From Terrabacter tumescens (lineage in GTDB: Bacteria; Actinomycetota; Actinomycetes; Actinomycetales; Dermatophilaceae): a DNA stretch of 64,000 bases. Position numbers and translations under genes: made by a program. The notes beneath the pieces were generated by a model, which saw only the letters and a list, made by a program, of their open reading frames with translations, had not been told where the DNA came from and did no database searches. The stretch covers positions 304,394 through 368,393 of the forward strand of contig NZ_BMNZ01000005.1 in NCBI RefSeq assembly GCF_014646815.1, read 5' to 3'. Positions 1 through 64,000 of this stretch are shown in pieces; position 1 is the first letter of the stretch; every line of letters starts with the position of its first letter.

Positions 1-203
1 GAGAGGTCGGCGACGAGCACCTCGGCCGACACGGCATACCTGCTCGTCAGCTCTGCGGCCACGGCGTCGAGGCGCGCGCGGTCGCGGGCGACGAGCACGA
101 GGTCGTGCCCGCGGGCCGCGAGCTGCCGCGCGAACTCGTGGCCGATGCCGGCGCTGGCGCCCGTGACGAGGGCCATGGGTCGCGTCGCGCGCTCTGCAGT
201 CAT
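1..203 (-). CDS. Short-chain dehydrogenase/reductase, N-terminal part
   Basis: The reverse strand reads from an ATG at 203 into the left edge without a stop, giving 67 residues. The start is a Rossmann fold: a beta strand (MALVTG) followed by TGASAGIG, the TGxxxGxG dinucleotide-binding motif of classical SDR enzymes, near residue 14. A second strand (DLVLVARD) follows and the fragment ends at VADL, the usual position of the adenine-binding Asp. It should be an NAD(P)-dependent oxidoreductase acting in the cytoplasm. The catalytic Ser-Tyr-Lys region lies outside the window, so the substrate cannot be inferred. It is divergent from xthA. Confidence 0.8.
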
Positions 204-255
204 GCGGCTCACCCTAGGCACACGGCGTCGGCGCGGCGGTCTAGGGTGGCCGACT

Positions 256-1065
256 GTGCGCATCGCCACCTGGAACGTCAACTCCATCCGGTCCCGCATC
301 GACCGCGTCGCCGCCTGGCTCGAGCGCAGCGACGTCGACGTGCTCGCGATCCAGGAGACCAAGGCCCGCGAGGACCAGTTCCCCCTCGAGCGGTTCGAGG
401 CCCTCGGCTACGAGGTGGCCCACCACGGCCTCAGCCAGTGGAACGGCGTCGCCGTCGTCTCGCGCGTCGGCCTCGAGGACGTCCGCGTCGGCTTCGACGG
501 CCAGCCCGGCTGGGGCGAGCCGGCCGCGCCCGAGGCCCGCGCCATCGGGGCGCTGTGCAACGGCGTACGCGTGTGGTCCCTCTACGTGCCCAACGGCCGG
601 GCGCTCGACGACCCGCACCTCGGCTACAAGCTGAGCTGGCTCGAGGCCCTCGCGGCTGCCGGCCGGGGCTGGCTCGCCGACGACCCCGACGCGCAGATCG
701 CGCTGCTCGGCGACTGGAACATCGCACCGACCGACGCCGACGTGTGGAGCGTGCCCTACTACGAGGGCCGCACGCACACCTCGCCCGGCGAGCGGGCCGC
801 TTTCCAGGCCGTCGTCGACGCGGGCTACAGCGACGTCGTGCGCCCGCACACGAGCGAGCCGGGCACCTTCACCTACTGGGACTACACCCAGCTGCGCTTC
901 CAGAAGCGCCAGGGCATGCGCATCGACTTCGCGCTGTGCTCCCCCGCCCTCGCCCAGCGCGTCGTCGGCGCCGCCATCGACCGCGAGGAGCGCAAGGGCA
1001 AGGGCGCGTCGGACCACGCCCCGGTCGTGTTCCAGGTCGGCGAGGCGTCGGGGTCCGACGCGTGA
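256..1065 (+). CDS. xthA: Exodeoxyribonuclease III (AP endonuclease)
   Basis: Xth/ExoA-family DNA repair enzyme of 269 residues, the usual family length. It cleaves 5' of abasic sites and removes 3' blocking groups in base excision repair. Visible motifs are the N-terminal [17 protein letters not shown] with the metal-binding Glu, YVPNG, the catalytic LGDWN with its Asp-x-Asn, and SDHAPVV near the C-terminus with the catalytic Asp-His. I take GTG 256 as the start because the family begins there and because TAGGGT (242-247) lies 8 nt upstream, which suits a leaderless transcript. The in-frame ATG at 145 would add 37 unrelated residues. The stop overlaps the next gene's GTG by 4 bp. Confidence 0.95.
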
Positions 1066-1953
1066 GGCGCCACGACCGCCGCGGCATCGTCACGCCCGAC
1101 GGGGCGATCCTGTCCGTCCACACCCACGTCGACCCCGAGCTGCCGCCGGACGCACCGACGCTCGTGCTGGCCCACGGGTGGGCCGTCAACCACGAGAGCT
1201 GGCTCCCGGTCGTCGAGAAGCTGGCCGGCGAGCCGGTCCGGATCGTGCTGTGGGACCAGCGTGGGCACGGACGCTTGACGATCGGGCTGCGCCGGACCGA
1301 GATCGCCTCGGTGTCGGTCGAGCACACCGGGCGCGACCTCGACGTCGTGCTGCGCAGCGTCGTGCCGCCGTCGTCCCCCGTGCTGCTGGCCGGGCACTCG
1401 ATGGGCGGCATGACGGTCATGGCGCTCGCGGAGCAGCGGCCCGACCTCTTCGGCTCCCGGGTGCGGGCGGCGCTCCTCGTCGCGACGGCGTCATCCCATG
1501 TCGCCCTCGGCGAGCGCACCGGCGAGGCGGCCGTCATGCGCCTGGCCGCCAAGGGCCTGCCGCTGCCCCCCGGGCGGCAACGGCCGGATCCGCGCCCTCG
1601 TGCGCGGTCTCTTCGGCGACGGCGCCGACCCGGCGGACGTCGAGGCCGCGTGCGAGCAGGTCGCCGCGACCAAGCTGACGACCTTCGCTGCCTTCTACGG
1701 TGCGCTGCTCGGCGTCGACCAGCGCGCCGGCTTCCCCGCGCTCGAACGTGTCCGGGTCTCCATCGTGGCCGGCCGCCTGGACTCGCTCATGCCGGTGACG
1801 CGAGCGCGCGCGCTGCGTGTCGCCCTGCCGCACGCGACCTTCGTCGACATCGCCCGCAGCGGCCACATGCTGCCGTGGGAGGCCACCGACGTCCTCGCCG
1901 AAGAGGTGCGCGGTCTGCTCGCCGAGATGCGCGCCGGCACCTCGACCGCCTGA
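1062..1953 (+). pseudogene. Alpha/beta hydrolase with a frameshift in a C6 tract
   Basis: The first part (GTG 1062 to about 1571) encodes an alpha/beta-hydrolase fold: LVLAHGWAVNHESW (oxyanion region), WDQRGHG and GHSMGG with the nucleophile Ser. The second part continues in the +1 frame from about 1566 to the stop at 1953 and holds the late Asp region (VAGRLDSLMPV) and the catalytic His (RSGHMLPWE). The switch falls at the C6 tract 1566-1571. Removing one C joins the halves into one protein of about 296 residues, a normal length for the family. Either the gene is freshly inactivated or phase-variable, or the assembly has one extra C. It starts inside the xthA stop (GTGA overlap), so the two are translationally coupled. 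Substrate unknown. Confidence 0.8.
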
Positions 1954-1966
1954 GCGGCCCGACCCC

Positions 1967-2036
1967 GCAACACACCGAGCAGGCGCCAACCGTGACGGCT
2001 ACAGCCGCAGTGGTTGCCCGCTGCTCGGTGTGTTGC
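1967..2036. terminator. Long inverted repeat between convergent genes, likely bidirectional terminator
   Basis: GCAACACACCGAGCAG (1967-1982) is perfectly complementary to CTGCTCGGTGTGTTGC (2021-2036). The 38-nt interior is itself partly self-complementary (CAACC with GGTTG, CGGC with GCCG). There is no U tract. It sits exactly between the stop of the hydrolase and the stop of the MFS gene, so bidirectional termination is the simplest role. A REP-like repetitive palindrome is the alternative. Confidence 0.6.
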
Positions 2037-2052
2037 CGGGACGAGGGGTGGG

Positions 2053-3789
2053 TCAGAGGGCGACGAAGCGAGGCGCGTCGGCGTCGGCCGGCTCGGCCGC
2101 GGTCACCCGGCCGCTGACGCCGAGGGTGAACGCCACCGCGGCACCGACGAGGGCGGCGATCGCGCCGCCGAGGAAGACCGTCTGCACCTGGACGACGCCG
2201 GCACCGATGAGGGCATCGGTGTCGAGCTGGTCCGGCAGGCGGCGCACCGCCTCGAAGTAGCGGTTGAGCCCGATCGATGTGAGCAGGGCGAGACCGACGA
2301 CCATCCCGACCATGCGCGCGACGACGACGAGCGAGCTCGCGACCCCGTGCGCGTCGGCCGGTGAGTCCGCGAGCGCGGCGTTGTTGACCGGCGCGAGGGC
2401 CAGGCCCATGCCGAGCCCGACGACGACGAGCACGACCGTGGCCGGCAGCGTCTGGCTGACCGAGTCGAGGGTCCAGCGCGACATGACGACCAGGCCGCCG
2501 CCGGCGAGCAGGAGCCCGACGCCGGCCACGGCGCCGTCGCCGAGGCGGCGCAGCGACCAGCCGCCGAGGAGCGCGCCGACGGGCACGGCGAGCAGGAAGC
2601 GGACCAGCACGAGGGCGGCACCGGTCTCGTCGTAGGTGTCGGTGAGGCGCGCGAGCAGGGGCACGTCGACGACGACCGCCACGAGCGCGGCGCCGACGAG
2701 CAGGCTGACGACGAGCGCGCGCAGCCCGCGGGCCCCGACGACCCCACGCGGGATGAGCGGGTCGGCGGCGCGGCGGTGCCACCACGCGAGCACGATGAGG
2801 GCGACGGCACCGACCGGCAGCAGGCTGTAGCCGAGCGGTCCGACGACCTCCTTCTCCGGGTCGGACGACGCGAAGGTCAGCACGAGGCTGCCGAGGGCGA
2901 CGGCCACGAGTGCCGCCCCGACGAGGTCGGCGCGCCGCAGGACGGCCCACCAGCGAGGGGCGGTCAGCACCACGACGACGAGCAGCAGCCCGAGGCCCAC
3001 CACGCCGATCGGGGTCAGCACCCGCGACGTGCCGCCGAACGGGACGAAGGGCGCACCGAGCGCCACGTCGGTGACGAGCGCCTCGGGCGCCGCGAGCGCG
3101 AGCCCGGTGACGCCCAGCCCGAGCACGGTCAGCACCGCCGCCACGACCGGGACGGCCCGCCCTCCGCGGGACCGCGCGGGCTCGGGCGCCGACCCCGACG
3201 GGCGCCCGCGGGCGCCGAGGAGGTGGATGACGACATACAGCACGAGGGCCGCAGCGACGTTGAGCCAGAAGATCGCCCGCCAACCCGACCATGCGAGCAC
3301 GACCGCGCCGATCACCGGCCCGAGCACCGAGCCCAGCTCCTGCACGGCACCGACGACGCCGAGCGGCGTGCCGCGCCGGTGCGGCGGCCACAGGTCAGCG
3401 ACGAGCGCGAGCGTCGCCGGCACGAGCCCGCCGCCGCCGATGCCCTGGAGCACGCGCCCCGTGACGAGCACCGGCATCTCGACGGCGAGCGCCGTGACGG
3501 CCGAGCCGACGACGAAGACGAGGAGGCAGCCGAGCAGGATGCGGCGCCGGTCGAGCAGGTCGGACAGGCGGCCGATGAGCGGCAGCACGGCGATGTAGCC
3601 CAGGAGGAAGCCGGAGATGATCGGCGTCGCGCGCTGCAGCGCGTCGATGCCGATGCCGACCCCGGCCATCATGTCGGTCAGGGCGAGGACGACGACGTAG
3701 GTGTCGGCGGCGGCCAGGGCCACGGCCGCGGACGCCGCCGAGAGCAGCGCGAAGCGGTGGGTGCCGACGGGCTGGGCGCTGGAGGTCAC
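2053..3789 (-). CDS. MFS transporter, DHA2 family, P55-like
   Basis: A 578-residue membrane protein with about 14 predicted helices, as in the DHA2 (EmrB/QacA) drug:H+ antiporter group. Motif A is seen as GRLSDLLDRRRIL in the first cytoplasmic loop and motif C as LGPVIGAVVL in helix 5. It lies 7 nt downstream of a 236-residue LppX_LprAFG lipoprotein. The same order is known for mycobacterial lprG-Rv1410c (P55), where the pair moves triacylglycerides and lipoglycans to the outer envelope and affects drug tolerance. That role is inferred here from family and gene order. Start GTG 3789. There is no strong Shine-Dalgarno, so coupling to the lipoprotein gene is likely. Confidence 0.85.
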   Translation of the reverse strand: MTSSAQPVGTHRFALLSAASAAVALAAADTYVVVLALTDMMAGVGIGIDALQRATPIISGFLLGYIAVLPLIGRLSDLLDRRRILLGCLLVFVVGSAVTALAVEMPVLVTGRVLQGIGGGGLVPATLALVADLWPPHRRGTPLGVVGAVQELGSVLGPVIGAVVLAWSGWRAIFWLNVAAALVLYVVIHLLGARGRPSGSAPEPARSRGGRAVPVVAAVLTVLGLGVTGLALAAPEALVTDVALGAPFVPFGGTSRVLTPIGVVGLGLLLVVVVLTAPRWWAVLRRADLVGAALVAVALGSLVLTFASSDPEKEVVGPLGYSLLPVGAVALIVLAWWHRRAADPLIPRGVVGARGLRALVVSLLVGAALVAVVVDVPLLARLTDTYDETGAALVLVRFLLAVPVGALLGGWSLRRLGDGAVAGVGLLLAGGGLVVMSRWTLDSVSQTLPATVVLVVVGLGMGLALAPVNNAALADSPADAHGVASSLVVVARMVGMVVGLALLTSIGLNRYFEAVRRLPDQLDTDALIGAGVVQVQTVFLGGAIAALVGAAVAFTLGVSGRVTAAEPADADAPRFVAL

Positions 3790-3796
3790 CGGCAGG

Positions 3797-4507
3797 TCAG
3801 GGCTTGGTGATCGTGACGGGCTTGCCGTACTGGTCGAGAGTCAGGGTGTAGGTCGAGGTCGTGCCGGCCCCGAAGAACGGCCCCGTGATGACGACCTGCC
3901 TCAGCTCCTGGGCGTCGGTCAGGCCGTAGGTCGCCGTGAAGGTGCCGTTGGGGTCGCCGATGAGGAAGAGGTCGGTGACCGCCTTGCCCGGCACGCTGCC
4001 CTTGATCGTCGTGAGCACCTCGGAGCCACGGCGCACCTGGTCGCCCGCGACCGGCGACGTCGTCGCGGTGAGCAGGGTGGTCAGGCCCTTGTCGGGCGAG
4101 AAGAGCACGGCGGGGTCGGGCAGTCCGAAGGCCTTGGGGTCGATCTTGTTGGTGCCCGGGATGAGCGGCAGCTTGGCGTAGACGTCGCCGTCGAGCGAGG
4201 TGATCTCGGCGTCGGCCTGCACGCCCTTGAGCGTCACCTTGAAAGTGCCCTTGAACGCCGGCGGGTGCTTGCCCCAGCCGTCGGCCGACACGACGCCGCT
4301 CGCCCCCTGGGGCACGTCGGCGCTCGCCAGCGTGAGGTGCACCGACGGCGCGGCGTCGACCTTGGCCTTCGCGGCGGCGAGGCGCTGCGCCGGCGACTGC
4401 TGCGTCTGCCCTGCCGAGGAGCCCCCCGGGTCGCTCGAGCAGGACGCCACCGTGACGACGCAGAGCGCCGAGAGGGCGGCGGCGGCGAGCTTTCCCGTGA
4501 TGCGCAT
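3797..4507 (-). CDS. LprG-like lipoprotein (LppX_LprAFG family)
   Basis: Secreted lipoprotein of 236 residues. It has an N-terminal signal (MRITGKLAAAALSALCVV) and lipobox VASC with Cys23 as the lipidated residue. A Ser/Gly/Gln-rich linker follows, then a LolA-like half-barrel domain (VHLTLASADVPQGASG, VYAKLPLIPGT, GSVPGKAVTDLFLIGD) of the LppX_LprAFG family, which carries acylated lipids in a hydrophobic cavity. It is first in an operon with a DHA2 MFS transporter, the lprG-P55 arrangement. ATG 4507 is chosen because the signal peptide begins there. TAGCCT (reverse strand, 4520-4515) lies 7 nt upstream, so the mRNA is probably leaderless. Confidence 0.88.
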   Translation of the reverse strand: MRITGKLAAAALSALCVVTVASCSSDPGGSSAGQTQQSPAQRLAAAKAKVDAAPSVHLTLASADVPQGASGVVSADGWGKHPPAFKGTFKVTLKGVQADAEITSLDGDVYAKLPLIPGTNKIDPKAFGLPDPAVLFSPDKGLTTLLTATTSPVAGDQVRRGSEVLTTIKGSVPGKAVTDLFLIGDPNGTFTATYGLTDAQELRQVVITGPFFGAGTTSTYTLTLDQYGKPVTITKP

Positions 4508-4652
4508 GGGGGTCAGGCTAACCGAGCGGAGCCGCCCCCTCCGGTCGGCCGCGCGGGGCCGCGCTCGGGCGGTCTCGTCGATGTGGGTATGGCTAGGGTC
4601 GGGGACGATCACGGCGGGACAACCCCGCCACCTGACGAAGGAGCACGAACCC

Positions 4653-5360
4653 ATGGCCCTGCTCGGAGTGATCCTGCTGCTGATCGGCGCCGGAGCCGGC
4701 GTCGTCACCTACCTGGCGACGCACGCCGCCGCCGGGACGGTCGCCGTCTCGGCCTTCGGCTTCACTCGCAACGCGACGCCGCTCGAGCTCGCGATCTACG
4801 GCGCCGTCGCGGTCCTGCTCTTCGCGCTCGGCTGGGCGATGGTCTCGGCCGCCGCCCGCCGCCGGGTCCGCCTGCGCCGTGAGGAGAAGGAGTCGGCCCG
4901 TCTGGCCGAGGTCGAGGAGAACGCCGAGGCCGCCCGCCGCGACCACGAGCACCGCCTCCAGGAGTCCGGCCTGCGCGACGAGGACCTGCGCCGCCGCGAG
5001 AGCGAGCTGGCGGCCCGGCACGAGGGCCTCGACACCCGTGAGGCCGAGCTGTCGCGCCGCGAGGCCGAGTGGCGCGAGCGCGAGGGCCCGTCGGTCGCCG
5101 ACGTCGTGACTGGTCGCGCCGAGGGCAACGTCCACGAGGGCACCGCGTCGTGGACCGACGACGAGCGCTCCGCCGGCAGCGTCGAGCGCCCGGCCGAGAC
5201 CCGCGGCAGCCGGCGCACCGACCGGACCGACCAGACCGAGTCGGTCGACCCCACCGGTTCCCACGCCGACACCGGCCACGACACCGGCTCGACCTCCGAC
5301 TCGACCGCAGACCCCGCCTACGCCGACGAGCGCGCCCAGCAGCGCGACGGGGCGGTGTGA
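4653..5360 (+). CDS. Membrane protein with coiled coil and disordered tail
   Basis: I do not recognise a named family. The 235-residue product has a hydrophobic N-terminus (residues 1-25), a second membrane segment near 47-68 (AIYGAVAVLLFALGWAMVS) and a basic RRRVRLRREEKE stretch. Then comes a long Arg/Glu helix (about 75-150) with heptad character, repeating RRESELAARHE / TREAELSRREAE, and finally a Thr/Asp/Ser-rich disordered tail. The overall form resembles small LapA-like membrane proteins. ATG 4653 follows GAAGGAG at a good distance. It shares a GTGA overlap with the HAD gene, so the two are co-translated. Confidence 0.75.
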   Translation: MALLGVILLLIGAGAGVVTYLATHAAAGTVAVSAFGFTRNATPLELAIYGAVAVLLFALGWAMVSAAARRRVRLRREEKESARLAEVEENAEAARRDHEHRLQESGLRDEDLRRRESELAARHEGLDTREAELSRREAEWREREGPSVADVVTGRAEGNVHEGTASWTDDERSAGSVERPAETRGSRRTDRTDQTESVDPTGSHADTGHDTGSTSDSTADPAYADERAQQRDGAV

Positions 5361-5956
5361 GGGAGCACACGGCATACGTCTTCGACCTCGACGGCGTCGT
5401 GCGGGACTTCGCTCCCGGCGACGCGAACCCGGCCATCGAGGCGGCGCTCGGGCTGCCCGCCGGGCACGTCGCGGCGACGGCGTTCCGCAGCGAGCTGCTG
5501 CTGCCGACCATCACCGGCCGGCGCAGCTTCGACGAGTGGTATGCCGCCATCTGCGCCGCGCTCGAGGACGTCGTCCCCGAGCCGGCGCGGGTGCGCGAGC
5601 ACATGACGCGCTGGCGCGAGCACCGCGGCACCGTGATCGACGAGACCGTCGAGCGTCTCGAGACGCTCCGCTCGGCCGGGCACCGCACCTACGTCTTCAC
5701 CAACGGCACCGACTACGTGCCGCAGGAGATGGAGCTGCTCGGGATCACCCGCCTCTTCGACGGCCTGCTCAACAGCGCGGACTTCGGCGTGGTCAAGCCC
5801 GACCCGCTGGCGTATGCCGCCGCCCACCGGGCGATCGAGGCCGACCTCGGGCGCGTGGTGGCCCGTGACGAGGTGTGGTTCACGGACGACCGCGACGAGA
5901 ACGTCGCGGCCGCGCGTGAGTTCGGTTGGGACGCAGAGGTCTTCAGCCGAGGGTGA
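5357..5956 (+). CDS. HAD-family hydrolase (phosphatase-like)
   Basis: A 199-residue HAD-IA-type protein. Motif I is VFDLDGVVRDF with the nucleophile and acid/base Asp pair, motif II is VFTNGTD, motif III is the Lys of VVKPDPLAYA, and motif IV is WFTDDRDEN. The alpha-helical cap lies between motifs I and II (about residues 20-85), as in epoxide-hydrolase-like and phosphoglycolate-phosphatase-like HADs. It probably dephosphorylates a small metabolite in the cytoplasm; the substrate is unknown. The start GTG 5357 overlaps the upstream stop (GTGA). Its end runs 14 bp into the convergent clpB stop region. Confidence 0.88.
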   Translation: MREHTAYVFDLDGVVRDFAPGDANPAIEAALGLPAGHVAATAFRSELLLPTITGRRSFDEWYAAICAALEDVVPEPARVREHMTRWREHRGTVIDETVERLETLRSAGHRTYVFTNGTDYVPQEMELLGITRLFDGLLNSADFGVVKPDPLAYAAAHRAIEADLGRVVARDEVWFTDDRDENVAAAREFGWDAEVFSRG

Positions 5957-8504
5957 GCGACTCCCCTGCGGCGTCGACGCCGACCTGCACGGTGGCGCCG
6001 TCGCGGACCTCGCCCGACAGCAGCCCCCGGGCCAGCCGGTCGCCGATCTCGCGCTGGACGAGCCGGCGCAGCGGGCGGGCGCCGTAGGCCGGGTCGAAGC
6101 CACGGGCCGCGAGCCACTGGCGGGCGTCGTCGGTGACCTCGAGGGTGATTCGCCGGTCGGCGAGCCGCTCGGCGAAGGCCCGCACCTGCAGGTCGACGAT
6201 GTGCGCGAGGTCGTCGCGGCTCAGGGCGTCGAAGACGACGACCTCGTCGAGCCGGTTGAGGAACTCCGGCTTGAACGACGAGCGCACGATGCCCATCACC
6301 GACTCTCGGCGCGCCTCGGGGCTCAGCAGCGGGTCGGTGAGGAACTGCGACCCGAGGTTGGAGGTGAGCACGAGGATGACGTTGCGGAAGTCGACGGTGC
6401 GACCCTGGCCGTCGGTGAGCCGCCCGTCGTCGAGCACCTGGAGCAGGATGTCGAACGTCTCGGGGTGGGCCTTCTCGACCTCGTCGAGCAGGATCACCGA
6501 GTAGGGGCGCCGACGCACGGCTTCGGTGAGCTGGCCGCCCTCCTCGTAGCCGACGTAGCCCGGGGGCGCCCCGATGAGACGCGCGACCGAGTGCCGTTCG
6601 GAGTACTCCGACATGTCGATGCGCACCATCGCGCGCTCGTCGTCGAAGAGGAAGTCGGCGAGGCTCTTGGCCAGCTCGGTCTTGCCGACACCCGTCGGGC
6701 CGAGGAAGAGGAAGCTGCCGGTGGGCCGGTCGGGGTCCGAGACGCCGGCCCGCGTGCGGCGGACGGCGTCGGAGACGGCGCGCACGGCGTCGGTCTGCCC
6801 GATGAGGCGGGCGCCGATGTGCTGCTCCATGTGCAGCAGCTTCTCGGACTCGCCCTCCATCAGCCGCCCGGCGGGGATGCCGGTCCAGGCCGAGATGACG
6901 TCGGCGATGTCGTCGGCGCCGACCTCCTCCTTGACCATCGGCTCCTCGTCGACGGACGTGGCCGCCGCCTCGCGCTCCTGGGCGGTCGCGAGCTGCTTCT
7001 CGAGGGCCGGGATGTCGCCGTAGGCGAGCTTGGACGCACCCGCGAGGTCGCCCTCGCGCTGGAGCCGGTCGGCCTGCACCCGGAGGTCGTCGATCTGCGC
7101 CTTGATGTCACCGACGGCGTTGAGGCCGGCCTTCTCGGCCTCCCAGCGGGCGTTGAGGGCGGCGAGCTCCTCGGACCGGTCGGCGAGGTCCTTGCGCAGC
7201 CGGGCGAGCCGCTCCTTGCTCGCCTCGTCGGTCTCCTGCTCGAGGGCGAACTCCTCCATCTTGAGCCGGTCGACGGCGCGACGCAGCTCGTCGATCTCGA
7301 CGGGGCTCGAGTCGATCTCCATGCGCAGGCGTGAGGCGGCCTCGTCGATGAGGTCGATGGCCTTGTCGGGCAGCTGCCGCCCGCTGATGTAGCGGTCGCT
7401 GAGGGAGGCGGCCGCGACGAGCGCGGAGTCGGCGATGGTCACCTTGTGGTGCGCCTCGTAGCGCTCCTTGAGCCCGCGCAGGATCGCGATGGTGTCCTCG
7501 ACCGACGGCTCGCCGACGAAGACCTGCTGGAAGCGGCGCTCGAGGGCGGCGTCCTTCTCGATGTGCTTGCGGTACTCGTCGAGCGTCGTGGCGCCCACGA
7601 GCCGCAGCTCGCCGCGGGCCAGCATGGGCTTGAGCATGTTGCCGGCGTCCATGGCGCCCTCGCCGCCGGCGCCCGCGCCGACGACGGTGTGGATCTCGTC
7701 GATGAAGGTGACGATCTGCCCGTCGCTGCCCTTGATCTCCTCGAGCACTGCCTTGAGCCGCTCCTCGAACTCACCGCGGTACTTCGCGCCCGCGAGCATG
7801 GCTCCGAGGTCGAGGCTGTAGAGCGTCTTGTCGCGCAGGCTCTCGGGCACGTCGCCCTCGACGATGCGCTGGGCCAGGCCCTCGACGACGGCGGTCTTGC
7901 CCACGCCGGGCTCACCGATGAGGACCGGGTTGTTCTTCGTGCGGCGGGACAGGACCTGCACGACCCGGCGGATCTCGGCGTCGCGGCCGATGACCGGGTC
8001 GAGCTTGCCCTCACGGGCGCGGGCGGTGAGGTCGGTGCCGTACTTCGCGAGCGCCTCGAAGGTGCCCTCGGGGTTGTCGGAGGTCACCGGTCGCCCGCCG
8101 CGCAGCTCGGGGATGGCCTTCTCGATCGCGTCGGCGTCGAGGCCGAACTGTCCCGTGCGCGCGATGGCGAGCAGCAGGTGGTCGGTCGAGACGTACGAGT
8201 CGCCCATGGCGGTCATGTACTGCTGCGCCTGCTGGATGACGCGCAGTCCCGTGGGCGAGAGCTGCGGCTGCTGGGTGCCGCCGGTGACCTGCGGCATCGA
8301 GGCCATGGCGCGCTCGGCCGCGGCCGTCGCGGCGGCGACGCTCGAGCCCGCTGCGGTGAGCAGAGCGGGGGTGGTCGTGCCGCTCTGCGCCGCCAGCGCG
8401 AGCAGCAGGTGCGCCGGCTCGATGTTGGGGTGGTGCTTGCCGGTGGCCGTCGTCGCGGCCTGGGCGAAGGCCTCCTGCGCCTTGGTGGTCAGAGACAGGT
8501 CCAT
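5943..8504 (-). CDS. clpB: ATP-dependent disaggregase ClpB
   Basis: Hsp100 chaperone of 853 residues. It has an N-terminal Clp_N double repeat (about 1-145), NBD1 with Walker A GEPGVGKT at 197-204 and Walker B FIDEIH, a middle coiled-coil domain rich in Glu/Arg/Leu that is diagnostic of ClpB, and NBD2 with GPTGVGKTE and [10 protein letters not shown]. It works with DnaK-DnaJ-GrpE to resolubilise aggregated proteins, and those partners are encoded 6 kb away. ATG 8504 follows a GGAG motif. A HAIR box 49 bp upstream indicates HspR repression. It overlaps the HAD gene tail-to-tail. Confidence 0.98.
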
Positions 8505-8552
8505 GCGTGCTCCTGGTAACGGGATGGGTTCACAGGCGTCAACCGGTGCTGA

Positions 8553-8573
8553 CTTGAGTGTATTCCGCTCAAC
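8553..8573. promoter_or_regulatory. HAIR box (HspR operator) upstream of clpB
   Basis: CTTGAGT-N7-GCTCAAC at 8553-8573 matches the HspR inverted repeat consensus CTTGAGT-N7-ACTCAAG in 12 of 14 positions. It lies 49 bp before clpB and about 95 bp before the divergent DivIVA-like gene. HspR is encoded in this window. On the reverse strand a possible -10 (TACACT) lies inside the box, so binding would block polymerase directly. Confidence 0.85.
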
Positions 8574-8667
8574 TTCGTGCGTCAGGAGAAGGTGACGTAT
8601 GCCGCCCGGCGCGCGCCGCCGGGCCCGTTCCCACGCTCCGTCTCCTCCTCCACCTAGTCTCGGGCGC

Positions 8668-9066
8668 ATGGACCGAACCGCTCTCGCCGACGAGCTGCGC
8701 ACCGCGCGCTTCCGCACGACCCAGTTCCGGGCCGGCTACAAGGAGGACGCGATCGACGACGTCATCGACACCATCGTCGGGCAGCTGACGGTCGGCGCGG
8801 CCGACCACGAGATCGTGCAGACGGCGCAGTCCAGCCGCTTCCCGACGACCACTGGCCGGCGCGGCTACGAGATGGCCGACGTCGACGCCCTCCTCGAGCG
8901 GGTCGTGACGAGCCTCGGCGGCGCGGCCACCCCGACGTCGCCTCGGGACGGCGCCCCGACGTCGTCGTCGACGCCTCCACAGACGACCTCGACGTCGGCC
9001 GAGCCGCTCCCCTCCGCGCTCATCGAGCCGCCCCGCGGCTTCCTGGCGCGCCTCCTCGGGCGCTGA
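8668..9066 (+). CDS. DivIVA-motif protein, small
   Basis: A 132-residue protein with two copies of the short DivIVA N-terminal signature. The first is FRAGYKEDAIDDVIDTIVGQL at about 17-37 and the second is RRGYEMADVDALLERVV at about 66-82. A Thr/Ser/Pro-rich linker and a short basic hydrophobic end (GFLARLLGR) follow. Actinobacterial DivIVA/Wag31-type proteins recruit the polar growth machinery by such membrane-binding loops, but this one lacks a long coiled coil, so it is more likely an accessory membrane-associated protein. TAGTCT (8655-8660) sits 7 nt before ATG 8668 and no Shine-Dalgarno is seen, suggesting a leaderless transcript. Confidence 0.72.
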   Translation: MDRTALADELRTARFRTTQFRAGYKEDAIDDVIDTIVGQLTVGAADHEIVQTAQSSRFPTTTGRRGYEMADVDALLERVVTSLGGAATPTSPRDGAPTSSSTPPQTTSTSAEPLPSALIEPPRGFLARLLGR

Positions 9067-9105
9067 CGGCCCCCGACCTCCTCAGGCCCCACCGGCCCCA
9101 CCGGC

Positions 9106-9384
9106 TCAGCCGTGCGGGTCGGGGTCGTACCACCCGTCGTGCACGGCGGCGAGCGCCTCGAAGCGCACGGCATACGCAGGGTCGGACGGCGTGCGCACGT
9201 AAACCGCCCACTCGTGGGCCTCGGAGTCGTCCTCACCGGCGAGCGCCTCGCGGACGACGCGGACGTCGGAGAGCCCCTCGGCCTCGAGGTCGTCGGCGAG
9301 CGACTCGGCCTCGTCCCGCTCGGGCAGCACGATGAGGTGCTCCCTGGTCGCGTTCCCGTCGTCCGCTCGTGCAGTCGTGCCCAC
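9106..9384 (-). CDS. Small acidic protein of unknown function
   Basis: A 92-residue acidic protein with no membrane segment or signal peptide and no family I can name with confidence. It has an alternating alpha/beta look: HLIVLPERDEAESLADDLEAEG, then VRVVREALAGEDD, then EWAVYVRTPSD. The fold may be ferredoxin-like, such as RraB-type or ACT-like proteins; this is a weak inference. It is the last of three same-strand genes after the two ANTAR genes and lies 18 bp after the GAF-ANTAR gene, so they may share a transcript. Confidence 0.6.
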   Translation of the reverse strand: MGTTARADDGNATREHLIVLPERDEAESLADDLEAEGLSDVRVVREALAGEDDSEAHEWAVYVRTPSDPAYAVRFEALAAVHDGWYDPDPHG

Positions 9385-9402
9385 GGCGCCAGCGTAGGAC
9401 GG

Positions 9403-10068
9403 TCAGACCACCTCGTCCGGCTCGGCACCCGTCTCGATGACGCGCCGGGCCACCTCGCGCAGCTTGACGTTGTGGTCCTGCGACGCGCGACGCAGCACCT
9501 CGAACGCCTCCTCGGACAGGATCCGGTGGCGCTCGATGAGGATGCCCATGGCCTGGCCCACGAGCCGGTGGCTCTCGACGGCACGCTCGAGGTTGGCCTC
9601 GTTCTGCCGGAAGCGGTCCACCATGACGATGCGGTCGACCGCATGGGCGAGCGAGTGCAGCAGCAGCTCCGCGACGACGCAGTCGGCGACGCCGGGCTGC
9701 GCGGTCACGGCGCCCCCCACCCACACCCGGCAGGTGGCGCGGGCGCCCGACGACTCGAGCAGGATCCCGCGCCCGTCCTGGGCGCGGGCCTCACCGGCGG
9801 CGGTCGGCGCGGAGAGGACCGAGCGCACCGAGGGCGACAGGGCCGCCGGCGGCACGACTCCGGAGGCGCTCGCGTGCAGGTCGTGCTGGGTCGCCGTCAC
9901 GCGCAGCACCGCCTCGCCGCCGAGCACGGCGCCGATCGTCGAGGCCGCCACGGCGAGGGCCTCCTCGAGGTCCTCGGAGCACACGAGCAGCCGGGCCGCC
10001 GCGGTGACGCGGGCTGCGTGCTCGACGCTGTCGTCGTTCGCAGCCGTCGCCGGTGGCAGGGCGGTCAC
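9403..10068 (-). CDS. GAF-like sensor plus ANTAR RNA-binding domain
   Basis: A 221-residue regulator with an N-terminal GAF-like domain (about 20-150) and a C-terminal ANTAR domain (about 160-215; ESHRLVGQAMGILIERHRI and KLREVARRVIE). ANTAR domains bind paired hexaloop hairpins in mRNA leaders and prevent transcription termination. The whole protein aligns by eye with the last 200 residues of the hybrid kinase encoded just upstream: both have an Asp-Leu-Glu/Asp helix, an AVLRV/GVTLRV strand, CRVWV/CRAWV and an almost identical ANTAR end. It looks like a duplicated output module. GTG 10068 is supported by AGGAGG 5 nt upstream. Confidence 0.85.
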   Translation of the reverse strand: MTALPPATAANDDSVEHAARVTAAARLLVCSEDLEEALAVAASTIGAVLGGEAVLRVTATQHDLHASASGVVPPAALSPSVRSVLSAPTAAGEARAQDGRGILLESSGARATCRVWVGGAVTAQPGVADCVVAELLLHSLAHAVDRIVMVDRFRQNEANLERAVESHRLVGQAMGILIERHRILSEEAFEVLRRASQDHNVKLREVARRVIETGAEPDEVV

Positions 10069-10213
10069 GGGGCCTCCTGGGTACGCGTGGGAAGGCCCGC
10101 GAACTTGGAGGCAGCACAGTGTTGCATCCCGCCCCACCACCGGACAAAACCAGACACGGTGCAATCTCCTGATGGGCACGTCGACGCCCGTCGCAGATGT
10201 GCCGGGACGCCGC

Positions 10214-10244
10214 GGCCCCCGGAGCCGCGAGGGCGCCGGGGGCC
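10214..10244 (-). terminator. Hairpin terminator after the hybrid kinase
   Basis: GGCCCCCGG (10214-10222) pairs perfectly with CCGGGGGCC (10236-10244) around a 13-nt loop, 19 bp beyond the kinase stop. No U tract follows. It lies in the 194-bp gap before the GAF-ANTAR gene, so it could be a simple terminator or the attenuator on which the ANTAR proteins act. The rest of the gap shows no clear paired hexaloops. Confidence 0.55.
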
Positions 10245-10262
10245 GTTGGGGTGCGGGTCGGG

Positions 10263-13200
10263 TCAGGCCCGGTCGGGGTCCTGACCGCTCTCGACGACGC
10301 GGGCCGCGATCTCGCGCAGCTTGATGTTGCGGTTGAGCGACGCCTGCCGCAGCATCTCGAAGCTCTGCTTCGCCGTGATGCGGTGGCGCTCGATGAGGAC
10401 GCCGACGGCGTGGCCGATGAGCCGGTGGCTCTCGATGGCCTGCTCGAGCTGGTGCTCCTTCTCGGCCCGCGCCTGCTGGGCGACCACCCGGTCGACGGCC
10501 TGGCCGAGCGACTGGGCGAGGAGGTCACCGACGATGAGCTCGTCACTGGAGACGTGGCGCGGCTCGTCGAACTGCACCCAGGCCCGGCAGTCGGACTCGT
10601 GCGCCGAGGGCAGGAGCAGCAGTCCCTCGCGCTTGTCACCGAGGAGCACCTCGTGGCCGTACGGCGAGGACATCAGCCCCTCGCGCACGCCGTCCTCGAG
10701 CTCCGAGACGTCGACCCGTCCGCGCGGGGAGAGCACGACCGGCTTGCCCTTGGTCGGGGCCACCCGCAGCGTCACCCCGCCGTCGAAGAGCACGGTGAAG
10801 CCGGTGACGGCGGTCGCCAGCACCTGGTCGAGGTCGTCGGCCGTCGCGAGGTCGGCGGCGATGCGCGCGGCGAGCTCGCGCCGCATGCGCGACTCCCGCT
10901 CACGGGTCTCGTCGCGCAGCACGACGATGGTGAAGCCGTCGTACTCGGCCGTGCCGGGCACGCTCGCGGCCCGGACGTGGACCCACGCCTCGCCGCCGCC
11001 GCGCCGCAGGATGCGGTAGCGGTCGTCCTCGACCGGCCGGCCCGCCTGCAGCAGCTCCATGCGTCGCTCGTGCTGGCGCCGCTCGTCGGGCGACTCCGAC
11101 TCGGGGATCCACCACGGGTAGGGCGGCACGAGCGGGCCGTCGGCGAGCGACCACCCGAACGTGCGGGTGAAGACGTCGTTGACCTCCACCACGAGACCGT
11201 CGACGTCGGTGACGACGAACGGCTCCTGGATGGCGCCGAGGATGGCCCGCAGCCACGCCGCGTCGCGGGACCGTGACCGGGACCGGACGAGGTTGGCGGC
11301 GAGTCGGGCCCGCAGCTCCTCGGGCTGGAACGGCTTGACGACGTAGTCGTCCGCGCCCTGGAGCAGCCCGGTGGTGCTCGCCTCGACACCGGCCCGTGCC
11401 GACAGCAGCACCACCGGCAGGTCCCGCAGCGCAGGGTCGGCCCGGATCTCTCGCACGAGCGTCAGCCCGTCCATGCGGGGCATCATGACGTCCGCGAGGA
11501 CGATCGCCGGACGACGCAGGCGCAGGTGCTCGAGGGCCTCGACCCCGTCGCGCACCGAGACGACGTCGTAGTCGACGACGCAGTGCCGTGCGATGTAGTC
11601 GCGCATGTCGTGGTTGTCCTCGACGACGAGCAGCGTCGGCCGGGCTCCCTCGAGCGGCGACGAGCTCGGCGCGCTCGTCCCGGCAGCGGCGCGGGAGGTC
11701 GCGCCGGCCGCCACGCTCGCATCCATGCCGGCCGCGACGTCGTCGCGGATCACCCAGCTGCTGGCCTCGTCGATGAACGACTCGGCCGACCGCACCGTGA
11801 TCGAGGGGCGCAGCGCCGCGCGCGACGCCGGCTCGCCCCACGGGAACGACACCGTGAAGGTGCTGCCTCGGCCGTGGACCGACTCGACCCAGACGCGCCC
11901 GCCCATGAGCTCGACGAGCTGGCGCACGAGAGACAGGCCGATGCCGGCCCCCTCGCGCGAGCGGCGGTCCTCGCCGCGGTCGAGCTGCCGGAACCGGTCG
12001 AAGACGAGGTCGAGGTCCTTCTCGAGGATGCCGATGCCGGTGTCGCTGACCGCCACGGCGAAGCCCTCGTCGCTGCCGGTCAGCCGCAGCGTGATGCCGC
12101 CCCGCGGGGTGAACTTCAGCGCGTTGGAGAGCAGGTTGAGCACGACCCGCTCGAACATGTCGACGTCGACGAACGCCTCGTGGTCGAGCTCGTCGCAGCG
12201 CACCTCGAAGGTCAGGCCGGTGCGCTCGATGGCCGGCCGGAAGTTCGCGGCGATGCCGGTCGTGAGCTCCTCGACGTCGGCCGACACCCAGTGCGGCTCG
12301 ACGGCTCCAGCCTCGACCCTGGTCAGGTCGAGGATGCGGTCCACGAGGGCGGTGAGCCGGTCGGTGTTGCGGCGGATCAGCTCGAAGCGCTGGCGCTGCT
12401 CGGGCTCGAGCCCGTCGGCCGCCAGGGCGTCCTGGACGGGTCCCGCGATGAGTGTGAGCGGCGTGCGCAGCTCGTGGCTGACGTTGGCGAAGAAGTCGGA
12501 CTTGGCGGCGTCGAGCTCGGCCAGGGCCTCGGCGCGGTGCCGCTCGTCCTGGAGGCTGCGGATGCCCCTGAGCGCGCTCGCCACGTGGGCGGCGCACAGC
12601 TCGGCGTACGTCTGGAGCTGCGCGTCCCACGGCCGCTGGGGGTTCTCGGTCAGCAGCAGGTGCGCCGTGGGGTCGGCGAGGCCGGGCTCGACGACCGGGA
12701 CGACGTGCACGCGTCGTCCTTCGTCGTCGACGGCCGGGGTGTCGGCACCGGGCGGACCCCAGCGCAGGTCGGTCGTGACGTGGTCGTGCCGGTGCGCGCG
12801 CAGGACGTCGAGGGCGCGGACGCGTACGTCCTCGGGAGTCCCGGCGCCGGCGAGCGCGGAAGCCAGGCTCGAGGAGACCTCGGTGCGACGCTCGGCGAGA
12901 ACCTTCACCGTCGTCTCGGTGGCCACGTTGAGGATGCCGACGACAGCGCCGGACTCGTCGTGGATCGCGCCGTAGGACCACGTGAAGTAGGCCTCCTCGA
13001 GGAAGCCCGCACGGTCGACGACGAGCAGCTCGTCCTCGACCCACGTCGCCGCGCCACCGCCCGTGACCTCGGCGAACATCGGTCCGATGACGTCCCAGAC
13101 CTCGGGCCAGACGTCACGCACGGGCCGTGCCCACGCACCGGGGTGCTTGCTCTCGCCGAGCAGGGTGCGGTAGCCGTCGTTGTAGACCATGACGAGGTCG

Positions 13201-13418
13201 GGTCCCCAGCACACGAGGATGGGGAAGCGGGACGACAGGCTGACGTCGACCATGACGCGCAGCGTGTCAGGCCACGACTCGAGCGGGCCGAGCGGCGTCG
13301 TTGCCCAGTCGGTGCTCTCGAAGAGGCTCGCCATCTCGCCCTGGTGCGCGGCCCCGTCGGCAGGGAGGTGCGCCGACGATGAAACCGGGAGGTCGCCCTC
13401 CGGATGGTGCGGGGTCAC
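10263..13418 (-). CDS. Hybrid histidine kinase with receiver and C-terminal ANTAR domain
   Basis: A 1051-residue cytoplasmic protein without membrane segments. Domains in order: PAS-like (about 30-170), GAF-like (180-285), HisKA with phospho-acceptor His315 in FFANVSHELRTP, HATPase with N432 in the N-box, DTGIG (459-463) and GAGIGLSL (490-497), a linker, a receiver (595-710) with Asp643 in LADVMMPRMDG and Lys695, a second PAS (720-840), a GAF-like domain (850-980) and ANTAR (990-1045). Known systems such as EutW/EutV split kinase and REC-ANTAR between two proteins; here sensing, phosphorelay and RNA antitermination sit on one chain. GTG 13418 has GGAGG 4 nt upstream. Signal and RNA target are unknown. 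Confidence 0.9.
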   Translation of the reverse strand: MTPHHPEGDLPVSSSAHLPADGAAHQGEMASLFESTDWATTPLGPLESWPDTLRVMVDVSLSSRFPILVCWGPDLVMVYNDGYRTLLGESKHPGAWARPVRDVWPEVWDVIGPMFAEVTGGGAATWVEDELLVVDRAGFLEEAYFTWSYGAIHDESGAVVGILNVATETTVKVLAERRTEVSSSLASALAGAGTPEDVRVRALDVLRAHRHDHVTTDLRWGPPGADTPAVDDEGRRVHVVPVVEPGLADPTAHLLLTENPQRPWDAQLQTYAELCAAHVASALRGIRSLQDERHRAEALAELDAAKSDFFANVSHELRTPLTLIAGPVQDALAADGLEPEQRQRFELIRRNTDRLTALVDRILDLTRVEAGAVEPHWVSADVEELTTGIAANFRPAIERTGLTFEVRCDELDHEAFVDVDMFERVVLNLLSNALKFTPRGGITLRLTGSDEGFAVAVSDTGIGILEKDLDLVFDRFRQLDRGEDRRSREGAGIGLSLVRQLVELMGGRVWVESVHGRGSTFTVSFPWGEPASRAALRPSITVRSAESFIDEASSWVIRDDVAAGMDASVAAGATSRAAAGTSAPSSSPLEGARPTLLVVEDNHDMRDYIARHCVVDYDVVSVRDGVEALEHLRLRRPAIVLADVMMPRMDGLTLVREIRADPALRDLPVVLLSARAGVEASTTGLLQGADDYVVKPFQPEELRARLAANLVRSRSRSRDAAWLRAILGAIQEPFVVTDVDGLVVEVNDVFTRTFGWSLADGPLVPPYPWWIPESESPDERRQHERRMELLQAGRPVEDDRYRILRRGGGEAWVHVRAASVPGTAEYDGFTIVVLRDETRERESRMRRELAARIAADLATADDLDQVLATAVTGFTVLFDGGVTLRVAPTKGKPVVLSPRGRVDVSELEDGVREGLMSSPYGHEVLLGDKREGLLLLPSAHESDCRAWVQFDEPRHVSSDELIVGDLLAQSLGQAVDRVVAQQARAEKEHQLEQAIESHRLIGHAVGVLIERHRITAKQSFEMLRQASLNRNIKLREIAARVVESGQDPDRA

Positions 13419-13633
13419 ACGACCTCCGGGAGTGGGATCAAGATGCAGCCTCCGGCGGCTTCACACGGGCGCGCCCCATCTGCTTGAGGCCGCTGCACAG
13501 TCTGTCACATGAGCGCGGCCCGGCGGCCCGCTACGCGGAGGACCACACCGCGCGACGTCGGGGGCGATCCCTCCCAGGGCTTGCGGCAGGGCCTGCGGCA
13601 CCACTTGCGGCGGGGCTCGGGCCCCGCCTCAGC

Positions 13634-14101
13634 TCACGCCTGTCGTCCGCGGTCGGGTCGCCAGACGACGAGGGCCTGCGAGGAGGGCGACCGCGGCGGT
13701 CGCTGGCCGGGGCGGACGGCCACGACCTCGCCTCGCGGCCCGACGGCGAAGACGCGGGCGCCCGACGACAGCGCGACCTGCGCGGCCGCCAGCTCGGAGC
13801 TCAGCTCCTCGACGCGAGAGCGGAGGGCTGCGACGTGGTTCTCGAGGTCGAGGATGCGCTGGATGCCGGCCAGCGACACCCCCTCCTGCGACAGTCGCTG
13901 CACCTCGCGGAGCAGCTCGACGTCGCGCGTGCTGTAGCGGCGCCCACCGCCGCGCGTGCGCGACGGGGAGACGAGCCCGAGGCGGTCGTACTGGCGCAAC
14001 GTCTGGGCGTGCATGCCGGCGAGCTCGGCCGCGACGGAGATGACGAAGACCGGGGCGTCGTCGTCGTGCCCGCCGGTGCGGGCGCTCTTGCGGGCCATCA
14101 T
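13634..14101 (-). CDS. hspR: Heat-shock repressor HspR (MerR family)
   Basis: A MerR-type regulator of 155 residues and the last gene of the dnaK operon. The winged helix-turn-helix is clear: FVISVAAELAGMHAQTLRQYDRLGLVSPSRTRGGGRRYSTRDVELL at about 18-63, followed by a dimerisation helix (VSLAGIQRILDLENHVAALRSRV). HspR binds HAIR inverted repeats with DnaK as co-repressor, closing a feedback loop; HAIR boxes precede both clpB and dnaK here. ATG 14101 is chosen because AGGAGG lies 5 nt upstream; a GTG at 14107 is in frame but overlaps that Shine-Dalgarno sequence. Confidence 0.95.
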   Translation of the reverse strand: MMARKSARTGGHDDDAPVFVISVAAELAGMHAQTLRQYDRLGLVSPSRTRGGGRRYSTRDVELLREVQRLSQEGVSLAGIQRILDLENHVAALRSRVEELSSELAAAQVALSSGARVFAVGPRGEVVAVRPGQRPPRSPSSQALVVWRPDRGRQA

Positions 14102-14136
14102 CGCCACCTCCTCTCGTCGGGCTCTCGTCAGGCGCG

Positions 14137-15147
14137 TCAGGCTCGGGCGCGCTGGAACAGGTCGGCGCGCGGGTCGTGGCCGTCCTCAGCCGCGGCCATC
14201 TTCTCGACGGCCTCGCGCGCCTCGTCGGTCAGCCGCTGCGGGACCACGACCTGCACCTTGGCGAGGAGGTCGCCGACGTGGTCGCCTCGCTTGACCCCAC
14301 GGCCCTTGAGCCGCAGCACGCGGCCGCTCGGCGTGCCGGGAGCGACCTTGACCTTGACCGAGCCGCCGTCGAGCGTGGGCACGGCGACGGTCGCGCCGAG
14401 AGCGGCCTCGGCGAAGGTGACCGGGAGGTCGAGCGTGAGGTTGTCGCCGTCGCGCCCGAAGACCGGGTGCTTGTCGACCGAGACCGTGAGGATCAGGTCA
14501 CCGGCCGGGGCGCCGGGGTCGCCCTGACGGCCCTTGCCGCGCAGACGGATCCGCTGACCGTCCTTGACGCCCGCCGGGATGCGGGCGTTGATGCGCCCGA
14601 GGTCGGGCGAGCTGAGCGAGACCGTGGAGCCCTGCACGGCGTCGCGGAAGGCGATGTGGGTGCTCGCCTGGACGTCGGCGCCCGGGCGGGGGCCGGGCGT
14701 CGCGCCGTATCCGCCGTAGCCGGCGCCGGGTGCGCCGCCGCCGAACATCTGGCCGAGGATGTCCTCGAGGTTGGGCTGGCCCCCGGCACCACCGGTGTTG
14801 AACCGGACGCGCTGGCCACCGGGGCCACCCGCGCCACCGAAGGCCGAGAAGATGTCCTCGAAGCCGGCACCCTGACCTCCGGCGCCACCCGCGGTGAAGC
14901 GGGCACCGCCGTGGGACATGGCACGGATCGCGTCGTACTCGCGGCGCTTCTCGGGGTCGGACAGGACGGCGTACGCCTCCCCGACCTCCTTGAAGCGCTC
15001 CTCGGCCTTGGCGTCCCCGACGTTGTGGTCGGGGTGCATCGTGCGCGCGACCTTGCGGTAGGTCTTCTTGATCGTCGCGGCGTCGGCGTCCTGGGGCACG
15101 CCGAGGATCGCGTAGAAGTCCTTCTCGAACCAGTCCTGACTAGCCAT
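14137..15147 (-). CDS. dnaJ: Chaperone DnaJ, type without zinc fingers
   Basis: Hsp40 co-chaperone of 336 residues that stimulates DnaK ATPase. The J domain (about 9-73) contains HPD at 38-40. A Gly/Phe-rich segment (80-150) follows, then the two beta-barrel substrate-binding domains (DVQASTHIAFRDAVQGS and LTLDLPVTFAEAALGATV). The four CxxCxGxG zinc repeats of canonical DnaJ are absent and the protein contains no Cys, so it is a class B (CbpA-like) J protein although it sits in the dnaK operon. ATG 15147 follows GGAGGAGG. Confidence 0.94.
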   Translation of the reverse strand: MASQDWFEKDFYAILGVPQDADAATIKKTYRKVARTMHPDHNVGDAKAEERFKEVGEAYAVLSDPEKRREYDAIRAMSHGGARFTAGGAGGQGAGFEDIFSAFGGAGGPGGQRVRFNTGGAGGQPNLEDILGQMFGGGAPGAGYGGYGATPGPRPGADVQASTHIAFRDAVQGSTVSLSSPDLGRINARIPAGVKDGQRIRLRGKGRQGDPGAPAGDLILTVSVDKHPVFGRDGDNLTLDLPVTFAEAALGATVAVPTLDGGSVKVKVAPGTPSGRVLRLKGRGVKRGDHVGDLLAKVQVVVPQRLTDEAREAVEKMAAAEDGHDPRADLFQRARA

Positions 15148-15236
15148 GGCGCACCTCCTCCTTCGCGGTGACTCTCACGCTGCTCCCATCATCGGGTATG
15201 CCGCCGGGCTGCGGGTGCAGCCCGGCGGCGGACGTC

Positions 15237-15922
15237 TCAGGCGGGGTCGGCAACCGACACCCGCGCGGCCCGGACGAGCCGGTCACCGATGCGGTAGCCC
15301 GGCTGCAGCACCTGCACGACGGTGGTGCCCGTCGCGCCCTCGGGAAGCTCGGCCTCGACGTGCATGAGGGCCTCGTGCACGTTGGGGTCGAACTCCTGCC
15401 CAGCCTCGCCCAGGCGCTCGACGCCGTAGCGACCGAGGGTGGACTCGAGCTTGTCGGCGATGGCCGCGAACGGGCCACCGGCAAGGTCGCCGGCCTGGCG
15501 CGCCATGTGGATGTCGTCGAGCACCGGCAGCAGCGACTCGACGACGCTGCCCACCGCGGTGTGCCGGATGACCTCGCGGTCGCGGTCGACGCGCTTCTTG
15601 TAGTTGACGTACTCGGCCTGCAGTCGCTGCAGGTCCGCGAGCAGCGTCGCGGCCATGGTGTCCTCCTCGGCGAGGGCGACGCCCTCCTCCGGATCGGAGG
15701 ACGGAGCGGAGTCGCCTGCGGGGTGGTCGAACTCGTCCTCGCCACCGGGCTCGGACGAAGCGCCCGGGCCGCCCTCGTAGTACGTGTGGTGGCGCTCCCC
15801 GTGCTGGGACTCGCCGGAGCCGCCCTGGGGCGGGGTGCCGGCGGCGTCGCCGCCGGCACCCGTCGCGCCCGTGCCGGTCACATCGGCCTGCTCGCCGGAC
15901 GTGCCCTGGTTCGGGGACTCGG

Positions 15923-15926
<4 letters not shown>
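15237..15926 (-). CDS. grpE: Nucleotide exchange factor GrpE
   Basis: A 229-residue co-chaperone that releases ADP from DnaK. It has a long disordered acidic N-terminus rich in Gly, Thr, Glu and Ser (1-85). The dimerising helix ([24 protein letters not shown]) follows, then the conserved GrpE core ([12 protein letters not shown] and the [13 protein letters not shown] loop) and the end beta domain ([27 protein letters not shown]). Its GTG start overlaps the dnaK stop by 4 bp (GTGA), so the two are translationally coupled. Confidence 0.97.
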
Positions 15927-17836
<1,910 letters not shown>

Positions 17837-17901
17837 GGGTGACTCCTTGTGAGCTAGGTGGAGATCGTGATGCTGATGGTCTGGTGAACAGGTCCTCGCT
17901 C

Positions 17902-17968
17902 AATCTGCTCCGGCCCGGCCATGATTGTCAAAACCGGACTCGCAAATCTTGCGTTCACTCGACTCAAC
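17902..17968 (-). promoter_or_regulatory. dnaK promoter with HAIR box
   Basis: The HAIR-like repeat CTTGCGT-N7-ACTCAAC is at 17948-17968 and differs from the consensus CTTGAGT-N7-ACTCAAG at two positions. Reading toward dnaK, TTGACA lies at 17931-17926 as a -35 element and CAGATT at 17907-17902 as a -10 with an 18-nt spacer. HspR bound at the box would sit just upstream of the -35. The leader to the ATG is about 60 nt. Confidence 0.75.
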
Positions 17969-18060
17969 TCTGGGGTCGCCCCGATTGTTCCCGGCGATGG
18001 ACCGGGGTCATCCCGGAGGGCGCACAGGCTCGCTCGCTACCGTCGGTGACGGAGGTCCCC

Positions 18061-19323
18061 ATGCCCGAGCGCACCGGCCGGGTCGCCCTCGCCGCGACCG
18101 TGGCCCTCGCCCTGTCCGCCGCCGCCTGCTCGTCGGGCGCCCCGTCATCCGGCACCAGCACCTCGCCCGCGAGTGGCCCGGCCACGACGTCTACGTCGAC
18201 CACACCGGCGCAGACACCGTCGACCACACCGGCGACGACGGCCCCGACCCCACCTGCCTCGACGACGACGCGCACCGCCACTCCGTCGAGTCCGGCACCG
18301 ACCTCGGTCGCCGGCCGCCCCACGGGCAACGCGACGGTGGTGCGCACGCTCGCGACCGGCATCGACGTGCCATGGGGCCTCGCGCGCCTGCCGGACGGCA
18401 GGGTGCTCGTCTCGGCCCGCGACAGCTACCGGATCGACCGGCTCGACGTGGCCGCGGGCCGGCTCACCCGGGTCGGCACCGTGCCCGGCGTCGTGTCCAA
18501 CGTGTCCCAGCAGGGCGAGGCAGGCCTGCTCGGCATCGCGGTCTCGCCGACGTTCACGCGCGACCGCCTCGTCTACGCGTACTTCTCGACGGCGTCGGAC
18601 AACCGGATCGCCGCGATCCCCTGGGACCCTTCGGCGCCGGCCGGGCGGCAGCTCGGCACGCCACGCGTGCTCGTGCGCGGCATCCCTCACAACGTGCACC
18701 ACAACGGCGGCCGCCTCGCGTTCGGCCCGGACGGCTACCTCTATGCCACGACGGGCGAGGCGCAGCGGCCCGCACTGGCCCAGGACAAGGGCTCGCTCGG
18801 CGGCAAGATCCTGCGGATGACGACCTCCGGCCGGCCGGCCCCGGGCAGCCCGTTCGGCACGCTCGTCTGGTCCTACGGCCACCGCAACGTCCAGGGCATC
18901 GCCTGGGACGCGGCCGGGCGCCTCTGGGCCTCGGAGTTCGGCGACCACAGCGCGGACGAGCTCAACCTGATCCGCCCCGGCCGCAACTACGGGTGGCCGC
19001 AGACCGAGGGACGCACGAGCCGCGCGGGCATCACCGGGCCGGTCGTCCAGTGGGGCCCGCCGCAGGACTCCCCCAGCGGCATCGCCATCGCCGGGGGCTC
19101 GGTGTGGATGGCGGCGCTGCGCGGGCAGCGGCTGTGGCGGATCCCGCTCGACGGCGCCCGCACGACCGCAGCGCCGCAGGACTTCCTCGTCGGCCGCTAC
19201 GGCCGGCTGCGCAGCGTGCTCGCCGTCGACGACCGGACCATCCTCGTCACGACGAGCAACCGCGACGGGCGACAGGCCCCAGGCGCCGGCGACGACCGGA
19301 TCCTGCTCGTCCGCGTCACCTGA
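18061..19323 (+). CDS. PQQ-dependent sugar dehydrogenase, lipoprotein
   Basis: Secreted lipoprotein of 420 residues. It has a signal peptide with lipobox SAAAC (Cys23), a Thr/Pro/Ser-rich linker (about 25-85) and a six-bladed beta-propeller of the glucose/sorbosone dehydrogenase family. Typical motifs are IDVPWGLARLPDGR, GEAGLLGIAVSP, HHNGGRLAFGPDGYLYATTGE, SYGHRNVQGIAWD and LWASEFGDHSADELN. Family members oxidise aldose sugars with PQQ and Ca2+ outside the membrane; substrate is inferred only at this level. ATG 18061 has GGAGG 8 nt upstream. The stop is 4 bp from the stop of the convergent phosphatase. Confidence 0.9.
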   Translation: MPERTGRVALAATVALALSAAACSSGAPSSGTSTSPASGPATTSTSTTPAQTPSTTPATTAPTPPASTTTRTATPSSPAPTSVAGRPTGNATVVRTLATGIDVPWGLARLPDGRVLVSARDSYRIDRLDVAAGRLTRVGTVPGVVSNVSQQGEAGLLGIAVSPTFTRDRLVYAYFSTASDNRIAAIPWDPSAPAGRQLGTPRVLVRGIPHNVHHNGGRLAFGPDGYLYATTGEAQRPALAQDKGSLGGKILRMTTSGRPAPGSPFGTLVWSYGHRNVQGIAWDAAGRLWASEFGDHSADELNLIRPGRNYGWPQTEGRTSRAGITGPVVQWGPPQDSPSGIAIAGGSVWMAALRGQRLWRIPLDGARTTAAPQDFLVGRYGRLRSVLAVDDRTILVTTSNRDGRQAPGAGDDRILLVRVT

Positions 19324-19327
19324 CGCG

Positions 19328-21037
19328 TCAGCCGGTCGGCAGCCGCACGCTCGAGACCGTCGTCAGCACGGGGTGGGCGTCGTCGCCGTCGCGGACCTCG
19401 CCGCCGCGCCAGACGATGGAGAGGTCACGCCCCTGCACGGTCAGCTCGGCGAGGCAGTTGTCGAACCACGGCCCGTCGGTGACCACCCAGGGGTAGGCGG
19501 GGTCGGGCACGCGCTTGGACCGCTCGGCGACGAAGCGCATCGGCCGCACCAGCCCCCGCGCGAACGCGGACATCATGACGCGGATCGCCCGTGGCATCGG
19601 GTTGCGGATCGGCGAGCAGACGGCCTGGATGACCCGCGAGGTGGCGCCGTGGCGCGTCCTCGCGTCGACGACCTCGGCGACGTAGGAGTTGTGGACGTCG
19701 CCGGAGAGGAAGACGACCGTGGCCGGGGCGCGGCCCCGCTCGCCGCGCGCAACCTCCATGACCATGTCGAAGACCTCGACGAAGCCGTCGTTGAAGGCCG
19801 CCCAGTGCTCGAGGTCGATGGACTGCCGGGCCTTCTCGGCGACCTGGGCGACGAGCTTGCCGCGCGTGCCCGTCGCGAGCACCTCGTCGATGGCCTCCAG
19901 GTCGTGCAGGCCGGGCGGCAGCATGAAGGGCAGCGACGTGCCGATGAGCAGGTGCTCGACGTCGCCCGTCAGCTGCTCGTCGAGCCAGCGCATCTCGTCG
20001 GGGTCGAGCATCGAGCGGTGCTGCGGCTCGAGCACGCGCGCGGCCCGGGAGTCGACGACGACGAGCCGGCTGTCGCCGAGGTCGCGCCGGAAGCTCCAGC
20101 GGTAGACCTCCGGGTGCCGGTCCGAGCGCCGGGCGAGGTCGAAGACCGCCTCGGTGAGGTCGAGCTCGCCGACCCCGTCGTCGTCACCTGCCTCGCCGCC
20201 GGCGATGACCCGCGCATAGATCTCGTCGTCGGCGAGCTGCGCGGGCGAGAGGTTGCCGATGTGCTGGTAGACCCAGTACGACGACAGGCCGCCCATGAGG
20301 CGCTCGTGCCACCACGGGGTGCGGTTGATCTCCTCGTGCCAGGTCCACGAGGTGTTCCAGTCGTCGCGGATGTCGTGGTCGTCGAAGATCATGCAGCTCG
20401 GCACGGTGGACAGCAGCCACCGGTTGGCGTCGTCCCCCCAGGCAAGGCCGTAGAGGTGGGCGTACTCCTCGTAGTCCTTGATCTCCTCGCCGGGCGGCTC
20501 GTCGAGGCTCCGCCGCGCAGCGATGAACTCGCGCATCGCCTCCGACGTCTCGTCGGCGTAGACCTGGTCGCCGAGGAAGGCGACGAGGTCGGGCCACTCC
20601 TCCTCGCCGCGCGCGAGCGCGAGGGCGAGGGTGCGCAGGGCATCGACGCCGTTGGTCCGGTGGCCCTTCCGGTCGTGCGGGACGGTGGTGCGGCACGACC
20701 CAAAGAGCAGCCGCGTCGGACGCCCACGGTCGATGGTGCGGATGCGCGGCGCCGGGAACGGGCTGTCCGGCTCGGGCCACACGGACGCACCGTCGATGCT
20801 CACGGCATACGACCAGTCACCGCCGGGCTCGAGGCCGTCGACGACGACGAGGGCGTAGTGGTGGCCCTTGACCGAGAAGGTCGGCGCCCTCCACTCGCGA
20901 CCGTCGGCGTGCACGGTGGCCACCCCGGGTCCGGACGTCTCGAGCCACACCGTCGCGTCGGTCTCGCCGACGTAGCGCAGCATCGGGCCGAGGACGAGCG
21001 GGCCCCGGCGGGCGGGCGAGCGGTCGGGTTCGGTCAT
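19328..21037 (-). CDS. PhoD-like metallophosphatase, probably cytoplasmic
   Basis: A 569-residue PhoD/alkaline phosphatase D-type protein. It has an N-terminal Ig-like domain (LGPMLRYVGETDATVWLET) and a metallophosphoesterase core: RLLFGSCRTT, FLGDQVYADE, MIFDDHDIRDDWN and LSGDVHNSYVAEV, which provide the Asp, Asn and His metal ligands. Unlike secreted PhoD enzymes there is no Tat or Sec signal, so I expect a cytoplasmic phosphatase or phosphodiesterase of unknown substrate. ATG 21037. Conserved WF and WxHEE segments (about 220-245) match the PhoD-like group seen in actinobacteria. Confidence 0.88.
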   Translation of the reverse strand: MTEPDRSPARRGPLVLGPMLRYVGETDATVWLETSGPGVATVHADGREWRAPTFSVKGHHYALVVVDGLEPGGDWSYAVSIDGASVWPEPDSPFPAPRIRTIDRGRPTRLLFGSCRTTVPHDRKGHRTNGVDALRTLALALARGEEEWPDLVAFLGDQVYADETSEAMREFIAARRSLDEPPGEEIKDYEEYAHLYGLAWGDDANRWLLSTVPSCMIFDDHDIRDDWNTSWTWHEEINRTPWWHERLMGGLSSYWVYQHIGNLSPAQLADDEIYARVIAGGEAGDDDGVGELDLTEAVFDLARRSDRHPEVYRWSFRRDLGDSRLVVVDSRAARVLEPQHRSMLDPDEMRWLDEQLTGDVEHLLIGTSLPFMLPPGLHDLEAIDEVLATGTRGKLVAQVAEKARQSIDLEHWAAFNDGFVEVFDMVMEVARGERGRAPATVVFLSGDVHNSYVAEVVDARTRHGATSRVIQAVCSPIRNPMPRAIRVMMSAFARGLVRPMRFVAERSKRVPDPAYPWVVTDGPWFDNCLAELTVQGRDLSIVWRGGEVRDGDDAHPVLTTVSSVRLPTG

Positions 21038-21143
21038 GCCACAGGCTTACTCCACGCGCGCCGCCGCCGGGCAGGAAAGCCCTGTGCGAGACCTGTGGGC
21101 CAGAAGCCAGGGAAGCCCGAGGGGCCCGACGCAGGCGCCACGC

Positions 21144-21884
21144 TCACCGCGCCACGTGCTCGCCGAAGAACGCGAGCGTGCGCTCCCACGCGTCGGCGGC
21201 GACCTCGGCGTTGTACTTCGAGGGTGAGGTGTCGTTGAAGAAGGCGTGCCCGACCCCGTGGTAGACGCGCGCCGTGAAGTCGACGCCGGCCTGCTCCATG
21301 CGCGACTCGAGCTCGGGGACGCCGTCGGTGATGCCGTGGTCCTCCTCGCCGTAGAAGGCGAGGACGGGGCAGGTGATGGTCGCGGGGTCGGCGTTCTCGG
21401 GGAAGGTGCCGTAGAAGGGCACCGCGGCGCGCACCCGCGGGTCGGCGGCCGCGAGGGCATAGGCATACGTCCCCCCGAAGCAGAAGCCGACGACGCCGAC
21501 GCGCCCGTCGACACCCTCCCCCTGCACGAGCGCGTCGACGACGGCTCGCAGTGCCGGGACGGCCCACGCGGCGAACTCCGGCTGGCGCGCGGGAGTGGTG
21601 GCCGCTCGCATCTGCGGCTGCGCGGCGAGCCGGTCCTCCTCGGAGGCGCTGAACATCAGCTCGAAGATGCGCGCCCCGACCTCGGGCGTCAGCCCGACGT
21701 GGCCGAGCAGGTCCGGCGCGACGGCGACGTAGCCCTCCGCGGCGATGCGGTCGGCGACGTCCTTGATGTGGTCGGCCAGGCCCCAGATCTCCTGGATGAC
21801 GACGACCGCGCCGCGCGGCTGCCCGCTCGGGTCGGCGCGGTAGGCGGTGAGGTCGTGCTCGGGGAAGTCGATCATCGTGCCCAT
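21144..21884 (-). CDS. Dienelactone hydrolase family protein
   Basis: Alpha/beta-hydrolase of 246 residues in the dienelactone hydrolase family, which opens dienelactones in chlorocatechol and related aromatic breakdown. The Cys nucleophile sits in GVVGFCFGGTYAYA, the acid in LAFYGEEDHGIT and the His in YHGVGHAFFND, so the Cys-Asp-His triad is complete. The Glu of IQEIWGL, which activates the Cys, is also present. No aromatic-degradation neighbours are seen, so it may act on other esters. ATG 21884 is used; ATG 21875 is an in-frame alternative. It is divergent from the phosphotransferase gene. Confidence 0.88.
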   Translation of the reverse strand: MGTMIDFPEHDLTAYRADPSGQPRGAVVVIQEIWGLADHIKDVADRIAAEGYVAVAPDLLGHVGLTPEVGARIFELMFSASEEDRLAAQPQMRAATTPARQPEFAAWAVPALRAVVDALVQGEGVDGRVGVVGFCFGGTYAYALAAADPRVRAAVPFYGTFPENADPATITCPVLAFYGEEDHGITDGVPELESRMEQAGVDFTARVYHGVGHAFFNDTSPSKYNAEVAADAWERTLAFFGEHVAR

Positions 21885-21915
21885 GCACCATTCCTACCCC
21901 TCCGGCGACAATCAG

Positions 21916-22836
21916 GTGGTGACCCTGGACACGACCGCCGCGTGGCTCGACCGGCTCGCCGCCGACCTGGCGGGTGGTCATGGCCGCGACCACGGGAATT
22001 CCGTGGATCAGGTCGTATGCCGTCTGCTCCCCTCCGGCGCCGAGCTGGCCTTCGTGGGCGGGGTGGTCGTCAAGCTGCACCACCCCCGGACCGACGCCGC
22101 CGCGCTGGGCAGGCGCCTGCGCCAGGTGACGAGCGGTGCGGGACCGTCGCTGTGGGTCCAGCCGCTCCAGGTCCTGCCGCGCCGTGCGCCGGACGGGCGC
22201 TGCGTGACCGTCTGGCCCCGGGTCGAGGTCGTTGCCCCCGAGGACGCCGCGCTGCCGTGGGCCGACTCGGGCCGGCTGCTCGCGCGGCTGCACCTCGCCT
22301 CCGGCGAGGCCGGGGACGCACCCGACCGGAGGCCGCTCCCCCGCCACGGCGGACCCGCACGGGTCTCCCGGGCGCTCCGACGGGCGGGGCGTCTCGACCG
22401 TCCAGCGGCTCCGATGCTGACCGAGCTCGGCCGCCGGCTCCTCAAGGAGATCGAGGAGATCGAGGAGATCCCCACGAGCCCGGCGCCGGCGGTCGTCCAC
22501 GGTGACTGGCACCTCGGACAGCTCGCCCGCACCCCGGCCGGGCTCCGGCTCCTGGACGTCGACGACCTCGGGACCGGAGACCCGGCCTGGGACCTCGCCC
22601 GCCCCGCGGGGCTCTGGGCCGCGGGGGCGCTCGAGGACGCCGACTGGCGGACGTTCCTCACGGCCTACCGGACGGAGGGCGGTCCGGGCGTCCCGGCGTA
22701 TGGCGACCCGTGGCCCCGCCTCGACCTGGCGGCCCGCTGCGCCGTCTACGTGGCGGCTGTCCGGGCCCTCGCCGTCCAGCCGGCTCACAGCGCAAACCCA
22801 GCCGAGGCCCTGTTGGAGGCCTGCGCCCGGATGTGA
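21916..22836 (+). CDS. Aminoglycoside phosphotransferase-family kinase
   Basis: APH/choline-kinase fold protein of about 306 residues. The catalytic loop is VVHGDWHLGQL, where the family usually has HGDxHxxN; the final Asn Mg ligand is replaced by Gln. The second metal site is LLDVDDLGTGDPAWDLAR. The N-terminal lobe carries a VVKLHHP strand with the ATP Lys. A tandem 9-bp GAGATCGAG-type repeat near 22447 encodes IEEIEEI. The real substrate is probably a metabolite, not an antibiotic. The start is uncertain: GTG 21916, GTG 21919 and ATG 21883 are in frame and none has a good Shine-Dalgarno. Confidence 0.72.
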   Translation: MVTLDTTAAWLDRLAADLAGGHGRDHGNSVDQVVCRLLPSGAELAFVGGVVVKLHHPRTDAAALGRRLRQVTSGAGPSLWVQPLQVLPRRAPDGRCVTVWPRVEVVAPEDAALPWADSGRLLARLHLASGEAGDAPDRRPLPRHGGPARVSRALRRAGRLDRPAAPMLTELGRRLLKEIEEIEEIPTSPAPAVVHGDWHLGQLARTPAGLRLLDVDDLGTGDPAWDLARPAGLWAAGALEDADWRTFLTAYRTEGGPGVPAYGDPWPRLDLAARCAVYVAAVRALAVQPAHSANPAEALLEACARM

Positions 22837-22846
22837 GGATGAGGGC

Positions 22847-23155
22847 ATGAGCCAGCAGCCGCCCCCGTTCCCGCACCAGGACTCGACCGGTGCCGCCTAC
22901 CAGCCGCAGGGCTTCGTGTGCCCGAAGTGCCGCGGGACCATGCGCACCTACGACCGCAACGGCGTGCACGTCGAGCAGTGCGACCAGTGCCGCGGGATCT
23001 TCCTCGACTTCGGCGAGTTCGAGCACCTGAGCCAGCTCGAGAGCCGCTTCGTCGCCCAGCCGCCGCCCCAGCAGTACGGCGGTCCGTCCTGGGGCAACCG
23101 CGGCGGCAAGCACTACCGCAAGAAGGGCATGGCCGGCCTCTTCTTCTCGAGCTGA
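22847..23155 (+). CDS. TFIIB-type zinc-finger protein
   Basis: A 102-residue zf-TFIIB domain protein. A Pro/Gln-rich leader is followed by one zinc ribbon with Cys25, Cys28, Cys45 and Cys48 (VCPKCRGTM and CDQCRGIFLDFGE), and a Gly/Lys-rich tail with a hydrophobic end (GMAGLFFSS). This family is common in bacteria and its function is not defined; nucleic-acid or protein contact is likely. It lies 10 bp after the phosphotransferase, so the two probably share an mRNA. GAGGAT lies 6 nt before ATG 22847, which could also serve a leaderless start. Confidence 0.85.
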   Translation: MSQQPPPFPHQDSTGAAYQPQGFVCPKCRGTMRTYDRNGVHVEQCDQCRGIFLDFGEFEHLSQLESRFVAQPPPQQYGGPSWGNRGGKHYRKKGMAGLFFSS

Positions 23156-23211
23156 CGCCCTCGGGGGACGGCCACATCGCTTATGCCGTGTGAGCGCGTC
23201 CCCGAGGGGCG
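23156..23211. terminator. Large hairpin after the zinc-ribbon gene
   Basis: CGCCCTCGGGGGACG (23156-23170) and CGTCCCCGAGGGGCG (23197-23211) form a near-perfect stem with single-base bulges. The interior has a CACA/TGTG mini-stem and a TTATGCC element. It lies directly after the stop codon and before the next gene on the same strand, which fits a terminator. Confidence 0.55.
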
Positions 23212-23241
23212 CTGGCGACCTGAGGGTGTGAGGATGACGGC

Positions 23242-24099
23242 GTGCCCGACCATCCCGCCGCCGTCGACCGGGCTCTCGCACACGTGCGCGCGCTCTCCGT
23301 GGGCCCGCCCCTCGACCCGACGCTGCGGATCACGCTGAACTTCCACCCCGACCGGCTCGTGGGCGGCGAGCCCATCCTCACGGCGATGGCCCGGGACGGG
23401 GTCTACCGGTCCCAGTTCGAGACCCGGACGAGCAACGGCGGGCTGACGGCGCACCCCGGCGGGGACCGGTGGCGCTGGGAGAGCCGGATCTTCGGGGGCG
23501 CCTATGACGACGCCGAGCCCGCGCTGCGACCGAAGTACGGCGCGCTCGACCTGCACCGCCGTCCCCACGGCGCCGCGCCCCGGTTCGGCTCGGCCCACGT
23601 GCGGCTCGCGGCGCACACGCTGGAGCGCGCGACGTTCTGCTTCCCCGACAGCGTCTTCGAGCCCGAGCACTTCGGCAGCTCAACGGGATTCGCGCTCGCA
23701 GAGCTCGTCGCCGCTGCAGACCACGACCTGCTCGACGACTACGTCGAGGCGCACGTGCACGGGGTGGTCCACCTCGTCGACGACGTCGAGGCGCTCGTCC
23801 TCGACCCCGGCTACCGGGGCACCGACGTCGAGGCCGACGCGCTCGCCCTCGGGGTGCCGGTGGAGTGGCACCCCGGCTACCGGCTCGACGTCGCGACGCT
23901 GGCTGCGCACCCGGACTACCGCGGCCCCGAGTTCGTCGCTCTCGGTGAGTCGCTGGCCGTCGACGGGGTCCTGACCCCGCAGGTCATCGGTGCCGCGTCA
24001 CGCGAGGGACGGCACGACGAGCAGGCGCTCAAGAGGGTCTGGCACTACGTCGCCCGCTTCGGCGCCGTCGAGTGCCCAGAAACCCATGTCAGGAACTGA
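23242..24099 (+). CDS. DUF3626 family protein
   Basis: A 285-residue cytoplasmic protein that I place in the DUF3626 family from its characteristic blocks: ITLNFHPDRLVGG, LTAMARDGVYRSQFETRTSNGG, GGDRWRWESRIFGGAYD, FGSAHVRL, SSTGFALAEL and VEAHVHGVVHL. The many invariant His, Asp and Arg residues suggest an enzyme, possibly metal-dependent, but no function is established. GTG 23242 is used, with GAGGAT 6 nt upstream as a weak -10 for a leaderless mRNA. The last 11 codons lie in a palindromic repeat (24068-24107), so the natural C-terminus may have been changed when that repeat arrived. Confidence 0.78.
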   Translation: MPDHPAAVDRALAHVRALSVGPPLDPTLRITLNFHPDRLVGGEPILTAMARDGVYRSQFETRTSNGGLTAHPGGDRWRWESRIFGGAYDDAEPALRPKYGALDLHRRPHGAAPRFGSAHVRLAAHTLERATFCFPDSVFEPEHFGSSTGFALAELVAAADHDLLDDYVEAHVHGVVHLVDDVEALVLDPGYRGTDVEADALALGVPVEWHPGYRLDVATLAAHPDYRGPEFVALGESLAVDGVLTPQVIGAASREGRHDEQALKRVWHYVARFGAVECPETHVRN

Positions 24100-24158
24100 G
24101 CACTCGATCCCGAATTTCCGTCGAGTGCCAAAACCCACGTCAGGAACTGGGCACTCGA
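24068..24158. repeat. Two tandem palindromic repeats with a shared loop
   Basis: Unit A (24068-24107) has arms TCGAGTGCCCAG and CTGAGCACTCGA. Unit B (24121-24158) has arms TCGAGTGCC and GGCACTCGA. Both loops contain a matching AAACCCA[T/C]GTCAGGAACTG sequence. The 13-bp spacer is AT-rich (CGAATTT). The repeats lie between convergent genes and unit A overlaps the DUF3626 stop. They may terminate transcription, but conservation of the loop as well as the arms is more like a REP or BIME-type element. Confidence 0.75.
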
Positions 24159-24162
24159 CGGG

Positions 24163-24765
24163 TCAGGGGGTGACGACCGTCGTCACGACCGAGGTGACCG
24201 AGGGCGTCGGCGGGGTCGACGAGAAGCCGAACCGGCACGGCGGGTCGACCCGGGCCAGCGTCCCGAGCGGCGACCCCTCGAAGCTGCCCTCGAGGGACGT
24301 CACGGCGTGCAGGTCGGTCGCGCCGTAGTACTCCCGGCGACCCTCGAGCGCCGTGCCGCGGGTTCGCACGCCGCGCAAGGCGACTCGTGCGATCGGGTCG
24401 ACCGCGGTCGCCCACGACCGGCTCGTCGCGACGCGCGACGGCACGAGCCGCAGGAGCCGACCGAGCGGCATACGCCCACCGACCGTGAGGTCGAGCGTCA
24501 GCGACGGTGACTCGACGTGCCACGCGTGGCCTCCAGCGGTCACGGTGATCGGCTCGAGACGCACCTCGTCGAAGGCGTAGGTCGCCCCGATGAACGCCGC
24601 CACCTCGGGACTCGGCGCGACGAGCACCCGGTGGCCGGCGGCAGTCTCGACCATCGCGTCGCCGAAGGAGCCGAGCGGCGTCCGCTCCCACGACCCGACG
24701 ACGACGCGGACACCCGACGCCGACCCGACGCCGGCGATCTGACCGTGGAACCGCTCTGCTGGCAC
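24163..24765 (-). CDS. Protein of unknown function
   Basis: A 200-residue protein not matched to any family I know. It is soluble and rich in beta strands: RFHGQIAGVGSASGVRVVVGSWERTPLGSFGDAMVE, HRVLVAPSPEVAAFIGATY, VRLEPITV, SPSLTLDLTVGGR. It ends in a Thr/Val/Pro-rich tail. GTG 24765 is chosen because TACGCT (reverse strand, 24777-24772) lies 6 nt upstream, the leaderless arrangement seen at other starts here. The longer open frame to 24858 has unlikely composition and would overlap the next gene. It follows the membrane hydrolase gene by 22 bp on the same strand. Confidence 0.6.
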   Translation of the reverse strand: MPAERFHGQIAGVGSASGVRVVVGSWERTPLGSFGDAMVETAAGHRVLVAPSPEVAAFIGATYAFDEVRLEPITVTAGGHAWHVESPSLTLDLTVGGRMPLGRLLRLVPSRVATSRSWATAVDPIARVALRGVRTRGTALEGRREYYGATDLHAVTSLEGSFEGSPLGTLARVDPPCRFGFSSTPPTPSVTSVVTTVVTP

Positions 24766-24787
24766 GACCCGAGCGTAGGCGCGCCAC

Positions 24788-26488
24788 TCAGGCCACCCGG
24801 TTGACCGTCTCCTCGATGCCCGCGACGAGCTTCGTGTAGTCGTCGGTCGGTGACCCACCGAGCACCGAGCCCCACGCGGGGACGAGCTCCGGGCCGTAGC
24901 GGTGGCCGTAGCCGTCGGGCGGGTCGTGTCCGACCGCCATGTCGGTCGTCAGCTGCCAGAACGTCACGAACGGGATCCATGTGACGTCAGGGTTGACGTC
25001 GTGCCCGCGGGGCTCGCGCAGCCAGTCCGGCTCGGCGCCGAGCAGGGCCGGGTTCCACCAGACGACGGGGTCGGACGCGTGCTGGGCGTAGACGAAGCGG
25101 GGGAAGTCCCACGCGCCGTAGTCGCGGCCGTAGTAGTCGTGGGTCAGCTGGTCGCCGCTCGCCGCGAACCGGATGTGCAGGCCGGCGTCGACGACCGGGA
25201 CGATCTCGGGCGAGCCCTCGTTGCGCCGGGCGGTCAGCGACCGCCAGATGCCGGTGAAGCTCGGCGTGCCCACCCACACGCCACCCTGGGCGCGGGCCAG
25301 CATGTCGTCGGCGCTCGAGAAGGCGGCCTGGCCGCCGTAGGAGCCGAGCGACTCGCCGCCGACGACGAGCTGCGGACGGTCGTCCTCGGGCAGCGTGCGC
25401 CACACGGCATACACCTTGTCGAAGAGCGCCTTGCCCGCCTCTCGGGGGGTGTCTCGGTCGGTCATCATCGACATCGCGCTCGGGAGGTAGGAGTACTGCA
25501 TGGCGGCGATCGCGCTGTCGCCGTTGCTGAGGTACTCGACCGACTGGGCCGACCAGTCGTCGACCCAGCCGGTGCCCGTCGTCGTGAAGACGGCGAGGAC
25601 GCGGCGGTGGAAGGCGTTGGTGCGCTTGAGCTCCGCGACGACCGCCGCGGCGACGTCGTCGACCGACCGGTCCGGCGTGCGGCCGGCGTAGACGCGGATC
25701 GGCTCGATGGCCCCCCGGTCGGTCGCGGCCGTGATCTGCTTCGGCGTCGGAGCGCTCGTGACGAACATCTGCCCCTGGTAGCCGAGGCTGTCCCACGACT
25801 CGAGCGACCCCGGCCCGCCTGAGCGCAACGGCGACGTCGGCGCGGCACGGCCGGTGGGCGCGGTGTTGACCTGGGCCGCGACCCCGGCGAAGGCCTGCAT
25901 GCCACGGTGGAAGAGCACGCTGTCGGTGACCCACGCCGTCGCGGTGGCCACGACGACGACGGCGATGACGGTCGCGATCGTCTTGGGCAGCACGTGACCG
26001 GCAGCCTGGGCGAGCTGGTGGGTCGCGCCGCGCAGCCCGCGCGCGATGGCGAGGAAGAGCACCGCGACGAGGGCGGCGAGCGCGAGCGCCAGCGCCCAGT
26101 CGACCGGGTCGAGTGGGGCCAGCCGGACGACGGCCGCCGTGCGCGCCTGGGCCCTGACGTTGGCGACCGTCAGGCCGAGGACGGCGACAGCGCCGAAGAC
26201 CGGGGCCGCGACGAGGAGCCAGTGTCGCGCCTCTCCGCTCACGGTGACGTGCAGGTCGATGAGGTGCGAGACGCGCCTCACCACCCAGGCGACGAGCACG
26301 CCGAGCGCGTAGCCGGCGGCGGCGCACAGGCCGCTGATGAGGCCCTGGTAGTACCACGTGCGGGGCAGCAGGCTCGGCGCCATCGAGGTGAGGAAGTAGG
26401 CGGCGCCGAAGAACAGCCCGGTGCGCGAGAGGTGCCACCACGCGCGGCCGGCGCCGGGGCGGCCGGGCGTCTCGGGCGCGTCGGGCAT
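24788..26488 (-). CDS. Membrane-bound alpha/beta-hydrolase (Abhydrolase_9-type)
   Basis: A 566-residue membrane protein of the actinobacterial alpha/beta-hydrolase family with a membrane N-terminus. About four helices lie in the first 190 residues (TGLFFGAAYFLTSMAPSLLP, LISGLCAAAGYALGVLVAWVV, WLLVAAPVFGAVAVLGL, ALALALAALVAVLFLAIA) plus one near 172-190. The extracytoplasmic C-terminal domain has the GxSxG nucleophile in VVGGESLGSYGGQAAF, a long SADDML region and a late Asp-Pro-Val-Val-Trp-Trp block with the His. It probably acts as an esterase or lipase at the envelope; substrate unknown. ATG 26488. Confidence 0.8.
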   Translation of the reverse strand: MPDAPETPGRPGAGRAWWHLSRTGLFFGAAYFLTSMAPSLLPRTWYYQGLISGLCAAAGYALGVLVAWVVRRVSHLIDLHVTVSGEARHWLLVAAPVFGAVAVLGLTVANVRAQARTAAVVRLAPLDPVDWALALALAALVAVLFLAIARGLRGATHQLAQAAGHVLPKTIATVIAVVVVATATAWVTDSVLFHRGMQAFAGVAAQVNTAPTGRAAPTSPLRSGGPGSLESWDSLGYQGQMFVTSAPTPKQITAATDRGAIEPIRVYAGRTPDRSVDDVAAAVVAELKRTNAFHRRVLAVFTTTGTGWVDDWSAQSVEYLSNGDSAIAAMQYSYLPSAMSMMTDRDTPREAGKALFDKVYAVWRTLPEDDRPQLVVGGESLGSYGGQAAFSSADDMLARAQGGVWVGTPSFTGIWRSLTARRNEGSPEIVPVVDAGLHIRFAASGDQLTHDYYGRDYGAWDFPRFVYAQHASDPVVWWNPALLGAEPDWLREPRGHDVNPDVTWIPFVTFWQLTTDMAVGHDPPDGYGHRYGPELVPAWGSVLGGSPTDDYTKLVAGIEETVNRVA

Positions 26489-26586
26489 GCCTCAACAGTA
26501 GGTCGGGGCGGTCACCGCCCGCTTCGGGTTTGTCCCCTACGGGACGTCCCTGACCGGTAGGCGCCCCGCCGGGGCACGATGGGGGC

Positions 26587-27426
26587 ATGGCAGCGCTCGA
26601 GCAACGCATCACGACCTTCAGCCGCGACGGGCTGCGCTTCGACGTCACCGACGAGGGCCCGGTCGACGGGGACGTCGTCGTGCTGCTCCACGGCTTCCCC
26701 ACCGACCGCACGAGCTGGGACCGGGTCGCGGCCCGGCTGCACGAGGCGGGGCTACGCACGCTCGCCCCCGACCAGCGCGGCTACTCCCCCGGCGCGCGAC
26801 CGGCGGGCGAGGACGCCTACCGCCTCGACGAGCTCGTCGCCGACGTCCTCGCGCTCATCGACGCGTCCGGACGCGAGCGGGTCCACCTCGTCGGGCACGA
26901 CTGGGGCGGCGCGCTCGCCTGGCTCGTCGCCGGCAACCACCCGACGCGCATCGCCTCGCTCACCGTCCTGTCGACCCCGCACCCGGCCGCGATGTCGCGG
27001 GCCTGGCGCAGGGGCCTCGACCAGAAGCGGCGGTCCTGGTACATGGCCGCCTTCCAGGTGCCGTGGGTGCCCGAGCGCGCGCTCGCGGCGGGCTTCAACT
27101 CGCTCATGGCGCGCTCCGGCCTCCCGCTCGAGGACAGCAGGAGGTATGCCGCCCGCCTGGCCCGCCCAGACGCGCTCACCGGGCCGGTCAACTGGTACCG
27201 CGCCGCCCGCCACTCGGGCGTCGGGGCGCACCGCGTGGAGGTGCCGACCACCTACGTCTGGGGCTCGAGGGACGCGTTCCTCGGCCGCACCGCCGCCGAG
27301 CTGACGCGTGAGCACGTCGGCGCCGACTACGAGCTGATCGAGCTCGACGCGGGGCACTGGCTCCCCGAGACCTGCGACGCGGAGTCCGCCGCAGCGATCC
27401 TGCACCGCGTCGCGCGGGCGAGCTGA
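26587..27426 (+). CDS. Epoxide hydrolase-like alpha/beta-hydrolase
   Basis: A 279-residue alpha/beta-hydrolase. The oxyanion motif is VVLLHGFPTDRTSWD, the strand-4 motif LAPDQRGYSPG, and the nucleophile elbow is LVGHDWGGALAW with Asp instead of Ser. This indicates an epoxide hydrolase or haloalkane dehalogenase-type enzyme. The acid-His pair is in TYVWGSRDAFLG and DAGHWLPE. Lid residues contain two Trp (KRRSWYMAAFQVPWVPE). ATG 26587 has CACGAT 6 nt upstream and no Shine-Dalgarno, consistent with a leaderless mRNA. It is divergent from the membrane hydrolase. Confidence 0.85.
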   Translation: MAALEQRITTFSRDGLRFDVTDEGPVDGDVVVLLHGFPTDRTSWDRVAARLHEAGLRTLAPDQRGYSPGARPAGEDAYRLDELVADVLALIDASGRERVHLVGHDWGGALAWLVAGNHPTRIASLTVLSTPHPAAMSRAWRRGLDQKRRSWYMAAFQVPWVPERALAAGFNSLMARSGLPLEDSRRYAARLARPDALTGPVNWYRAARHSGVGAHRVEVPTTYVWGSRDAFLGRTAAELTREHVGADYELIELDAGHWLPETCDAESAAAILHRVARAS

Positions 27427-27511
27427 ACGGCATACCCCCTCTCACCCGGAGGGTGACGGACGCCTCGCCCGATGCGGGGAACACGACCACGCCCGGGTAG
27501 GTTGCACGACC

Positions 27512-28231
27512 GTGAAGATCGACATCTGGAGCGACATCGTGTGCCCGTTCTGCTACATCGGCAAGCGTCGCCTCGAGGCTGCCGTGGCGCAGTTCGAGCA
27601 CGCCGACGAGGTCGAGGTGCAGTGGCACAGCTTCGAGCTGGACCGCGGCGCCGCTCCCGTGTCGGAGCAGCCGCTCGTCGACCTCGTCGCCGCGAAGTAC
27701 GGCACGACGCGCGAGCAGGCAGCCGAGCAGCACCGCTCGATGGCGGCCGCCGCGGCCGAGCTGGGCCTCACGTTCAACTGGGAGCAGGCCCGCTACGGCA
27801 ACACCTTCGACGCGCACCGCGTCGTGCACCTGGCGGCCGAGCAGGGCCTCGCCGACGCCGCCCACGAGCGGCTCATGCGCGCCTACTTCACCGACGGCCT
27901 CGCGGTCGGCGACCGGGACGTGCTCGTCCGGCTCGCCGTCGAGATCGGCCTCGACGAGGGCGCCGTGCGCGAGATGCTCGAGTCCGACGACTACGGCAAC
28001 CACGTGCGCAGCGACGAGGCGACGGCCAAGATGCTCGGCATCGAGTCGGTCCCGTTCTTCGTGCTCGACCGCAAGTACGGCGTCTCCGGCGCCCAGCCGG
28101 TCGAGGTCTTCGCCCAAGCGCTCGAGACGGCGTGGGAGCACCGGCACGAGGTGCTCGAGCCGGTCGCCGCGGGCGGTGGCTGCGGGGGCGGCTGCGGCGC
28201 CGGCGGCTGCGGCGGGGTCTGCGGCGCCTGA
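27512..28231 (+). CDS. DsbA-family (FrnE-like) oxidoreductase with Cys-Gly tail
   Basis: A 239-residue thioredoxin-fold protein of the FrnE/DsbA group. The active site is Cys11-Pro-Phe-Cys14 right at the N-terminus (WSDIVCPFCYIGKRRL), with the helical insertion in the middle and the cis-Pro loop in ESVPFFVLD. There is no signal peptide, so it is cytoplasmic. The last 19 residues are almost only Gly and Cys, with Cys224, 228, 233 and 237 in a CX3C-X4-CX3C pattern, as if to bind a metal or relay thiols. GTG 27512 follows TAGGTT (27498-27503) by 8 nt, suggesting a leaderless transcript. Confidence 0.88.
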   Translation: MKIDIWSDIVCPFCYIGKRRLEAAVAQFEHADEVEVQWHSFELDRGAAPVSEQPLVDLVAAKYGTTREQAAEQHRSMAAAAAELGLTFNWEQARYGNTFDAHRVVHLAAEQGLADAAHERLMRAYFTDGLAVGDRDVLVRLAVEIGLDEGAVREMLESDDYGNHVRSDEATAKMLGIESVPFFVLDRKYGVSGAQPVEVFAQALETAWEHRHEVLEPVAAGGGCGGGCGAGGCGGVCGA

Positions 28232-28271
28232 ACCGCCCGACCGCCGCCGTGCGGGCCTAGCGTGGGTGGGC

Positions 28272-28679
28272 ATGTCCCACCCCCAGATGTTCGACACCGG
28301 CGACCCCTACCTGCGGCGCCTGCGCGAGATCTGTCTCGCGCTGCCCGGCGCCGACGAGAAGGTCTCGCACGGCCGCCCCAACTTCTTCACCCGCAAGGTC
28401 TTCGCCATCTACGGCGGCGTCGTCAAGGGCGACCACGACCCCGAGCCCTACCGCCACGCCGTCATCGTGCAGCCCGACGAGTCCGACCGGGCGGCGCTGC
28501 TCGAGGACCCGCGCTTCGTCGTGCCCGGCTACTACGGTCCCTACGGCTGGCTCATGCTCGACCTGCGCAACAACCGCGCCGCTGACGGCGTCGACTGGGA
28601 CGAGGTCGCCGAGCTCGTCGACGCGTCGTACCGCCGCACCGCGCCGGTGCGCCTGGTCCGCGAGCTCGACGCGCGCTGA
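28272..28679 (+). CDS. MmcQ/YjbR family DNA-binding-like protein
   Basis: A 135-residue MmcQ/YjbR-type protein (CyaY-like fold). The family signature is visible: LREICLALPGADEKVSHGRPNFF, KVFAIYGG, HAVIVQPDESDRAALLEDPRFVVPGYYGPYGWLMLDL and VDWDEVAELVDASYRRTAP. Function is not settled; some members are predicted to bind DNA. TAGCGT (28258-28263) lies 8 nt before ATG 28272 with no Shine-Dalgarno, so the mRNA is probably leaderless. It follows the DsbA-like gene by 40 bp. Confidence 0.87.
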   Translation: MSHPQMFDTGDPYLRRLREICLALPGADEKVSHGRPNFFTRKVFAIYGGVVKGDHDPEPYRHAVIVQPDESDRAALLEDPRFVVPGYYGPYGWLMLDLRNNRAADGVDWDEVAELVDASYRRTAPVRLVRELDAR

Positions 28680-28690
28680 CTCGCCCGCAG

Positions 28691-28756
28691 CGACCGGGCG
28701 GCGACCGGGCGGCGACGGGGCGGCGACGGGGCGGCGACGGGGCGGCGACCGGGCGG
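28691..28756. repeat. Six tandem 11-bp units (minisatellite)
   Basis: Six head-to-tail units CGAC[C/G]GGGCGG fill 28691-28756 with C at the variable base in units 1, 2 and 6 and G in units 3-5. The array starts 11 bp after the stop of the MmcQ-like gene and ends 105 bp before the CAP gene. Such arrays change length by slippage, so copy number may differ between strains. Confidence 0.9.
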
Positions 28757-28861
28757 TAGGTCACGGTGACGTGACGATGCGCCGCTACGCCCCTCGCTCA
28801 TCCGGCTGCATCCCCGCCGGGGCGCGTAAGGTACCGGTCGCTGGGTCGACGAAAGGCGCAC

Positions 28862-29641
28862 ATGGGACGGCACACCGATCCCGCGGTCATCGGATCGCGG
28901 CGCGCCGCGGTGGTGACCCTAACGGTGTCGGCACTGCTCGTGATCGGCGGCTTCGTCATCCTGGGTCGCTCCGGCGACCTGCGTCTCGGCCCCGGACCGT
29001 CGCCGACGGCGCCGGCCACGCCGACGGGACGCATGGGCGGCGTCGAGAGCTCGAGCACCGTCTCGCCGTCCACGTCCCCGACCCCGTCGGCCACGCCCTC
29101 CACCTCGCCGAGCTCGACGGGACCGACACCGACGCCGTCGCTGACCACCCGGGCTCCCGCGCCGCTCGTGACGGCGCCCACGCCGACGCGCTCAGCGACC
29201 CCGGTCCCCACGCGGACGCCGTCCCCGACGAGCACGGCCGTCGCCGCACCACCTCCTCGCGCGGGCGTCGCCCACCAGGTCGTGGCCCTCGTCAACACCG
29301 AGCGCGCCCGGGCCGGGTGCGGACCGGTGTCGATCGACGCGGCGCTCCAGCGGGCGGCGCAGCAGCACAGCGACGACATGGCGACGCGTGGCTACTTCTC
29401 GCACACGAGCCCCGACGGGTCGACCTTCGCCGACCGCATCCGCGCGGCCGGCTACCGCGGCGGGGCGATCGGCGAGAACATCGCGGCCGGGCAGCGCAGC
29501 GCCAAGGAGGTCATGAGCGGGTGGATGGCGAGCCCGGGGCACCGCGCGAACATCCTCAACTGCGCCTACCGCGACATCGGCGTCGGCTACGCGACGGGTG
29601 GCCCGTACGGCACGTACTGGACCCAGACCTTCGGCGGCTGA
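28862..29641 (+). CDS. CAP-domain (SCP/YkwD-like) secreted protein
   Basis: A 259-residue protein with one N-terminal membrane segment (VVTLTVSALLVIGGFVILG, about 17-35), a Thr/Ser/Pro-rich extracellular stalk (45-130) and a C-terminal CAP domain. Family blocks are VVALVNTERARAGCGPVSID, AQQHSDDMATRGYFSHTSPDG, GYRGGAIGENIAAG, VMSGWMASPGHRANILN and DIGVGYA. The His, Glu, Glu, His residues of the CAP cavity are present. Related bacterial proteins are exported and bind the envelope; the ligand is unknown. The stalk probably crosses the peptidoglycan. ATG 28862 has GAAAGG upstream. Confidence 0.88.
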   Translation: MGRHTDPAVIGSRRAAVVTLTVSALLVIGGFVILGRSGDLRLGPGPSPTAPATPTGRMGGVESSSTVSPSTSPTPSATPSTSPSSTGPTPTPSLTTRAPAPLVTAPTPTRSATPVPTRTPSPTSTAVAAPPPRAGVAHQVVALVNTERARAGCGPVSIDAALQRAAQQHSDDMATRGYFSHTSPDGSTFADRIRAAGYRGGAIGENIAAGQRSAKEVMSGWMASPGHRANILNCAYRDIGVGYATGGPYGTYWTQTFGG

Positions 29642-29660
29642 CCACCCGTAGGTTGTCGTC

Positions 29661-30476
29661 ATGCACCCCTGGCACTCGCAGGACCGTCACGTCGTCCGCC
29701 TCGACTGGGGACCCACCGCGGCCGAGGCCCTGACGAGGTATGCCGTCGCCGCGGGGTCTCCCGTATGCGCGGTCGTCGTCGACGTCCTCAGCTTCACGAC
29801 GTGCGTCTCGGTGGCCGCCGACGCCGGCATCCGCGTGCACCCCTACCGCTGGAAGGACGAGTCGGCCCGCGCCTTCGCCGAGGAGCGTGGCGCCACCCTG
29901 GCTCGGACGCGGTCGGCGACGCGGGCCGAGGGCGGGGTCAGCCTGTCACCGGCCTCGATCCGCGCGGCCCGTGACGTCAAGGACCTCGTGCTGCCCTCGC
30001 CCAACGGGTCGACGACCAGCACCGTCCTCGCCGAGGCCGGCGCGCAGGTCGTGGCGGCCTCGCTGCGCAACCGGGCGGCAGTCGCCGCCTGGATCGTCGA
30101 CTGGCTCGAGTCGTCGAGCGGCTCCCGGGCCCGGCCGGCGGTCGTCGTGGTCCCGGCCGGCGAGCGCTGGCCCGACGACTCGCTGCGTCCGGCCGTCGAG
30201 GACCTCTGGGGCGCCGGGTCCGTCGTCGCGGCGCTCGCCCAACGGCTCGAGCACCGCGGCGGCCCGCTGCTCCTCAGCCCCGAGGCCGAGGCGGCGGGTG
30301 CGGCCTGGCTCGCCGTGGAGGACCGGGCCGCGGCGGCGCTGCGCTCCTGCGCGAGCGGGCTGGAGCTCGTGGCGCAGGGGTGGCCCGACGACGTCGCGAT
30401 CGCCGCCGAGCTCGATGCGTCGGGCGTCGTCCCGGTGCTGACCGACGGTGCGTACACCGGGCACCCCGCTCCCTGA
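29661..30476 (+). CDS. 2-phosphosulfolactate phosphatase-like protein (ComB family)
   Basis: A 271-residue ComB-family protein. Motifs are VCAVVVDVLSFTTCVSVAAD near the N-terminus, LVLPSPNGSTTSTVLAEAG, and AGERWPDDSLRPAVEDLWGAG. In methanogens and Bacillus the enzyme hydrolyses 2-phosphosulfolactate in coenzyme M or sulfolactate synthesis. No other sulfolactate genes are nearby, so the actinobacterial substrate may be different. TAGGTT (29649-29654) is 6 nt before ATG 29661, so the mRNA is probably leaderless. It converges on peptidase E with a one-base gap. Confidence 0.85.
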   Translation: MHPWHSQDRHVVRLDWGPTAAEALTRYAVAAGSPVCAVVVDVLSFTTCVSVAADAGIRVHPYRWKDESARAFAEERGATLARTRSATRAEGGVSLSPASIRAARDVKDLVLPSPNGSTTSTVLAEAGAQVVAASLRNRAAVAAWIVDWLESSSGSRARPAVVVVPAGERWPDDSLRPAVEDLWGAGSVVAALAQRLEHRGGPLLLSPEAEAAGAAWLAVEDRAAAALRSCASGLELVAQGWPDDVAIAAELDASGVVPVLTDGAYTGHPAP

Positions 30477-30477
30477 C

Positions 30478-31170
30478 TCACCTGCCGGCGGAAGCGACCT
30501 CCTCCCGCCTCATGAGCTGCCACGTCCCCTCGGAGACGACCTCGACGACGCCGTCGACGACGGCGATGGCCGTCTGCCCGTCGATGACGTAACCCGGTCC
30601 GGAGATGCCCTGGATCCAGCTCTCCGCCTCGGCCAGGGTGTTGCCGGGCATGCCCTCGGGAGCGACGTGCGGGAAGATCGAGAAGTCGACGAGCCCGAGG
30701 GGGCTGATGTCGCCGGTCTTCGGCCTCCACTGGATGAAGTCCTCGCCGACCTCGGGGGTCATCACCATGCTGCCGGCGCTCAGCCCCACCCACACCGTCT
30801 TCTCGAGCGACGGCAGCAGATCGGTCAGCCCCGACTCCCGCATCCAGTAGGCGAGGTACAGCACGTCCCCGCCGGAGACCAGCAGGACGTCCGCCTCCTC
30901 GACGAGGGGCACCCAGCGGTCGGCGTCGATGCTGGGCAGCGCGGTGAGCTCGAGCACCCCGACGGACTTCCAGCCCAGGTCGACCATGGGGTTCTCGGAC
31001 GTCCCGCTGATGAACTGCCAAGCCCTGTCGAGGCCGGCCCTCGGGTGCCCGTACATCCCGGTGGGGATGCACAGGGCGTGCGACTCGGCGATCGGCCTGT
31101 CCAGCATCCCGACGAGTGCCGCATGGATGCTCGGGTTGGTGACTCCACTGTCTGTCAGCAGGAGCTTCAT
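30478..31170 (-). CDS. Peptidase E-like protein (family S51)
   Basis: A 230-residue S51 peptidase, related to alpha-aspartyl dipeptidase PepE and cyanophycinase. The nucleophile is in VWVGLSAGSMVMTPEVG, preceded by ADVLLVSGGDVLYLAYWMRESG, and the His is in DFSIFPHVAPEG. It should be cytoplasmic. The gene uses more A/T-ending and AGG, GGA, ACA, AGT codons than its neighbours (for example ATGAAGCTCCTGCTGACAGA at the start), which suggests acquisition from a lower-GC donor. ATG 31170 has GGAGG 9 nt upstream and an inverted repeat is centred 38 bp further up. Confidence 0.85.
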   Translation of the reverse strand: MKLLLTDSGVTNPSIHAALVGMLDRPIAESHALCIPTGMYGHPRAGLDRAWQFISGTSENPMVDLGWKSVGVLELTALPSIDADRWVPLVEEADVLLVSGGDVLYLAYWMRESGLTDLLPSLEKTVWVGLSAGSMVMTPEVGEDFIQWRPKTGDISPLGLVDFSIFPHVAPEGMPGNTLAEAESWIQGISGPGYVIDGQTAIAVVDGVVEVVSEGTWQLMRREEVASAGR

Positions 31171-31198
31171 GGGTCTGGTCCTCCGGGTCTCAACGGTG

Positions 31199-31217
31199 CG
31201 TGGTCACTGGGACCACG
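31199..31217. promoter_or_regulatory. Inverted repeat upstream of peptidase E, possible operator
   Basis: CGTGGTC-ACTGG-GACCACG is a perfect 7-bp inverted repeat with a 5-bp spacer, 29-47 bp before the peptidase E start. Position and size suit a repressor site. A short mRNA hairpin is equally possible. The rest of the 186-bp gap shows only a GGCATAC element (31323). Confidence 0.4.
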
Positions 31218-31356
31218 AACGACCTGGGGCGAATACGACAGGTCCCGACCAAGAATGGGACATCCGGCCGACTGACGGGGCCGGACCGAGCACGGGACCT
31301 GCACGCCGTGCCCGGGCGACACGGCATACGCGATCGGTGGAAGGGACGCGAGTCGC

Positions 31357-32751
31357 CTACTGGCCCAAGGCGGTCCAGAAGGCCGATGCGGCCCGCGAGG
31401 GGCGCCCGGTGCGACGCTCGGACCAGTCGGCCGACGTCATGAGGGCGGTCACCGCGTTGACGCCCAGCCAGCGGAGTGGCTCGGGCTCCCAGTCACGGGA
31501 GGTGCGCCCGGCCCACGGCAGGGAGGCGAGGTCGTCCGGGTCGTCACCGCGGATCGTCGCGGCCAGCGTGCGGCCCGCGAGCGCCGAGGTGGCCACGCCG
31601 TCGCCGACGTAGCCGCCGGCGAAGGCGAGGCCGGTGTGCCGGTCGTGGCGGACCGAGGGGAACCAGTCGCGCGGCACGCCGAGGTTGCCGCCCCACGCGT
31701 GCGTGAACTCCACCCCGTCGAGGACGGGGAAGAGCTCGAGCAGGATCCGGCGCAGGGCGGTGTGGACGCGCTCGTCGCGGTCGTAGAGCGGCGACACCTT
31801 GGAGGCGTAGTGGTAGGGAGCACCCCTGCCACCGAAGGCGATCCGGCCGTCACGGGTGCGCTGGCCGTAGATCGTCAGGTGCCGGTTGTCGGCGAAGGTC
31901 GTGCGCTTGTCGAGGCCGATCTGCGCCCACGTGTCGTCGGGCAGCGGCTCGGTCGCCGTCATGAGCGAGTAGATGGGCGCGATGGCGCGTCGCCGACCGG
32001 CGACGGTGGGCGTGTAGCCCTCGGTCGCGAGGACGACGTGGTCGGCGCGGACCGTCCCGTGCGCGGTGACGACGCGGTGGCTGCGCACGTCGACGGCCGC
32101 CGTGCGCTCGTGGATGACGACCCCGCGCCGCTCGACCGTGTCGGCGAGGCCACGCACGAGTCGCGCCGGGTGGATCGCCGCGCAGTGGGGCGTGAAGGAG
32201 CCGCCCAGCGCGTCGCTGACCCCGGCGATCTCGGTGACCTCGTGGGCGTCGAGGAGGCGGTGGTCCTCCTCGCCGAAGCCCCACGCACGGTGGTTCGAGA
32301 CCTCCTCACGGACCCGCTCGAGCTGCGCCGGGTTGCGCGCGACGGACAGGTAGCCGCCCTGGTCGAAGTGGCAGTCGATCCCCTCCGCGGCGGCGACCCT
32401 GCCCACGTCGGCCACCGTGTCGTGCAGCAGGTGCTGCATCCGCACCGCCGCCTCACGGCCGCGCTCGGCCGCCATCCGCTTGAGCGAGGCCGGGAAGAGC
32501 GCGGAGCACCAGCCGCCGTTGCGGCCCGACGCGCCGAAGCCGGCGACCTCCTTCTCGATGACGGCGACGCGGATCGTCGGGTCGGCCGTGACGAGGTGGT
32601 ATGCCGTCCACAGGCCTGTGTAGCCGGCCCCCACCACGGCGACGTCGACCTCGAGGTCGGTGGTGAGGCCGGGGCGCGGTTCGATGTCACCGATCGTGTC
32701 GTGCCAGAGGCTGAGGCCTCGGTAACCGCTCAAGGGCATGGCCGGGATCAT
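31357..32751 (-). CDS. FAD-dependent amine oxidoreductase (DAO family, PuuB-like)
   Basis: A 464-residue DAO-type flavoprotein. The FAD-binding Rossmann motif VDVAVVGAGYTGLWTAYHL lies near residue 35, the FGASGRNGGWCSALFP block follows, and a GDGVATSALAGRTLA segment closes the FAD site near the C-terminus. Blocks match gamma-glutamylputrescine oxidase (PuuB) and related secondary-amine oxidases, so it likely oxidises a polyamine or N-methylated amino acid. ATG 32751 is chosen because GGAGG lies 4 nt upstream; upstream sequence to 32877 is not family-like. It is divergent from a class III aminotransferase, which points to a shared amine-catabolic role. Confidence 0.87.
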   Translation of the reverse strand: MIPAMPLSGYRGLSLWHDTIGDIEPRPGLTTDLEVDVAVVGAGYTGLWTAYHLVTADPTIRVAVIEKEVAGFGASGRNGGWCSALFPASLKRMAAERGREAAVRMQHLLHDTVADVGRVAAAEGIDCHFDQGGYLSVARNPAQLERVREEVSNHRAWGFGEEDHRLLDAHEVTEIAGVSDALGGSFTPHCAAIHPARLVRGLADTVERRGVVIHERTAAVDVRSHRVVTAHGTVRADHVVLATEGYTPTVAGRRRAIAPIYSLMTATEPLPDDTWAQIGLDKRTTFADNRHLTIYGQRTRDGRIAFGGRGAPYHYASKVSPLYDRDERVHTALRRILLELFPVLDGVEFTHAWGGNLGVPRDWFPSVRHDRHTGLAFAGGYVGDGVATSALAGRTLAATIRGDDPDDLASLPWAGRTSRDWEPEPLRWLGVNAVTALMTSADWSERRTGRPSRAASAFWTALGQ

Positions 32752-32891
32752 GCCACCTCCGGGGGGCGCGAAACGGACTCGGAACCTGTGCCTTTTCGGT
32801 TGAATCCCCTTCCAGCACCTACGGAATCCGTGGTCCTGCAGGGTTTGGGCCATCACTTCCACTGCCGGGCGCCGCACGGCATGATGCGGGC

Positions 32892-34247
32892 ATGAGCACC
32901 GTCGATCGCGCCCGTCTCGCCGAGCTGCACGCCCGGGAGCGCGCCGCCTTCACCGCCGCCCGCCCGCGGTCCCGGGCGCTCGCCGAGCAGGCCGCTGCAC
33001 ACATGCCGGGCGGGGTCCCGATGAGCTGGATGGTCAAGTGGCCCGGGGACTTCCCCGTCTTCGTCGAGAGCGCGGAGGGCGCGCACTTCACGTGCGTCGA
33101 CGGCATCGACCACGTCGACCTCTGCCTCGGCGACACCGGCGCCATGATGGGCCACTCCCCCGCGCCGACGGTCGAGGCCGTGACCCGGCAGCTCTCGCGC
33201 GGGATCACGACGATGCTGCCCACCGAGGACGCCATCGCCGTCTCCACCGGCCTCGCCGAGCGGTTCGGGCTGCCCTACTGGCAGTTCACGCTGACGGCTA
33301 CTGACGCCAACCGGCACGCGATCCGCTACGCCCGCCACCTCACCGGCCGCAGCAAGGTCGTCGTGCACAACTGGTGCTACCACGGCTCGGTCGACGAGGC
33401 CTTCGCCACGCTGGGGGCGGACGGCACCACCGTGGACCGACCGGGGAACATCGGCGCCCCGGTCGACACCGCGGAGACGACCCGGGTCGTCGAGTTCAAC
33501 GACCTCGAGGCGCTCGAGCGGGCCCTGGCCCACGGCGACGTCGCCGCGATCCTCGTCGAGCCGGCCCTGACGAACATCGGCATCGTCCTGCCCGACCCCG
33601 GCTACAACGAAGGGGTCCGCGAGCTCGCCACCCGCTACGGCGCGCTCCTCATCAACGACGAGACGCACACGATCTGTGCCGGCCCGGGCGGCTACACCGG
33701 AGCCCACGGCCTGCAGCCCGACATGCTGGTCATCGGCAAGTCCATCGGTGGCGGGATCACTTGCGGCACCTTCGGGTTCAGCCAGGACATCGCCGACCGG
33801 ATCGTCCGGTCGGTCGAGCTCGAGGACATCGACGTGGGCGGCATCGGCGGCACGCTCGCGGGCAACGGCCTGTCGATGGCGGCGATGAAGGCCACCCTCG
33901 AGCAGATCATGACGCCGGCCGCCTTCGAGCACATGGTCCCCCTCGCCGACGCGTGGGCCGACGGCGTGCAGGCGGGGATCGACGCCGTAGGGGCCGACTG
34001 GCACGTGACGCGGCTCGGCGCCCGTGCTGAGTACAACTTCTCCGGTCGCCCCTCGCACGACGGCCAGGAGGCGCACGACGCCGACGACTTCGAGCTGCAG
34101 CAGTACCTCCACCTCTACGCGCTCAACCGCGGCATCCTGCTGACGCCGTTCCACAACATGGCGCTCATGAGCCCGGCCACGACGGCGGCCGACGTCGACG
34201 CCCACACGACGATGTTCGAGGCCTGCCTGCGCGAGCTCTTCGCCTGA
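32892..34247 (+). CDS. Class III aminotransferase, glutamate-semialdehyde-type
   Basis: PLP-dependent class III aminotransferase of 451 residues, close in motif pattern to glutamate-1-semialdehyde aminomutase-like enzymes. Seen are HMPGGVPMSWM, DLCLGDTGAMMGHSPAP, VVHNWCYHGSVDEAF, ILVEPALTNIGIVLP, LINDETHTICAGPGGY with the PLP Asp/Glu region, and LVIGKSIGGGI with the Schiff-base Lys. It lies head-to-head with a PuuB-like oxidase, 140 bp apart, so it may remove the amino group from the oxidase product; this is inference. Heme genes are not nearby, so hemL is unlikely. CATGAT lies 6 nt before ATG 32892. Confidence 0.85.
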   Translation: MSTVDRARLAELHARERAAFTAARPRSRALAEQAAAHMPGGVPMSWMVKWPGDFPVFVESAEGAHFTCVDGIDHVDLCLGDTGAMMGHSPAPTVEAVTRQLSRGITTMLPTEDAIAVSTGLAERFGLPYWQFTLTATDANRHAIRYARHLTGRSKVVVHNWCYHGSVDEAFATLGADGTTVDRPGNIGAPVDTAETTRVVEFNDLEALERALAHGDVAAILVEPALTNIGIVLPDPGYNEGVRELATRYGALLINDETHTICAGPGGYTGAHGLQPDMLVIGKSIGGGITCGTFGFSQDIADRIVRSVELEDIDVGGIGGTLAGNGLSMAAMKATLEQIMTPAAFEHMVPLADAWADGVQAGIDAVGADWHVTRLGARAEYNFSGRPSHDGQEAHDADDFELQQYLHLYALNRGILLTPFHNMALMSPATTAADVDAHTTMFEACLRELFA

Positions 34248-34248
34248 C

Positions 34249-34278
34249 CCAGCCCGTCCGGCTGGGACGACGGGCTGG
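34249..34278. terminator. Perfect 10-bp hairpin, with an alternative long-range pairing
   Basis: CCAGCCCGTC (34249-34258) pairs with GACGGGCTGG (34269-34278) around a 10-nt loop, 1 bp after the aminotransferase stop. The right arm overlaps GGCTGGCAG (34273-34281), which pairs instead with CTGCCAGCC (34325-34333) just before the stop of the convergent DUF2071 gene. The two folds are mutually exclusive. Likely a bidirectional terminator. Confidence 0.7.
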
Positions 34279-34338
34279 CAGTCCACGACGCGGCATACGC
34301 CCGCGGTGCGGTGAGCGAGCACTGCTGCCAGCCGGTCG

Positions 34339-35097
34339 TCACCCCACGCGGGAGGGCCGTCCGAAGCGGGTGGCCACCCCCGGCGACCACAGGGCGCGCA
34401 GCCGCGGCCCCGCCGGCACGACACCGCTCGCCCCGAGCAGGTCGTCGGCGAGCTCGACGACTCCCGCGGCATACAACGGCCACGCCTCGTGCTCGTTGGG
34501 GACCCACAGCGTGCGCCCGGCGACGCGGGTGTGGGCACCCCAGCGCGCGGTGAGCCACGTCTCGAGCGGCGTCGGCTCGACCCGGTCGCCGACGCGCACG
34601 GTCAGCAGGCTCCGCAGCCCGCGGGACGGGGCACGCCGCCGGCTCTCGTACGTCAGGAGGTCACCGTCGCGGCGCAGGCGCATGCGGGCCCACGTGTAGG
34701 GGATCCCCAGTCCGGCGCGCGCCGCGGCCACGACGAGCGCGCGCTCGGTCTCGAGCGACCGGAAGAGCACGCCGTGCCGGCCGGCGTCGTCGACGGAGTA
34801 GAGACGGATGTTCGTCTCGAGGAAGCTGCCCAGCCACGGCAGGCGCGGCGACGGCGCCCGACCGAGGCGGATGCCGTCCATGACGAACGGCACGAGCGCC
34901 ACGTAGGTCAGGCCGTCGGCGAAGACGTCCGGCCTCGTGCCCGCCGGGAAGAGGTGGCGCACGGAGTCGGGCTCGACCGGCCAGTGCACGAACGTCAGGT
35001 CGCGCCACACCTGGTCGAAGACGACGGGCGGGCGCAGCGGCGGGGGCTGCACCGGGTAGCCGGCCGGCAGCGGGAGGGTGTCGACGGGCAGGTCCAC
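34339..35097 (-). CDS. DUF2071 family protein
   Basis: A 252-residue DUF2071 protein. Diagnostic blocks are VVFDQVWRDLTFVHWPVEPDSVRHLFPAGTRPDVF, YVALVPFVMDGIRLG, LGSFLETNIRLYSVDDAGRHGVLFRSLETERALVVAAAR and WLTARWGAHTRVAGRTLWVPNEHEAWPL. The family has an acetoacetate-decarboxylase-like fold and no settled function. GTG 35097 is used; the open frame continues far upstream, into the ldh region, with improbable composition, so the true start could be a few codons away. It converges on the aminotransferase and is divergent from ldh. Confidence 0.85.
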   Translation of the reverse strand: MDLPVDTLPLPAGYPVQPPPLRPPVVFDQVWRDLTFVHWPVEPDSVRHLFPAGTRPDVFADGLTYVALVPFVMDGIRLGRAPSPRLPWLGSFLETNIRLYSVDDAGRHGVLFRSLETERALVVAAARAGLGIPYTWARMRLRRDGDLLTYESRRRAPSRGLRSLLTVRVGDRVEPTPLETWLTARWGAHTRVAGRTLWVPNEHEAWPLYAAGVVELADDLLGASGVVPAGPRLRALWSPGVATRFGRPSRVG

Positions 35098-35209
35098 GAC
35101 ACCATCGTCACACGCATCGCCGGACCGACCCTCGACACGGCGCTCGCCGACTAGCGTTGGCGGCACCGGACCGACGGGCGGCCCGGACGACGAGCGACGG
35201 AGGACCCCC

Positions 35210-36193
35210 ATGTCCGTGGAGGCACTCGCAGGCGGCACGCGCCGCCGACGCACGACCAAGTTCGGCATCGTCGGGGCGGGCGCCGTCGGCGCCACGCTGG
35301 CGTATGCCGCGTTGATGCGTGGCGTCGCCCAGAACGTCGCGCTCTTCGACGTCAACGCCGCCAAGGTGCACGCCGAGGCGCTCGACCTCAGCCACGGCAT
35401 CCAGTTCGTGCCGATGGCCCACGTCGACGGCTCGGACGACGTCGAGGTGCTCGCGGACTCGGACGTCATCGTCTTCACGGCCGGGGCCAAGCAGAAGCCC
35501 GGTCAGTCGCGGCTCGACCTCGCCGAGTCGACGATCGGCATCATGCGCGCGATCCTGCCGCGCCTCGTCGAGGTGGCCCCCGACGCCGTGCACGTCATGG
35601 TGACCAACCCCGTCGACGTCGTGACGTATGCCGCCCTGCAGGTCTCGGGACTGCCGCCGGAGCGCCTCTTCGGCTCGGGCACCGTGCTCGACTCGTCCCG
35701 GCTGCGCTTCCTGCTCGCCGAGCACACCGGGGTCGCGGCCCAGAGCGTGCACGCCTACGTCATCGGCGAGCACGGCGACTCCGAGCTGCCGCTGTGGTCG
35801 TCGGCCTCGATCGGCTCCGTGCCGCTGCTCCAGTGGCGCACCCCGGACGGGCGCATCGCGCTCGACGAGGAGGCCCGCGACCGCATCGCGACCGACGTCG
35901 TGCAGTCGGCCTACCGCGTCATCGAGGGCAAGGGCGCGACGAACTACGCCATCGGACTCGCCGCCACGCGCATCATCGAGGCGGTGCTCTACGACGAGCG
36001 CCGGATCCTCCCGGTCTCCTCGCTGCTCGAGGACTACTACGGCATCAGCGACGTGTGTCTCTCGGTGCCGGCGATCATCCACGCCGGCGGTGTCGGCGAG
36101 CGCATCGAGGTGCCGATGACCGACGCGGAGCTGTCCGGGCTGCGCGCGTCCGCCGAGGCCGTGCGTGGCACCGCGCGACGGTTCGGGTTCTGA
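35210..36193 (+). CDS. ldh: L-lactate dehydrogenase
   Basis: NAD-dependent L-lactate dehydrogenase of 327 residues that interconverts pyruvate and lactate. The Rossmann motif is FGIVGAGAVGATLAYA (about 18-33) followed by LFDVNAAKVHAEALDLSHG. The substrate loop GAKQKPGQSRLDL has the Gln and Arg pattern of LDH (malate dehydrogenase has Arg at the specificity position). TNPVDV and the catalytic-His motif VIGEHGDSELP are intact. A short basic N-terminal extension (residues 1-17) precedes the fold. ATG 35210 follows GGAGG by 5 nt. A TetR gene follows in the same direction and may control it. Confidence 0.93.
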   Translation: MSVEALAGGTRRRRTTKFGIVGAGAVGATLAYAALMRGVAQNVALFDVNAAKVHAEALDLSHGIQFVPMAHVDGSDDVEVLADSDVIVFTAGAKQKPGQSRLDLAESTIGIMRAILPRLVEVAPDAVHVMVTNPVDVVTYAALQVSGLPPERLFGSGTVLDSSRLRFLLAEHTGVAAQSVHAYVIGEHGDSELPLWSSASIGSVPLLQWRTPDGRIALDEEARDRIATDVVQSAYRVIEGKGATNYAIGLAATRIIEAVLYDERRILPVSSLLEDYYGISDVCLSVPAIIHAGGVGERIEVPMTDAELSGLRASAEAVRGTARRFGF

Positions 36194-36261
36194 CCGCGGC
36201 GCCGGCGTCCGTCCCGCGGCCGGGTGGCGCGTCTCGTCGAGCGCGGGAGCATGATGGGGGC

Positions 36262-37053
36262 GTGAGCCCGTCCGCCGCCTTCGACTCCGTCGGCTCCGTC
36301 GACTCCCTCGGTGCTGCAGACGGCCTCGACACCACCGACACCGGGGACGCCGTCGACCGCGTCGGCGCGGCCGGGCCCGCCGACGCGACGGGCAGCCCGT
36401 CTGGCGGCCCCGCGGCGCGAGGCACCTACCACCACGGCGACCTGCGACGCGCACTGCTCGAGGCCGGGACCGAGCTGGCCCGGGAGGGCGGCCCCGACAA
36501 GATCGTGCTGCGTGAGGCGACCCGCCGCGTCGGCGTCTCGGCCAACGCGGCCTACCGCCACTTCGCGGACCGTGACGCCCTGCTCGGCGAGGTGGTCTCG
36601 CGGGCCCAGGCGCGCGCCGCCGACGTCATCAGCGCCACCATGGACGCCGTCCCCGACGACCTCGGCCCCGGGGCCCGGGCGCGTGGCCGCTTCCGGGCGG
36701 TGGGCGTGGGCTACCTGCGCTTCGCGATGGATGAGCCGGGGCTGTTCCGCGCCGCCTTCGCCGTGCCAGTCGACCTCAGCCGGGCCGCGTCGCCGGACGC
36801 GGCCGGCGCCTGTGGGCGCACGCCCTTCCAGCTGCTGTCGGACTCGCTCGACGAGATGGTCGACGCCGGGGTCATATCCGACGACGAGCGCCCCGGCGCC
36901 GAGCTGCTCGCGTGGTCGGCCGTGCACGGCATGGCGATGCTGGCCCTCGAGGGCCCGCTGCGCGACCTGCCTCCGGGGGCCGTCGACGAGCTCGCCCCGC
37001 GGCTCGTTCGGATGGTCGACCTCGGGCTCGGCCTCTCCGACGTCACCGGCTGA
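36262..37053 (+). CDS. TetR-family regulator with long Asp/Ser/Gly N-terminus
   Basis: A 263-residue TetR-type repressor. The helix-turn-helix lies unusually deep, at about residues 55-100 (YHHGDLRRALLEAGTELARE, LREATRRVGVSANAAYRHFADRDALLGEVV). Before it are some 53 low-complexity residues rich in Asp, Ser, Gly and Ala. The C-terminal part (WSAVHGMAMLALEGPLRDLP) matches the WHG-type TetR ligand domain. The start GTG 36262 has CATGAT 6 nt upstream. An internal start near the YHHGDLR block cannot be excluded, in which case the leader is non-coding. Target unknown; ldh upstream is a candidate. Confidence 0.8.
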   Translation: MSPSAAFDSVGSVDSLGAADGLDTTDTGDAVDRVGAAGPADATGSPSGGPAARGTYHHGDLRRALLEAGTELAREGGPDKIVLREATRRVGVSANAAYRHFADRDALLGEVVSRAQARAADVISATMDAVPDDLGPGARARGRFRAVGVGYLRFAMDEPGLFRAAFAVPVDLSRAASPDAAGACGRTPFQLLSDSLDEMVDAGVISDDERPGAELLAWSAVHGMAMLALEGPLRDLPPGAVDELAPRLVRMVDLGLGLSDVTG

Positions 37054-37108
37054 CCGCGCTGACCGGGCTGACCGGGCGGGCCGGGCGCCTAGCGACCGGG
37101 CGTCCCGC

Positions 37109-37492
37109 TCAGACCCACTGCACGAGCTGGACGACGATCCCGTTCGGGTCTCGGTACTGCACGAAGCGCTCGCCCCACGGCTCCGTCTCCGGCGGGGTGA
37201 CGACGTCGACACCCTCGGCCACGAGCCGCTCGTGCCACGCGTCGAGGTCCTCGACGACGAAGGCGAGCAGCAGGCCATCTCGAGCCGATCCCGCCACCTC
37301 GGCGGGCTTGAAGCTCGGCAGGCCGGTGCGCAGGAAGACGATGTTCGAGCCGCCTCCGGGCTGGCGGAGCGAGACGAAACCGTCGTCGCGCATCTCGACC
37401 TCGAGCCCGAGGTGGGTGACGAGGAACTCGGCGGAGGCGTCCGGGTCGGGGACGTTGAGCGAGAGGGCGGAGCCGATGACTGCTCTGGACAT
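37109..37492 (-). CDS. VOC-family protein (glyoxalase/bleomycin-resistance fold)
   Basis: A 127-residue vicinal-oxygen-chelate protein with two beta-alpha-beta-beta-beta modules: ALSLNVPDPDASAEFLVTHLGLEVEMRDDGFVSL and LAFVVEDLDAWHERLVAEGVDVV, ending VQYRDPNGIVVQLVQW with the usual metal-side Glu replaced by Gln. It may bind a toxic small molecule or be an enzyme. It is divergent from a TetR gene across two copies of a palindromic operator, so its expression is very likely controlled by that repressor. ATG 37492 has AGAGG upstream. Confidence 0.87.
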   Translation of the reverse strand: MSRAVIGSALSLNVPDPDASAEFLVTHLGLEVEMRDDGFVSLRQPGGGSNIVFLRTGLPSFKPAEVAGSARDGLLLAFVVEDLDAWHERLVAEGVDVVTPPETEPWGERFVQYRDPNGIVVQLVQWV

Positions 37493-37504
37493 GAGGACCT
37501 CTTT

Positions 37505-37542
37505 CCGTACGGCGTACGGACATTAACGTACGGCATACGGAA
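37505..37542. promoter_or_regulatory. Tandem TetR-type operators between VOC and TetR genes
   Basis: CCGTAC-GGC-GTACGG (37505-37519) is a perfect inverted repeat. A second copy, CGTACGGCATACGGA (37528-37542), matches CGTACGGCGTACGGA (37506-37520) at 14 of 15 positions, with a 22-bp centre-to-centre spacing, two helical turns. They sit 13-50 bp before the VOC start and 40-77 bp before the TetR start. This is the expected form of an autoregulated TetR operator. Confidence 0.8.
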
Positions 37543-37581
37543 TCGTTCCCGACGCGATTCCACGGACGGAGGAGTCGACCG

Positions 37582-38325
37582 GTGGGCACCGTTGCACTGC
37601 TGTGGCGACACGAGCACCCCCTCCCGCCCCGCCCGGGCCGACGACCCACGATCACCCTCGACGCCGTGGTCGCCGCCGGCATCCACGAGGCCGACGAGCA
37701 GGGGCTGCACGACTTCTCCCTGCGCCGGGTCGCCCAGCGTCTCGGTGTCGGCGTCATGACGCTCTACGGGCACGTCGAGAACAGGTCCCAGCTCGTCGAG
37801 CTGATGGTCGACCAGTGCCGCCTCGACATGGAGTGGGCACCACTGACCGGGCCCTGGGCAGCGCGGCTCGAGCAGGTCGCCGACGAGAACCTCGCGCTGC
37901 TGGCCCGGCACCCGTGGCTCGCCCACGTCGAGACCGAGCGTGCCGTGCTCGGCCCCGGAACCCTCACGAAGTACGAGCGGGAGCTCGGCGCCGTGGACCC
38001 CCTGCCGCTGGACGACGTGGGCAAGGACCAGGCCCTGGCGCTCGTCCTGGACTTCGTCCGGTCGTCCGCGAGAGCCCTCGAGGCGGCCCGCGCCGAGCGC
38101 ACCGAGGAGACCCCCGAGCAGTGGTGGGCCCGCGAGGGCGCCGAGCTGGCCGCCCTGCAGGTCGAGGAGCGCTTCCCGCTCGCCGCCCGGGTCGGACAGG
38201 CCACCGGTGAGGCGACGAACGCCGCCGCCGATGCGGCCGCGGCCCACGTGTTCGGTCTCGCCGTCCTGCTCGACGGGCTCGCAGCTCGAGCGGGCGTCTC
38301 CCGGGAGCGCTCGGCACCTGCCTAG
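37582..38325 (+). CDS. TetR-family repressor (TetR_C type)
   Basis: A 247-residue regulator with an N-terminal helix-turn-helix (about 22-70; TLDAVVAAGIHEADEQGLHDFSLRRVAQRLGVGVMTLYGHVENRSQLVELM) and a C-terminal ligand domain of the tetracycline-repressor class (about 80-235). The leader MGTVALLWRHEHPLPPRPGRRP is typical of this subgroup. It is divergent from a VOC gene and the shared 89-bp gap has two palindromic operator copies, so it probably represses both. GTG 37582 follows GGAGGAG by a suitable distance. Confidence 0.87.
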   Translation: MGTVALLWRHEHPLPPRPGRRPTITLDAVVAAGIHEADEQGLHDFSLRRVAQRLGVGVMTLYGHVENRSQLVELMVDQCRLDMEWAPLTGPWAARLEQVADENLALLARHPWLAHVETERAVLGPGTLTKYERELGAVDPLPLDDVGKDQALALVLDFVRSSARALEAARAERTEETPEQWWAREGAELAALQVEERFPLAARVGQATGEATNAAADAAAAHVFGLAVLLDGLAARAGVSRERSAPA

Positions 38326-38334
38326 GGTGGACCC

Positions 38335-39159
38335 GTGACCAGCGAGACCCGCGACAGCACGAGCCACGAGCTCGACCGCGACACGGCAGCCTTCTACCGC
38401 CGGATCGGCCCCGGGCTCTACGCCCCGACCGTCCACGTGCAGGGCGCGTGGCGCGACGACGAGCAGCACATGGCCCCGGTCAGCGGCATCCTCGCCCACG
38501 AGATCGACCTGCACGAGCCGCGCGAGGGCATGCAGCTCGCGCGGATCTCCTTCGACATCCTCGGGTTGATCCCTGCGCGGCCCAGCCGCATCGAGGTCCG
38601 TACGACTCGCCCCGGCCGCACCATCGAGCTCGTCGAGGCGACGATGGTCGTCGACGACCGGGCCGTCGTGCGCGCCCACGCCTGGCGGCTCGCCGAGCAC
38701 GACTCCGAGCCGGTCGCGGGCGTCGAGCTCGAGCCGATCCCGGGGCCCGAGGCCATGGAGCCGTGGGCCGGGGCCGACACGTGGGAGGGCGGCTACATCG
38801 AGGGCCTCGAGTTCCGCGTCGACCCCGAGCGCCGGCCCGGACGCACCCGCGCCTGGATCCGCGCAGGTCACCCTCTGATCGAAGGTGAGTCCTGCTCTCC
38901 CACAGCCGATCTCGTCCGCCTCGCGGACACCGCGAACGGCATCGCCGTGCGCGTCTCACCCCGCGAGTGGATGTTCCCCAACGTCGACCTCAGCGTCCAC
39001 CTCTTCCGCGAGCCCGTGCGCGGCTGGGTCGGCTTCGACACCCGCGTCACCATGGGCCCGACCGGGCTGGGGCTGACCTCGACGACCCTGCACGACGAGC
39101 AGGGACCCGTCGGTCGCGCCGAGCAGATCCTCACGGTCCGCCGGATGCCCGGCGCCTGA
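38335..39159 (+). CDS. Thioesterase-like (hotdog-fold) protein
   Basis: A 274-residue protein with two hotdog-like halves, as in TesB-type acyl-CoA thioesterases. Blocks include YAPTVHVQGAWRDDEQHMAPVSGILAHEI, RISFDILGLIPARPSRIEVRTTRPGRTIELVEATM, LVRLADTANGIAVRVSPREWMFPNVDLSVHLFREP and a final VTMGPTGLGLTSTTLHDEQG. It probably hydrolyses an acyl-CoA in the cytoplasm; chain-length preference is unknown. TAGGGT (38323-38328) lies 6 nt before GTG 38335 and there is no Shine-Dalgarno, so the mRNA is likely leaderless, although the gene is only 9 bp after the TetR stop. Confidence 0.85.
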   Translation: MTSETRDSTSHELDRDTAAFYRRIGPGLYAPTVHVQGAWRDDEQHMAPVSGILAHEIDLHEPREGMQLARISFDILGLIPARPSRIEVRTTRPGRTIELVEATMVVDDRAVVRAHAWRLAEHDSEPVAGVELEPIPGPEAMEPWAGADTWEGGYIEGLEFRVDPERRPGRTRAWIRAGHPLIEGESCSPTADLVRLADTANGIAVRVSPREWMFPNVDLSVHLFREPVRGWVGFDTRVTMGPTGLGLTSTTLHDEQGPVGRAEQILTVRRMPGA

Positions 39160-39351
39160 CGCACCCGGCGGTCCCGAGCCGCAGGACCGTCCCGGAACCC
39201 GGTCGAGGACGGCGACAACTTTCCGGCGGGACGACGCGTCGAGGGTGGTGTCGGTACGCCGCGCCAAAGCGGGTGCCGCCTGCCACAATGAAGGGCGCGA
39301 CCGCGCCGACACTCACCCGCCGCAACGCGGTCCGGACACAGGGGACACACC

Positions 39352-40749
39352 ATGAGGACCATCCGCATGGCCAGACAACGCACCGTCGGCGGGGTCGCCA
39401 CGGGACTCGTCATCGCCGCGCTCGTCGCCACCGGGTCGGCCGCGCACGCCGACCCGCTGACGGGCACACCGACCCCGTCGACCAGCTCGTCAGGTTCGAC
39501 CGCGAGCAGCCTTGCGGCTGAGGGCGATCCGACCGACACGACGACCACCACCACGACCACCAGCGAGTCGACGACCACGACGACGACGGCGACCGAGACG
39601 GCGACGACCACGCCGACGACGCCGGTCCCGACCGCGACGGCGACGCGCCCCATCACGCCGAGCCCGGTCGTCATCGCCGCCGGCACCATCAGCGACCGGG
39701 TCAAGGACGTCCAGGTCAGGCTCCGGCTCGTCAAGCCCGCCTACTGGACCTACGCGATCAACGGCCGCTACGGCGTACTCCTCGGACAGAGCGTCCTCGC
39801 CTTCCAGCGCGACCAGAGACTCCCCCTGTCGGGCGTGCTCGACCAGCGCACGTGGCGCCGGCTCGTGGCCGTCACCGCGACCCGCACCCTGCTGGCGCGC
39901 GACAGCAGCGGCAACGCCGTCAAGGACCTCCAGGTCCGTCTGCGCGCTGCCGGCGCCACCTACTGGCCGTATGCCGTCAACGGCTACTTCGGGTGGACCG
40001 TGGGCCAGCGCGTGAGCACCTTCCAGCGCGACCAGGACCTGCCGCAGTCCGGCGTGCTCGACCAGCGCACGTGGAGCCGTCTCGTCGCGCTGACGGCCAC
40101 CCCGGTCGTCCTCAACGCGTCGTCACCGAAGGCCAACCTCCAGGAGCTGCAGCGCCGCCTGGGCGCCAGGGGTCTCTGGCCGTATGCGTTCTCGGGCTCC
40201 TACGGCGTGACGCTGGGCCAGAAGGTCCTGGCCTTCCAGCGCGCCTACGACCTCCCGCAGTCGGGCACCGTCGACCGCCGCACCTGGGCCCGACTGGTGG
40301 CCCTCACCTACACCGCCGGCACGTTCGACAAGCACCGCTACTACTCCGGCCTGCGACCGCTCATGCCGACGCTCTCCTCGCTCGACCAGCGCTGCCGCAC
40401 CGGGCGCGTCATGTGCGTCGACAAGAGCACCCGCACCCTGACGTGGGTCGTCGACGGCAAGCCCCTCATGGTCATGTGGGCCAGGTTCGGCGGCCCGGGC
40501 CGCGAGACCCGCGAGGGGACCTTCCGCGTCTCGCGCATGTACGAGTACGTCATCTCCAACCTCTACTTCACCCCGATGCCGTACTCCATGTTCTTCTCCG
40601 GCGGTCAGGCCGTGCACTATTCGTCGAACTTCGCCCGCATCGGCTATGCCGGCTCGAGCCACGGCTGCGTCAACATCGCCGACCTCGCCCAGGTGAAGTC
40701 GCTCTTCTTCAAGGTGCGCGTCGGTGACAAGGTCGTCGTCCACCCCTGA
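39352..40749 (+). CDS. L,D-transpeptidase with three peptidoglycan-binding repeats
   Basis: Exported cell-wall enzyme of 465 residues. The signal peptide is at about 1-34 (VATGLVIAALVATGSAAHA). A Thr-rich linker (40-105) follows, then three PG_binding_1 repeats of about 60 residues, each ending in FQRDQxLPxSGVLDQRTWxRLVAxT. The last 130 residues are the YkuD catalytic domain with the HYSSNF His and SSHGCVNI, Cys439 being the nucleophile. L,D-transpeptidases make 3-3 crosslinks or attach proteins to meso-DAP peptidoglycan. The repeats should dock it on the wall. ATG 39352. Confidence 0.93.
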   Translation: MRTIRMARQRTVGGVATGLVIAALVATGSAAHADPLTGTPTPSTSSSGSTASSLAAEGDPTDTTTTTTTTSESTTTTTTATETATTTPTTPVPTATATRPITPSPVVIAAGTISDRVKDVQVRLRLVKPAYWTYAINGRYGVLLGQSVLAFQRDQRLPLSGVLDQRTWRRLVAVTATRTLLARDSSGNAVKDLQVRLRAAGATYWPYAVNGYFGWTVGQRVSTFQRDQDLPQSGVLDQRTWSRLVALTATPVVLNASSPKANLQELQRRLGARGLWPYAFSGSYGVTLGQKVLAFQRAYDLPQSGTVDRRTWARLVALTYTAGTFDKHRYYSGLRPLMPTLSSLDQRCRTGRVMCVDKSTRTLTWVVDGKPLMVMWARFGGPGRETREGTFRVSRMYEYVISNLYFTPMPYSMFFSGGQAVHYSSNFARIGYAGSSHGCVNIADLAQVKSLFFKVRVGDKVVVHP

Positions 40750-40835
40750 CCTGACGCGTCCGGTGGACGAGCGGCGTTGTCAGCCGAGCAAACCCGATCA
40801 AGTGGTCGGGTCGGACCAGCGCGCAGGATCGTGAC

Positions 40836-41759
40836 GTGACCGGTTCCCGAGACACCTTCGCCGCCTGGCTGGACGTGCTCGTCGACACCCTCGACGAGCC
40901 CGGCCTGACGGGAGAGCAGATCGCGGACCGGCTGCACCTGTCACGGTTCCACCTCGACCGGATCATCAGCGCCGCCGCGGGTGAGGCGCCGAGCGCCCTG
41001 CGCCGCAGGGTCCTGCTGGAGCGCTCCGCGTTCCGTCTCGCGGCGAGCCGTCGCCCCGTCCTCGACGTCGCCGTCGAGGCGGGCTACGGCTCGCACGAGG
41101 CGTTCACGCGGGCGTTCCGCCGCGCGTACGGCACAACGCCGTCCGCGTGGCGCGCCCGTCCGGGCGTCATCCGTCTCGAGGTGACCAACGACATCCACTT
41201 CCACCCACCCGGCGGCATCCGCCTGCCGGCCCAGCGAAGGGTCACCGCCATGGATCTCGTGCAGAAGATGGTCGAGCACCACATCTGGCTCACCAGCCAG
41301 CTCATCGAGTGCGCCACCCAGCTCACGGACGAGCAGCTCGACGAGCCCATCGTCGTCAACGTCGACGACGACCCCGACCCGTCGACGCTGCGGCGCATCA
41401 TCAGCCGCCTCGTCGGGCAGATGGCCATGTGGAACGCCACCATGGCGAGCCGCGAGTACGACTTCTCGCTCGAGGAGCACGAGTCGCTCACGTCGGCGAG
41501 GCGCCGGCTCGCCGAGGCGGCGCCGGTCTTCCTCGACCACGTGCGTCAGGCCACCGACCAGGGGCGCCTCGACGACGTGTTCGTCGACGCGACGTGCGAC
41601 CCGCCCTACGTGTGCTCCTACGGGGCGATGATCGGCCACGTGCTGACGTTCGCCGCTCACCGGCGCACCCTGGCGGTCCGCTCTCTCGACAAGCACGGTG
41701 TCGGCCGGCTCGGGTGGGGCGACCCCATCGAGTGGATCGACGCAGCGCACCGCGCCTGA
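40836..41759 (+). CDS. AraC-type HTH fused to a DinB-like domain
   Basis: A 307-residue fusion. The AraC helix-turn-helix pair is at about 5-105 (LTGEQIADRLHLSRFHLDRIISAAAGEAPSALRRRVLLERSAFRLA and VAVEAGYGSHEAFTRAFRRAYGTTPSAWR). A DinB-like four-helix bundle follows at about 130-300 (VQKMVEHHIWLTSQLIECATQLTDEQLD, ISRLVGQMAMWNATMASREY, YGAMIGHVLTFAAHRR), with His at the usual three metal positions. DinB proteins are metal-dependent thiol transferases, so the protein may sense a thiol or electrophile through this domain. GTG 40836 has CAGGAT 6 nt upstream. Confidence 0.85.
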   Translation: MTGSRDTFAAWLDVLVDTLDEPGLTGEQIADRLHLSRFHLDRIISAAAGEAPSALRRRVLLERSAFRLAASRRPVLDVAVEAGYGSHEAFTRAFRRAYGTTPSAWRARPGVIRLEVTNDIHFHPPGGIRLPAQRRVTAMDLVQKMVEHHIWLTSQLIECATQLTDEQLDEPIVVNVDDDPDPSTLRRIISRLVGQMAMWNATMASREYDFSLEEHESLTSARRRLAEAAPVFLDHVRQATDQGRLDDVFVDATCDPPYVCSYGAMIGHVLTFAAHRRTLAVRSLDKHGVGRLGWGDPIEWIDAAHRA

Positions 41760-41786
41760 CGGCATACGCCCTCGGCCCGTGAACGT

Positions 41787-41839
41787 GCTTCGGTCCGGCG
41801 ACCTGTCACCCGAACGGGTGCAGATCGCCGGACCGAAGC
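41787..41839. terminator. Perfect 15-bp inverted repeat enclosing a second hairpin
   Basis: GCTTCGGTCCGGCGA (41787-41801) is perfectly complementary to TCGCCGGACCGAAGC (41825-41839). Inside, CACCC (41807-41811) pairs with GGGTG (41816-41820). The nested structure lies between the convergent AraC-DinB and OsmC genes and has no U tract. It resembles the element at 1967-2036 in architecture but not in sequence. Confidence 0.7.
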
Positions 41840-41867
41840 GCTGTCTCGGGACCCAGGGGGCCTGCGG

Positions 41868-42332
41868 TCACTCGACGGTCGTCGTGACCGGCGTGCCCAT
41901 CTCGACGGTGCGGCTCACCGTGCACCACTCGTCGTGCGAGCGCTTGACGAGCTTGGGCAGCATCTCGCGCGCGGCGTCACCGCCGTCTCCCTCGGGGAAG
42001 CGGACGCGGAAGCGCACCTCGATGTCCTGCAGGTGGTTGCCGTGCTCGTCCTTGACCTTGTCGGCCGTCACCTCGATCTCGAACTGCTCGGGCTCGGCAC
42101 GGCGCGTCGTCACGGTGTCGACGTCGACGGCGGTGCAGCCGGCGATGCCGGCGAGGAGCAGCTCGACCGGCGAGAGCTCGTCGGTGCCGGAGCTCAGCGT
42201 GATCGAGCCGCCGCGGTCGTTGCGCGCGGTGTAGCGGCCGACGCTGTCACGGGTCAGCGTGACGCGGCGCAGGTCCTTCGGGTCCCTCTCGGAGGTGCTG
42301 GCGGTCGTGCTGTCGGTCGGGCTCTCGCTCAT
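41868..42332 (-). CDS. OsmC/Ohr-family peroxiredoxin
   Basis: A 154-residue OsmC-family protein. The two reactive Cys are present in LLLAGIAGCTAVDVDTVTTRR and HDEWCTVSRTVEMGTPV, and the first strand block (GRYTARNDRGGSITLSSGTDELSPVELLL) fits the family. Such proteins reduce organic hydroperoxides with thiol help. A Ser/Thr-rich disordered leader (1-20) precedes the fold. ATG 42332. It follows the LLM oxidoreductase gene by 49 bp on the same strand. Confidence 0.9.
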   Translation of the reverse strand: MSESPTDSTTASTSERDPKDLRRVTLTRDSVGRYTARNDRGGSITLSSGTDELSPVELLLAGIAGCTAVDVDTVTTRRAEPEQFEIEVTADKVKDEHGNHLQDIEVRFRVRFPEGDGGDAAREMLPKLVKRSHDEWCTVSRTVEMGTPVTTTVE

Positions 42333-42381
42333 GGGTGCAGCCTCTCAGAGGTCGGGTTCGGGGCGGCGCCGGGTCCGTGGC

Positions 42382-43395
<1,014 letters not shown>

Positions 43396-43489
43396 GTGGG
43401 TGCCAACAGGCAGCGTGGGGCGCGGTATTCCGAGGCCGTATGCCGGGTGCACCCTCCCGCGCCCACGGCGGGCCGGGCCTCCCCTTCCC

Positions 43490-43870
43490 TCACCCGAGCA
43501 GGTGACCGACGCCGATCCCGGCGGCGGCTGCGGCGACGCCGAGGACGAGGGTGGTCGCGGCGTACCCGATGCCGGTGCCCCGCCCTTCGGCGAGCCAGAG
43601 GCGCATCGACTCGACCGACGCCGTGCTGAAGGTCGTGTAGCCCCCGCAGAAGCCGGTGCCGATGATCGCCTTGACCGCCGCCCCCGACGAGTCGGCCGAC
43701 GACAGGGCGAACAGCCCGGTCAGCAGACCGAGCAGGAACGACCCCGTCACGTTGATGACGACGGTGCCGACCGGCATACGCAGGCGGTTCCGGCGGGCGA
43801 TGGCACCGTCCGTCACGAAGCGGGTCAGGGCACCCGCCCCACCCGCGAGGGCGATCAGCAGCGTCGTCAT
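43490..43870 (-). CDS. crcB: Fluoride channel subunit CrcB (Fluc), copy 1
   Basis: A 126-residue four-helix CrcB/Fluc protein. It has [10 protein letters not shown] in helix 1, [14 protein letters not shown] in helix 2 with the pore Asn, and [16 protein letters not shown] in helix 3. The family Phe-box is normally TTFSTF; here the second Phe is Ala. It is the last gene of a riboswitch-led operon (USP, CrcB, CrcB). Fluc channels are dual-topology dimers that let fluoride leave the cell. The ATG 43870 overlaps the preceding CrcB stop by 4 bp. Confidence 0.93.
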
Positions 43871-44382
43871 CGGGTCGGCTCCCCGGCGCGGTGGCCGAAG
43901 GCCCGGCGCGCGAGGCGGTAGCCGGCCGCGGCAGCCGTCACGCCGAGCACCACGCTGCCGACGGCGTACGACAGCCCCACGGCGAGGCTCTGCGGGGTCA
44001 GTCGTTCGACGGCCTCGACCGCGAAGGTGCTGTAGGTCGTGAAGCCGCCGAGGACGCCCGTGCCGAGGCCGAGACGCGCGACGCGTCGGCTGCCCTCGTC
44101 GGGGCCGGTGCGCGCGAGCGACTCGAGAAGCAGCCCCAGCAGCAGGGACCCGACGACGTTGATGACCAGGGTCGTCCACGGCACCTCCCCCGGACGTGCC
44201 GGCGCGGCCTGCTCGAGCAGCGATCGCACGAGCGTGCCCACGGCGCCGCCCACGAAGATGACCACCCCGAGCAGCGGCGACCGCCTCAGCACCCCACCGG
44301 CGGGGCGTGCGGGCGTCCTTGCAGCAGAGGCGGGCTCGAGGTCGGCATCGACCTCCGGGTCGAGGTGGCGGTCGTCGCTCAC
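43867..44382 (-). CDS. crcB: Fluoride channel subunit CrcB (Fluc), copy 2
   Basis: A 171-residue CrcB protein with a charged N-terminal extension (about 1-45, starting VSDDRHLDPEVDADLEP). It has four helices including GGAVGTLVRSLLEQ, LVINVVGSLLLGLLLES with the pore Asn, and GVLGGFTTYSTFAVEAVE. Here the first Phe of TTFSTF is Tyr and the second is kept, the reverse of the other copy, so the pair probably makes an obligate heterodimer. GTG 44382 overlaps the USP stop by 4 bp (GTGA). Confidence 0.92.
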   Translation of the reverse strand: MSDDRHLDPEVDADLEPASAARTPARPAGGVLRRSPLLGVVIFVGGAVGTLVRSLLEQAAPARPGEVPWTTLVINVVGSLLLGLLLESLARTGPDEGSRRVARLGLGTGVLGGFTTYSTFAVEAVERLTPQSLAVGLSYAVGSVVLGVTAAAAGYRLARRAFGHRAGEPTR

Positions 44383-44921
44383 TCCCACGGCGCCCGACCC
44401 TCCCAGTCGACGACCTCGACGGGCACGACGAGAACCGGCCGGTGCTGGTGGTGCGAGAGGTGCAGGGCCGTCGAGCCGTTGACGAAGTCCTTGAGCCGAC
44501 GGTGTCGCCCGACGTGGCTCCCGACGACGAAGCCGGCCGCGTCGACCGCCCGGGCCAGGTGCGTCAGCGCCCGGTCGACCCGCCCGGCGAGGTAGCGGAA
44601 GTGCCACGGCACGTCCTGCCCGTCCATCCACCCGGCCACGAGGCGGGTCAGCTCCTGCTCCCGCTGCGGCCACGTCTCGTCGTCGATGTCGGGGTCGATC
44701 GACAGGTGGCGCACGGTGCCGTCAGGGTGCTCCTCGTCGGCGTAGCGCGAGGTGTCGACGTAGGCGAAGTAGAGCGCCGAGGCGCCGGTCGCCCGGGCCA
44801 GGTTGACCGCCGTCAGCGCGACGAGGGCAGGCTGGTCCGGGAGCACGGCGACCACGAGCGGGTGGCCGGCGAAGTCGGTGATGCGGGACGGGTGCGGCTG
44901 CGGTGGGACTCGATCGCCCAT
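44379..44921 (-). CDS. Universal stress protein in the fluoride operon
   Basis: A 180-residue single UspA domain: HPLVVAVLPDQPALVALTAVNLARATGASALYFAYVD at the start, and the end helix/strand AAGFVVGSHVGRHRRLKDFVNGSTALHLSHHQHRPVLVVPVE. The ATP-binding G-2x-G-9x-G(S/T) loop is altered (GSHVGRHRRLKDFVNGST). It is first in the operon and sits 73 nt after a fluoride riboswitch, so its expression should rise with fluoride. It has a GTGA overlap with the next gene. A role in protecting ATP or sensing energy during fluoride stress is conjecture. ATG 44921 has GAGGGAG upstream. Confidence 0.88.
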   Translation of the reverse strand: MGDRVPPQPHPSRITDFAGHPLVVAVLPDQPALVALTAVNLARATGASALYFAYVDTSRYADEEHPDGTVRHLSIDPDIDDETWPQREQELTRLVAGWMDGQDVPWHFRYLAGRVDRALTHLARAVDAAGFVVGSHVGRHRRLKDFVNGSTALHLSHHQHRPVLVVPVEVVDWEGRAPWE

Positions 44922-44994
44922 CGGTGACTCCCTCGGACTCGTCGACGGGCCGGCACGCGCCCGCCCATCGCAACGGTCGCGCGGGACCGTCGAT

Positions 44995-45062
44995 GAACAG
45001 GAACCATCAGCCGGTCGGCGGTTCGGACGTCGCAGGACGTCCGGGCGGGATCCATCGCCACG
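44995..45062 (-). ncRNA. Fluoride riboswitch (crcB motif)
   Basis: Read toward the operon, the leader has GGCGATGGATCCCGCC, then a P2 hairpin (GGACGTCC-TGC-GACGTCC), AACCGCC, and GGCTGATGGTTCCTG. These are the invariant blocks of the crcB motif: the GGCGAUG...CCCGCC helix and loop, and the GGCUGAUGG...CCUAC-like 3' end with pseudoknot partners. The operon encodes two CrcB channels, the class's usual output. ACGGTC/GACCGT (44985-44990 with 44973-44978) after the aptamer is a likely expression-platform hairpin. Confidence 0.92.
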
Positions 45063-45065
45063 CAC

Positions 45066-45071
45066 ACTCTA
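45066..45071 (-). promoter_or_regulatory. -10 element of the fluoride operon
   Basis: TAGAGT (reverse strand, 45071-45066) lies 6-7 nt before the first paired base of the fluoride aptamer, so the transcript would begin almost exactly at the riboswitch. No convincing -35 is seen at 17-18 nt (CGTCTC). Confidence 0.6.
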
Positions 45072-45141
45072 CCGACTGCCACCTGTCGGAGACGTCGCGG
45101 TCAGGCCGTGTCCGGAGGTGTCGGGCCGTGCCGGGACGGCG

Positions 45142-45582
45142 TCAGGGCAGCTTGAGCTGGGCGATCTGCCCGTCGTAGTCTGGGCAGAGGGCCTGCACAC
45201 CGGCAGCCATGAGCTGCTTCGTGCGCAGCGCGTCGCCGGTGTTGGGCAGCGGCTTGTCGTCGTCGTCCACGGCGATCTGGGCCAGGTCGACGCCGCCGTT
45301 CTTGAGCGCCCAGCACGTCGTCGTGCCCGTCTCGATGTCGTCGTCGACCGTGTCGCCGGTGACGGTGGCCCCGAGCTTCTCGGCCGCCAGCACGAACTTC
45401 GCCTCCTCGGCGGAGATGCTCGGTCGAGCGCTCGCGACGTCGGAGGGCAGGTCGCTCAGCGTCGGTTGCGAGTCGCCGCACTCGGACAGCGCCAGGGCGA
45501 CGAGCACGCCGGTGCAGGCGGTGACCACGGGGGCGAGCGCTCGGCGCGGAGCCCGGCGGACGGCATACGTGCTCTCGTTCAT
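45142..45582 (-). CDS. Predicted exported protein, unknown function
   Basis: A 146-residue protein with an N-terminal basic then hydrophobic segment (RRALAPVVTACTGVLVALALS) and a Cys35 in LSEC. Glu at -1 is not a normal lipobox, so lipidation is doubtful. The mature part is acidic with two more Cys (TTTCWALKNGG and ALCPDYDGQI) that may form a disulfide: SISAEEAKFVLAAEKLGATVTGDTVDDDI, DLAQIAVDDDDKPLP. I do not recognise the family. ATG 45582 has AGGGTAACG upstream. It is divergent from a small membrane protein gene with only 15 bp between starts, so the two promoters overlap. Confidence 0.65.
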   Translation of the reverse strand: MNESTYAVRRAPRRALAPVVTACTGVLVALALSECGDSQPTLSDLPSDVASARPSISAEEAKFVLAAEKLGATVTGDTVDDDIETGTTTCWALKNGGVDLAQIAVDDDDKPLPNTGDALRTKQLMAAGVQALCPDYDGQIAQLKLP

Positions 45583-45597
45583 CGTTACCCTGAACGC

Positions 45598-45879
45598 GTG
45601 AGCGAGCCCGATCGTCCCCGCGACGCCACGTCCGCACGGCTGGCCGCCGAGGCACCGCTCGCGCGCGGCGCCGTGGTCGCGTCGCTGTCGGCGGTCGTCT
45701 TCGGGTTCGTCTTCCTCCCGCAGCTGCTCGGGCTGGCGCTGGCGGGGCTCAGCCTCGCGCGCCGCGAGCCCGGCGGGCGACGGCCCGCGCTGCTCGCCGT
45801 CGGCATCAGCCTGCTGCTCACCGTCGTGTGGGGCACCGTGCTCGGCCTGCTCCTCAAGTGGTGGGCCACCTCCCGCTGA
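45598..45879 (+). CDS. Small two-helix membrane protein (DUF4190-like)
   Basis: A 93-residue protein with two membrane segments: AVVASLSAVVFGFVFLPQLLGLALAGLSLA (about 25-54) and ALLAVGISLLLTVVWGTVLGLLLKWW (about 64-89). The layout of a hydrophobic hairpin with a short loop (RREPGGRRP) resembles DUF4190 proteins; function unknown. TACCCT (45586-45591) lies 6 nt before GTG 45598, the leaderless pattern. It converges on the aminotransferase gene with a 12-bp gap. Confidence 0.7.
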   Translation: MSEPDRPRDATSARLAAEAPLARGAVVASLSAVVFGFVFLPQLLGLALAGLSLARREPGGRRPALLAVGISLLLTVVWGTVLGLLLKWWATSR

Positions 45880-45891
45880 GCGCACGAGCCG

Positions 45892-47106
45892 CTACTGGGA
45901 GTACGTCGAGAGGAACTTCTCGAGCCGGCCGACGGCGTCCTCGAGGTCCTCGACGCGCGGCAGGAAGACGAGCCGGAAGTGGTCGGGCGTGGCCCAGTTG
46001 AAGCCCGTGCCGTGGACGACGAGCATCTTCTGGTCGCGCAGCAGGTCGAGGGCGAATCTCTCGTCGTCGCGGATGTCGTGGACCTTCGGGTCGAGCCGCG
46101 GGAAGAGGTAGAGCGCCCCCTCCGGCTTGGTGACCGAGACTCCCGGGATCTGGTTGAGCATCTCCCACGCGACGTTGCGCTGCTCGAGCAGCCGGCCTCC
46201 GGGCAGGATCAGCTCGTTGATCGACTGGTAGCCACCGAGCGCGACCTGGATCGCGTGCTGCGCCGGCACGTTGGCGCACAGGCGCATGTTGGCGAGGATG
46301 TCGAGGCCCTCGAGGTAGTTGCGCGCGTGCTCCTTGGGCCCGGTGATGACGAGCCAGCCCGAGCGGAAGCCGGCCACGCGGTAGGCCTTGGACAGGCCGT
46401 TGAAGGTCAGGCACAGCAGGTCGGGCGCGAGGGACGCGATCGAGGTGTGCGTGGCGCCGTCGTAGAGGATCTTGTCGTAGATCTCGTCGGCCATGATGAT
46501 CAGCTCGTGCTCGCGGGCGACCTGGGCGATCGCCTCGAGGACCTCGCGCGGGTAGACGGCGCCGGTCGGGTTGTTGGGGTTGATGACGACGATGGCGCGC
46601 GTGCGGTCGGTGATCTTGCTGCGGATGTCGTCGAGGTCGGGCGCCCAGCCGGCCTGCTCGTCGCAGACGTAGTGCACGGCCGTGCCGCCGGCGAGGCTCG
46701 CGGCCGCGGTCCAGAGGGGGTAGTCGGGCGCGGGGATGAGCACCTCGTCGCCGTTGTCGAGCAGCCCCTGCATCGCCATGACGATGAGCTCGCTGACGCC
46801 GTTGCCGAGGTAGATGTCCTCGACGCCGACGGCCGGGAAGTCGCGCACCTCGTAGTGCTGCTTGACGGCGCGGCGGGCCGACAGGATGCCCTTGCTGTCG
46901 CTGTAGCCCTGCGCCGTCGGGAGCTCCTGGATGACGTCGACGAGGATGTCCTCGGGTGCCTCGAAGCCGAACGGGGCCGGGTTGCCGATGTTGAGCTTGA
47001 GGATGCGGTGCCCCTCGTCCTCGAGCCGCTTGGCCTCGGCCAGCACGGGCCCACGGATCTCGTAACAGACGTTCTGCAGCTTCTTGCTCTGGGTCACCGC
47101 GCGCAT
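45892..47106 (-). CDS. Alanine/aspartate-type aminotransferase (AlaA/AlaT-like)
   Basis: Class I PLP aminotransferase of 404 residues. It matches the actinobacterial AlaT group: KLQNVCYEIRGPVLAEAKRLE, ILKLNIGNPAPFGFEAPEDI, LPTAQGYSDSKGILSARRAVKQHY, YLGNGVSELIVMAMQGLLDNGDEVLIPAPDYPLW, VVINPNNPTGAVY and NGLSKAYRVAGFRSGW with the PLP Lys. This group makes alanine from pyruvate and glutamate. Start ATG 47106 matches the usual beginning; upstream in-frame ATGs at 47148 and 47178 add residues not seen in the family. Confidence 0.92.
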   Translation of the reverse strand: MRAVTQSKKLQNVCYEIRGPVLAEAKRLEDEGHRILKLNIGNPAPFGFEAPEDILVDVIQELPTAQGYSDSKGILSARRAVKQHYEVRDFPAVGVEDIYLGNGVSELIVMAMQGLLDNGDEVLIPAPDYPLWTAAASLAGGTAVHYVCDEQAGWAPDLDDIRSKITDRTRAIVVINPNNPTGAVYPREVLEAIAQVAREHELIIMADEIYDKILYDGATHTSIASLAPDLLCLTFNGLSKAYRVAGFRSGWLVITGPKEHARNYLEGLDILANMRLCANVPAQHAIQVALGGYQSINELILPGGRLLEQRNVAWEMLNQIPGVSVTKPEGALYLFPRLDPKVHDIRDDERFALDLLRDQKMLVVHGTGFNWATPDHFRLVFLPRVEDLEDAVGRLEKFLSTYSQ

Positions 47107-47210
47107 ACGCCCCAGAGTGACACCCAGGTATGCCGTGGGCCGCGTCATTCCCACGATGTGGCCCATGTCGTGGGTCACCTGGAGTCAGAACAGGCGTAAC
47201 GGGTGGGGCG

Positions 47211-47298
47211 GGGCGCTCACTCGTGGTGGGGCCGGGCGCTCACTCGAGTGGTAGGGCGGGGCCACTCGAGTGGGGCGGGGCGGCCACTCGACGAGTGG
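47211..47298. repeat. Cluster of short CACTCG palindromes
   Basis: Four imperfect units of about 22 bp: GCTCACTCGTGGTGGGGC, GCTCACTCGAGTGG, GCCACTCGAGTGGGGC and GCCACTCGACGAGTGG. Three contain perfect palindromes: CACTCGAGTG (47241-47250), CCACTCGAGTGG (47262-47273) and CCACTCG-A-CGAGTGG (47284-47298). They lie between the start of the aminotransferase and the stop of the next gene on the same strand. They could be protein-binding sites for the aminotransferase promoter or a terminator. The CACTCGA core also occurs at 24068-24158. Confidence 0.75.
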
Positions 47299-47305
47299 GG
47301 GCAGG

Positions 47306-47884
47306 TCAGTGCAGGAGGCAGCCGAAGCTGCTGGCGGGGCTGCGCGCCGACAGCGACCCCACGAGCGAGATGTCGCTGGGCGCGAGCACGTCGACCGTCA
47401 GCACGTGTCCCTCGGCCGTGCGCGTCAGGCGGGCGTAGACGGGGACGTCGGACGGCTGCTGCGTCCACCCGGACCGCACGAGGTAGTCGACGAGCTCGGC
47501 CGGCTGCGGACCCGTCGACGGCGGGTAGCTGCGGGTGATGCTGCCCTCGTCGGCGTCGCGGCACGGCGGGATGTCGCTGTGACCGAGCGGGGTGATCGCG
47601 TGGTCGAGGTCCTCGACCTCGCCGGCCAGGGACTCGTAGGCCGCCACGTCGCCGGCGTGGACGCGCGCGGACCACGCCCACGCACCGAAGGCGAGCAGCC
47701 CGACGACGAGCGCGACGAACCCTGCCGTCGCGAGCCAACTTCGTCGCGTGGACCTCGCTCCCGAGGCGGGACCGGGCGCTGCCGACGGTTCGGCGGGCAG
47801 GTCACGGTGGCGTGGCGCGCGCGGGGCCCGCGGGGGTCGCCCGCCGCCGGGCGGGGCCTCGTCGACGAAGCCGGAGTCACTCAC
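47306..47884 (-). CDS. Single-pass membrane protein, unknown function
   Basis: A 192-residue protein. A Pro/Arg/Gly-rich cytoplasmic leader (1-45) is followed by one membrane segment (WLATAGFVALVVGLLAFGAWAW, about 50-71) and an extracellular domain with two Cys (DIPPCRDADEGS and SFGCLLH), which may form a disulfide. The domain has ELVDYLVRSGWTQQPSDVPVYARLTRT and HVLTVDVLAPSD, an alpha/beta pattern I cannot name. GTG 47884 is chosen because the upstream extension to 47932 is low quality. No obvious operon partner; a strong hairpin separates it from the mannosyltransferase upstream. Confidence 0.65.
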   Translation of the reverse strand: MSDSGFVDEAPPGGGRPPRAPRAPRHRDLPAEPSAAPGPASGARSTRRSWLATAGFVALVVGLLAFGAWAWSARVHAGDVAAYESLAGEVEDLDHAITPLGHSDIPPCRDADEGSITRSYPPSTGPQPAELVDYLVRSGWTQQPSDVPVYARLTRTAEGHVLTVDVLAPSDISLVGSLSARSPASSFGCLLH

Positions 47885-47964
47885 CGGGACAGTGTGGGAC
47901 ACCCGGGCAGGCCCCGGGAGCGGCATCGGCAACTGTCGCCGATCCGTGACCGCCCCGACCTCCG

Positions 47965-48012
47965 GTTCGAGGTGATGCCGGCACCCACCCGGGCGCCGGG
48001 ATCACCTCGAAC
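47965..48012 (-). terminator. Strong hairpin overlapping the mannosyltransferase stop
   Basis: GTTCGAGGTGAT (47965-47976) pairs perfectly with ATCACCTCGAAC (48001-48012). Next to it CCGGC and GCCGG extend the stem inward to about 17 bp. The right arm contains the stop codon of the mannosyltransferase gene (48002-48004). It is the likely end of the 50721-48002 operon. Confidence 0.75.
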
Positions 48013-49612
48013 GGGCGGAAGAGGAGCCAGAGGGGCCGGAAGGGTCCGTGGTGGCGGTGCTGCCGGGCTGCCGCACGAGGGGCCGGTCGAGGTCGAGCAG
48101 GTGGCGCCAGTCGGTGCGGCGAGCGGTGCGCAGCCCGCGCCGCAGCAGCAGGACGAGGACGACGAGCGCGAACGGCACGCCGACGGCGGTCGTCGTCAGG
48201 CCGAGGCTGTAGCCCTCCGGCAGCGTCGCGAAGCAGACGACGGTCGCGACGACGGCGAGCGGCCGCTCGAGCCGCGGCTGCCACAGCGCGCCCAGCGACA
48301 CGGCGAAGAGCGGCAGCATCCAGAGGTAGTACCAGCCGAGGAAGACCGGCGCGAGCACGACGACGGCGAGCATCGCCCACGCGATCCCGCGCACCGGCCG
48401 GAGCCGAGCCTCGGGGTCGGCCACGTCGCCGGCGAGGCCGCGGGTGTCGGCGGGCTTGACCGCCGCCAGCCAGACGAGCACGAGGAGCAGCGCGAGGACG
48501 GCGAGCGCCACGAGCCGTGCGGTCGCGATGCCGGTCTCGCGCCACTCGTCGTGGCCGAGCAGGTGCCCGACCGCACCGACGGCGATGCCGACCGAGGTGG
48601 GCAACGACGTCCACTGCTCGTTCTTCCCGGGGGTCCCGGTCGGGTTGAGCCACGAGAAGCCGAGCCCGGTCACGACGCCGCCGAGCACCATCGGCACCCC
48701 TGCGCAGAGGGCCGTCAGCGCCCCCGCCCGCACCACGTCACTCCAGCGGGCGTATGCCGGGTCACCGGTCCCCGACGCCCGCGCCGTCGCGACGTGGCGG
48801 GCCCAGAGGACCGCGACGAAGGGCAGGGCGATGACGGCGGTGACCTTGACCATGGCGCCGAGGGCGATCACGACGCACGCGACGGCGAGCCGCCCCCGCA
48901 GGGCGAGGGCCAGGCCGCCGAGCACCGCGGCGACCATGAGCGCGTCGTTGTGCGCTCCCCCGACGAAGTGGGCGCCGACGAGCGGCACGGCCACCCCGAG
49001 CCACATCGCCCGCACCGGCGACCAGCCGAGCCGGCGGGCGACGTCGGGCACGGCCCAGGCCATGACGACGACACCCACGACCGCGAGCAGGCGCAGGAGC
49101 AGCAGGGCCACCCACAGCTCGCCGGACACCGAAGCGACGGCTCGCGCGAGGAGCAGCCACACGGGCCCGTAGGGGGTCGCACTGTCGAGCCAGGTCGGTG
49201 CCGTGGAGTCCCGCCACGGCGAGTCGAGCTCGCGGACCGCGTGGTCGTAGGGGCTGAGGCCCTGGTCCCAGAGCAGGCCCTGGGCGGCATACGAGTAGAG
49301 GTCGCGGCTGTAGAGGGGCATGGCGGCGACGAGCGGGGCGAACCACAGCGCGACCGTCACCCACCACCACCGGACCGGGACGTCCGCGTCGCGCAGCCGC
49401 CACCAGGCGACGACGAGCAGCGCCATCGCGAGCAGCGACACCGTCGCGAGCAGGGGCGAGCCGCCGCTGGCCGACCACGCCGCCACACCCGGCCACAGCA
49501 CGTGCAGGTTCGGGCGGGGCAGGGCGCCGGCGCCCCACGAGGCGGCGGCGAGGACGACGCCGGCCGCACAGCCCGCCCAGCGCCACACCCCCGGAGGCGC
49601 CGTCTCAGCCAT
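48002..49612 (-). CDS. Polyprenol-phosphomannose alpha-1,6-mannosyltransferase (MptB-like)
   Basis: A 536-residue GT-C type membrane glycosyltransferase with about 12-13 helices and a Ser/Thr-rich C-terminal tail. The extracytoplasmic loop after helix 2 or 3 has AAMPLYSRDLYSYAAQGLLWDQGLSPYDHAVRELDSPW with the acidic Arg-Asp motif expected for GT-C catalysis. Later blocks are SATPYGPVWLLLARAV, GAHFVGGAHNDALMVAAVL and KVTAVIALPFVAVLW. These match actinobacterial MptA/MptB enzymes that build lipomannan cores from decaprenyl-phosphomannose. ATG 49612 lies inside the phosphatase gene (8-bp overlap), so they are co-translated. Confidence 0.82.
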   Translation of the reverse strand: MAETAPPGVWRWAGCAAGVVLAAASWGAGALPRPNLHVLWPGVAAWSASGGSPLLATVSLLAMALLVVAWWRLRDADVPVRWWWVTVALWFAPLVAAMPLYSRDLYSYAAQGLLWDQGLSPYDHAVRELDSPWRDSTAPTWLDSATPYGPVWLLLARAVASVSGELWVALLLLRLLAVVGVVVMAWAVPDVARRLGWSPVRAMWLGVAVPLVGAHFVGGAHNDALMVAAVLGGLALALRGRLAVACVVIALGAMVKVTAVIALPFVAVLWARHVATARASGTGDPAYARWSDVVRAGALTALCAGVPMVLGGVVTGLGFSWLNPTGTPGKNEQWTSLPTSVGIAVGAVGHLLGHDEWRETGIATARLVALAVLALLLVLVWLAAVKPADTRGLAGDVADPEARLRPVRGIAWAMLAVVVLAPVFLGWYYLWMLPLFAVSLGALWQPRLERPLAVVATVVCFATLPEGYSLGLTTTAVGVPFALVVLVLLLRRGLRTARRTDWRHLLDLDRPLVRQPGSTATTDPSGPSGSSSARSR

Positions 49613-50201
49613 GCGTGACCGGCTCGTCACCCCACGCGAGCAGGCGCCACCCGGTCTCGGGGTCGCCCTCCATCGTGACGACGTGCGCGTTGTCGAGGCG
49701 GCGGCCGTCGAAGAACTCGGCGGACAGCCCGAGCGAGGCAGAGCACCAGACGCGCATCGCGGCACCGTGGCTCACGGCGACCGCCGACGCGTGCCCGTCG
49801 GAGGCGATGCTCGCGATGGCCGCGTCGTAGCGCTCCATGAAGACGGCGCCGCTGTCGCCGCCGGGGATCGTGTGCTCGGGGTCGTCGCGCCAGCGGACGA
49901 CGGCGTCGATGTAGGGCTGCCAGTCGGTCGACATCTCGTAGTCGCCGGCCTGGATCTCGCGCAGCCCGGGAAGCACGACCATCTCGAGCCCGAGCAGCTC
50001 GGCGAGCGGCGCCGCGGTCTGCTGGGTGCGCACGAGGTCGGAGGTGTAGATCGCCCCGAGGTCCTCGCCACCGAGCCGGTCGGCGAGGGCGCGGGCCTGG
50101 GCCCGGCCCTCCTCGGTGAGGTCGACGCCGGGCACGGCCGTGTCGAGCTGGCGGGCGACGTTGGCGTGGGTCTGGCCGTGCCGCACGAGGAAGAGGCGCA
50201 C
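49605..50201 (-). CDS. Histidine phosphatase (phosphoglycerate mutase-like)
   Basis: A 198-residue histidine phosphatase. The catalytic RHG is near the start (MRLFLVRHGQTHANVARQ), the second Arg in YTSDLVRTQQTAAPLAE, the acid Glu in LREIQAGDYEMSTDW, and the second His in AVAVSHGAAMRVW. It is probably a phosphatase of a small sugar or nucleotide phosphate, cytoplasmic. It is between a lipoprotein gene (1-bp gap) and a mannosyltransferase (8-bp overlap). The context suggests envelope glycan metabolism, but no specific substrate follows. Confidence 0.9.
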   Translation of the reverse strand: MRLFLVRHGQTHANVARQLDTAVPGVDLTEEGRAQARALADRLGGEDLGAIYTSDLVRTQQTAAPLAELLGLEMVVLPGLREIQAGDYEMSTDWQPYIDAVVRWRDDPEHTIPGGDSGAVFMERYDAAIASIASDGHASAVAVSHGAAMRVWCSASLGLSAEFFDGRRLDNAHVVTMEGDPETGWRLLAWGDEPVTHG

Positions 50202-50202
50202 G

Positions 50203-50721
50203 TCAGAGGCCCTTGACCGTGACGCCGCTCAGGCACTCGACGCCCGCGCTCGGTCCGGTGTGGAAGTTCTTGATCGACACCGGCGTCGCAGCACCAGCCG
50301 CGAGCTTGATGTCGACCTCCTTGCCGGCCACGTCCGAGCCGTCGGACGTCTTGACGAGGAAGACCGCCACGGTGAACGTGTGCTCCTCGGAGTCCGCGTT
50401 GGTCAGCGTCCCCGTGAAGCTCCAGGACTCCCCCTTGGCGGTGCAGCTCGTGCTCGTGAGGCTCGACGCGGCGTCGAAGAGGCCACCGTCGCTCGGCGCG
50501 GTCGTGTCGGCAGGATCGGGCACGTCGTCGCTCGGGGTGTCGGCCGTGATCGTCGGCTGCACCGGCACGCTCACCGTCGGGGCCACCGTGTCGGCCGAGG
50601 GCGTGGGCTGGCCGCAGCCGGCGAGGGCGAGGACGAGCGAGGCGCAGACGGCCAGCGCGACGGTCGGCACGGCATACGCCCGGGGTGCACCGGGGTGTCC
50701 GCTGACGGCTCGGCGAGGCAT
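50203..50721 (-). CDS. Lipoprotein with FxLYD-like domain
   Basis: A 172-residue lipoprotein. The signal peptide ends in the lipobox LALAGC (Cys36). An acidic Thr/Pro/Asp-rich linker (38-80) is followed by a beta-sandwich FxLYD-type domain: SWSFTGTLTNADSEEHTFTVAVFLVKTSDGSDVAGKEVDIKLAAGAATPVSIKNF, with two Cys (TSCTAKG and VECLSG) probably bonded. It sits on the outer membrane face of the cell as a binding or structural protein. It is first in the operon with the histidine phosphatase and the mannosyltransferase. ATG 50721 has AGGAAGGGG upstream. Confidence 0.8.
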   Translation of the reverse strand: MPRRAVSGHPGAPRAYAVPTVALAVCASLVLALAGCGQPTPSADTVAPTVSVPVQPTITADTPSDDVPDPADTTAPSDGGLFDAASSLTSTSCTAKGESWSFTGTLTNADSEEHTFTVAVFLVKTSDGSDVAGKEVDIKLAAGAATPVSIKNFHTGPSAGVECLSGVTVKGL

Positions 50722-50782
50722 GGGCACGTGCGGCCCCTTCCTGTCAGGAGGTGTGCGCGGCCCATTGTGCCCCGCGAGGCGC

Positions 50783-53122
50783 TCAGGGCAGCAGCAGCCG
50801 GGCCGCGACGGCGGCGACGATGACGAGAACCCCCGCCCCCAGCGCCAGCGTGTCGGGCAGCCGCCACGGCGCGGGCCCGGCCCACGAGCGGCGCCGCGCC
50901 TCGGCGAAGCCCCGCGCGTCCATCGCCAGCGCCAGCGCCGACGCCTGGCCGAGAGCGCCGACGAGCAGGCCACCGGTGACGACGACGGCCTCGCGGCCGC
51001 GGGCGACCGGTCCGCGGTCGGCCCGGATGCCACGCACCCGGCGCGTCGTCATGAGCTCGACCCAGAGGGCGTCGAAGGACTGGAGCCGCTGGAGGGCGGC
51101 CGTCGCCGCGACGACGGGACGCGCCGGCAGCCGGAGGCGCTGGGCGAGGTGGTCGCCGAGGGCCTCGGGGTCGAGGAAGCCGACGACGAAGGCCGACGGC
51201 ACGAGCAGGCAGAGCACGCGCAGCGCGGCCCCCGAAGCCACCTCGAGGTCGCGACCACCGAGCAGCCACGCGGACCACGCGACCCCGAGGACGGCGACGG
51301 CCGCCGGCGCGAGCCGCGCGAGGACACCGCGCAGGCGTCCCTGAGGAGCACGACCTGCGCCGGGGGCGATCAGACCCACGAGGCCGAGCACGAGCTCCAC
51401 GGCCAGGACGGCGAGCCCCTGGCGCCACGTGTCGAGCAGCGCTGGAAGGGGAAGCACGCACAGGGCGGCGCCGAGCAGCGCGAGCGGGCCGACACGGGCG
51501 AGCACCGGGCGGCGTTCCGGCTCCGGGTCGGGCGGCGGCTGGGCGGGGGCGGTGACGCGGACGACGCGGTCGGCGTCGTCGACGACACCCGGGTCGTGGG
51601 TCGTGACGACGACGGCCGCACCCTCGTCACGCGCGGCGGCGAGGACGCCGGAGACGGCCGCCCACGTCAAGCGGTCCTGCCCGACGGTCGGCTCGTCGGC
51701 GAGCACGAGGGCCGGGCCGTGGGCGACGGCGGAGGCCATCGCGAGGCGCCGCTGCTCACCACCGGAGAGCTGCCGCGGGTCGGCGCCGGCCAGGTGCGCG
51801 AGGCCGAGGGCGGCGAGCAGGGCGTCCGCCCGCCGGCCGGCGACGGCGGGGTCCTGCCCGAGGGCGAGCGGGGTCGTCAGCACGTCGTCACGCACGGTGC
51901 GGCCCACGAGCGCGGTCGCCGCGCGCTGCGGCACCCAGGCGACGACGCGGGCGAGGTCGGTCGAGGACCACTCGTCGGGCGGCGCGAGCCGGTCACGCGC
52001 AGCGGCGCGGTCGCCGGTCTCGGCCGGGGTGAGCGGCAGCGCCACGTCGACGGTGCCGCGGGTCGGCGCCGTCAGGCCGCCGAGCGCCGACATGAGCGAG
52101 GACTTGCCGGCACCGCTCGGTCCGACGAGGGCCACGGACCGGCCGGCCCGCGCCTCGAGGTCGGCACCGTCGACGGCGAGGGTCGTGCGCGACGGGCCCC
52201 CGAGCCGCCGGCTCCGGTGCTCGACCCGGACGCCGGATGCGGCCGCGACGACGCGGCCGTGCGGCACCCGTCCGGCCGCGGCGTCCGGGGCGGGGTCGAG
52301 GGCCAGCGCGAGAGGCTGGGGGTCGGGAACACCGGGCACCCAGATGCCCTGGGCTGCAAGGGATTCGCCGTGCTCGACGAGGACCTGACGCGGCTCGCCG
52401 TCGGCGACGACCGCGCCCGACGCGTCGAGGACGACGAGGCGGTCGACGAGGTCGAGCCACCCGTCGAGGCGGTGCTCGACGACGACGAGCGTGAGGCCGC
52501 GCCGTGCGACGACGTCGGCGACGACGCTCCGCACGTCCGCTGCGGTCGCGGCGTCGAGCATCGCCGTCGGCTCGTCGAGCAGGAGCACCGACGGCTCCAT
52601 GACGAGCGCGCCGGCCAGCGCGAGCCGCTGGGACTCGCCTCCGCTCAGCGTCGCCGGCGGGCTGTCGGGCGACATCGTCAGCCCGACCTCGCGCAGGGCG
52701 GCGGCGACGCGGGGCGGCATGGCCGCCCGCGGCATGGAGACGTTCTCGAGCCCGAACGCGACGTCCCGGCCGATGCTCGAGGCCACGACTCCGGCGCCGG
52801 GATCCTGCAGGACGAGACCCACCGAGCCCGGAACTGCCTGCGGCTCATGGCCGTCCACGGTCACGGTGCCCGACAGGTCGCCGGCGTCGGCCGTCAGCAG
52901 CAGGCCGGCGACGGCGCGCAGCAGGGTCGACTTGCCCGACCCGCTCGGCCCGGCGAGCAGCACGCGCTCGCCGGGCTCGAGGGTGAGGTCGAGACGGTCG
53001 AGGACCGGACGCGACCGACCGAAGGGTCGCCACGTCAGACCGGCGACGCGCACGTCCGCGCCGGATCGCACCGGCGCCTCCGCGTCGACGTGCTCGGGTC
53101 CTCGCTCCATCGGGGCCTCCAC
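50783..53122 (-). CDS. ECF transporter fusion: two ATPases plus T component (YkoD-YkoC type)
   Basis: A 779-residue fusion. ATPase 1 (about 24-260) has Walker A GPSGSGKST at 58-66, signature LSGGESQR and Walker B VLLLDEPTAMLD. ATPase 2 (about 310-530) has GPSGAGKSS, LSGGEQRRLAMA and LVLADEPTVGQD. The rest (about 540-779) is a CbiQ/EcfT-like membrane domain of some five or six helices with the coupling-helix sequence TTRRVRGIRADRG. The usual EcfA-A'-T trio is one chain. With YkoE next door (9-bp gap) and a TPP riboswitch upstream, it should energise uptake of hydroxymethylpyrimidine or another thiamin precursor. Confidence 0.9.
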   Translation of the reverse strand: MEAPMERGPEHVDAEAPVRSGADVRVAGLTWRPFGRSRPVLDRLDLTLEPGERVLLAGPSGSGKSTLLRAVAGLLLTADAGDLSGTVTVDGHEPQAVPGSVGLVLQDPGAGVVASSIGRDVAFGLENVSMPRAAMPPRVAAALREVGLTMSPDSPPATLSGGESQRLALAGALVMEPSVLLLDEPTAMLDAATAADVRSVVADVVARRGLTLVVVEHRLDGWLDLVDRLVVLDASGAVVADGEPRQVLVEHGESLAAQGIWVPGVPDPQPLALALDPAPDAAAGRVPHGRVVAAASGVRVEHRSRRLGGPSRTTLAVDGADLEARAGRSVALVGPSGAGKSSLMSALGGLTAPTRGTVDVALPLTPAETGDRAAARDRLAPPDEWSSTDLARVVAWVPQRAATALVGRTVRDDVLTTPLALGQDPAVAGRRADALLAALGLAHLAGADPRQLSGGEQRRLAMASAVAHGPALVLADEPTVGQDRLTWAAVSGVLAAARDEGAAVVVTTHDPGVVDDADRVVRVTAPAQPPPDPEPERRPVLARVGPLALLGAALCVLPLPALLDTWRQGLAVLAVELVLGLVGLIAPGAGRAPQGRLRGVLARLAPAAVAVLGVAWSAWLLGGRDLEVASGAALRVLCLLVPSAFVVGFLDPEALGDHLAQRLRLPARPVVAATAALQRLQSFDALWVELMTTRRVRGIRADRGPVARGREAVVVTGGLLVGALGQASALALAMDARGFAEARRRSWAGPAPWRLPDTLALGAGVLVIVAAVAARLLLP

Positions 53123-53131
53123 GGGGGCCGG

Positions 53132-53746
53132 TCAGACGGCGCGCTGCTCGCGGATCTCCTGGCCCGGGGGGAACGGGTTGAGCGCACCCGCGGCGGCGAG
53201 CAACCGGGTCAGGCCGACGGCGAGCAGCGAGCCGAAGACGGCGACCGACGCCCCGAGCAGGAAGAGGTAGGAGACCTTGTAGCCCCAGCCCCAGTCGGTC
53301 CAGTACGAGTACCACTCGTAGACGGCCTCGAACGCGCCGCCGAGGAAGCCGCCGAGCAGCAGCGGCGCCCAGCGGTACACGGCATACCCGAACGCGGCGA
53401 AGCCGAGCTCGACGCCGAGCCCCTGCACGAGGCCGGACACGAGCGTCGTCAGGCCCCACTGCGTGCCGATGAGCGCGGAGACGATCGCCGCGAGCAGCTC
53501 GGTGAAGACGGCCGCGCCGGGGCGGCGGATGATGAGCATGCCGACGATGCCGGCGACGAGCCAGGGCCACGCGAACAGCGCGCTGAAGGGGGGGAAGCCC
53601 GCCGAGACGGCGTTCGAGGGGACGGCGTAGGCCAGACCCCACGCCCAGTAGGCGACGCCGAAGGCGACCCCGAGGAAGGCGCAGGTGAGCAGGTCGATGG
53701 TGCGCCAGCGGGTCAGCGGCCCGCTCGCGGTGATGGTGTTGGACAT
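53132..53746 (-). CDS. ykoE: ECF transporter substrate-binding component YkoE
   Basis: A 204-residue membrane S component with about six helices (TIDLLTCAFLGVAFGVAYWAWGLAY, WPWLVAGIVGMLIIRR, LLLGGFLGGAFEAVYEW, VSYLFLLGASVAVFGSLLAVGL). The pattern fits YkoE, the S component for hydroxymethylpyrimidine/thiamin precursors. It lies directly after a TPP riboswitch and before the fused ATPase-ATPase-T gene. ATG 53746 is chosen as start because the fold begins there; upstream frame to 53926 is the riboswitch. Confidence 0.9.
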   Translation of the reverse strand: MSNTITASGPLTRWRTIDLLTCAFLGVAFGVAYWAWGLAYAVPSNAVSAGFPPFSALFAWPWLVAGIVGMLIIRRPGAAVFTELLAAIVSALIGTQWGLTTLVSGLVQGLGVELGFAAFGYAVYRWAPLLLGGFLGGAFEAVYEWYSYWTDWGWGYKVSYLFLLGASVAVFGSLLAVGLTRLLAAAGALNPFPPGQEIREQRAV

Positions 53747-53859
53747 GGTGTGTCTCCCGGGTTCCAGTGGATACGCGTGGATACGAGTGTATACCGGGGG
53801 AAGCCAGCCGGACGGACACGTCGATGACGTGTGCCGTGCGGTGGCCTGAGAAATACCGA

Positions 53860-53951
53860 CTTCCTTCGCCGGTGCTAACCGGAGCAGGTTCGAGGGTCTG
53901 CGGCTCGGCCCTTCGGGCTGCCGCACTCTCAGCGCGTGACGCGCTCCCCTG
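53860..53951 (-). ncRNA. TPP riboswitch (THI element)
   Basis: Reading toward ykoE, the leader has CAGGGGAGCG at the 5' end (53951-53942), then GCTGAGAGTGCGG, a helix with a GCCCGAAGGGC hairpin, CCGCAGACCCTCGAACCTG, the variable stem CCGG...CCGG and GGCGAAGGAAG (53870-53860). GCUGAGA, ACCCUCGAACCUG and the 3' GAAGG are the conserved TPP aptamer parts. Closing P1 pairs are formed by the ends. Downstream 53747-53859 holds the expression platform. Control of a thiamin-precursor transporter fits. Confidence 0.93.
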
Positions 53952-54045
53952 TCGTGATGGGTGGGTGGTGCTCTTCAGTTGTCGGGGGTGACTCTACTCG
54001 TCCGGCGCGCGTCCGACGCCCGGGTCTCGTGGGTACAGTCACGAC

Positions 54046-54510
54046 ATGGGTTCCAAGGACACGAAGAAGGCTGCCTCCAGGGCTGTCGAGAAGGCCAAGG
54101 CCAAGGCTGAGACGCCGCAGCACACCCCGGTCAGCGGCCCGGTCTGGAAGATCCTCAGCGTCGGCACGACGATCGTCGCGACGAAGCTCGCGACCGACGC
54201 CGCGCAGAAGGGCTGGAAGCTGGCGACCGGCCGCAACGTCCCGGTCAAGGGGGACTTCGAGCGTGAGCGCACGCGCGACGTCATCCTCTTCACGGCGCTC
54301 TCGTCGATGGCCGTGGCCGCGGCTCGGGTCGCCGCCGAGCGCGGCGCCGCGACGTACTACCGCCGCTCGACCGGCCACCTGCCCAAGGCGCTCGAGGACG
54401 AGAAGGTGTCGCCGACCGACAAGAAGGCCTCCCGCAAGCTCGCCAAGGGCAAGGCCAAGGCCGAGCGCGCGACCCAGAAGGCCATCGACAAGGCCACCGG
54501 CCGCCGCTGA
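54046..54510 (+). CDS. DUF4235 family protein
   Basis: A 154-residue protein of the actinobacterial DUF4235 group: VWKILSVGTTIVATKLATDAAQKGWKLATGRNVP in an amphipathic membrane segment (about 33-66), then RTRDVILFTALSSMAVAAARVAAERGAATYYRRSTGHLP with a second segment. Both ends are Lys/Ala-rich helices. Function unknown; small membrane-associated protein. TACAGT (54034-54039) sits 6 nt before ATG 54046 without a Shine-Dalgarno, so the mRNA is probably leaderless. It is divergent from the TPP riboswitch. Confidence 0.85.
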   Translation: MGSKDTKKAASRAVEKAKAKAETPQHTPVSGPVWKILSVGTTIVATKLATDAAQKGWKLATGRNVPVKGDFERERTRDVILFTALSSMAVAAARVAAERGAATYYRRSTGHLPKALEDEKVSPTDKKASRKLAKGKAKAERATQKAIDKATGRR

Positions 54511-54525
54511 GTCCCCTCTCTCCCC

Positions 54526-54565
54526 GTCCCGCCCGGTCCCGCCCGGTCCCGCCCGGTCCCGACCC
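54526..54565. repeat. Tandem 10-bp GTCCCGCCCG repeat
   Basis: Three perfect units GTCCCGCCCG (54526-54555) and a fourth degenerate unit GTCCCGACCC (54556-54565) lie between the stops of the convergent DUF4235 and ATPase-remnant genes. It is a short slippage-prone array. No hairpin is formed. Confidence 0.85.
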
Positions 54566-54572
54566 GCTCCGG

Positions 54573-55211
54573 CTACGCCGGTGCGACTCCGTCCCGTCGG
54601 CGCGCACCGGGGCGCAACGCCTTGTGGGCCCGGTCGACGAGCACGACGGCCGGTACCGCCGCCAGCGCGACGACCCACCCCACGGGCGGCGGCACCGATC
54701 CGCCGAGCAGGCTGGCGGCAGCCGGCCAGCCGAGGATGACGGCCAGGAAGACGAGCTCGACGGCCACCGCGAGCAGCAGCAGCCGGTTGCCCCGCAGCGA
54801 GGGCCGCCCCACCGGTCGGCTCGCGCTCCGGCAGGCGAACGCGTTGGCGAGCTGGCCGAGCACGACCGCGGCGAAGGCCGCCCCCGACGCCGGCGCCAGC
54901 ACGTGCGCCGGTGCCGTCTGCCCGTAGCTCCAGCCGCCGAGCGTCAGGACGCCGACGAAGGCCAGCATCTCGACGACCGCCTCGGTCGGGCCGAGGACGA
55001 GCAGGGCCCGGCGCAGCAGCCCGAGGTCGACGAGCGGCCCCGAGCGCATCGGCTCGATCATGACGCGCGGGCTGGCCGGCTCGGCGCCGAGCGCGAGAGC
55101 GGGCAGCAGGTCGGTGCCGATGTCCAGGGCGAGGATCTGCAGCACCGACAGGGCGAGCGGCAGGTGCCCGGCCGTCAGCGACCACAGCACGAACGAGCAC
55201 TGCCCTTCCAC
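54573..55211 (-). pseudogene. P-type cation ATPase remnant, C-terminal membrane domain only
   Basis: The reverse-strand frame encodes the last membrane domain of a P2-type ATPase: LPLALSVLQILALDIGTDLLPALALGAEPAS (the M6 region and following loop), MIEPMRSGPLVDLGLLRRALLVLGPTEAVVEMLAF, then three more helices. The actuator, phosphorylation (DKTGT) and nucleotide domains are missing. Homology fades above about 55280, 90 bp before ppdK, so a deletion removed the 5' three quarters. The first in-frame GTG is at 55211 and no Shine-Dalgarno precedes it. It might be expressed as a 212-residue membrane fragment, but a decayed gene is more likely. Confidence 0.75.
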
Positions 55212-55238
55212 GCTACGCGCGAGCCGCCGGCCGCGGAT

Positions 55239-55252
55239 GGGACCAAAGCCCC
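55239..55252. promoter_or_regulatory. DosR-like palindrome upstream of ppdK
   Basis: GGGACCAAAGCCCC agrees with the DosR/DevR box form GGGACYWWAGTCCC except at one or two bases and lies 119 bp before ppdK, at the 5' end of the ATPase remnant. Similar sites regulate hypoxia genes in mycobacteria and streptomycetes. In 74 % GC DNA such a match can arise by chance. Confidence 0.35.
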
Positions 55253-55370
55253 TGTCGGGGTCCTCTAGCGCGGACGGACGATGCACGGGAGAGACGGGTG
55301 CGGCGCGCCCGGGCCGAGCGTGCCGACCCCGAGCACGCGAAGCCTGGATGACCCGATCACTGGAGGCGCC

Positions 55371-58094
<2,724 letters not shown>

Positions 58095-58133
58095 GCACGA
58101 CCGCGGGGCCGGTTCCGCGCTCTCGAGCGGGCA

Positions 58134-58161
58134 CCATCCGGTGTGCTCCCGCCGGATGGTT
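58134..58161. terminator. Hairpin terminator after ppdK
   Basis: ACCATCCGG (58134-58142) pairs with CCGGATGGT (58153-58161) around a 10-nt loop and is followed by TTCTCTC. It sits 40 bp after the ppdK stop and before the convergent alcohol dehydrogenase stop. Confidence 0.75.
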
Positions 58162-58212
58162 CTCTCGGCCGGGTCTTTCCCGAGGTGCCGTCCGGGCCGT
58201 CAAGGGGTGCTG

Positions 58213-59220
58213 TCAGGGCACGAGCACGGCCGCGCCGTGCACGCGTCCCTCCTCGAGCTCGACGAGGGCGCGGTCCGCCTCGTCCAGCGGCACCGGTGTC
58301 GTGGCGACTCTCAGACCCAGCCGCTCGGCGAGCAGGAGGAACTCCTCGCCGTCCTGCCTCGTGTTGCTCGTGACGCTGCGCAGCGACCGCTCCCGGAAGA
58401 GGTGGCGCTGGTAGTCGAGCACGGGGATGTCGCTGAGGTGGATGCCGGCCACGGCGAGCGTGCCGCCCGGCGACAGGGCCTCGAGGGCGACGGGGACGAG
58501 GTCGCCTGCGGGGGCGAAGAGGATGGCGGCGTCGAGCGGGACCGGCGGGGCGTCGGTCGGGCCGCCGACCGAGGCCGCGCCGAGCTCCGTGGCCAGCTCC
58601 CGGGCTCCCGCTCCACGGGTCAGCACGTGCACCTCGGCGCCCTGCGCGACGGCGACCTGGGCCGTGAGGTGGGCGCTGGCTCCGAAGCCGTAGATGCCGA
58701 GCCGTCCTCCCGGTGGCAGTTCGGCCCGGCGCAGCGACCGGTAGCCGATGATCCCCGCGCAGAGCAGCGGGGCCGCGTCGACGTCGGAGAACGAGGGCGG
58801 CACCCGGTAGGCGTACGCCTCGGGCACGACGGTCCACTCGGCATACCCCCCGTCGGCGTCCCAGCCGGTGTATCGCGATGCGGCACAGAGGTTCTCGCGG
58901 CCCGCGCGGCACCAGCGGCAGGAGCCGCACGTGCTCCGGAGCCACGCGACGCCGACGCGGTCGCCGGGCGCGAAGCGGTGGGCGCCGTCGCCGAGGAGCG
59001 CGACCTCGCCCACCACCTCGTGGCCGGGCACGAGCTGGTGCCGGTGCCGCGGCAGATCGCCCGTGACGACGTGCAGGTCGGTGCGACACACCCCACAGGC
59101 GCGCACGCGGACCAGCACGTCGCCGGGGCCGGGCTGCGGGACGGGCAGCTCGGCCCGGACGAGCGGGCGACGCCGTAGCGGCGCCGGCTCGTCGACGACC
59201 CACGCCTGCATCGTGCCCAC
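58213..59220 (-). CDS. Zinc-dependent alcohol dehydrogenase
   Basis: A 335-residue medium-chain dehydrogenase. The catalytic zinc ligands are in [13 protein letters not shown] and [10 protein letters not shown], the structural zinc in [17 protein letters not shown], and the Rossmann motif is [17 protein letters not shown]. The type fits bacterial AdhA/AdhP-like enzymes that interconvert alcohols and aldehydes with NAD(P). GTG 59220 is chosen because GGAGG lies 4 nt upstream; ATG 59211 is also in frame. It is divergent from the DUF1918-DUF1876 gene, and a DosR-like palindrome lies between them. Confidence 0.9.
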
Positions 59221-59296
59221 GGCGCCTCCCTCGGGTCGTCGGTCGTGCGAGCGCACCACCACTGCCGATCACACCCCCGGGCGGCGGCCGCGGCAA

Positions 59297-59310
59297 GGGT
59301 CCAAGGTCCC
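59297..59310. promoter_or_regulatory. DosR-like palindrome between adh and the DUF1918-DUF1876 gene
   Basis: GGGTCCAAGGTCCC (GGGACCTTGGACCC on the other strand) matches 11 of 14 bases of the DosR core GGGACTTTAGTCCC. It is 77 bp before the adh start and 102 bp before the fusion gene. A second, weaker GGACC...GGTCC pair follows at about 59317. Both genes belong to families induced in hypoxia, which makes this site more credible than sequence alone. Confidence 0.4.
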
Positions 59311-59411
59311 GCCCCCGGACCCGACGGTCCCACCGGGCCGAGCCCTTCGCCCCTGAGCACCCCGACCCGTGGGGTGCTGTCCTGATCTGAGACCCGATCG
59401 AGGAGGCCATC

Positions 59412-59945
59412 GTGAGAGCACACGTCGGAGACCGCATCGTCCTTGCGGCAGAGCACATCGACGAACCCACCCGGGACGGGGAGGTGCTCGAGGTCCGCGG
59501 GGCCGACGGCGGGCCGCCCTTCGTCGTGCGGTGGACGGACGGGCACACCGGGCTGATCTATCCCGGGCCGGGGTCGGTGCTGCACCTCGGCGCCGCCGAC
59601 GACACGGCAGCAGCCGCACCCGCAACCCCCGCAGCCCCCGCAGCCCCCGCGGGCACGACCGGTCACGAGCCGACGCAGCACCTGCGCGAGTGGCAGGTCC
59701 GCGTCTCGCTGCTCGAGGCCGGTGACGACACGAGCGCCACGGTGGTGCTCGTCGCCGACCCGCCCGACCGGATCAGCGCCAAGGGGTCGAGCCACCGCTC
59801 GGCCGACGACACGGCGGACCGCCGGATCGGCGACGAGGTCGCCGTCGCGCGGGCGCTGCGCCACCTGGCCGACCAGCTGATCGGCGACGCGGAGCACGAC
59901 ATCGAGGAGCGCACGGGCGAGGAGGCGCACGTCCGGACGACGTGA
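59412..59945 (+). CDS. DUF1918-DUF1876 fusion protein
   Basis: A 177-residue fusion. Residues 1-58 are a DUF1918 SH3-like domain (VGDRIVLAAEHIDEPTRDGEVLEVRGADGGPPFVVRWTDGHTGLIYPGPGS). An Ala/Pro/Thr linker (60-85) joins it to a DUF1876 domain (about 90-170; WQVRVSLLEAGDDTSATVVLVADPP, GSSHRSADDTADRRIGDEVAVARALRHLADQLIGDAEHDIE). DUF1876 includes mycobacterial Rv1738, a DosR-regulated protein with structural likeness to ribosome hibernation factors. The two are normally separate. GTG 59412 follows AGGAGG. A DUF1918-only paralogue lies at 63567. Confidence 0.87.
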   Translation: MRAHVGDRIVLAAEHIDEPTRDGEVLEVRGADGGPPFVVRWTDGHTGLIYPGPGSVLHLGAADDTAAAAPATPAAPAAPAGTTGHEPTQHLREWQVRVSLLEAGDDTSATVVLVADPPDRISAKGSSHRSADDTADRRIGDEVAVARALRHLADQLIGDAEHDIEERTGEEAHVRTT

Positions 59946-59979
59946 CGCGCCGGCCGCCGACAGCAGGGCGCCCGCGGAC

Positions 59980-60690
59980 TCAGCCGTCGCCGATGCGGAC
60001 GAGCCCCGTCTCGTAGGCGAGCACGACCATCTGCACCCGGTCGCGCAGGCCGAGCTTGGCCAGGACGCGCCCGATGTGCGTCTTGACCGTGGCCTCGGCG
60101 ACGAAGAGGGCCGCGGCGATCTCGGAGTTGTTGAGGCCCCGACCGACCGCCTCGAGCACCTCGCGCTCGCGCTCGGTGAGCACGTCGAGCCGGTCGAGCC
60201 CGGACGGCCGGCCCGGGCTCGCCAGCACGGGCAGGAAGCGGTCGAGCAGTCGCCGGGTGGGACCGGGCGCGACGACGGCGTCACCGGTGTGGACGGCACG
60301 GATCGCCGAGAGCAGCTCCGACGGTCCGGCGTCCTTGAGCAGGAAGCCTGCTGCTCCCGCGCGCAGCGCCGCGTAGACGTACTCGTCGAGGTCGAAGGTC
60401 GTCAGGACGAGCACCTTCGGGGTCTCGCCGCGGTCGACGATGCGACGGGTCGCCTCGATGCCGTCGAGCCGGGGCATCCGGATGTCCATGAGCACGACGT
60501 CGACGGCGCGCCCGGGCAGCGCGTCGAGGGCGGCCTGCCCGTCGGCGCACTCGGCGACGACGTCGATGTCGGGCTCGGCGTCGAGCACCATGCGGAAGCC
60601 GGCCCGCACGAGGGCCTGGTCGTCGACGATCATCACCCTCGTCGGGCGGTCGGTCGAGCGGTCCGTCCCGCTCCAGGTCGTGTCGGTCAC
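59980..60690 (-). CDS. NarL/LuxR-type response regulator
   Basis: A 236-residue response regulator. The receiver (about 18-135) has Asp69 in VVLMDIRMPRLDG, the acidic pair in VMIVDDQALVRAG, the Thr in VLVLTTFDLDEYV and the Lys in GFLLKDAGPSELL. The C-terminal LuxR helix-turn-helix (about 165-230) is LTEREREVLEAVGRGLNNSEIAAALFVAEATVKTHIGRVLAKLGLRDRVQMVV. It partners the DesK-type kinase upstream, with a GTGA overlap (GTG 60690). Targets unknown; it may control the flanking cluster. Confidence 0.94.
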   Translation of the reverse strand: MTDTTWSGTDRSTDRPTRVMIVDDQALVRAGFRMVLDAEPDIDVVAECADGQAALDALPGRAVDVVLMDIRMPRLDGIEATRRIVDRGETPKVLVLTTFDLDEYVYAALRAGAAGFLLKDAGPSELLSAIRAVHTGDAVVAPGPTRRLLDRFLPVLASPGRPSGLDRLDVLTEREREVLEAVGRGLNNSEIAAALFVAEATVKTHIGRVLAKLGLRDRVQMVVLAYETGLVRIGDG

Positions 60691-61871
60691 TGGTCCCTCT
60701 CCGTCGGCATCGTGGCGAGCACCTCGAAACCGCCACCGGCGCCCGGCCCGGCCGTCAGGGTGCCGCCGTGCACCGCGACGCGTTCGCGCATGCCGGCCAG
60801 CCCGTGCCCGCGCCCGTCGTCGGCGCTGCGCGCCCCGACCCCGTCGTCGCACACGCAGATCCGCATGCGCTCGTCGGTCTGCTCGACGTCCACGACGGCG
60901 CTCGCTCCCGGTCCCGCGTGCTTGATGACGTTGGTCAGCGACTCCTGCACGACTCGGTATGCCGCGAGGTCGAGTCCCACCGGTCGCCGCCGTTCGGCGC
61001 CCCGGACGGTCAACGTCACCGGCACCCCTGCTGCGCGCACCCCGGCCACGAGGTCGTCGAGCTGGGCCACGCCACCGGTCGGTGCGAGCTCGACACCGGA
61101 CTCCGGGTCACGGAGCACCCCGACGAGGCGCCGGGTCTCGCCGAGCGCGTCGCGGGCGGTCGCACCGATGGTCTCGAGCGCGCCCACCGAGCGGGCGAGC
61201 GCGCCCTCGGGACTGCGCTCGGCGGCATACGCGGCGCCGTCGGCCTGCACGACGATGACCGACAGCGCGTGCGCCACGACGTCGTGCATCTCGCGCGCGA
61301 CGGCCGCCCGCTCCTGCTGGGCGGCGAGCCGCAGCTCCTGCTCCCGCTCGCGCTCGACGCGCTCGGCCCGGTCCTGGAGGTCGGCGAGGCGCTGGAGCCG
61401 GGCCCGCTTGAGGTCACCGAGCGCCCACGCGGCGAGCGACGCGGCCGCGCACGCGAGGAAGGTGAAGGTGAACTCGGCCGCGCCCGGCACGCGACCGGAC
61501 GGGGCCGTGAAGCGGAGGCCGGCGATGGCGGAGCCGAGCGCCGCGACGCCGAGCCCGGCGAGGCGCACCCCGCGGCGGCGGTCGTAGGCGGCGAGGGAGT
61601 AGAGCGCGACGAGGAAGGCGACGTCACCCGGCAGCAGGTTGCTCGTCGGGATGACACGGACGGCAAGCGCGATGCTGACGACGGCGAAGGCGACGGCGGG
61701 GTGCGAGCGCCGCCAGATGAGCGCGAGCGACGACACCCCCACGACCGCCCAGCCCCACCCCTGGCCCTCGCCGAGCAGGACGAGGCCCAGCAGCGCGAGG
61801 ACGACGGCGAGCGGGACGTCGAAGAGGAGCGGCCGCCGCTGCAGCCACTCGTAGACGCGTCCCTCGTTCAC
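60687..61871 (-). CDS. DesK-type sensor histidine kinase
   Basis: A 394-residue membrane kinase. Four or five helices are in the first 155 residues (PLAVVLALLGLVLLGEG, AVVGVSSLALIWR, VAFAVVSIALAVRV, VAFLVALYSLAAYD, FLACAAASLAAWALG). A HisKA_3 domain has His196 in RAAVAREMHDVVAHALSVIVVQ, and an HATPase domain has QESLTNVIKHAG and DDGVG...GHGLAGMRERV. There is no extracytoplasmic or heme-GAF sensor, so it is not a DosS-type oxygen sensor; it may sense membrane state. GTG 61871 start. Confidence 0.93.
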   Translation of the reverse strand: MNEGRVYEWLQRRPLLFDVPLAVVLALLGLVLLGEGQGWGWAVVGVSSLALIWRRSHPAVAFAVVSIALAVRVIPTSNLLPGDVAFLVALYSLAAYDRRRGVRLAGLGVAALGSAIAGLRFTAPSGRVPGAAEFTFTFLACAAASLAAWALGDLKRARLQRLADLQDRAERVEREREQELRLAAQQERAAVAREMHDVVAHALSVIVVQADGAAYAAERSPEGALARSVGALETIGATARDALGETRRLVGVLRDPESGVELAPTGGVAQLDDLVAGVRAAGVPVTLTVRGAERRRPVGLDLAAYRVVQESLTNVIKHAGPGASAVVDVEQTDERMRICVCDDGVGARSADDGRGHGLAGMRERVAVHGGTLTAGPGAGGGFEVLATMPTERDQ

Positions 61872-62040
61872 GCCCCGAGCCTACGAGGGCCGCTCCGAGC
61901 CGTCGTCAGACCACGGTCGCAGACGTGGGACGACCGCACGACGGGAGGCCGAGAGGATGCCCTGTCTCGATCGTCACGCCGTGAACCCCGCCCGGCGCCC
62001 ACCCGCTCGGAGGACGATGGAGGTGGACCGAGGAGTGGCC

Positions 62041-63477
62041 ATGGACCGTCACGAACGACCTGCGAGACCTGCGACGCCGGCGAGGGCGGCACGCTCCGGA
62101 CCGGCTCCGGCCCTGACGTTCCTCGGGGCGGCCGGCACCGTCACGGGCAGCAAGTTCCTGCTCGAGGGCGAGGGCGCGAGGCTCATGGTCGACTGCGGCC
62201 TCTACCAGGGCGAGCGGCGCTGGCGGGCGCTCAACTGGGAGGCCCCGCCCGTCGACCCGGCGTCGGTCGACGCCGTCGCCCTGAGCCATGCCCACCTCGA
62301 CCACTGCGGCTACCTCCCCGCGCTCGTCCGGGGCGGCTTCGCCGGCCCGGTCCACGCGACGGCCGGGACCGCAGCACTGGCGGCGGTCATCCTGCGCGAC
62401 AGCGCGCACCTGCAGGAGGATGAGGCCGAGGGTGCGCGGCGCGGTGGCTGGTCCAAGCACGACCCGCCCCTCCCGCTCTACACCGTGGCCGACGCCGACG
62501 AGGCCATCGCCGCCCTGCGTCCCGTGGGCGACGCGGTGGTACGCGTGGGGTCGGCGGGCGCCACGACGGTGACCTTCGTGCCGGCCGGGCACATCCTCGG
62601 CTCCTCGAGCGTGCTCGTGGAGATGGGTGAGGCGAGCGTGCTCTTCTCCGGCGACCTCGGACGGCCGGACCACCCGGTCCTGCGGCCGCGGGCCCGCCCG
62701 CCGGCGGCGCGCACCGTCGTCGTCGAGTCGACGTACGGCGACCGCACCCATCCCGAGGTCGACCCCGAGCACCGCGTCATGGCCGACGCGATCCGGCGCA
62801 CCATCCGGCGCGGCGGCAGCGTCGTCGTGCCGGCCTTCGCCGTCGACCGCACCGAGATCGTGCTGCTCGCCATCGCCGACCTCGTCGAGTCGGGCTCCAT
62901 CCCCGACGTGCCCATCTGGGTCGACAGCCCGATGGCTCTCGCCGCGCTCGAGATCTACCGTGACCCCGCGCACGCGGGGGAGGTCCGTCCCGAGGCCCTC
63001 GAGCGGCTGCGCCGGCTGTCCGGGCTGCGCGAGGCGCACAGCGCCGAGGAGTCGATGCGGCTCAACACCCCGGGCACCCCGTGCATCATCGTGTCGGCGT
63101 CCGGCATGGCCACCGGCGGCCGGGTCGTGCACCACCTGCGCCACCTGCTCCCCCAGGCGCGCAACACCGTGCTCCTCACCGGCTACCAGGCCATCGGCAC
63201 CCGCGGCCGCGACCTGCAGGAGGGGGTCCGCGAGCTGAAGATGTCCGGGCACTACGTGCCGGTGCGCGCCGAGGTCGTGACGCTCGACGAGTTCTCGGTT
63301 CACGCCGACGCCGACGAGCTGCTCACCTGGATCGGCGAGATGCCGCAACCGCCGGAGAGCGTCCACGTCGTCCACGGGGAGCCGGCGGCCGCACGGGCGC
63401 TGGCGGACGGCATACGCGATCGGTTCGACTGTGCCGTCTCGGTGCCCCGCTACTGCGAGCGGGTGCTGCTCGACTGA
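62041..63477 (+). CDS. Beta-CASP metallo-beta-lactamase nuclease
   Basis: A 478-residue MBL-fold beta-CASP protein of the CPSF73/RMMBL type. The metal motif is LSHAHLDHCG (His83, His85, Asp87, His88), preceded by FLGAAGTVTGSKFLLE. The other metal sites are VPAGHILGSSSVLVE and SGDLGRPD. The beta-CASP cap has VVVESTYGDRTHP, VPAFAVDRTEIVLL, and SASGMATGGRVVHHL. The C-terminal RMMBL has LDEFSVHADADELL. Such proteins cut RNA or single-stranded DNA; some act in RNA decay. ATG 62041 follows GAGGAG by 5 nt. It is near two-component genes and a DUF1918 gene in a dormancy-like cluster. Confidence 0.9.
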   Translation: MDRHERPARPATPARAARSGPAPALTFLGAAGTVTGSKFLLEGEGARLMVDCGLYQGERRWRALNWEAPPVDPASVDAVALSHAHLDHCGYLPALVRGGFAGPVHATAGTAALAAVILRDSAHLQEDEAEGARRGGWSKHDPPLPLYTVADADEAIAALRPVGDAVVRVGSAGATTVTFVPAGHILGSSSVLVEMGEASVLFSGDLGRPDHPVLRPRARPPAARTVVVESTYGDRTHPEVDPEHRVMADAIRRTIRRGGSVVVPAFAVDRTEIVLLAIADLVESGSIPDVPIWVDSPMALAALEIYRDPAHAGEVRPEALERLRRLSGLREAHSAEESMRLNTPGTPCIIVSASGMATGGRVVHHLRHLLPQARNTVLLTGYQAIGTRGRDLQEGVRELKMSGHYVPVRAEVVTLDEFSVHADADELLTWIGEMPQPPESVHVVHGEPAAARALADGIRDRFDCAVSVPRYCERVLLD

Positions 63478-63566
63478 GGTCGGTCGGTCGCGGCCCGCGA
63501 AGTCCTTCCGGAGCGGGTCCGGAGGTGGTGTCCTAGGAGGGGATCCCCAGCGCGAGGAGGTGTGCC

Positions 63567-63776
63567 ATGGAGGCACGGGTCGGTGACCGCATCACGATGG
63601 CCGCGGAGCACGTCGGTCAGAGCACGCGCGAGGGGGTCATCCGCGAGGTCAAGGGCGCGGGCGGCGCGCCTCCCTACGTCGTCGAGTGGGCCGACGGGCA
63701 CACCGGCCTCATCCACCCGGGACCCGGCTCGGTGCTGCGCTGCGAGCACCCCGACGACGAGCCCGCGACCAGCTAG
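63567..63776 (+). CDS. DUF1918 domain protein
   Basis: A 69-residue stand-alone DUF1918 protein: VGDRITMAAEHVGQSTREGVIREVKGAGGAPPYVVEWADGHTGLIHPGPGSVLR. It is about 60 % identical by eye to the N-terminal domain of the fusion protein at 59412. The fold is predicted to be SH3-like; function unknown. ATG 63567 follows AGGAGGTG. It probably follows the beta-CASP gene in an operon (89-bp gap). The stop TAG is directly against the stop of the convergent hutI gene. Confidence 0.88.
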   Translation: MEARVGDRITMAAEHVGQSTREGVIREVKGAGGAPPYVVEWADGHTGLIHPGPGSVLRCEHPDDEPATS

Positions 63777-64000
63777 TCAGAGGTCGAGCGCGCGCACGAT
63801 CGGCACCCCGGCGCGGTAGGCGAGGTGCAGGTGGCTCGGCGCGTCGAGCACGGTCAGCTCGGCCGGCTGCCCCGGCGCGACTCGTCGGTCGAGACCGAGC
63901 GAACGGGCCGACACGGCCGTGGCCGCGTGCAGCGCCTCGGCCGGCGTCATCCCCATCTCGCGGACCGCGAGGGCGATGGCGAGCGGGATCGACGAGGAGT
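63777..64000 (-). CDS. hutI: Imidazolonepropionase, C-terminal part
   Basis: The reverse strand holds the last 74 residues of a metal-dependent amidohydrolase, cut by the right edge. [35 protein letters not shown] and [27 protein letters not shown] are typical of HutI, which hydrolyses 4-imidazolone-5-propanoate to N-formimino-glutamate in histidine degradation. APSH-HLAYR is the diagnostic end. The N-terminal zinc ligands are outside the window. Confidence 0.85.

Follow-up and report, generated by a model that had tools for sequence, protein, structure and literature searches.

To date, ANTAR domains have been described as the output part either of separate response regulators or of ligand-sensing proteins. 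In the REC-ANTAR regulators EutV and PdtaR (Rv1626), the ANTAR domain follows straight after a receiver (REC), which is phosphorylated by a separate kinase and then controls the ANTAR domain. The GAF-ANTAR and PAS-ANTAR one-component regulators, including PAL (6hmj), join a sensor to the ANTAR domain and contain neither a kinase nor a receiver. ShkA (6qrj) is a hybrid kinase with HisKA, HATPase and REC on one chain, and, to our knowledge, hybrid histidine kinases of the ShkA type carry no RNA-binding-type output domain. In the present study, we analysed a 64-kb stretch of DNA from the soil actinobacterium Terrabacter tumescens (the window), which encodes a hybrid histidine kinase with an ANTAR output. 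Unlike EutV and PdtaR, this protein carries the kinase on the same chain, with a PAS-GAF pair between the receiver and ANTAR; it resembles the one-component regulators in having a sensor joined to ANTAR but differs from them in its kinase and receiver.

The kinase gene was intact, with a GGAGG motif 4 nt upstream of the start codon and a GC content by codon position of 75/47/95%. The first-pass annotation of this DNA had proposed the order PAS-GAF-HisKA(H315)-HATPase-REC(D643)-PAS-GAF-ANTAR on one soluble chain, and this order was borne out by the intact reading frame, Pfam, relatives and AlphaFold models (Table 1). In the Pfam scan, HisKA, HATPase_c, Response_reg, the second PAS and ANTAR scored above the cut-off. 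The first PAS and both GAF domains gave no Pfam match in the query protein itself, and their predicted presence is based on relatives and AlphaFold models; in the homologues L032 and L163, PAS_4 was the best Pfam stretch near the N-terminus. The PAS-GAF pair placed by the annotation between the receiver and ANTAR was thus supported by Pfam for the PAS and by models for the GAF. No transmembrane segment was suggested (highest 19-residue Kyte-Doolittle mean, 1.57). The key residues of the kinase and receiver were also intact, as claimed: H315, the N-box, the G1 and G2 boxes, E600, D601, D643, S673 and K695 were present, and in an alignment of 11 sequences including the query, H315, D601, D643 and K695 were invariant and E600 and S673 nearly so.

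Table 1. Features of the kinase locus, in window coordinates
Feature	Position	Strand	Remarks
Hybrid histidine kinase with ANTAR output	10263..13418	-	1051 aa, GTG start
N-terminal PAS-like sensor, about residues 51-170	12909..13268	-	AlphaFold model; PAS_4 at this place in L032 and L163
GAF-like domain 1, about residues 171-290	12549..12908	-	AlphaFold model; GAF_2 before HisKA in 6/6 SpoIIE-ended relatives shown
HisKA, residues 305-371	12306..12506	-	Pfam; phospho-acceptor H315 = 12474-12476
HATPase_c, residues 418-526	11841..12167	-	Pfam
Receiver (Response_reg), residues 597-706	11301..11630	-	Pfam; D643 = 11490-11492
Second PAS, residues 723-841	10896..11252	-	Pfam: PAS 723-819, PAS_4 729-841
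GAF-like domain 2, about residues 863-975	10494..10832	-	AlphaFold models and weak structure matches
ANTAR, residues 990-1042	10293..10451	-	Pfam PF03861, 57.9 bits vs cut-off 27.3
GAF-ANTAR gene	9403..10068	-	221 aa, paralogue of the kinase's C-terminal end; Pfam, tree
hspR, MerR-type regulator	13634..14107	-	Named by position after dnaJ
dnaK-grpE-dnaJ	14137..17836	-	Names recognised from sequence
Small ORF between ANTAR genes and clpB	9106..9384	-	Weak RraB similarity, below cut-off
clpB	5943..8504	-	Name recognised from sequence
HspR operator before clpB	8554..8572	-	Exact match to TTGAGYN7ACTCAA
HspR operator-like site before dnaK	17949..17967	-	1 mismatch
Conserved leader of kinase gene	13416..13513	-	Shared core 13483-13501
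Strongly conserved leader of GAF-ANTAR gene	10066..10129	-	Core 10104-10120; ends with start codon

The features of a hybrid histidine kinase (HisKA histidine, HATPase_c and receiver aspartate) were found together on one chain. The label of phosphorelay that had been given to the protein was not borne out. Because the chain contains a single His-to-Asp step and Pfam found no HPt domain or second receiver in it at E ≤ 0.01, the predicted protein is a hybrid histidine kinase rather than a phosphorelay; neither an HPt nor a second receiver was recognised among the neighbouring genes examined. An alternative is that the kinase acts mainly in trans: its receiver would act towards another regulator as a phosphate sink or as a relay intermediate, and its ANTAR end would be secondary. 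According to PMC12471899, many hybrid kinases hand phosphate to separate HPt proteins. However, the genes called at about 5.9-17.8 kb were the chaperones, hspR, the GAF-ANTAR gene, the small ORF and a DivIVA-like ORF, none of them recognised as a separate response regulator or HPt gene, and each homologue found has its receiver covalently linked to its output. We consider the action in trans very improbable.

The homologue search returned 15 distinct ANTAR-ended homologues on the same chassis, with 38-83% identity to the query; 14 of them aligned over 96-100% of its length, and the six scanned by Pfam all contained HisKA, HATPase_c, REC and ANTAR. This recurrence in 15 distinct homologues indicated that the architecture arose neither by chance nor from an assembly join. 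A mis-joined neighbouring gene as the source of the ANTAR end, which the first-pass annotation had named as a possible objection, was ruled out, with one frame kept across the homologues. The homologous genes G007 and G141 were uninterrupted (1037 and 1030 aa, ANTAR included); an internal stop was ruled out, the flagged stop being the terminal stop of each gene. In the genome profile searches, the best 4-5 candidates were scored per genome. Ten other regions contained long ANTAR frames: the eight proteins from other genomes scanned by Pfam carried GAF, PAS or REC and none carried HisKA, and a motif search of the remaining two regions was negative. Among plasmids, 46 records matched at E ≤ 1e-80 and none covered 80% of the query; two of the matches listed, from Streptomyces sp. 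M54 and Rhodococcus ruber, were annotated as "SpoIIE family protein phosphatase". No kinase-ANTAR fusion was described in the literature searched, although one may be among the 17 architectures that Ramesh et al. 2012 (PMC3369931) show in their Fig. 1. We conclude that the kinase-ANTAR architecture is real and rare.

The next-nearest relatives shared the same chassis and ended in a C-terminal SpoIIE phosphatase and ATPase instead of ANTAR. These actinobacterial hybrids, with the order PAS-GAF-HisKA-HATPase-REC-PAS-GAF-SpoIIE-HATPase_c_2, resembled the kinase up to the second GAF and were 29-36% identical to the query segment (32 of 33 rows at 34-36%). They differed from it in the output, a PP2C-type phosphatase (PF07228) with an ATPase domain; the kinase gave no Pfam match to PF07228. 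In a set of 34 chassis relatives including the query, HisKA, HATPase_c and REC were found in all, and the output was SpoIIE in 32, ANTAR in one (the query) and neither in one. In the chassis tree, all 17 ANTAR-ended rows (16 distinct) were on one side of one branch, with a support of 100/99. The tree would fit, rather than prove, a single origin of the ANTAR-ended group by a single output exchange. The ANTAR kinase seems to be derived from a known kinase design by exchange of its output end, the direction of exchange being presumed. The two forms amount to a natural domain-swap experiment on how a phosphorylated receiver, on the same chassis, can command a phosphatase in one case and an ANTAR domain in the other.

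The best Foldseek match of the full-length AlphaFold model was ShkA; the pTM of this model was low (0.33), and the domain arrangement was therefore not predicted. In the C-terminal model, the ANTAR region formed three helices, and the last helix of GAF-like domain 2 ran on into ANTAR helix 1 (mean pLDDT 88.9). Foldseek yielded weak matches of this model to GAF structures, EutV (6wsh/6ww6) and PAL, with one match at E ≤ 0.001 and E values of 0.009 for PAL and 0.024-0.028 for EutV. By sequence, the closest solved ANTAR domains were those of EutV 6wsh (E 8e-5) and Rv1626 1s8n (E 0.003).

The best explanation, to which we assign a probability of roughly 55%, is that the protein is a cytosolic one-chain two-component system with an ANTAR output acting on RNA, built on the SpoIIE-hybrid chassis with an exchanged end. 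A signal at the first PAS/GAF would set the autophosphorylation of H315, and the phosphoryl group would then move, within the chain or the dimer, to D643. The second PAS-GAF pair, which may be a second input or a mere transmission rod, would act with the phosphorylated receiver, and together they would change how the long helix leading out of GAF2 and into the three-helix ANTAR bundle is paired. The ANTAR dimer would then act on RNA, either nascent or messenger, from a small gene set that is perhaps linked to stress, and the adjoining GAF-ANTAR paralogue would probably share this RNA target or compete for it. In this scheme, we infer the phosphotransfer, the signal path and the RNA binding; judging from the domain order, two-signal gating of ANTAR is plausible. 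Because sensing, kinase, receiver and ANTAR share one soluble polypeptide, a single-tube reconstitution could cover every step from signal to output.

The kinase gene was located between hspR and clpB in the window and in 11 relatives, and the paralogous GAF-ANTAR gene adjoined it in the window and in 8 of the 11 syntenic relatives. In the genome, the neighbouring GAF-ANTAR was the closest paralogue of the kinase's C-terminal end, and it and the kinases fell into a single clade of the tree (99/95, the bootstrap not having settled). The kinase gene was away from the chaperone cluster in 4 of 15 relatives, all of them divergent. No HspR operator was found before the kinase gene; besides the sites in Table 1, the only HspR-like site in the cluster was at 12136-12154 (2 mismatches), inside the kinase gene. 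Transcription of the kinase by read-through from dnaK is possible. Because 4 of 15 relatives were non-syntenic and the kinase lacked its own HspR operator, the link to stress is one of position only.

The first-pass annotation had further described the protein as an RNA-binding antiterminator. The ANTAR part of this description stood, with a Pfam score above the cut-off, and the putative antiterminator role was partly contradicted by sequence comparison and by the hexaloop scans. In EutV, R142, K149 and E160 coordinate the flipped loop guanine (G4), and the first two correspond to R340 and K347 of NasR. Among 16 aligned kinases, the R142 position was occupied by His (14) or Gln (2) and the K149 position by Val (15) or Ile (1), and Glu was found at the E160 position in none; the neighbouring GAF-ANTAR in the window also lacked the Arg, Lys and Glu of this site. 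These replacements bear on the view that the protein is a standard ANTAR antiterminator acting on A1/G4 dual hexaloops before terminators or start codons. The Pfam score favours this view, and about 74.5% of sequenced actinobacteria are predicted to have RNAs of this kind (PMC8164766). However, the guanine-coordinating residues were replaced, NasR R340A at the R142 position abolishes RNA binding, and both strict and relaxed dual hexaloops were within the shuffle range in the scans of the window, and we regard standard antitermination as improbable.

A strict A1/G4 dual hexaloop was absent from 4-19 kb of the window (5.9-19 kb, 0 vs 0-2 in 40 shuffles), and the whole 64 kb contained 4 vs 1-5 in 20 shuffles. 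The relaxed patterns gave 2 vs 0-7 when one stem was cut to 3 pairs and 9 vs 4-21 when one loop position was freed; these shuffles preserve base content only. The loci of nine relatives contained four strict matches, none at a shared place. Paired hexaloops, for which a scan had been suggested, showed no excess in the window, and these counts speak against a canonical dual hexaloop near the locus. The only Rfam matches in the window at the gathering score were two riboswitches (TPP and fluoride), with nothing at the kinase locus.

The same residues might indicate that RNA binding has been lost from the ANTAR part, which would instead serve in dimerisation or protein docking, for instance by pairing with the neighbouring GAF-ANTAR. 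The loss of the guanine site in 16/16 kinases and in the window's GAF-ANTAR, the lack of a hexaloop excess near the locus and the frequent adjacency of the paralogue argue for this reading. On the other hand, the G4-stacking aromatic (EutV Y164) was Phe in 16/16 kinases, which is the usual residue at this position in non-NIT ANTARs, and at two further contact positions Arg/Lys for R168 and Lys for R177 were kept in 16/16. In addition, among 105 actinobacterial ANTAR rows sampled, 55 lacked the Lys and 27 the Arg (gaps counted), and 55 did not have both, which may mark another specificity instead of a loss. We consider the loss of RNA binding rather unlikely. In the preferred reading, with an ANTAR output acting on RNA, the target is probably an RNA other than the standard A1/G4 dual hexaloop. 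The kinase draws attention to actinobacterial ANTARs that lack the Arg and Lys used to read the known RNA motif, for which we know of no targets.

The leaders of both ANTAR genes were conserved. Their likeness was limited to a short core (ACTGTGC), since the GAF-ANTAR leader model failed to find the kinase leaders. The GAF-ANTAR leader was rejected as a genome-wide regulon: among the best 150 of 542 candidates, only its own copy was recovered (E 2e-17, next 2.2). A hairpin sequestering the Shine-Dalgarno sequence in this leader was also rejected; 94% of cells paired, but column shuffles scored equally, no pair was changed on both sides, and the sequence hardly varied. Folding energies were unremarkable: two GAF-ANTAR leaders had z values of -1.3 and -1.1, and three kinase leaders had +1.3, +0.8 and +1.0. 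Trimmed of its last letters, the core occurred 3 times in the genome vs 5 for the reversed control, and the genome count alone was therefore uninformative. Read with the extended -10 promoter consensus, the core would be an extended -10 followed by a transcript start; this promoter reading fits as well as or better than an RNA reading, and we therefore make no RNA claim for the core. In a bolder proposal, the non-canonical ANTAR would read a non-hexaloop RNA in the leaders of the kinase and GAF-ANTAR genes, where the GCCTC(C) start of a strongly conserved 5' element would pair with a Shine-Dalgarno-like GGAGGC, and the phosphorylation-gated kinase would regulate how its own module of two genes in the heat-shock cluster is translated; we regard this as quite improbable. 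A longer core pattern, designed from the two copies in the window, occurred there twice vs 0.01 expected. Among distant kinase leaders, the core was not detected in L161-L164. In the 27 comparisons (uncorrected), it was weaker in L028 (17/26, p 0.004) and L022 (p about 0.025) and clear in L029 (22/27, 0/1000 shuffles).

The open reading frame reported in the first-pass annotation is genuine. The frame was intact, started at GTG with a good ribosome-binding site ahead, and had a third-position GC content of 95%. In the Pfam scan of the kinase, HisKA, HATPase_c, Response_reg, PAS and ANTAR were above the cut-off. No match was obtained for the N-terminal PAS or for either GAF, and these three domains were supported by relatives and by AlphaFold models. 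The full-length model had a mean pLDDT of 74 and a pTM of 0.33, and the model of the C-terminal 207 residues had values of 88.9 and 0.71, respectively. H315, D643 and the remaining catalytic residues were all present, in agreement with the earlier statement that the key residues of the kinase and the receiver are intact. The sequence showed no sign of a membrane segment, consistent with the soluble protein proposed. The kinase would represent a one-chain two-component system with an ANTAR dimer as its output, for which we infer phosphotransfer and an action on RNA. No description of a kinase-ANTAR fusion was found in the literature searched, which lay mostly outside subscription journals. The three most common ANTAR architectures are receivers, pseudo-receivers and one-component sensors, according to the discussion of PMC7496416.

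Coordinates of the features (window positions)
Feature	Position	Strand	Remark
Kinase ORF	10263-13418	-	complete, 1051 aa
Kinase gene leader	13416-13513	-	conserved
GAF-ANTAR gene	9403-10068	-	221 aa
GAF-ANTAR gene leader	10066-10129	-	64 nt, conserved
Small ORF	9106-9384	-	between hspR/ANTAR genes and clpB; kept in 10/11 syntenic relatives
Fluoride riboswitch	44991-45068	-	above Rfam cut-off
TPP riboswitch	53844-53960	-	above Rfam cut-off

The genome-contig scan revealed 13 loci, including 9 full-length homologues from Terrabacter, Terracoccus, Intrasporangium and other Intrasporangiaceae/Dermatophilaceae. In the family sample, 7 of 59 genomes, own genome counted, had a kinase match at E<=1e-100. 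The class, order and phylum samples, which overlap and in which few candidates were scored in each genome, were searched with a REC-PAS-GAF-ANTAR profile. The profile matched 50/394 genomes of the class at E<=1e-45, 7/297 of the order, and 7/296 of the phylum at E<=1e-60. Matches that extended as far as ANTAR within a frame of kinase size were confined to the own genome and G141 in the class, the own genome and G015 in the order, and the own genome in the phylum. The 16 distinct ANTAR-ended kinases comprised that of the window, the 9 full-length homologues of the contig scan, and those of genomes G039, G021, G015, G050, G007 and G141. Fourteen relatives were 43-83% identical to the query, and the G141 kinase (L035) was 38% identical.

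The next-best relatives matched the kinase to approximately the second GAF. Beyond this shared chassis, they ended in SpoIIE and HATPase_c_2 (6/6 such proteins scanned), whereas the kinase ended in ANTAR. Among 34 chassis relatives, query included, HisKA, HATPase_c and REC were found in all 34; the output end was SpoIIE in 32, ANTAR in the query alone, and neither in 1. A chassis tree was built without the output domains and rooted at the midpoint. All 17 ANTAR-ended rows (16 distinct; L030 of the family sample was the same as L022 across the treed part) were separated from the other rows by a single branch (support 100/99), and several of them were long branches. A single output change was enough in 100% of the bootstrap trees. 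The simplest reading is one exchange of the output end, which, given the midpoint rooting and the long branches, may have run in either direction.

In the own genome, the second match of the profile was the neighbouring GAF-ANTAR gene. It formed one clade with the GAF-ANTAR ends of the kinases (99/95), in which the bootstrap was not fully settled and the inner branching order was unsettled. The gene is a paralogue of the C-terminal end of the kinase, via partial duplication or partial fusion. The leaders of both genes shared a core of about CAnACTGTGC-n-GCCTC(C)AAG, with a mean column identity of 89% for the GAF-ANTAR leader and 84% for the kinase leader (9 sequences each). The model of the GAF-ANTAR leader matched only its own copy in the own genome and did not match the kinase leaders. 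An extended -10 promoter followed by the first transcribed bases would be compatible with the core. Its GCCTCC could also pair with the ribosome-binding site; the leaders show no covariation by which this pairing could be judged.

The kinase gene followed hspR and preceded clpB in the window and in 11 relatives (L014-L022, L028 and L029). In 9 longer syntenic loci dnaK was visible, and the sequence of the 2 short ones started within dnaJ. A GAF-ANTAR gene came next after the kinase in 8/11 syntenic relatives, and the small ORF came directly after the kinase in L022, L028 and L029. The small ORF, which had weak RraB similarity under the cut-off, was not found in L017. In the family sample, 30/57 hspR matches were examined as loci, and a relative of the small ORF lay directly after hspR in L174 and L177 (the latter only partly aligned), from members without a kinase match. 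In G015, G050 and G007, the kinase was distant from hspR or on a different contig, and in these genomes and G141 it was surrounded by unrelated genes. In the divergent relatives G015 and G050 (L161 and L162) it adjoined a hemerythrin-domain gene, which may point to a redox or oxygen signal. By the operator consensus published in PMC2687793, an exact HspR operator was located ahead of clpB and one with 1 mismatch ahead of dnaK, and none was found before the kinase gene or the GAF-ANTAR gene. Because some kinases lie away from hspR and the kinase has no HspR operator of its own, its tie to the stress response is positional only. The minus strand showed no terminator-like site between 8500 and 18600; therefore, transcriptional read-through is possible.

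The RNA contacts of EutV, taken from PMC8934654, were transferred to the kinase through a gapless alignment. R142, K149, E160 and Y164 were replaced by His, Val, Ala and Phe, and M172, R175 and R177 by Leu, Asn and Lys, respectively; R168 and N173 were unchanged. Across the 16 aligned kinases, the R142 position carried His (14) or Gln (2) and the K149 position Val (15) or Ile (1), and Glu was never found at E160. All 16 had Phe at Y164, Arg/Lys at R168, Asn at R175 and Lys at R177. The three guanine-coordinating residues of EutV (R142, K149 and E160) were thus all lacking in the kinases. In NasR, R340 at the first of these positions is essential and K347 at the second is important, according to PMC7496416. 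When 14 genomes were sampled, 78 of their 105 distinct ANTAR rows had Arg at the first position and 50 had Lys at the second. By reading the rows, both residues occurred together in only one of the 13 own-genome ANTAR domains (L001-L013), the PdtaR-like L001; thus, the kinase is one of the non-canonical ANTARs, a kind common in its own genome. A scan for A1/G4 dual hexaloops gave counts not above those of shuffles, both in the window and at the locus. Elsewhere in the window, a TPP riboswitch and a fluoride riboswitch were detected.
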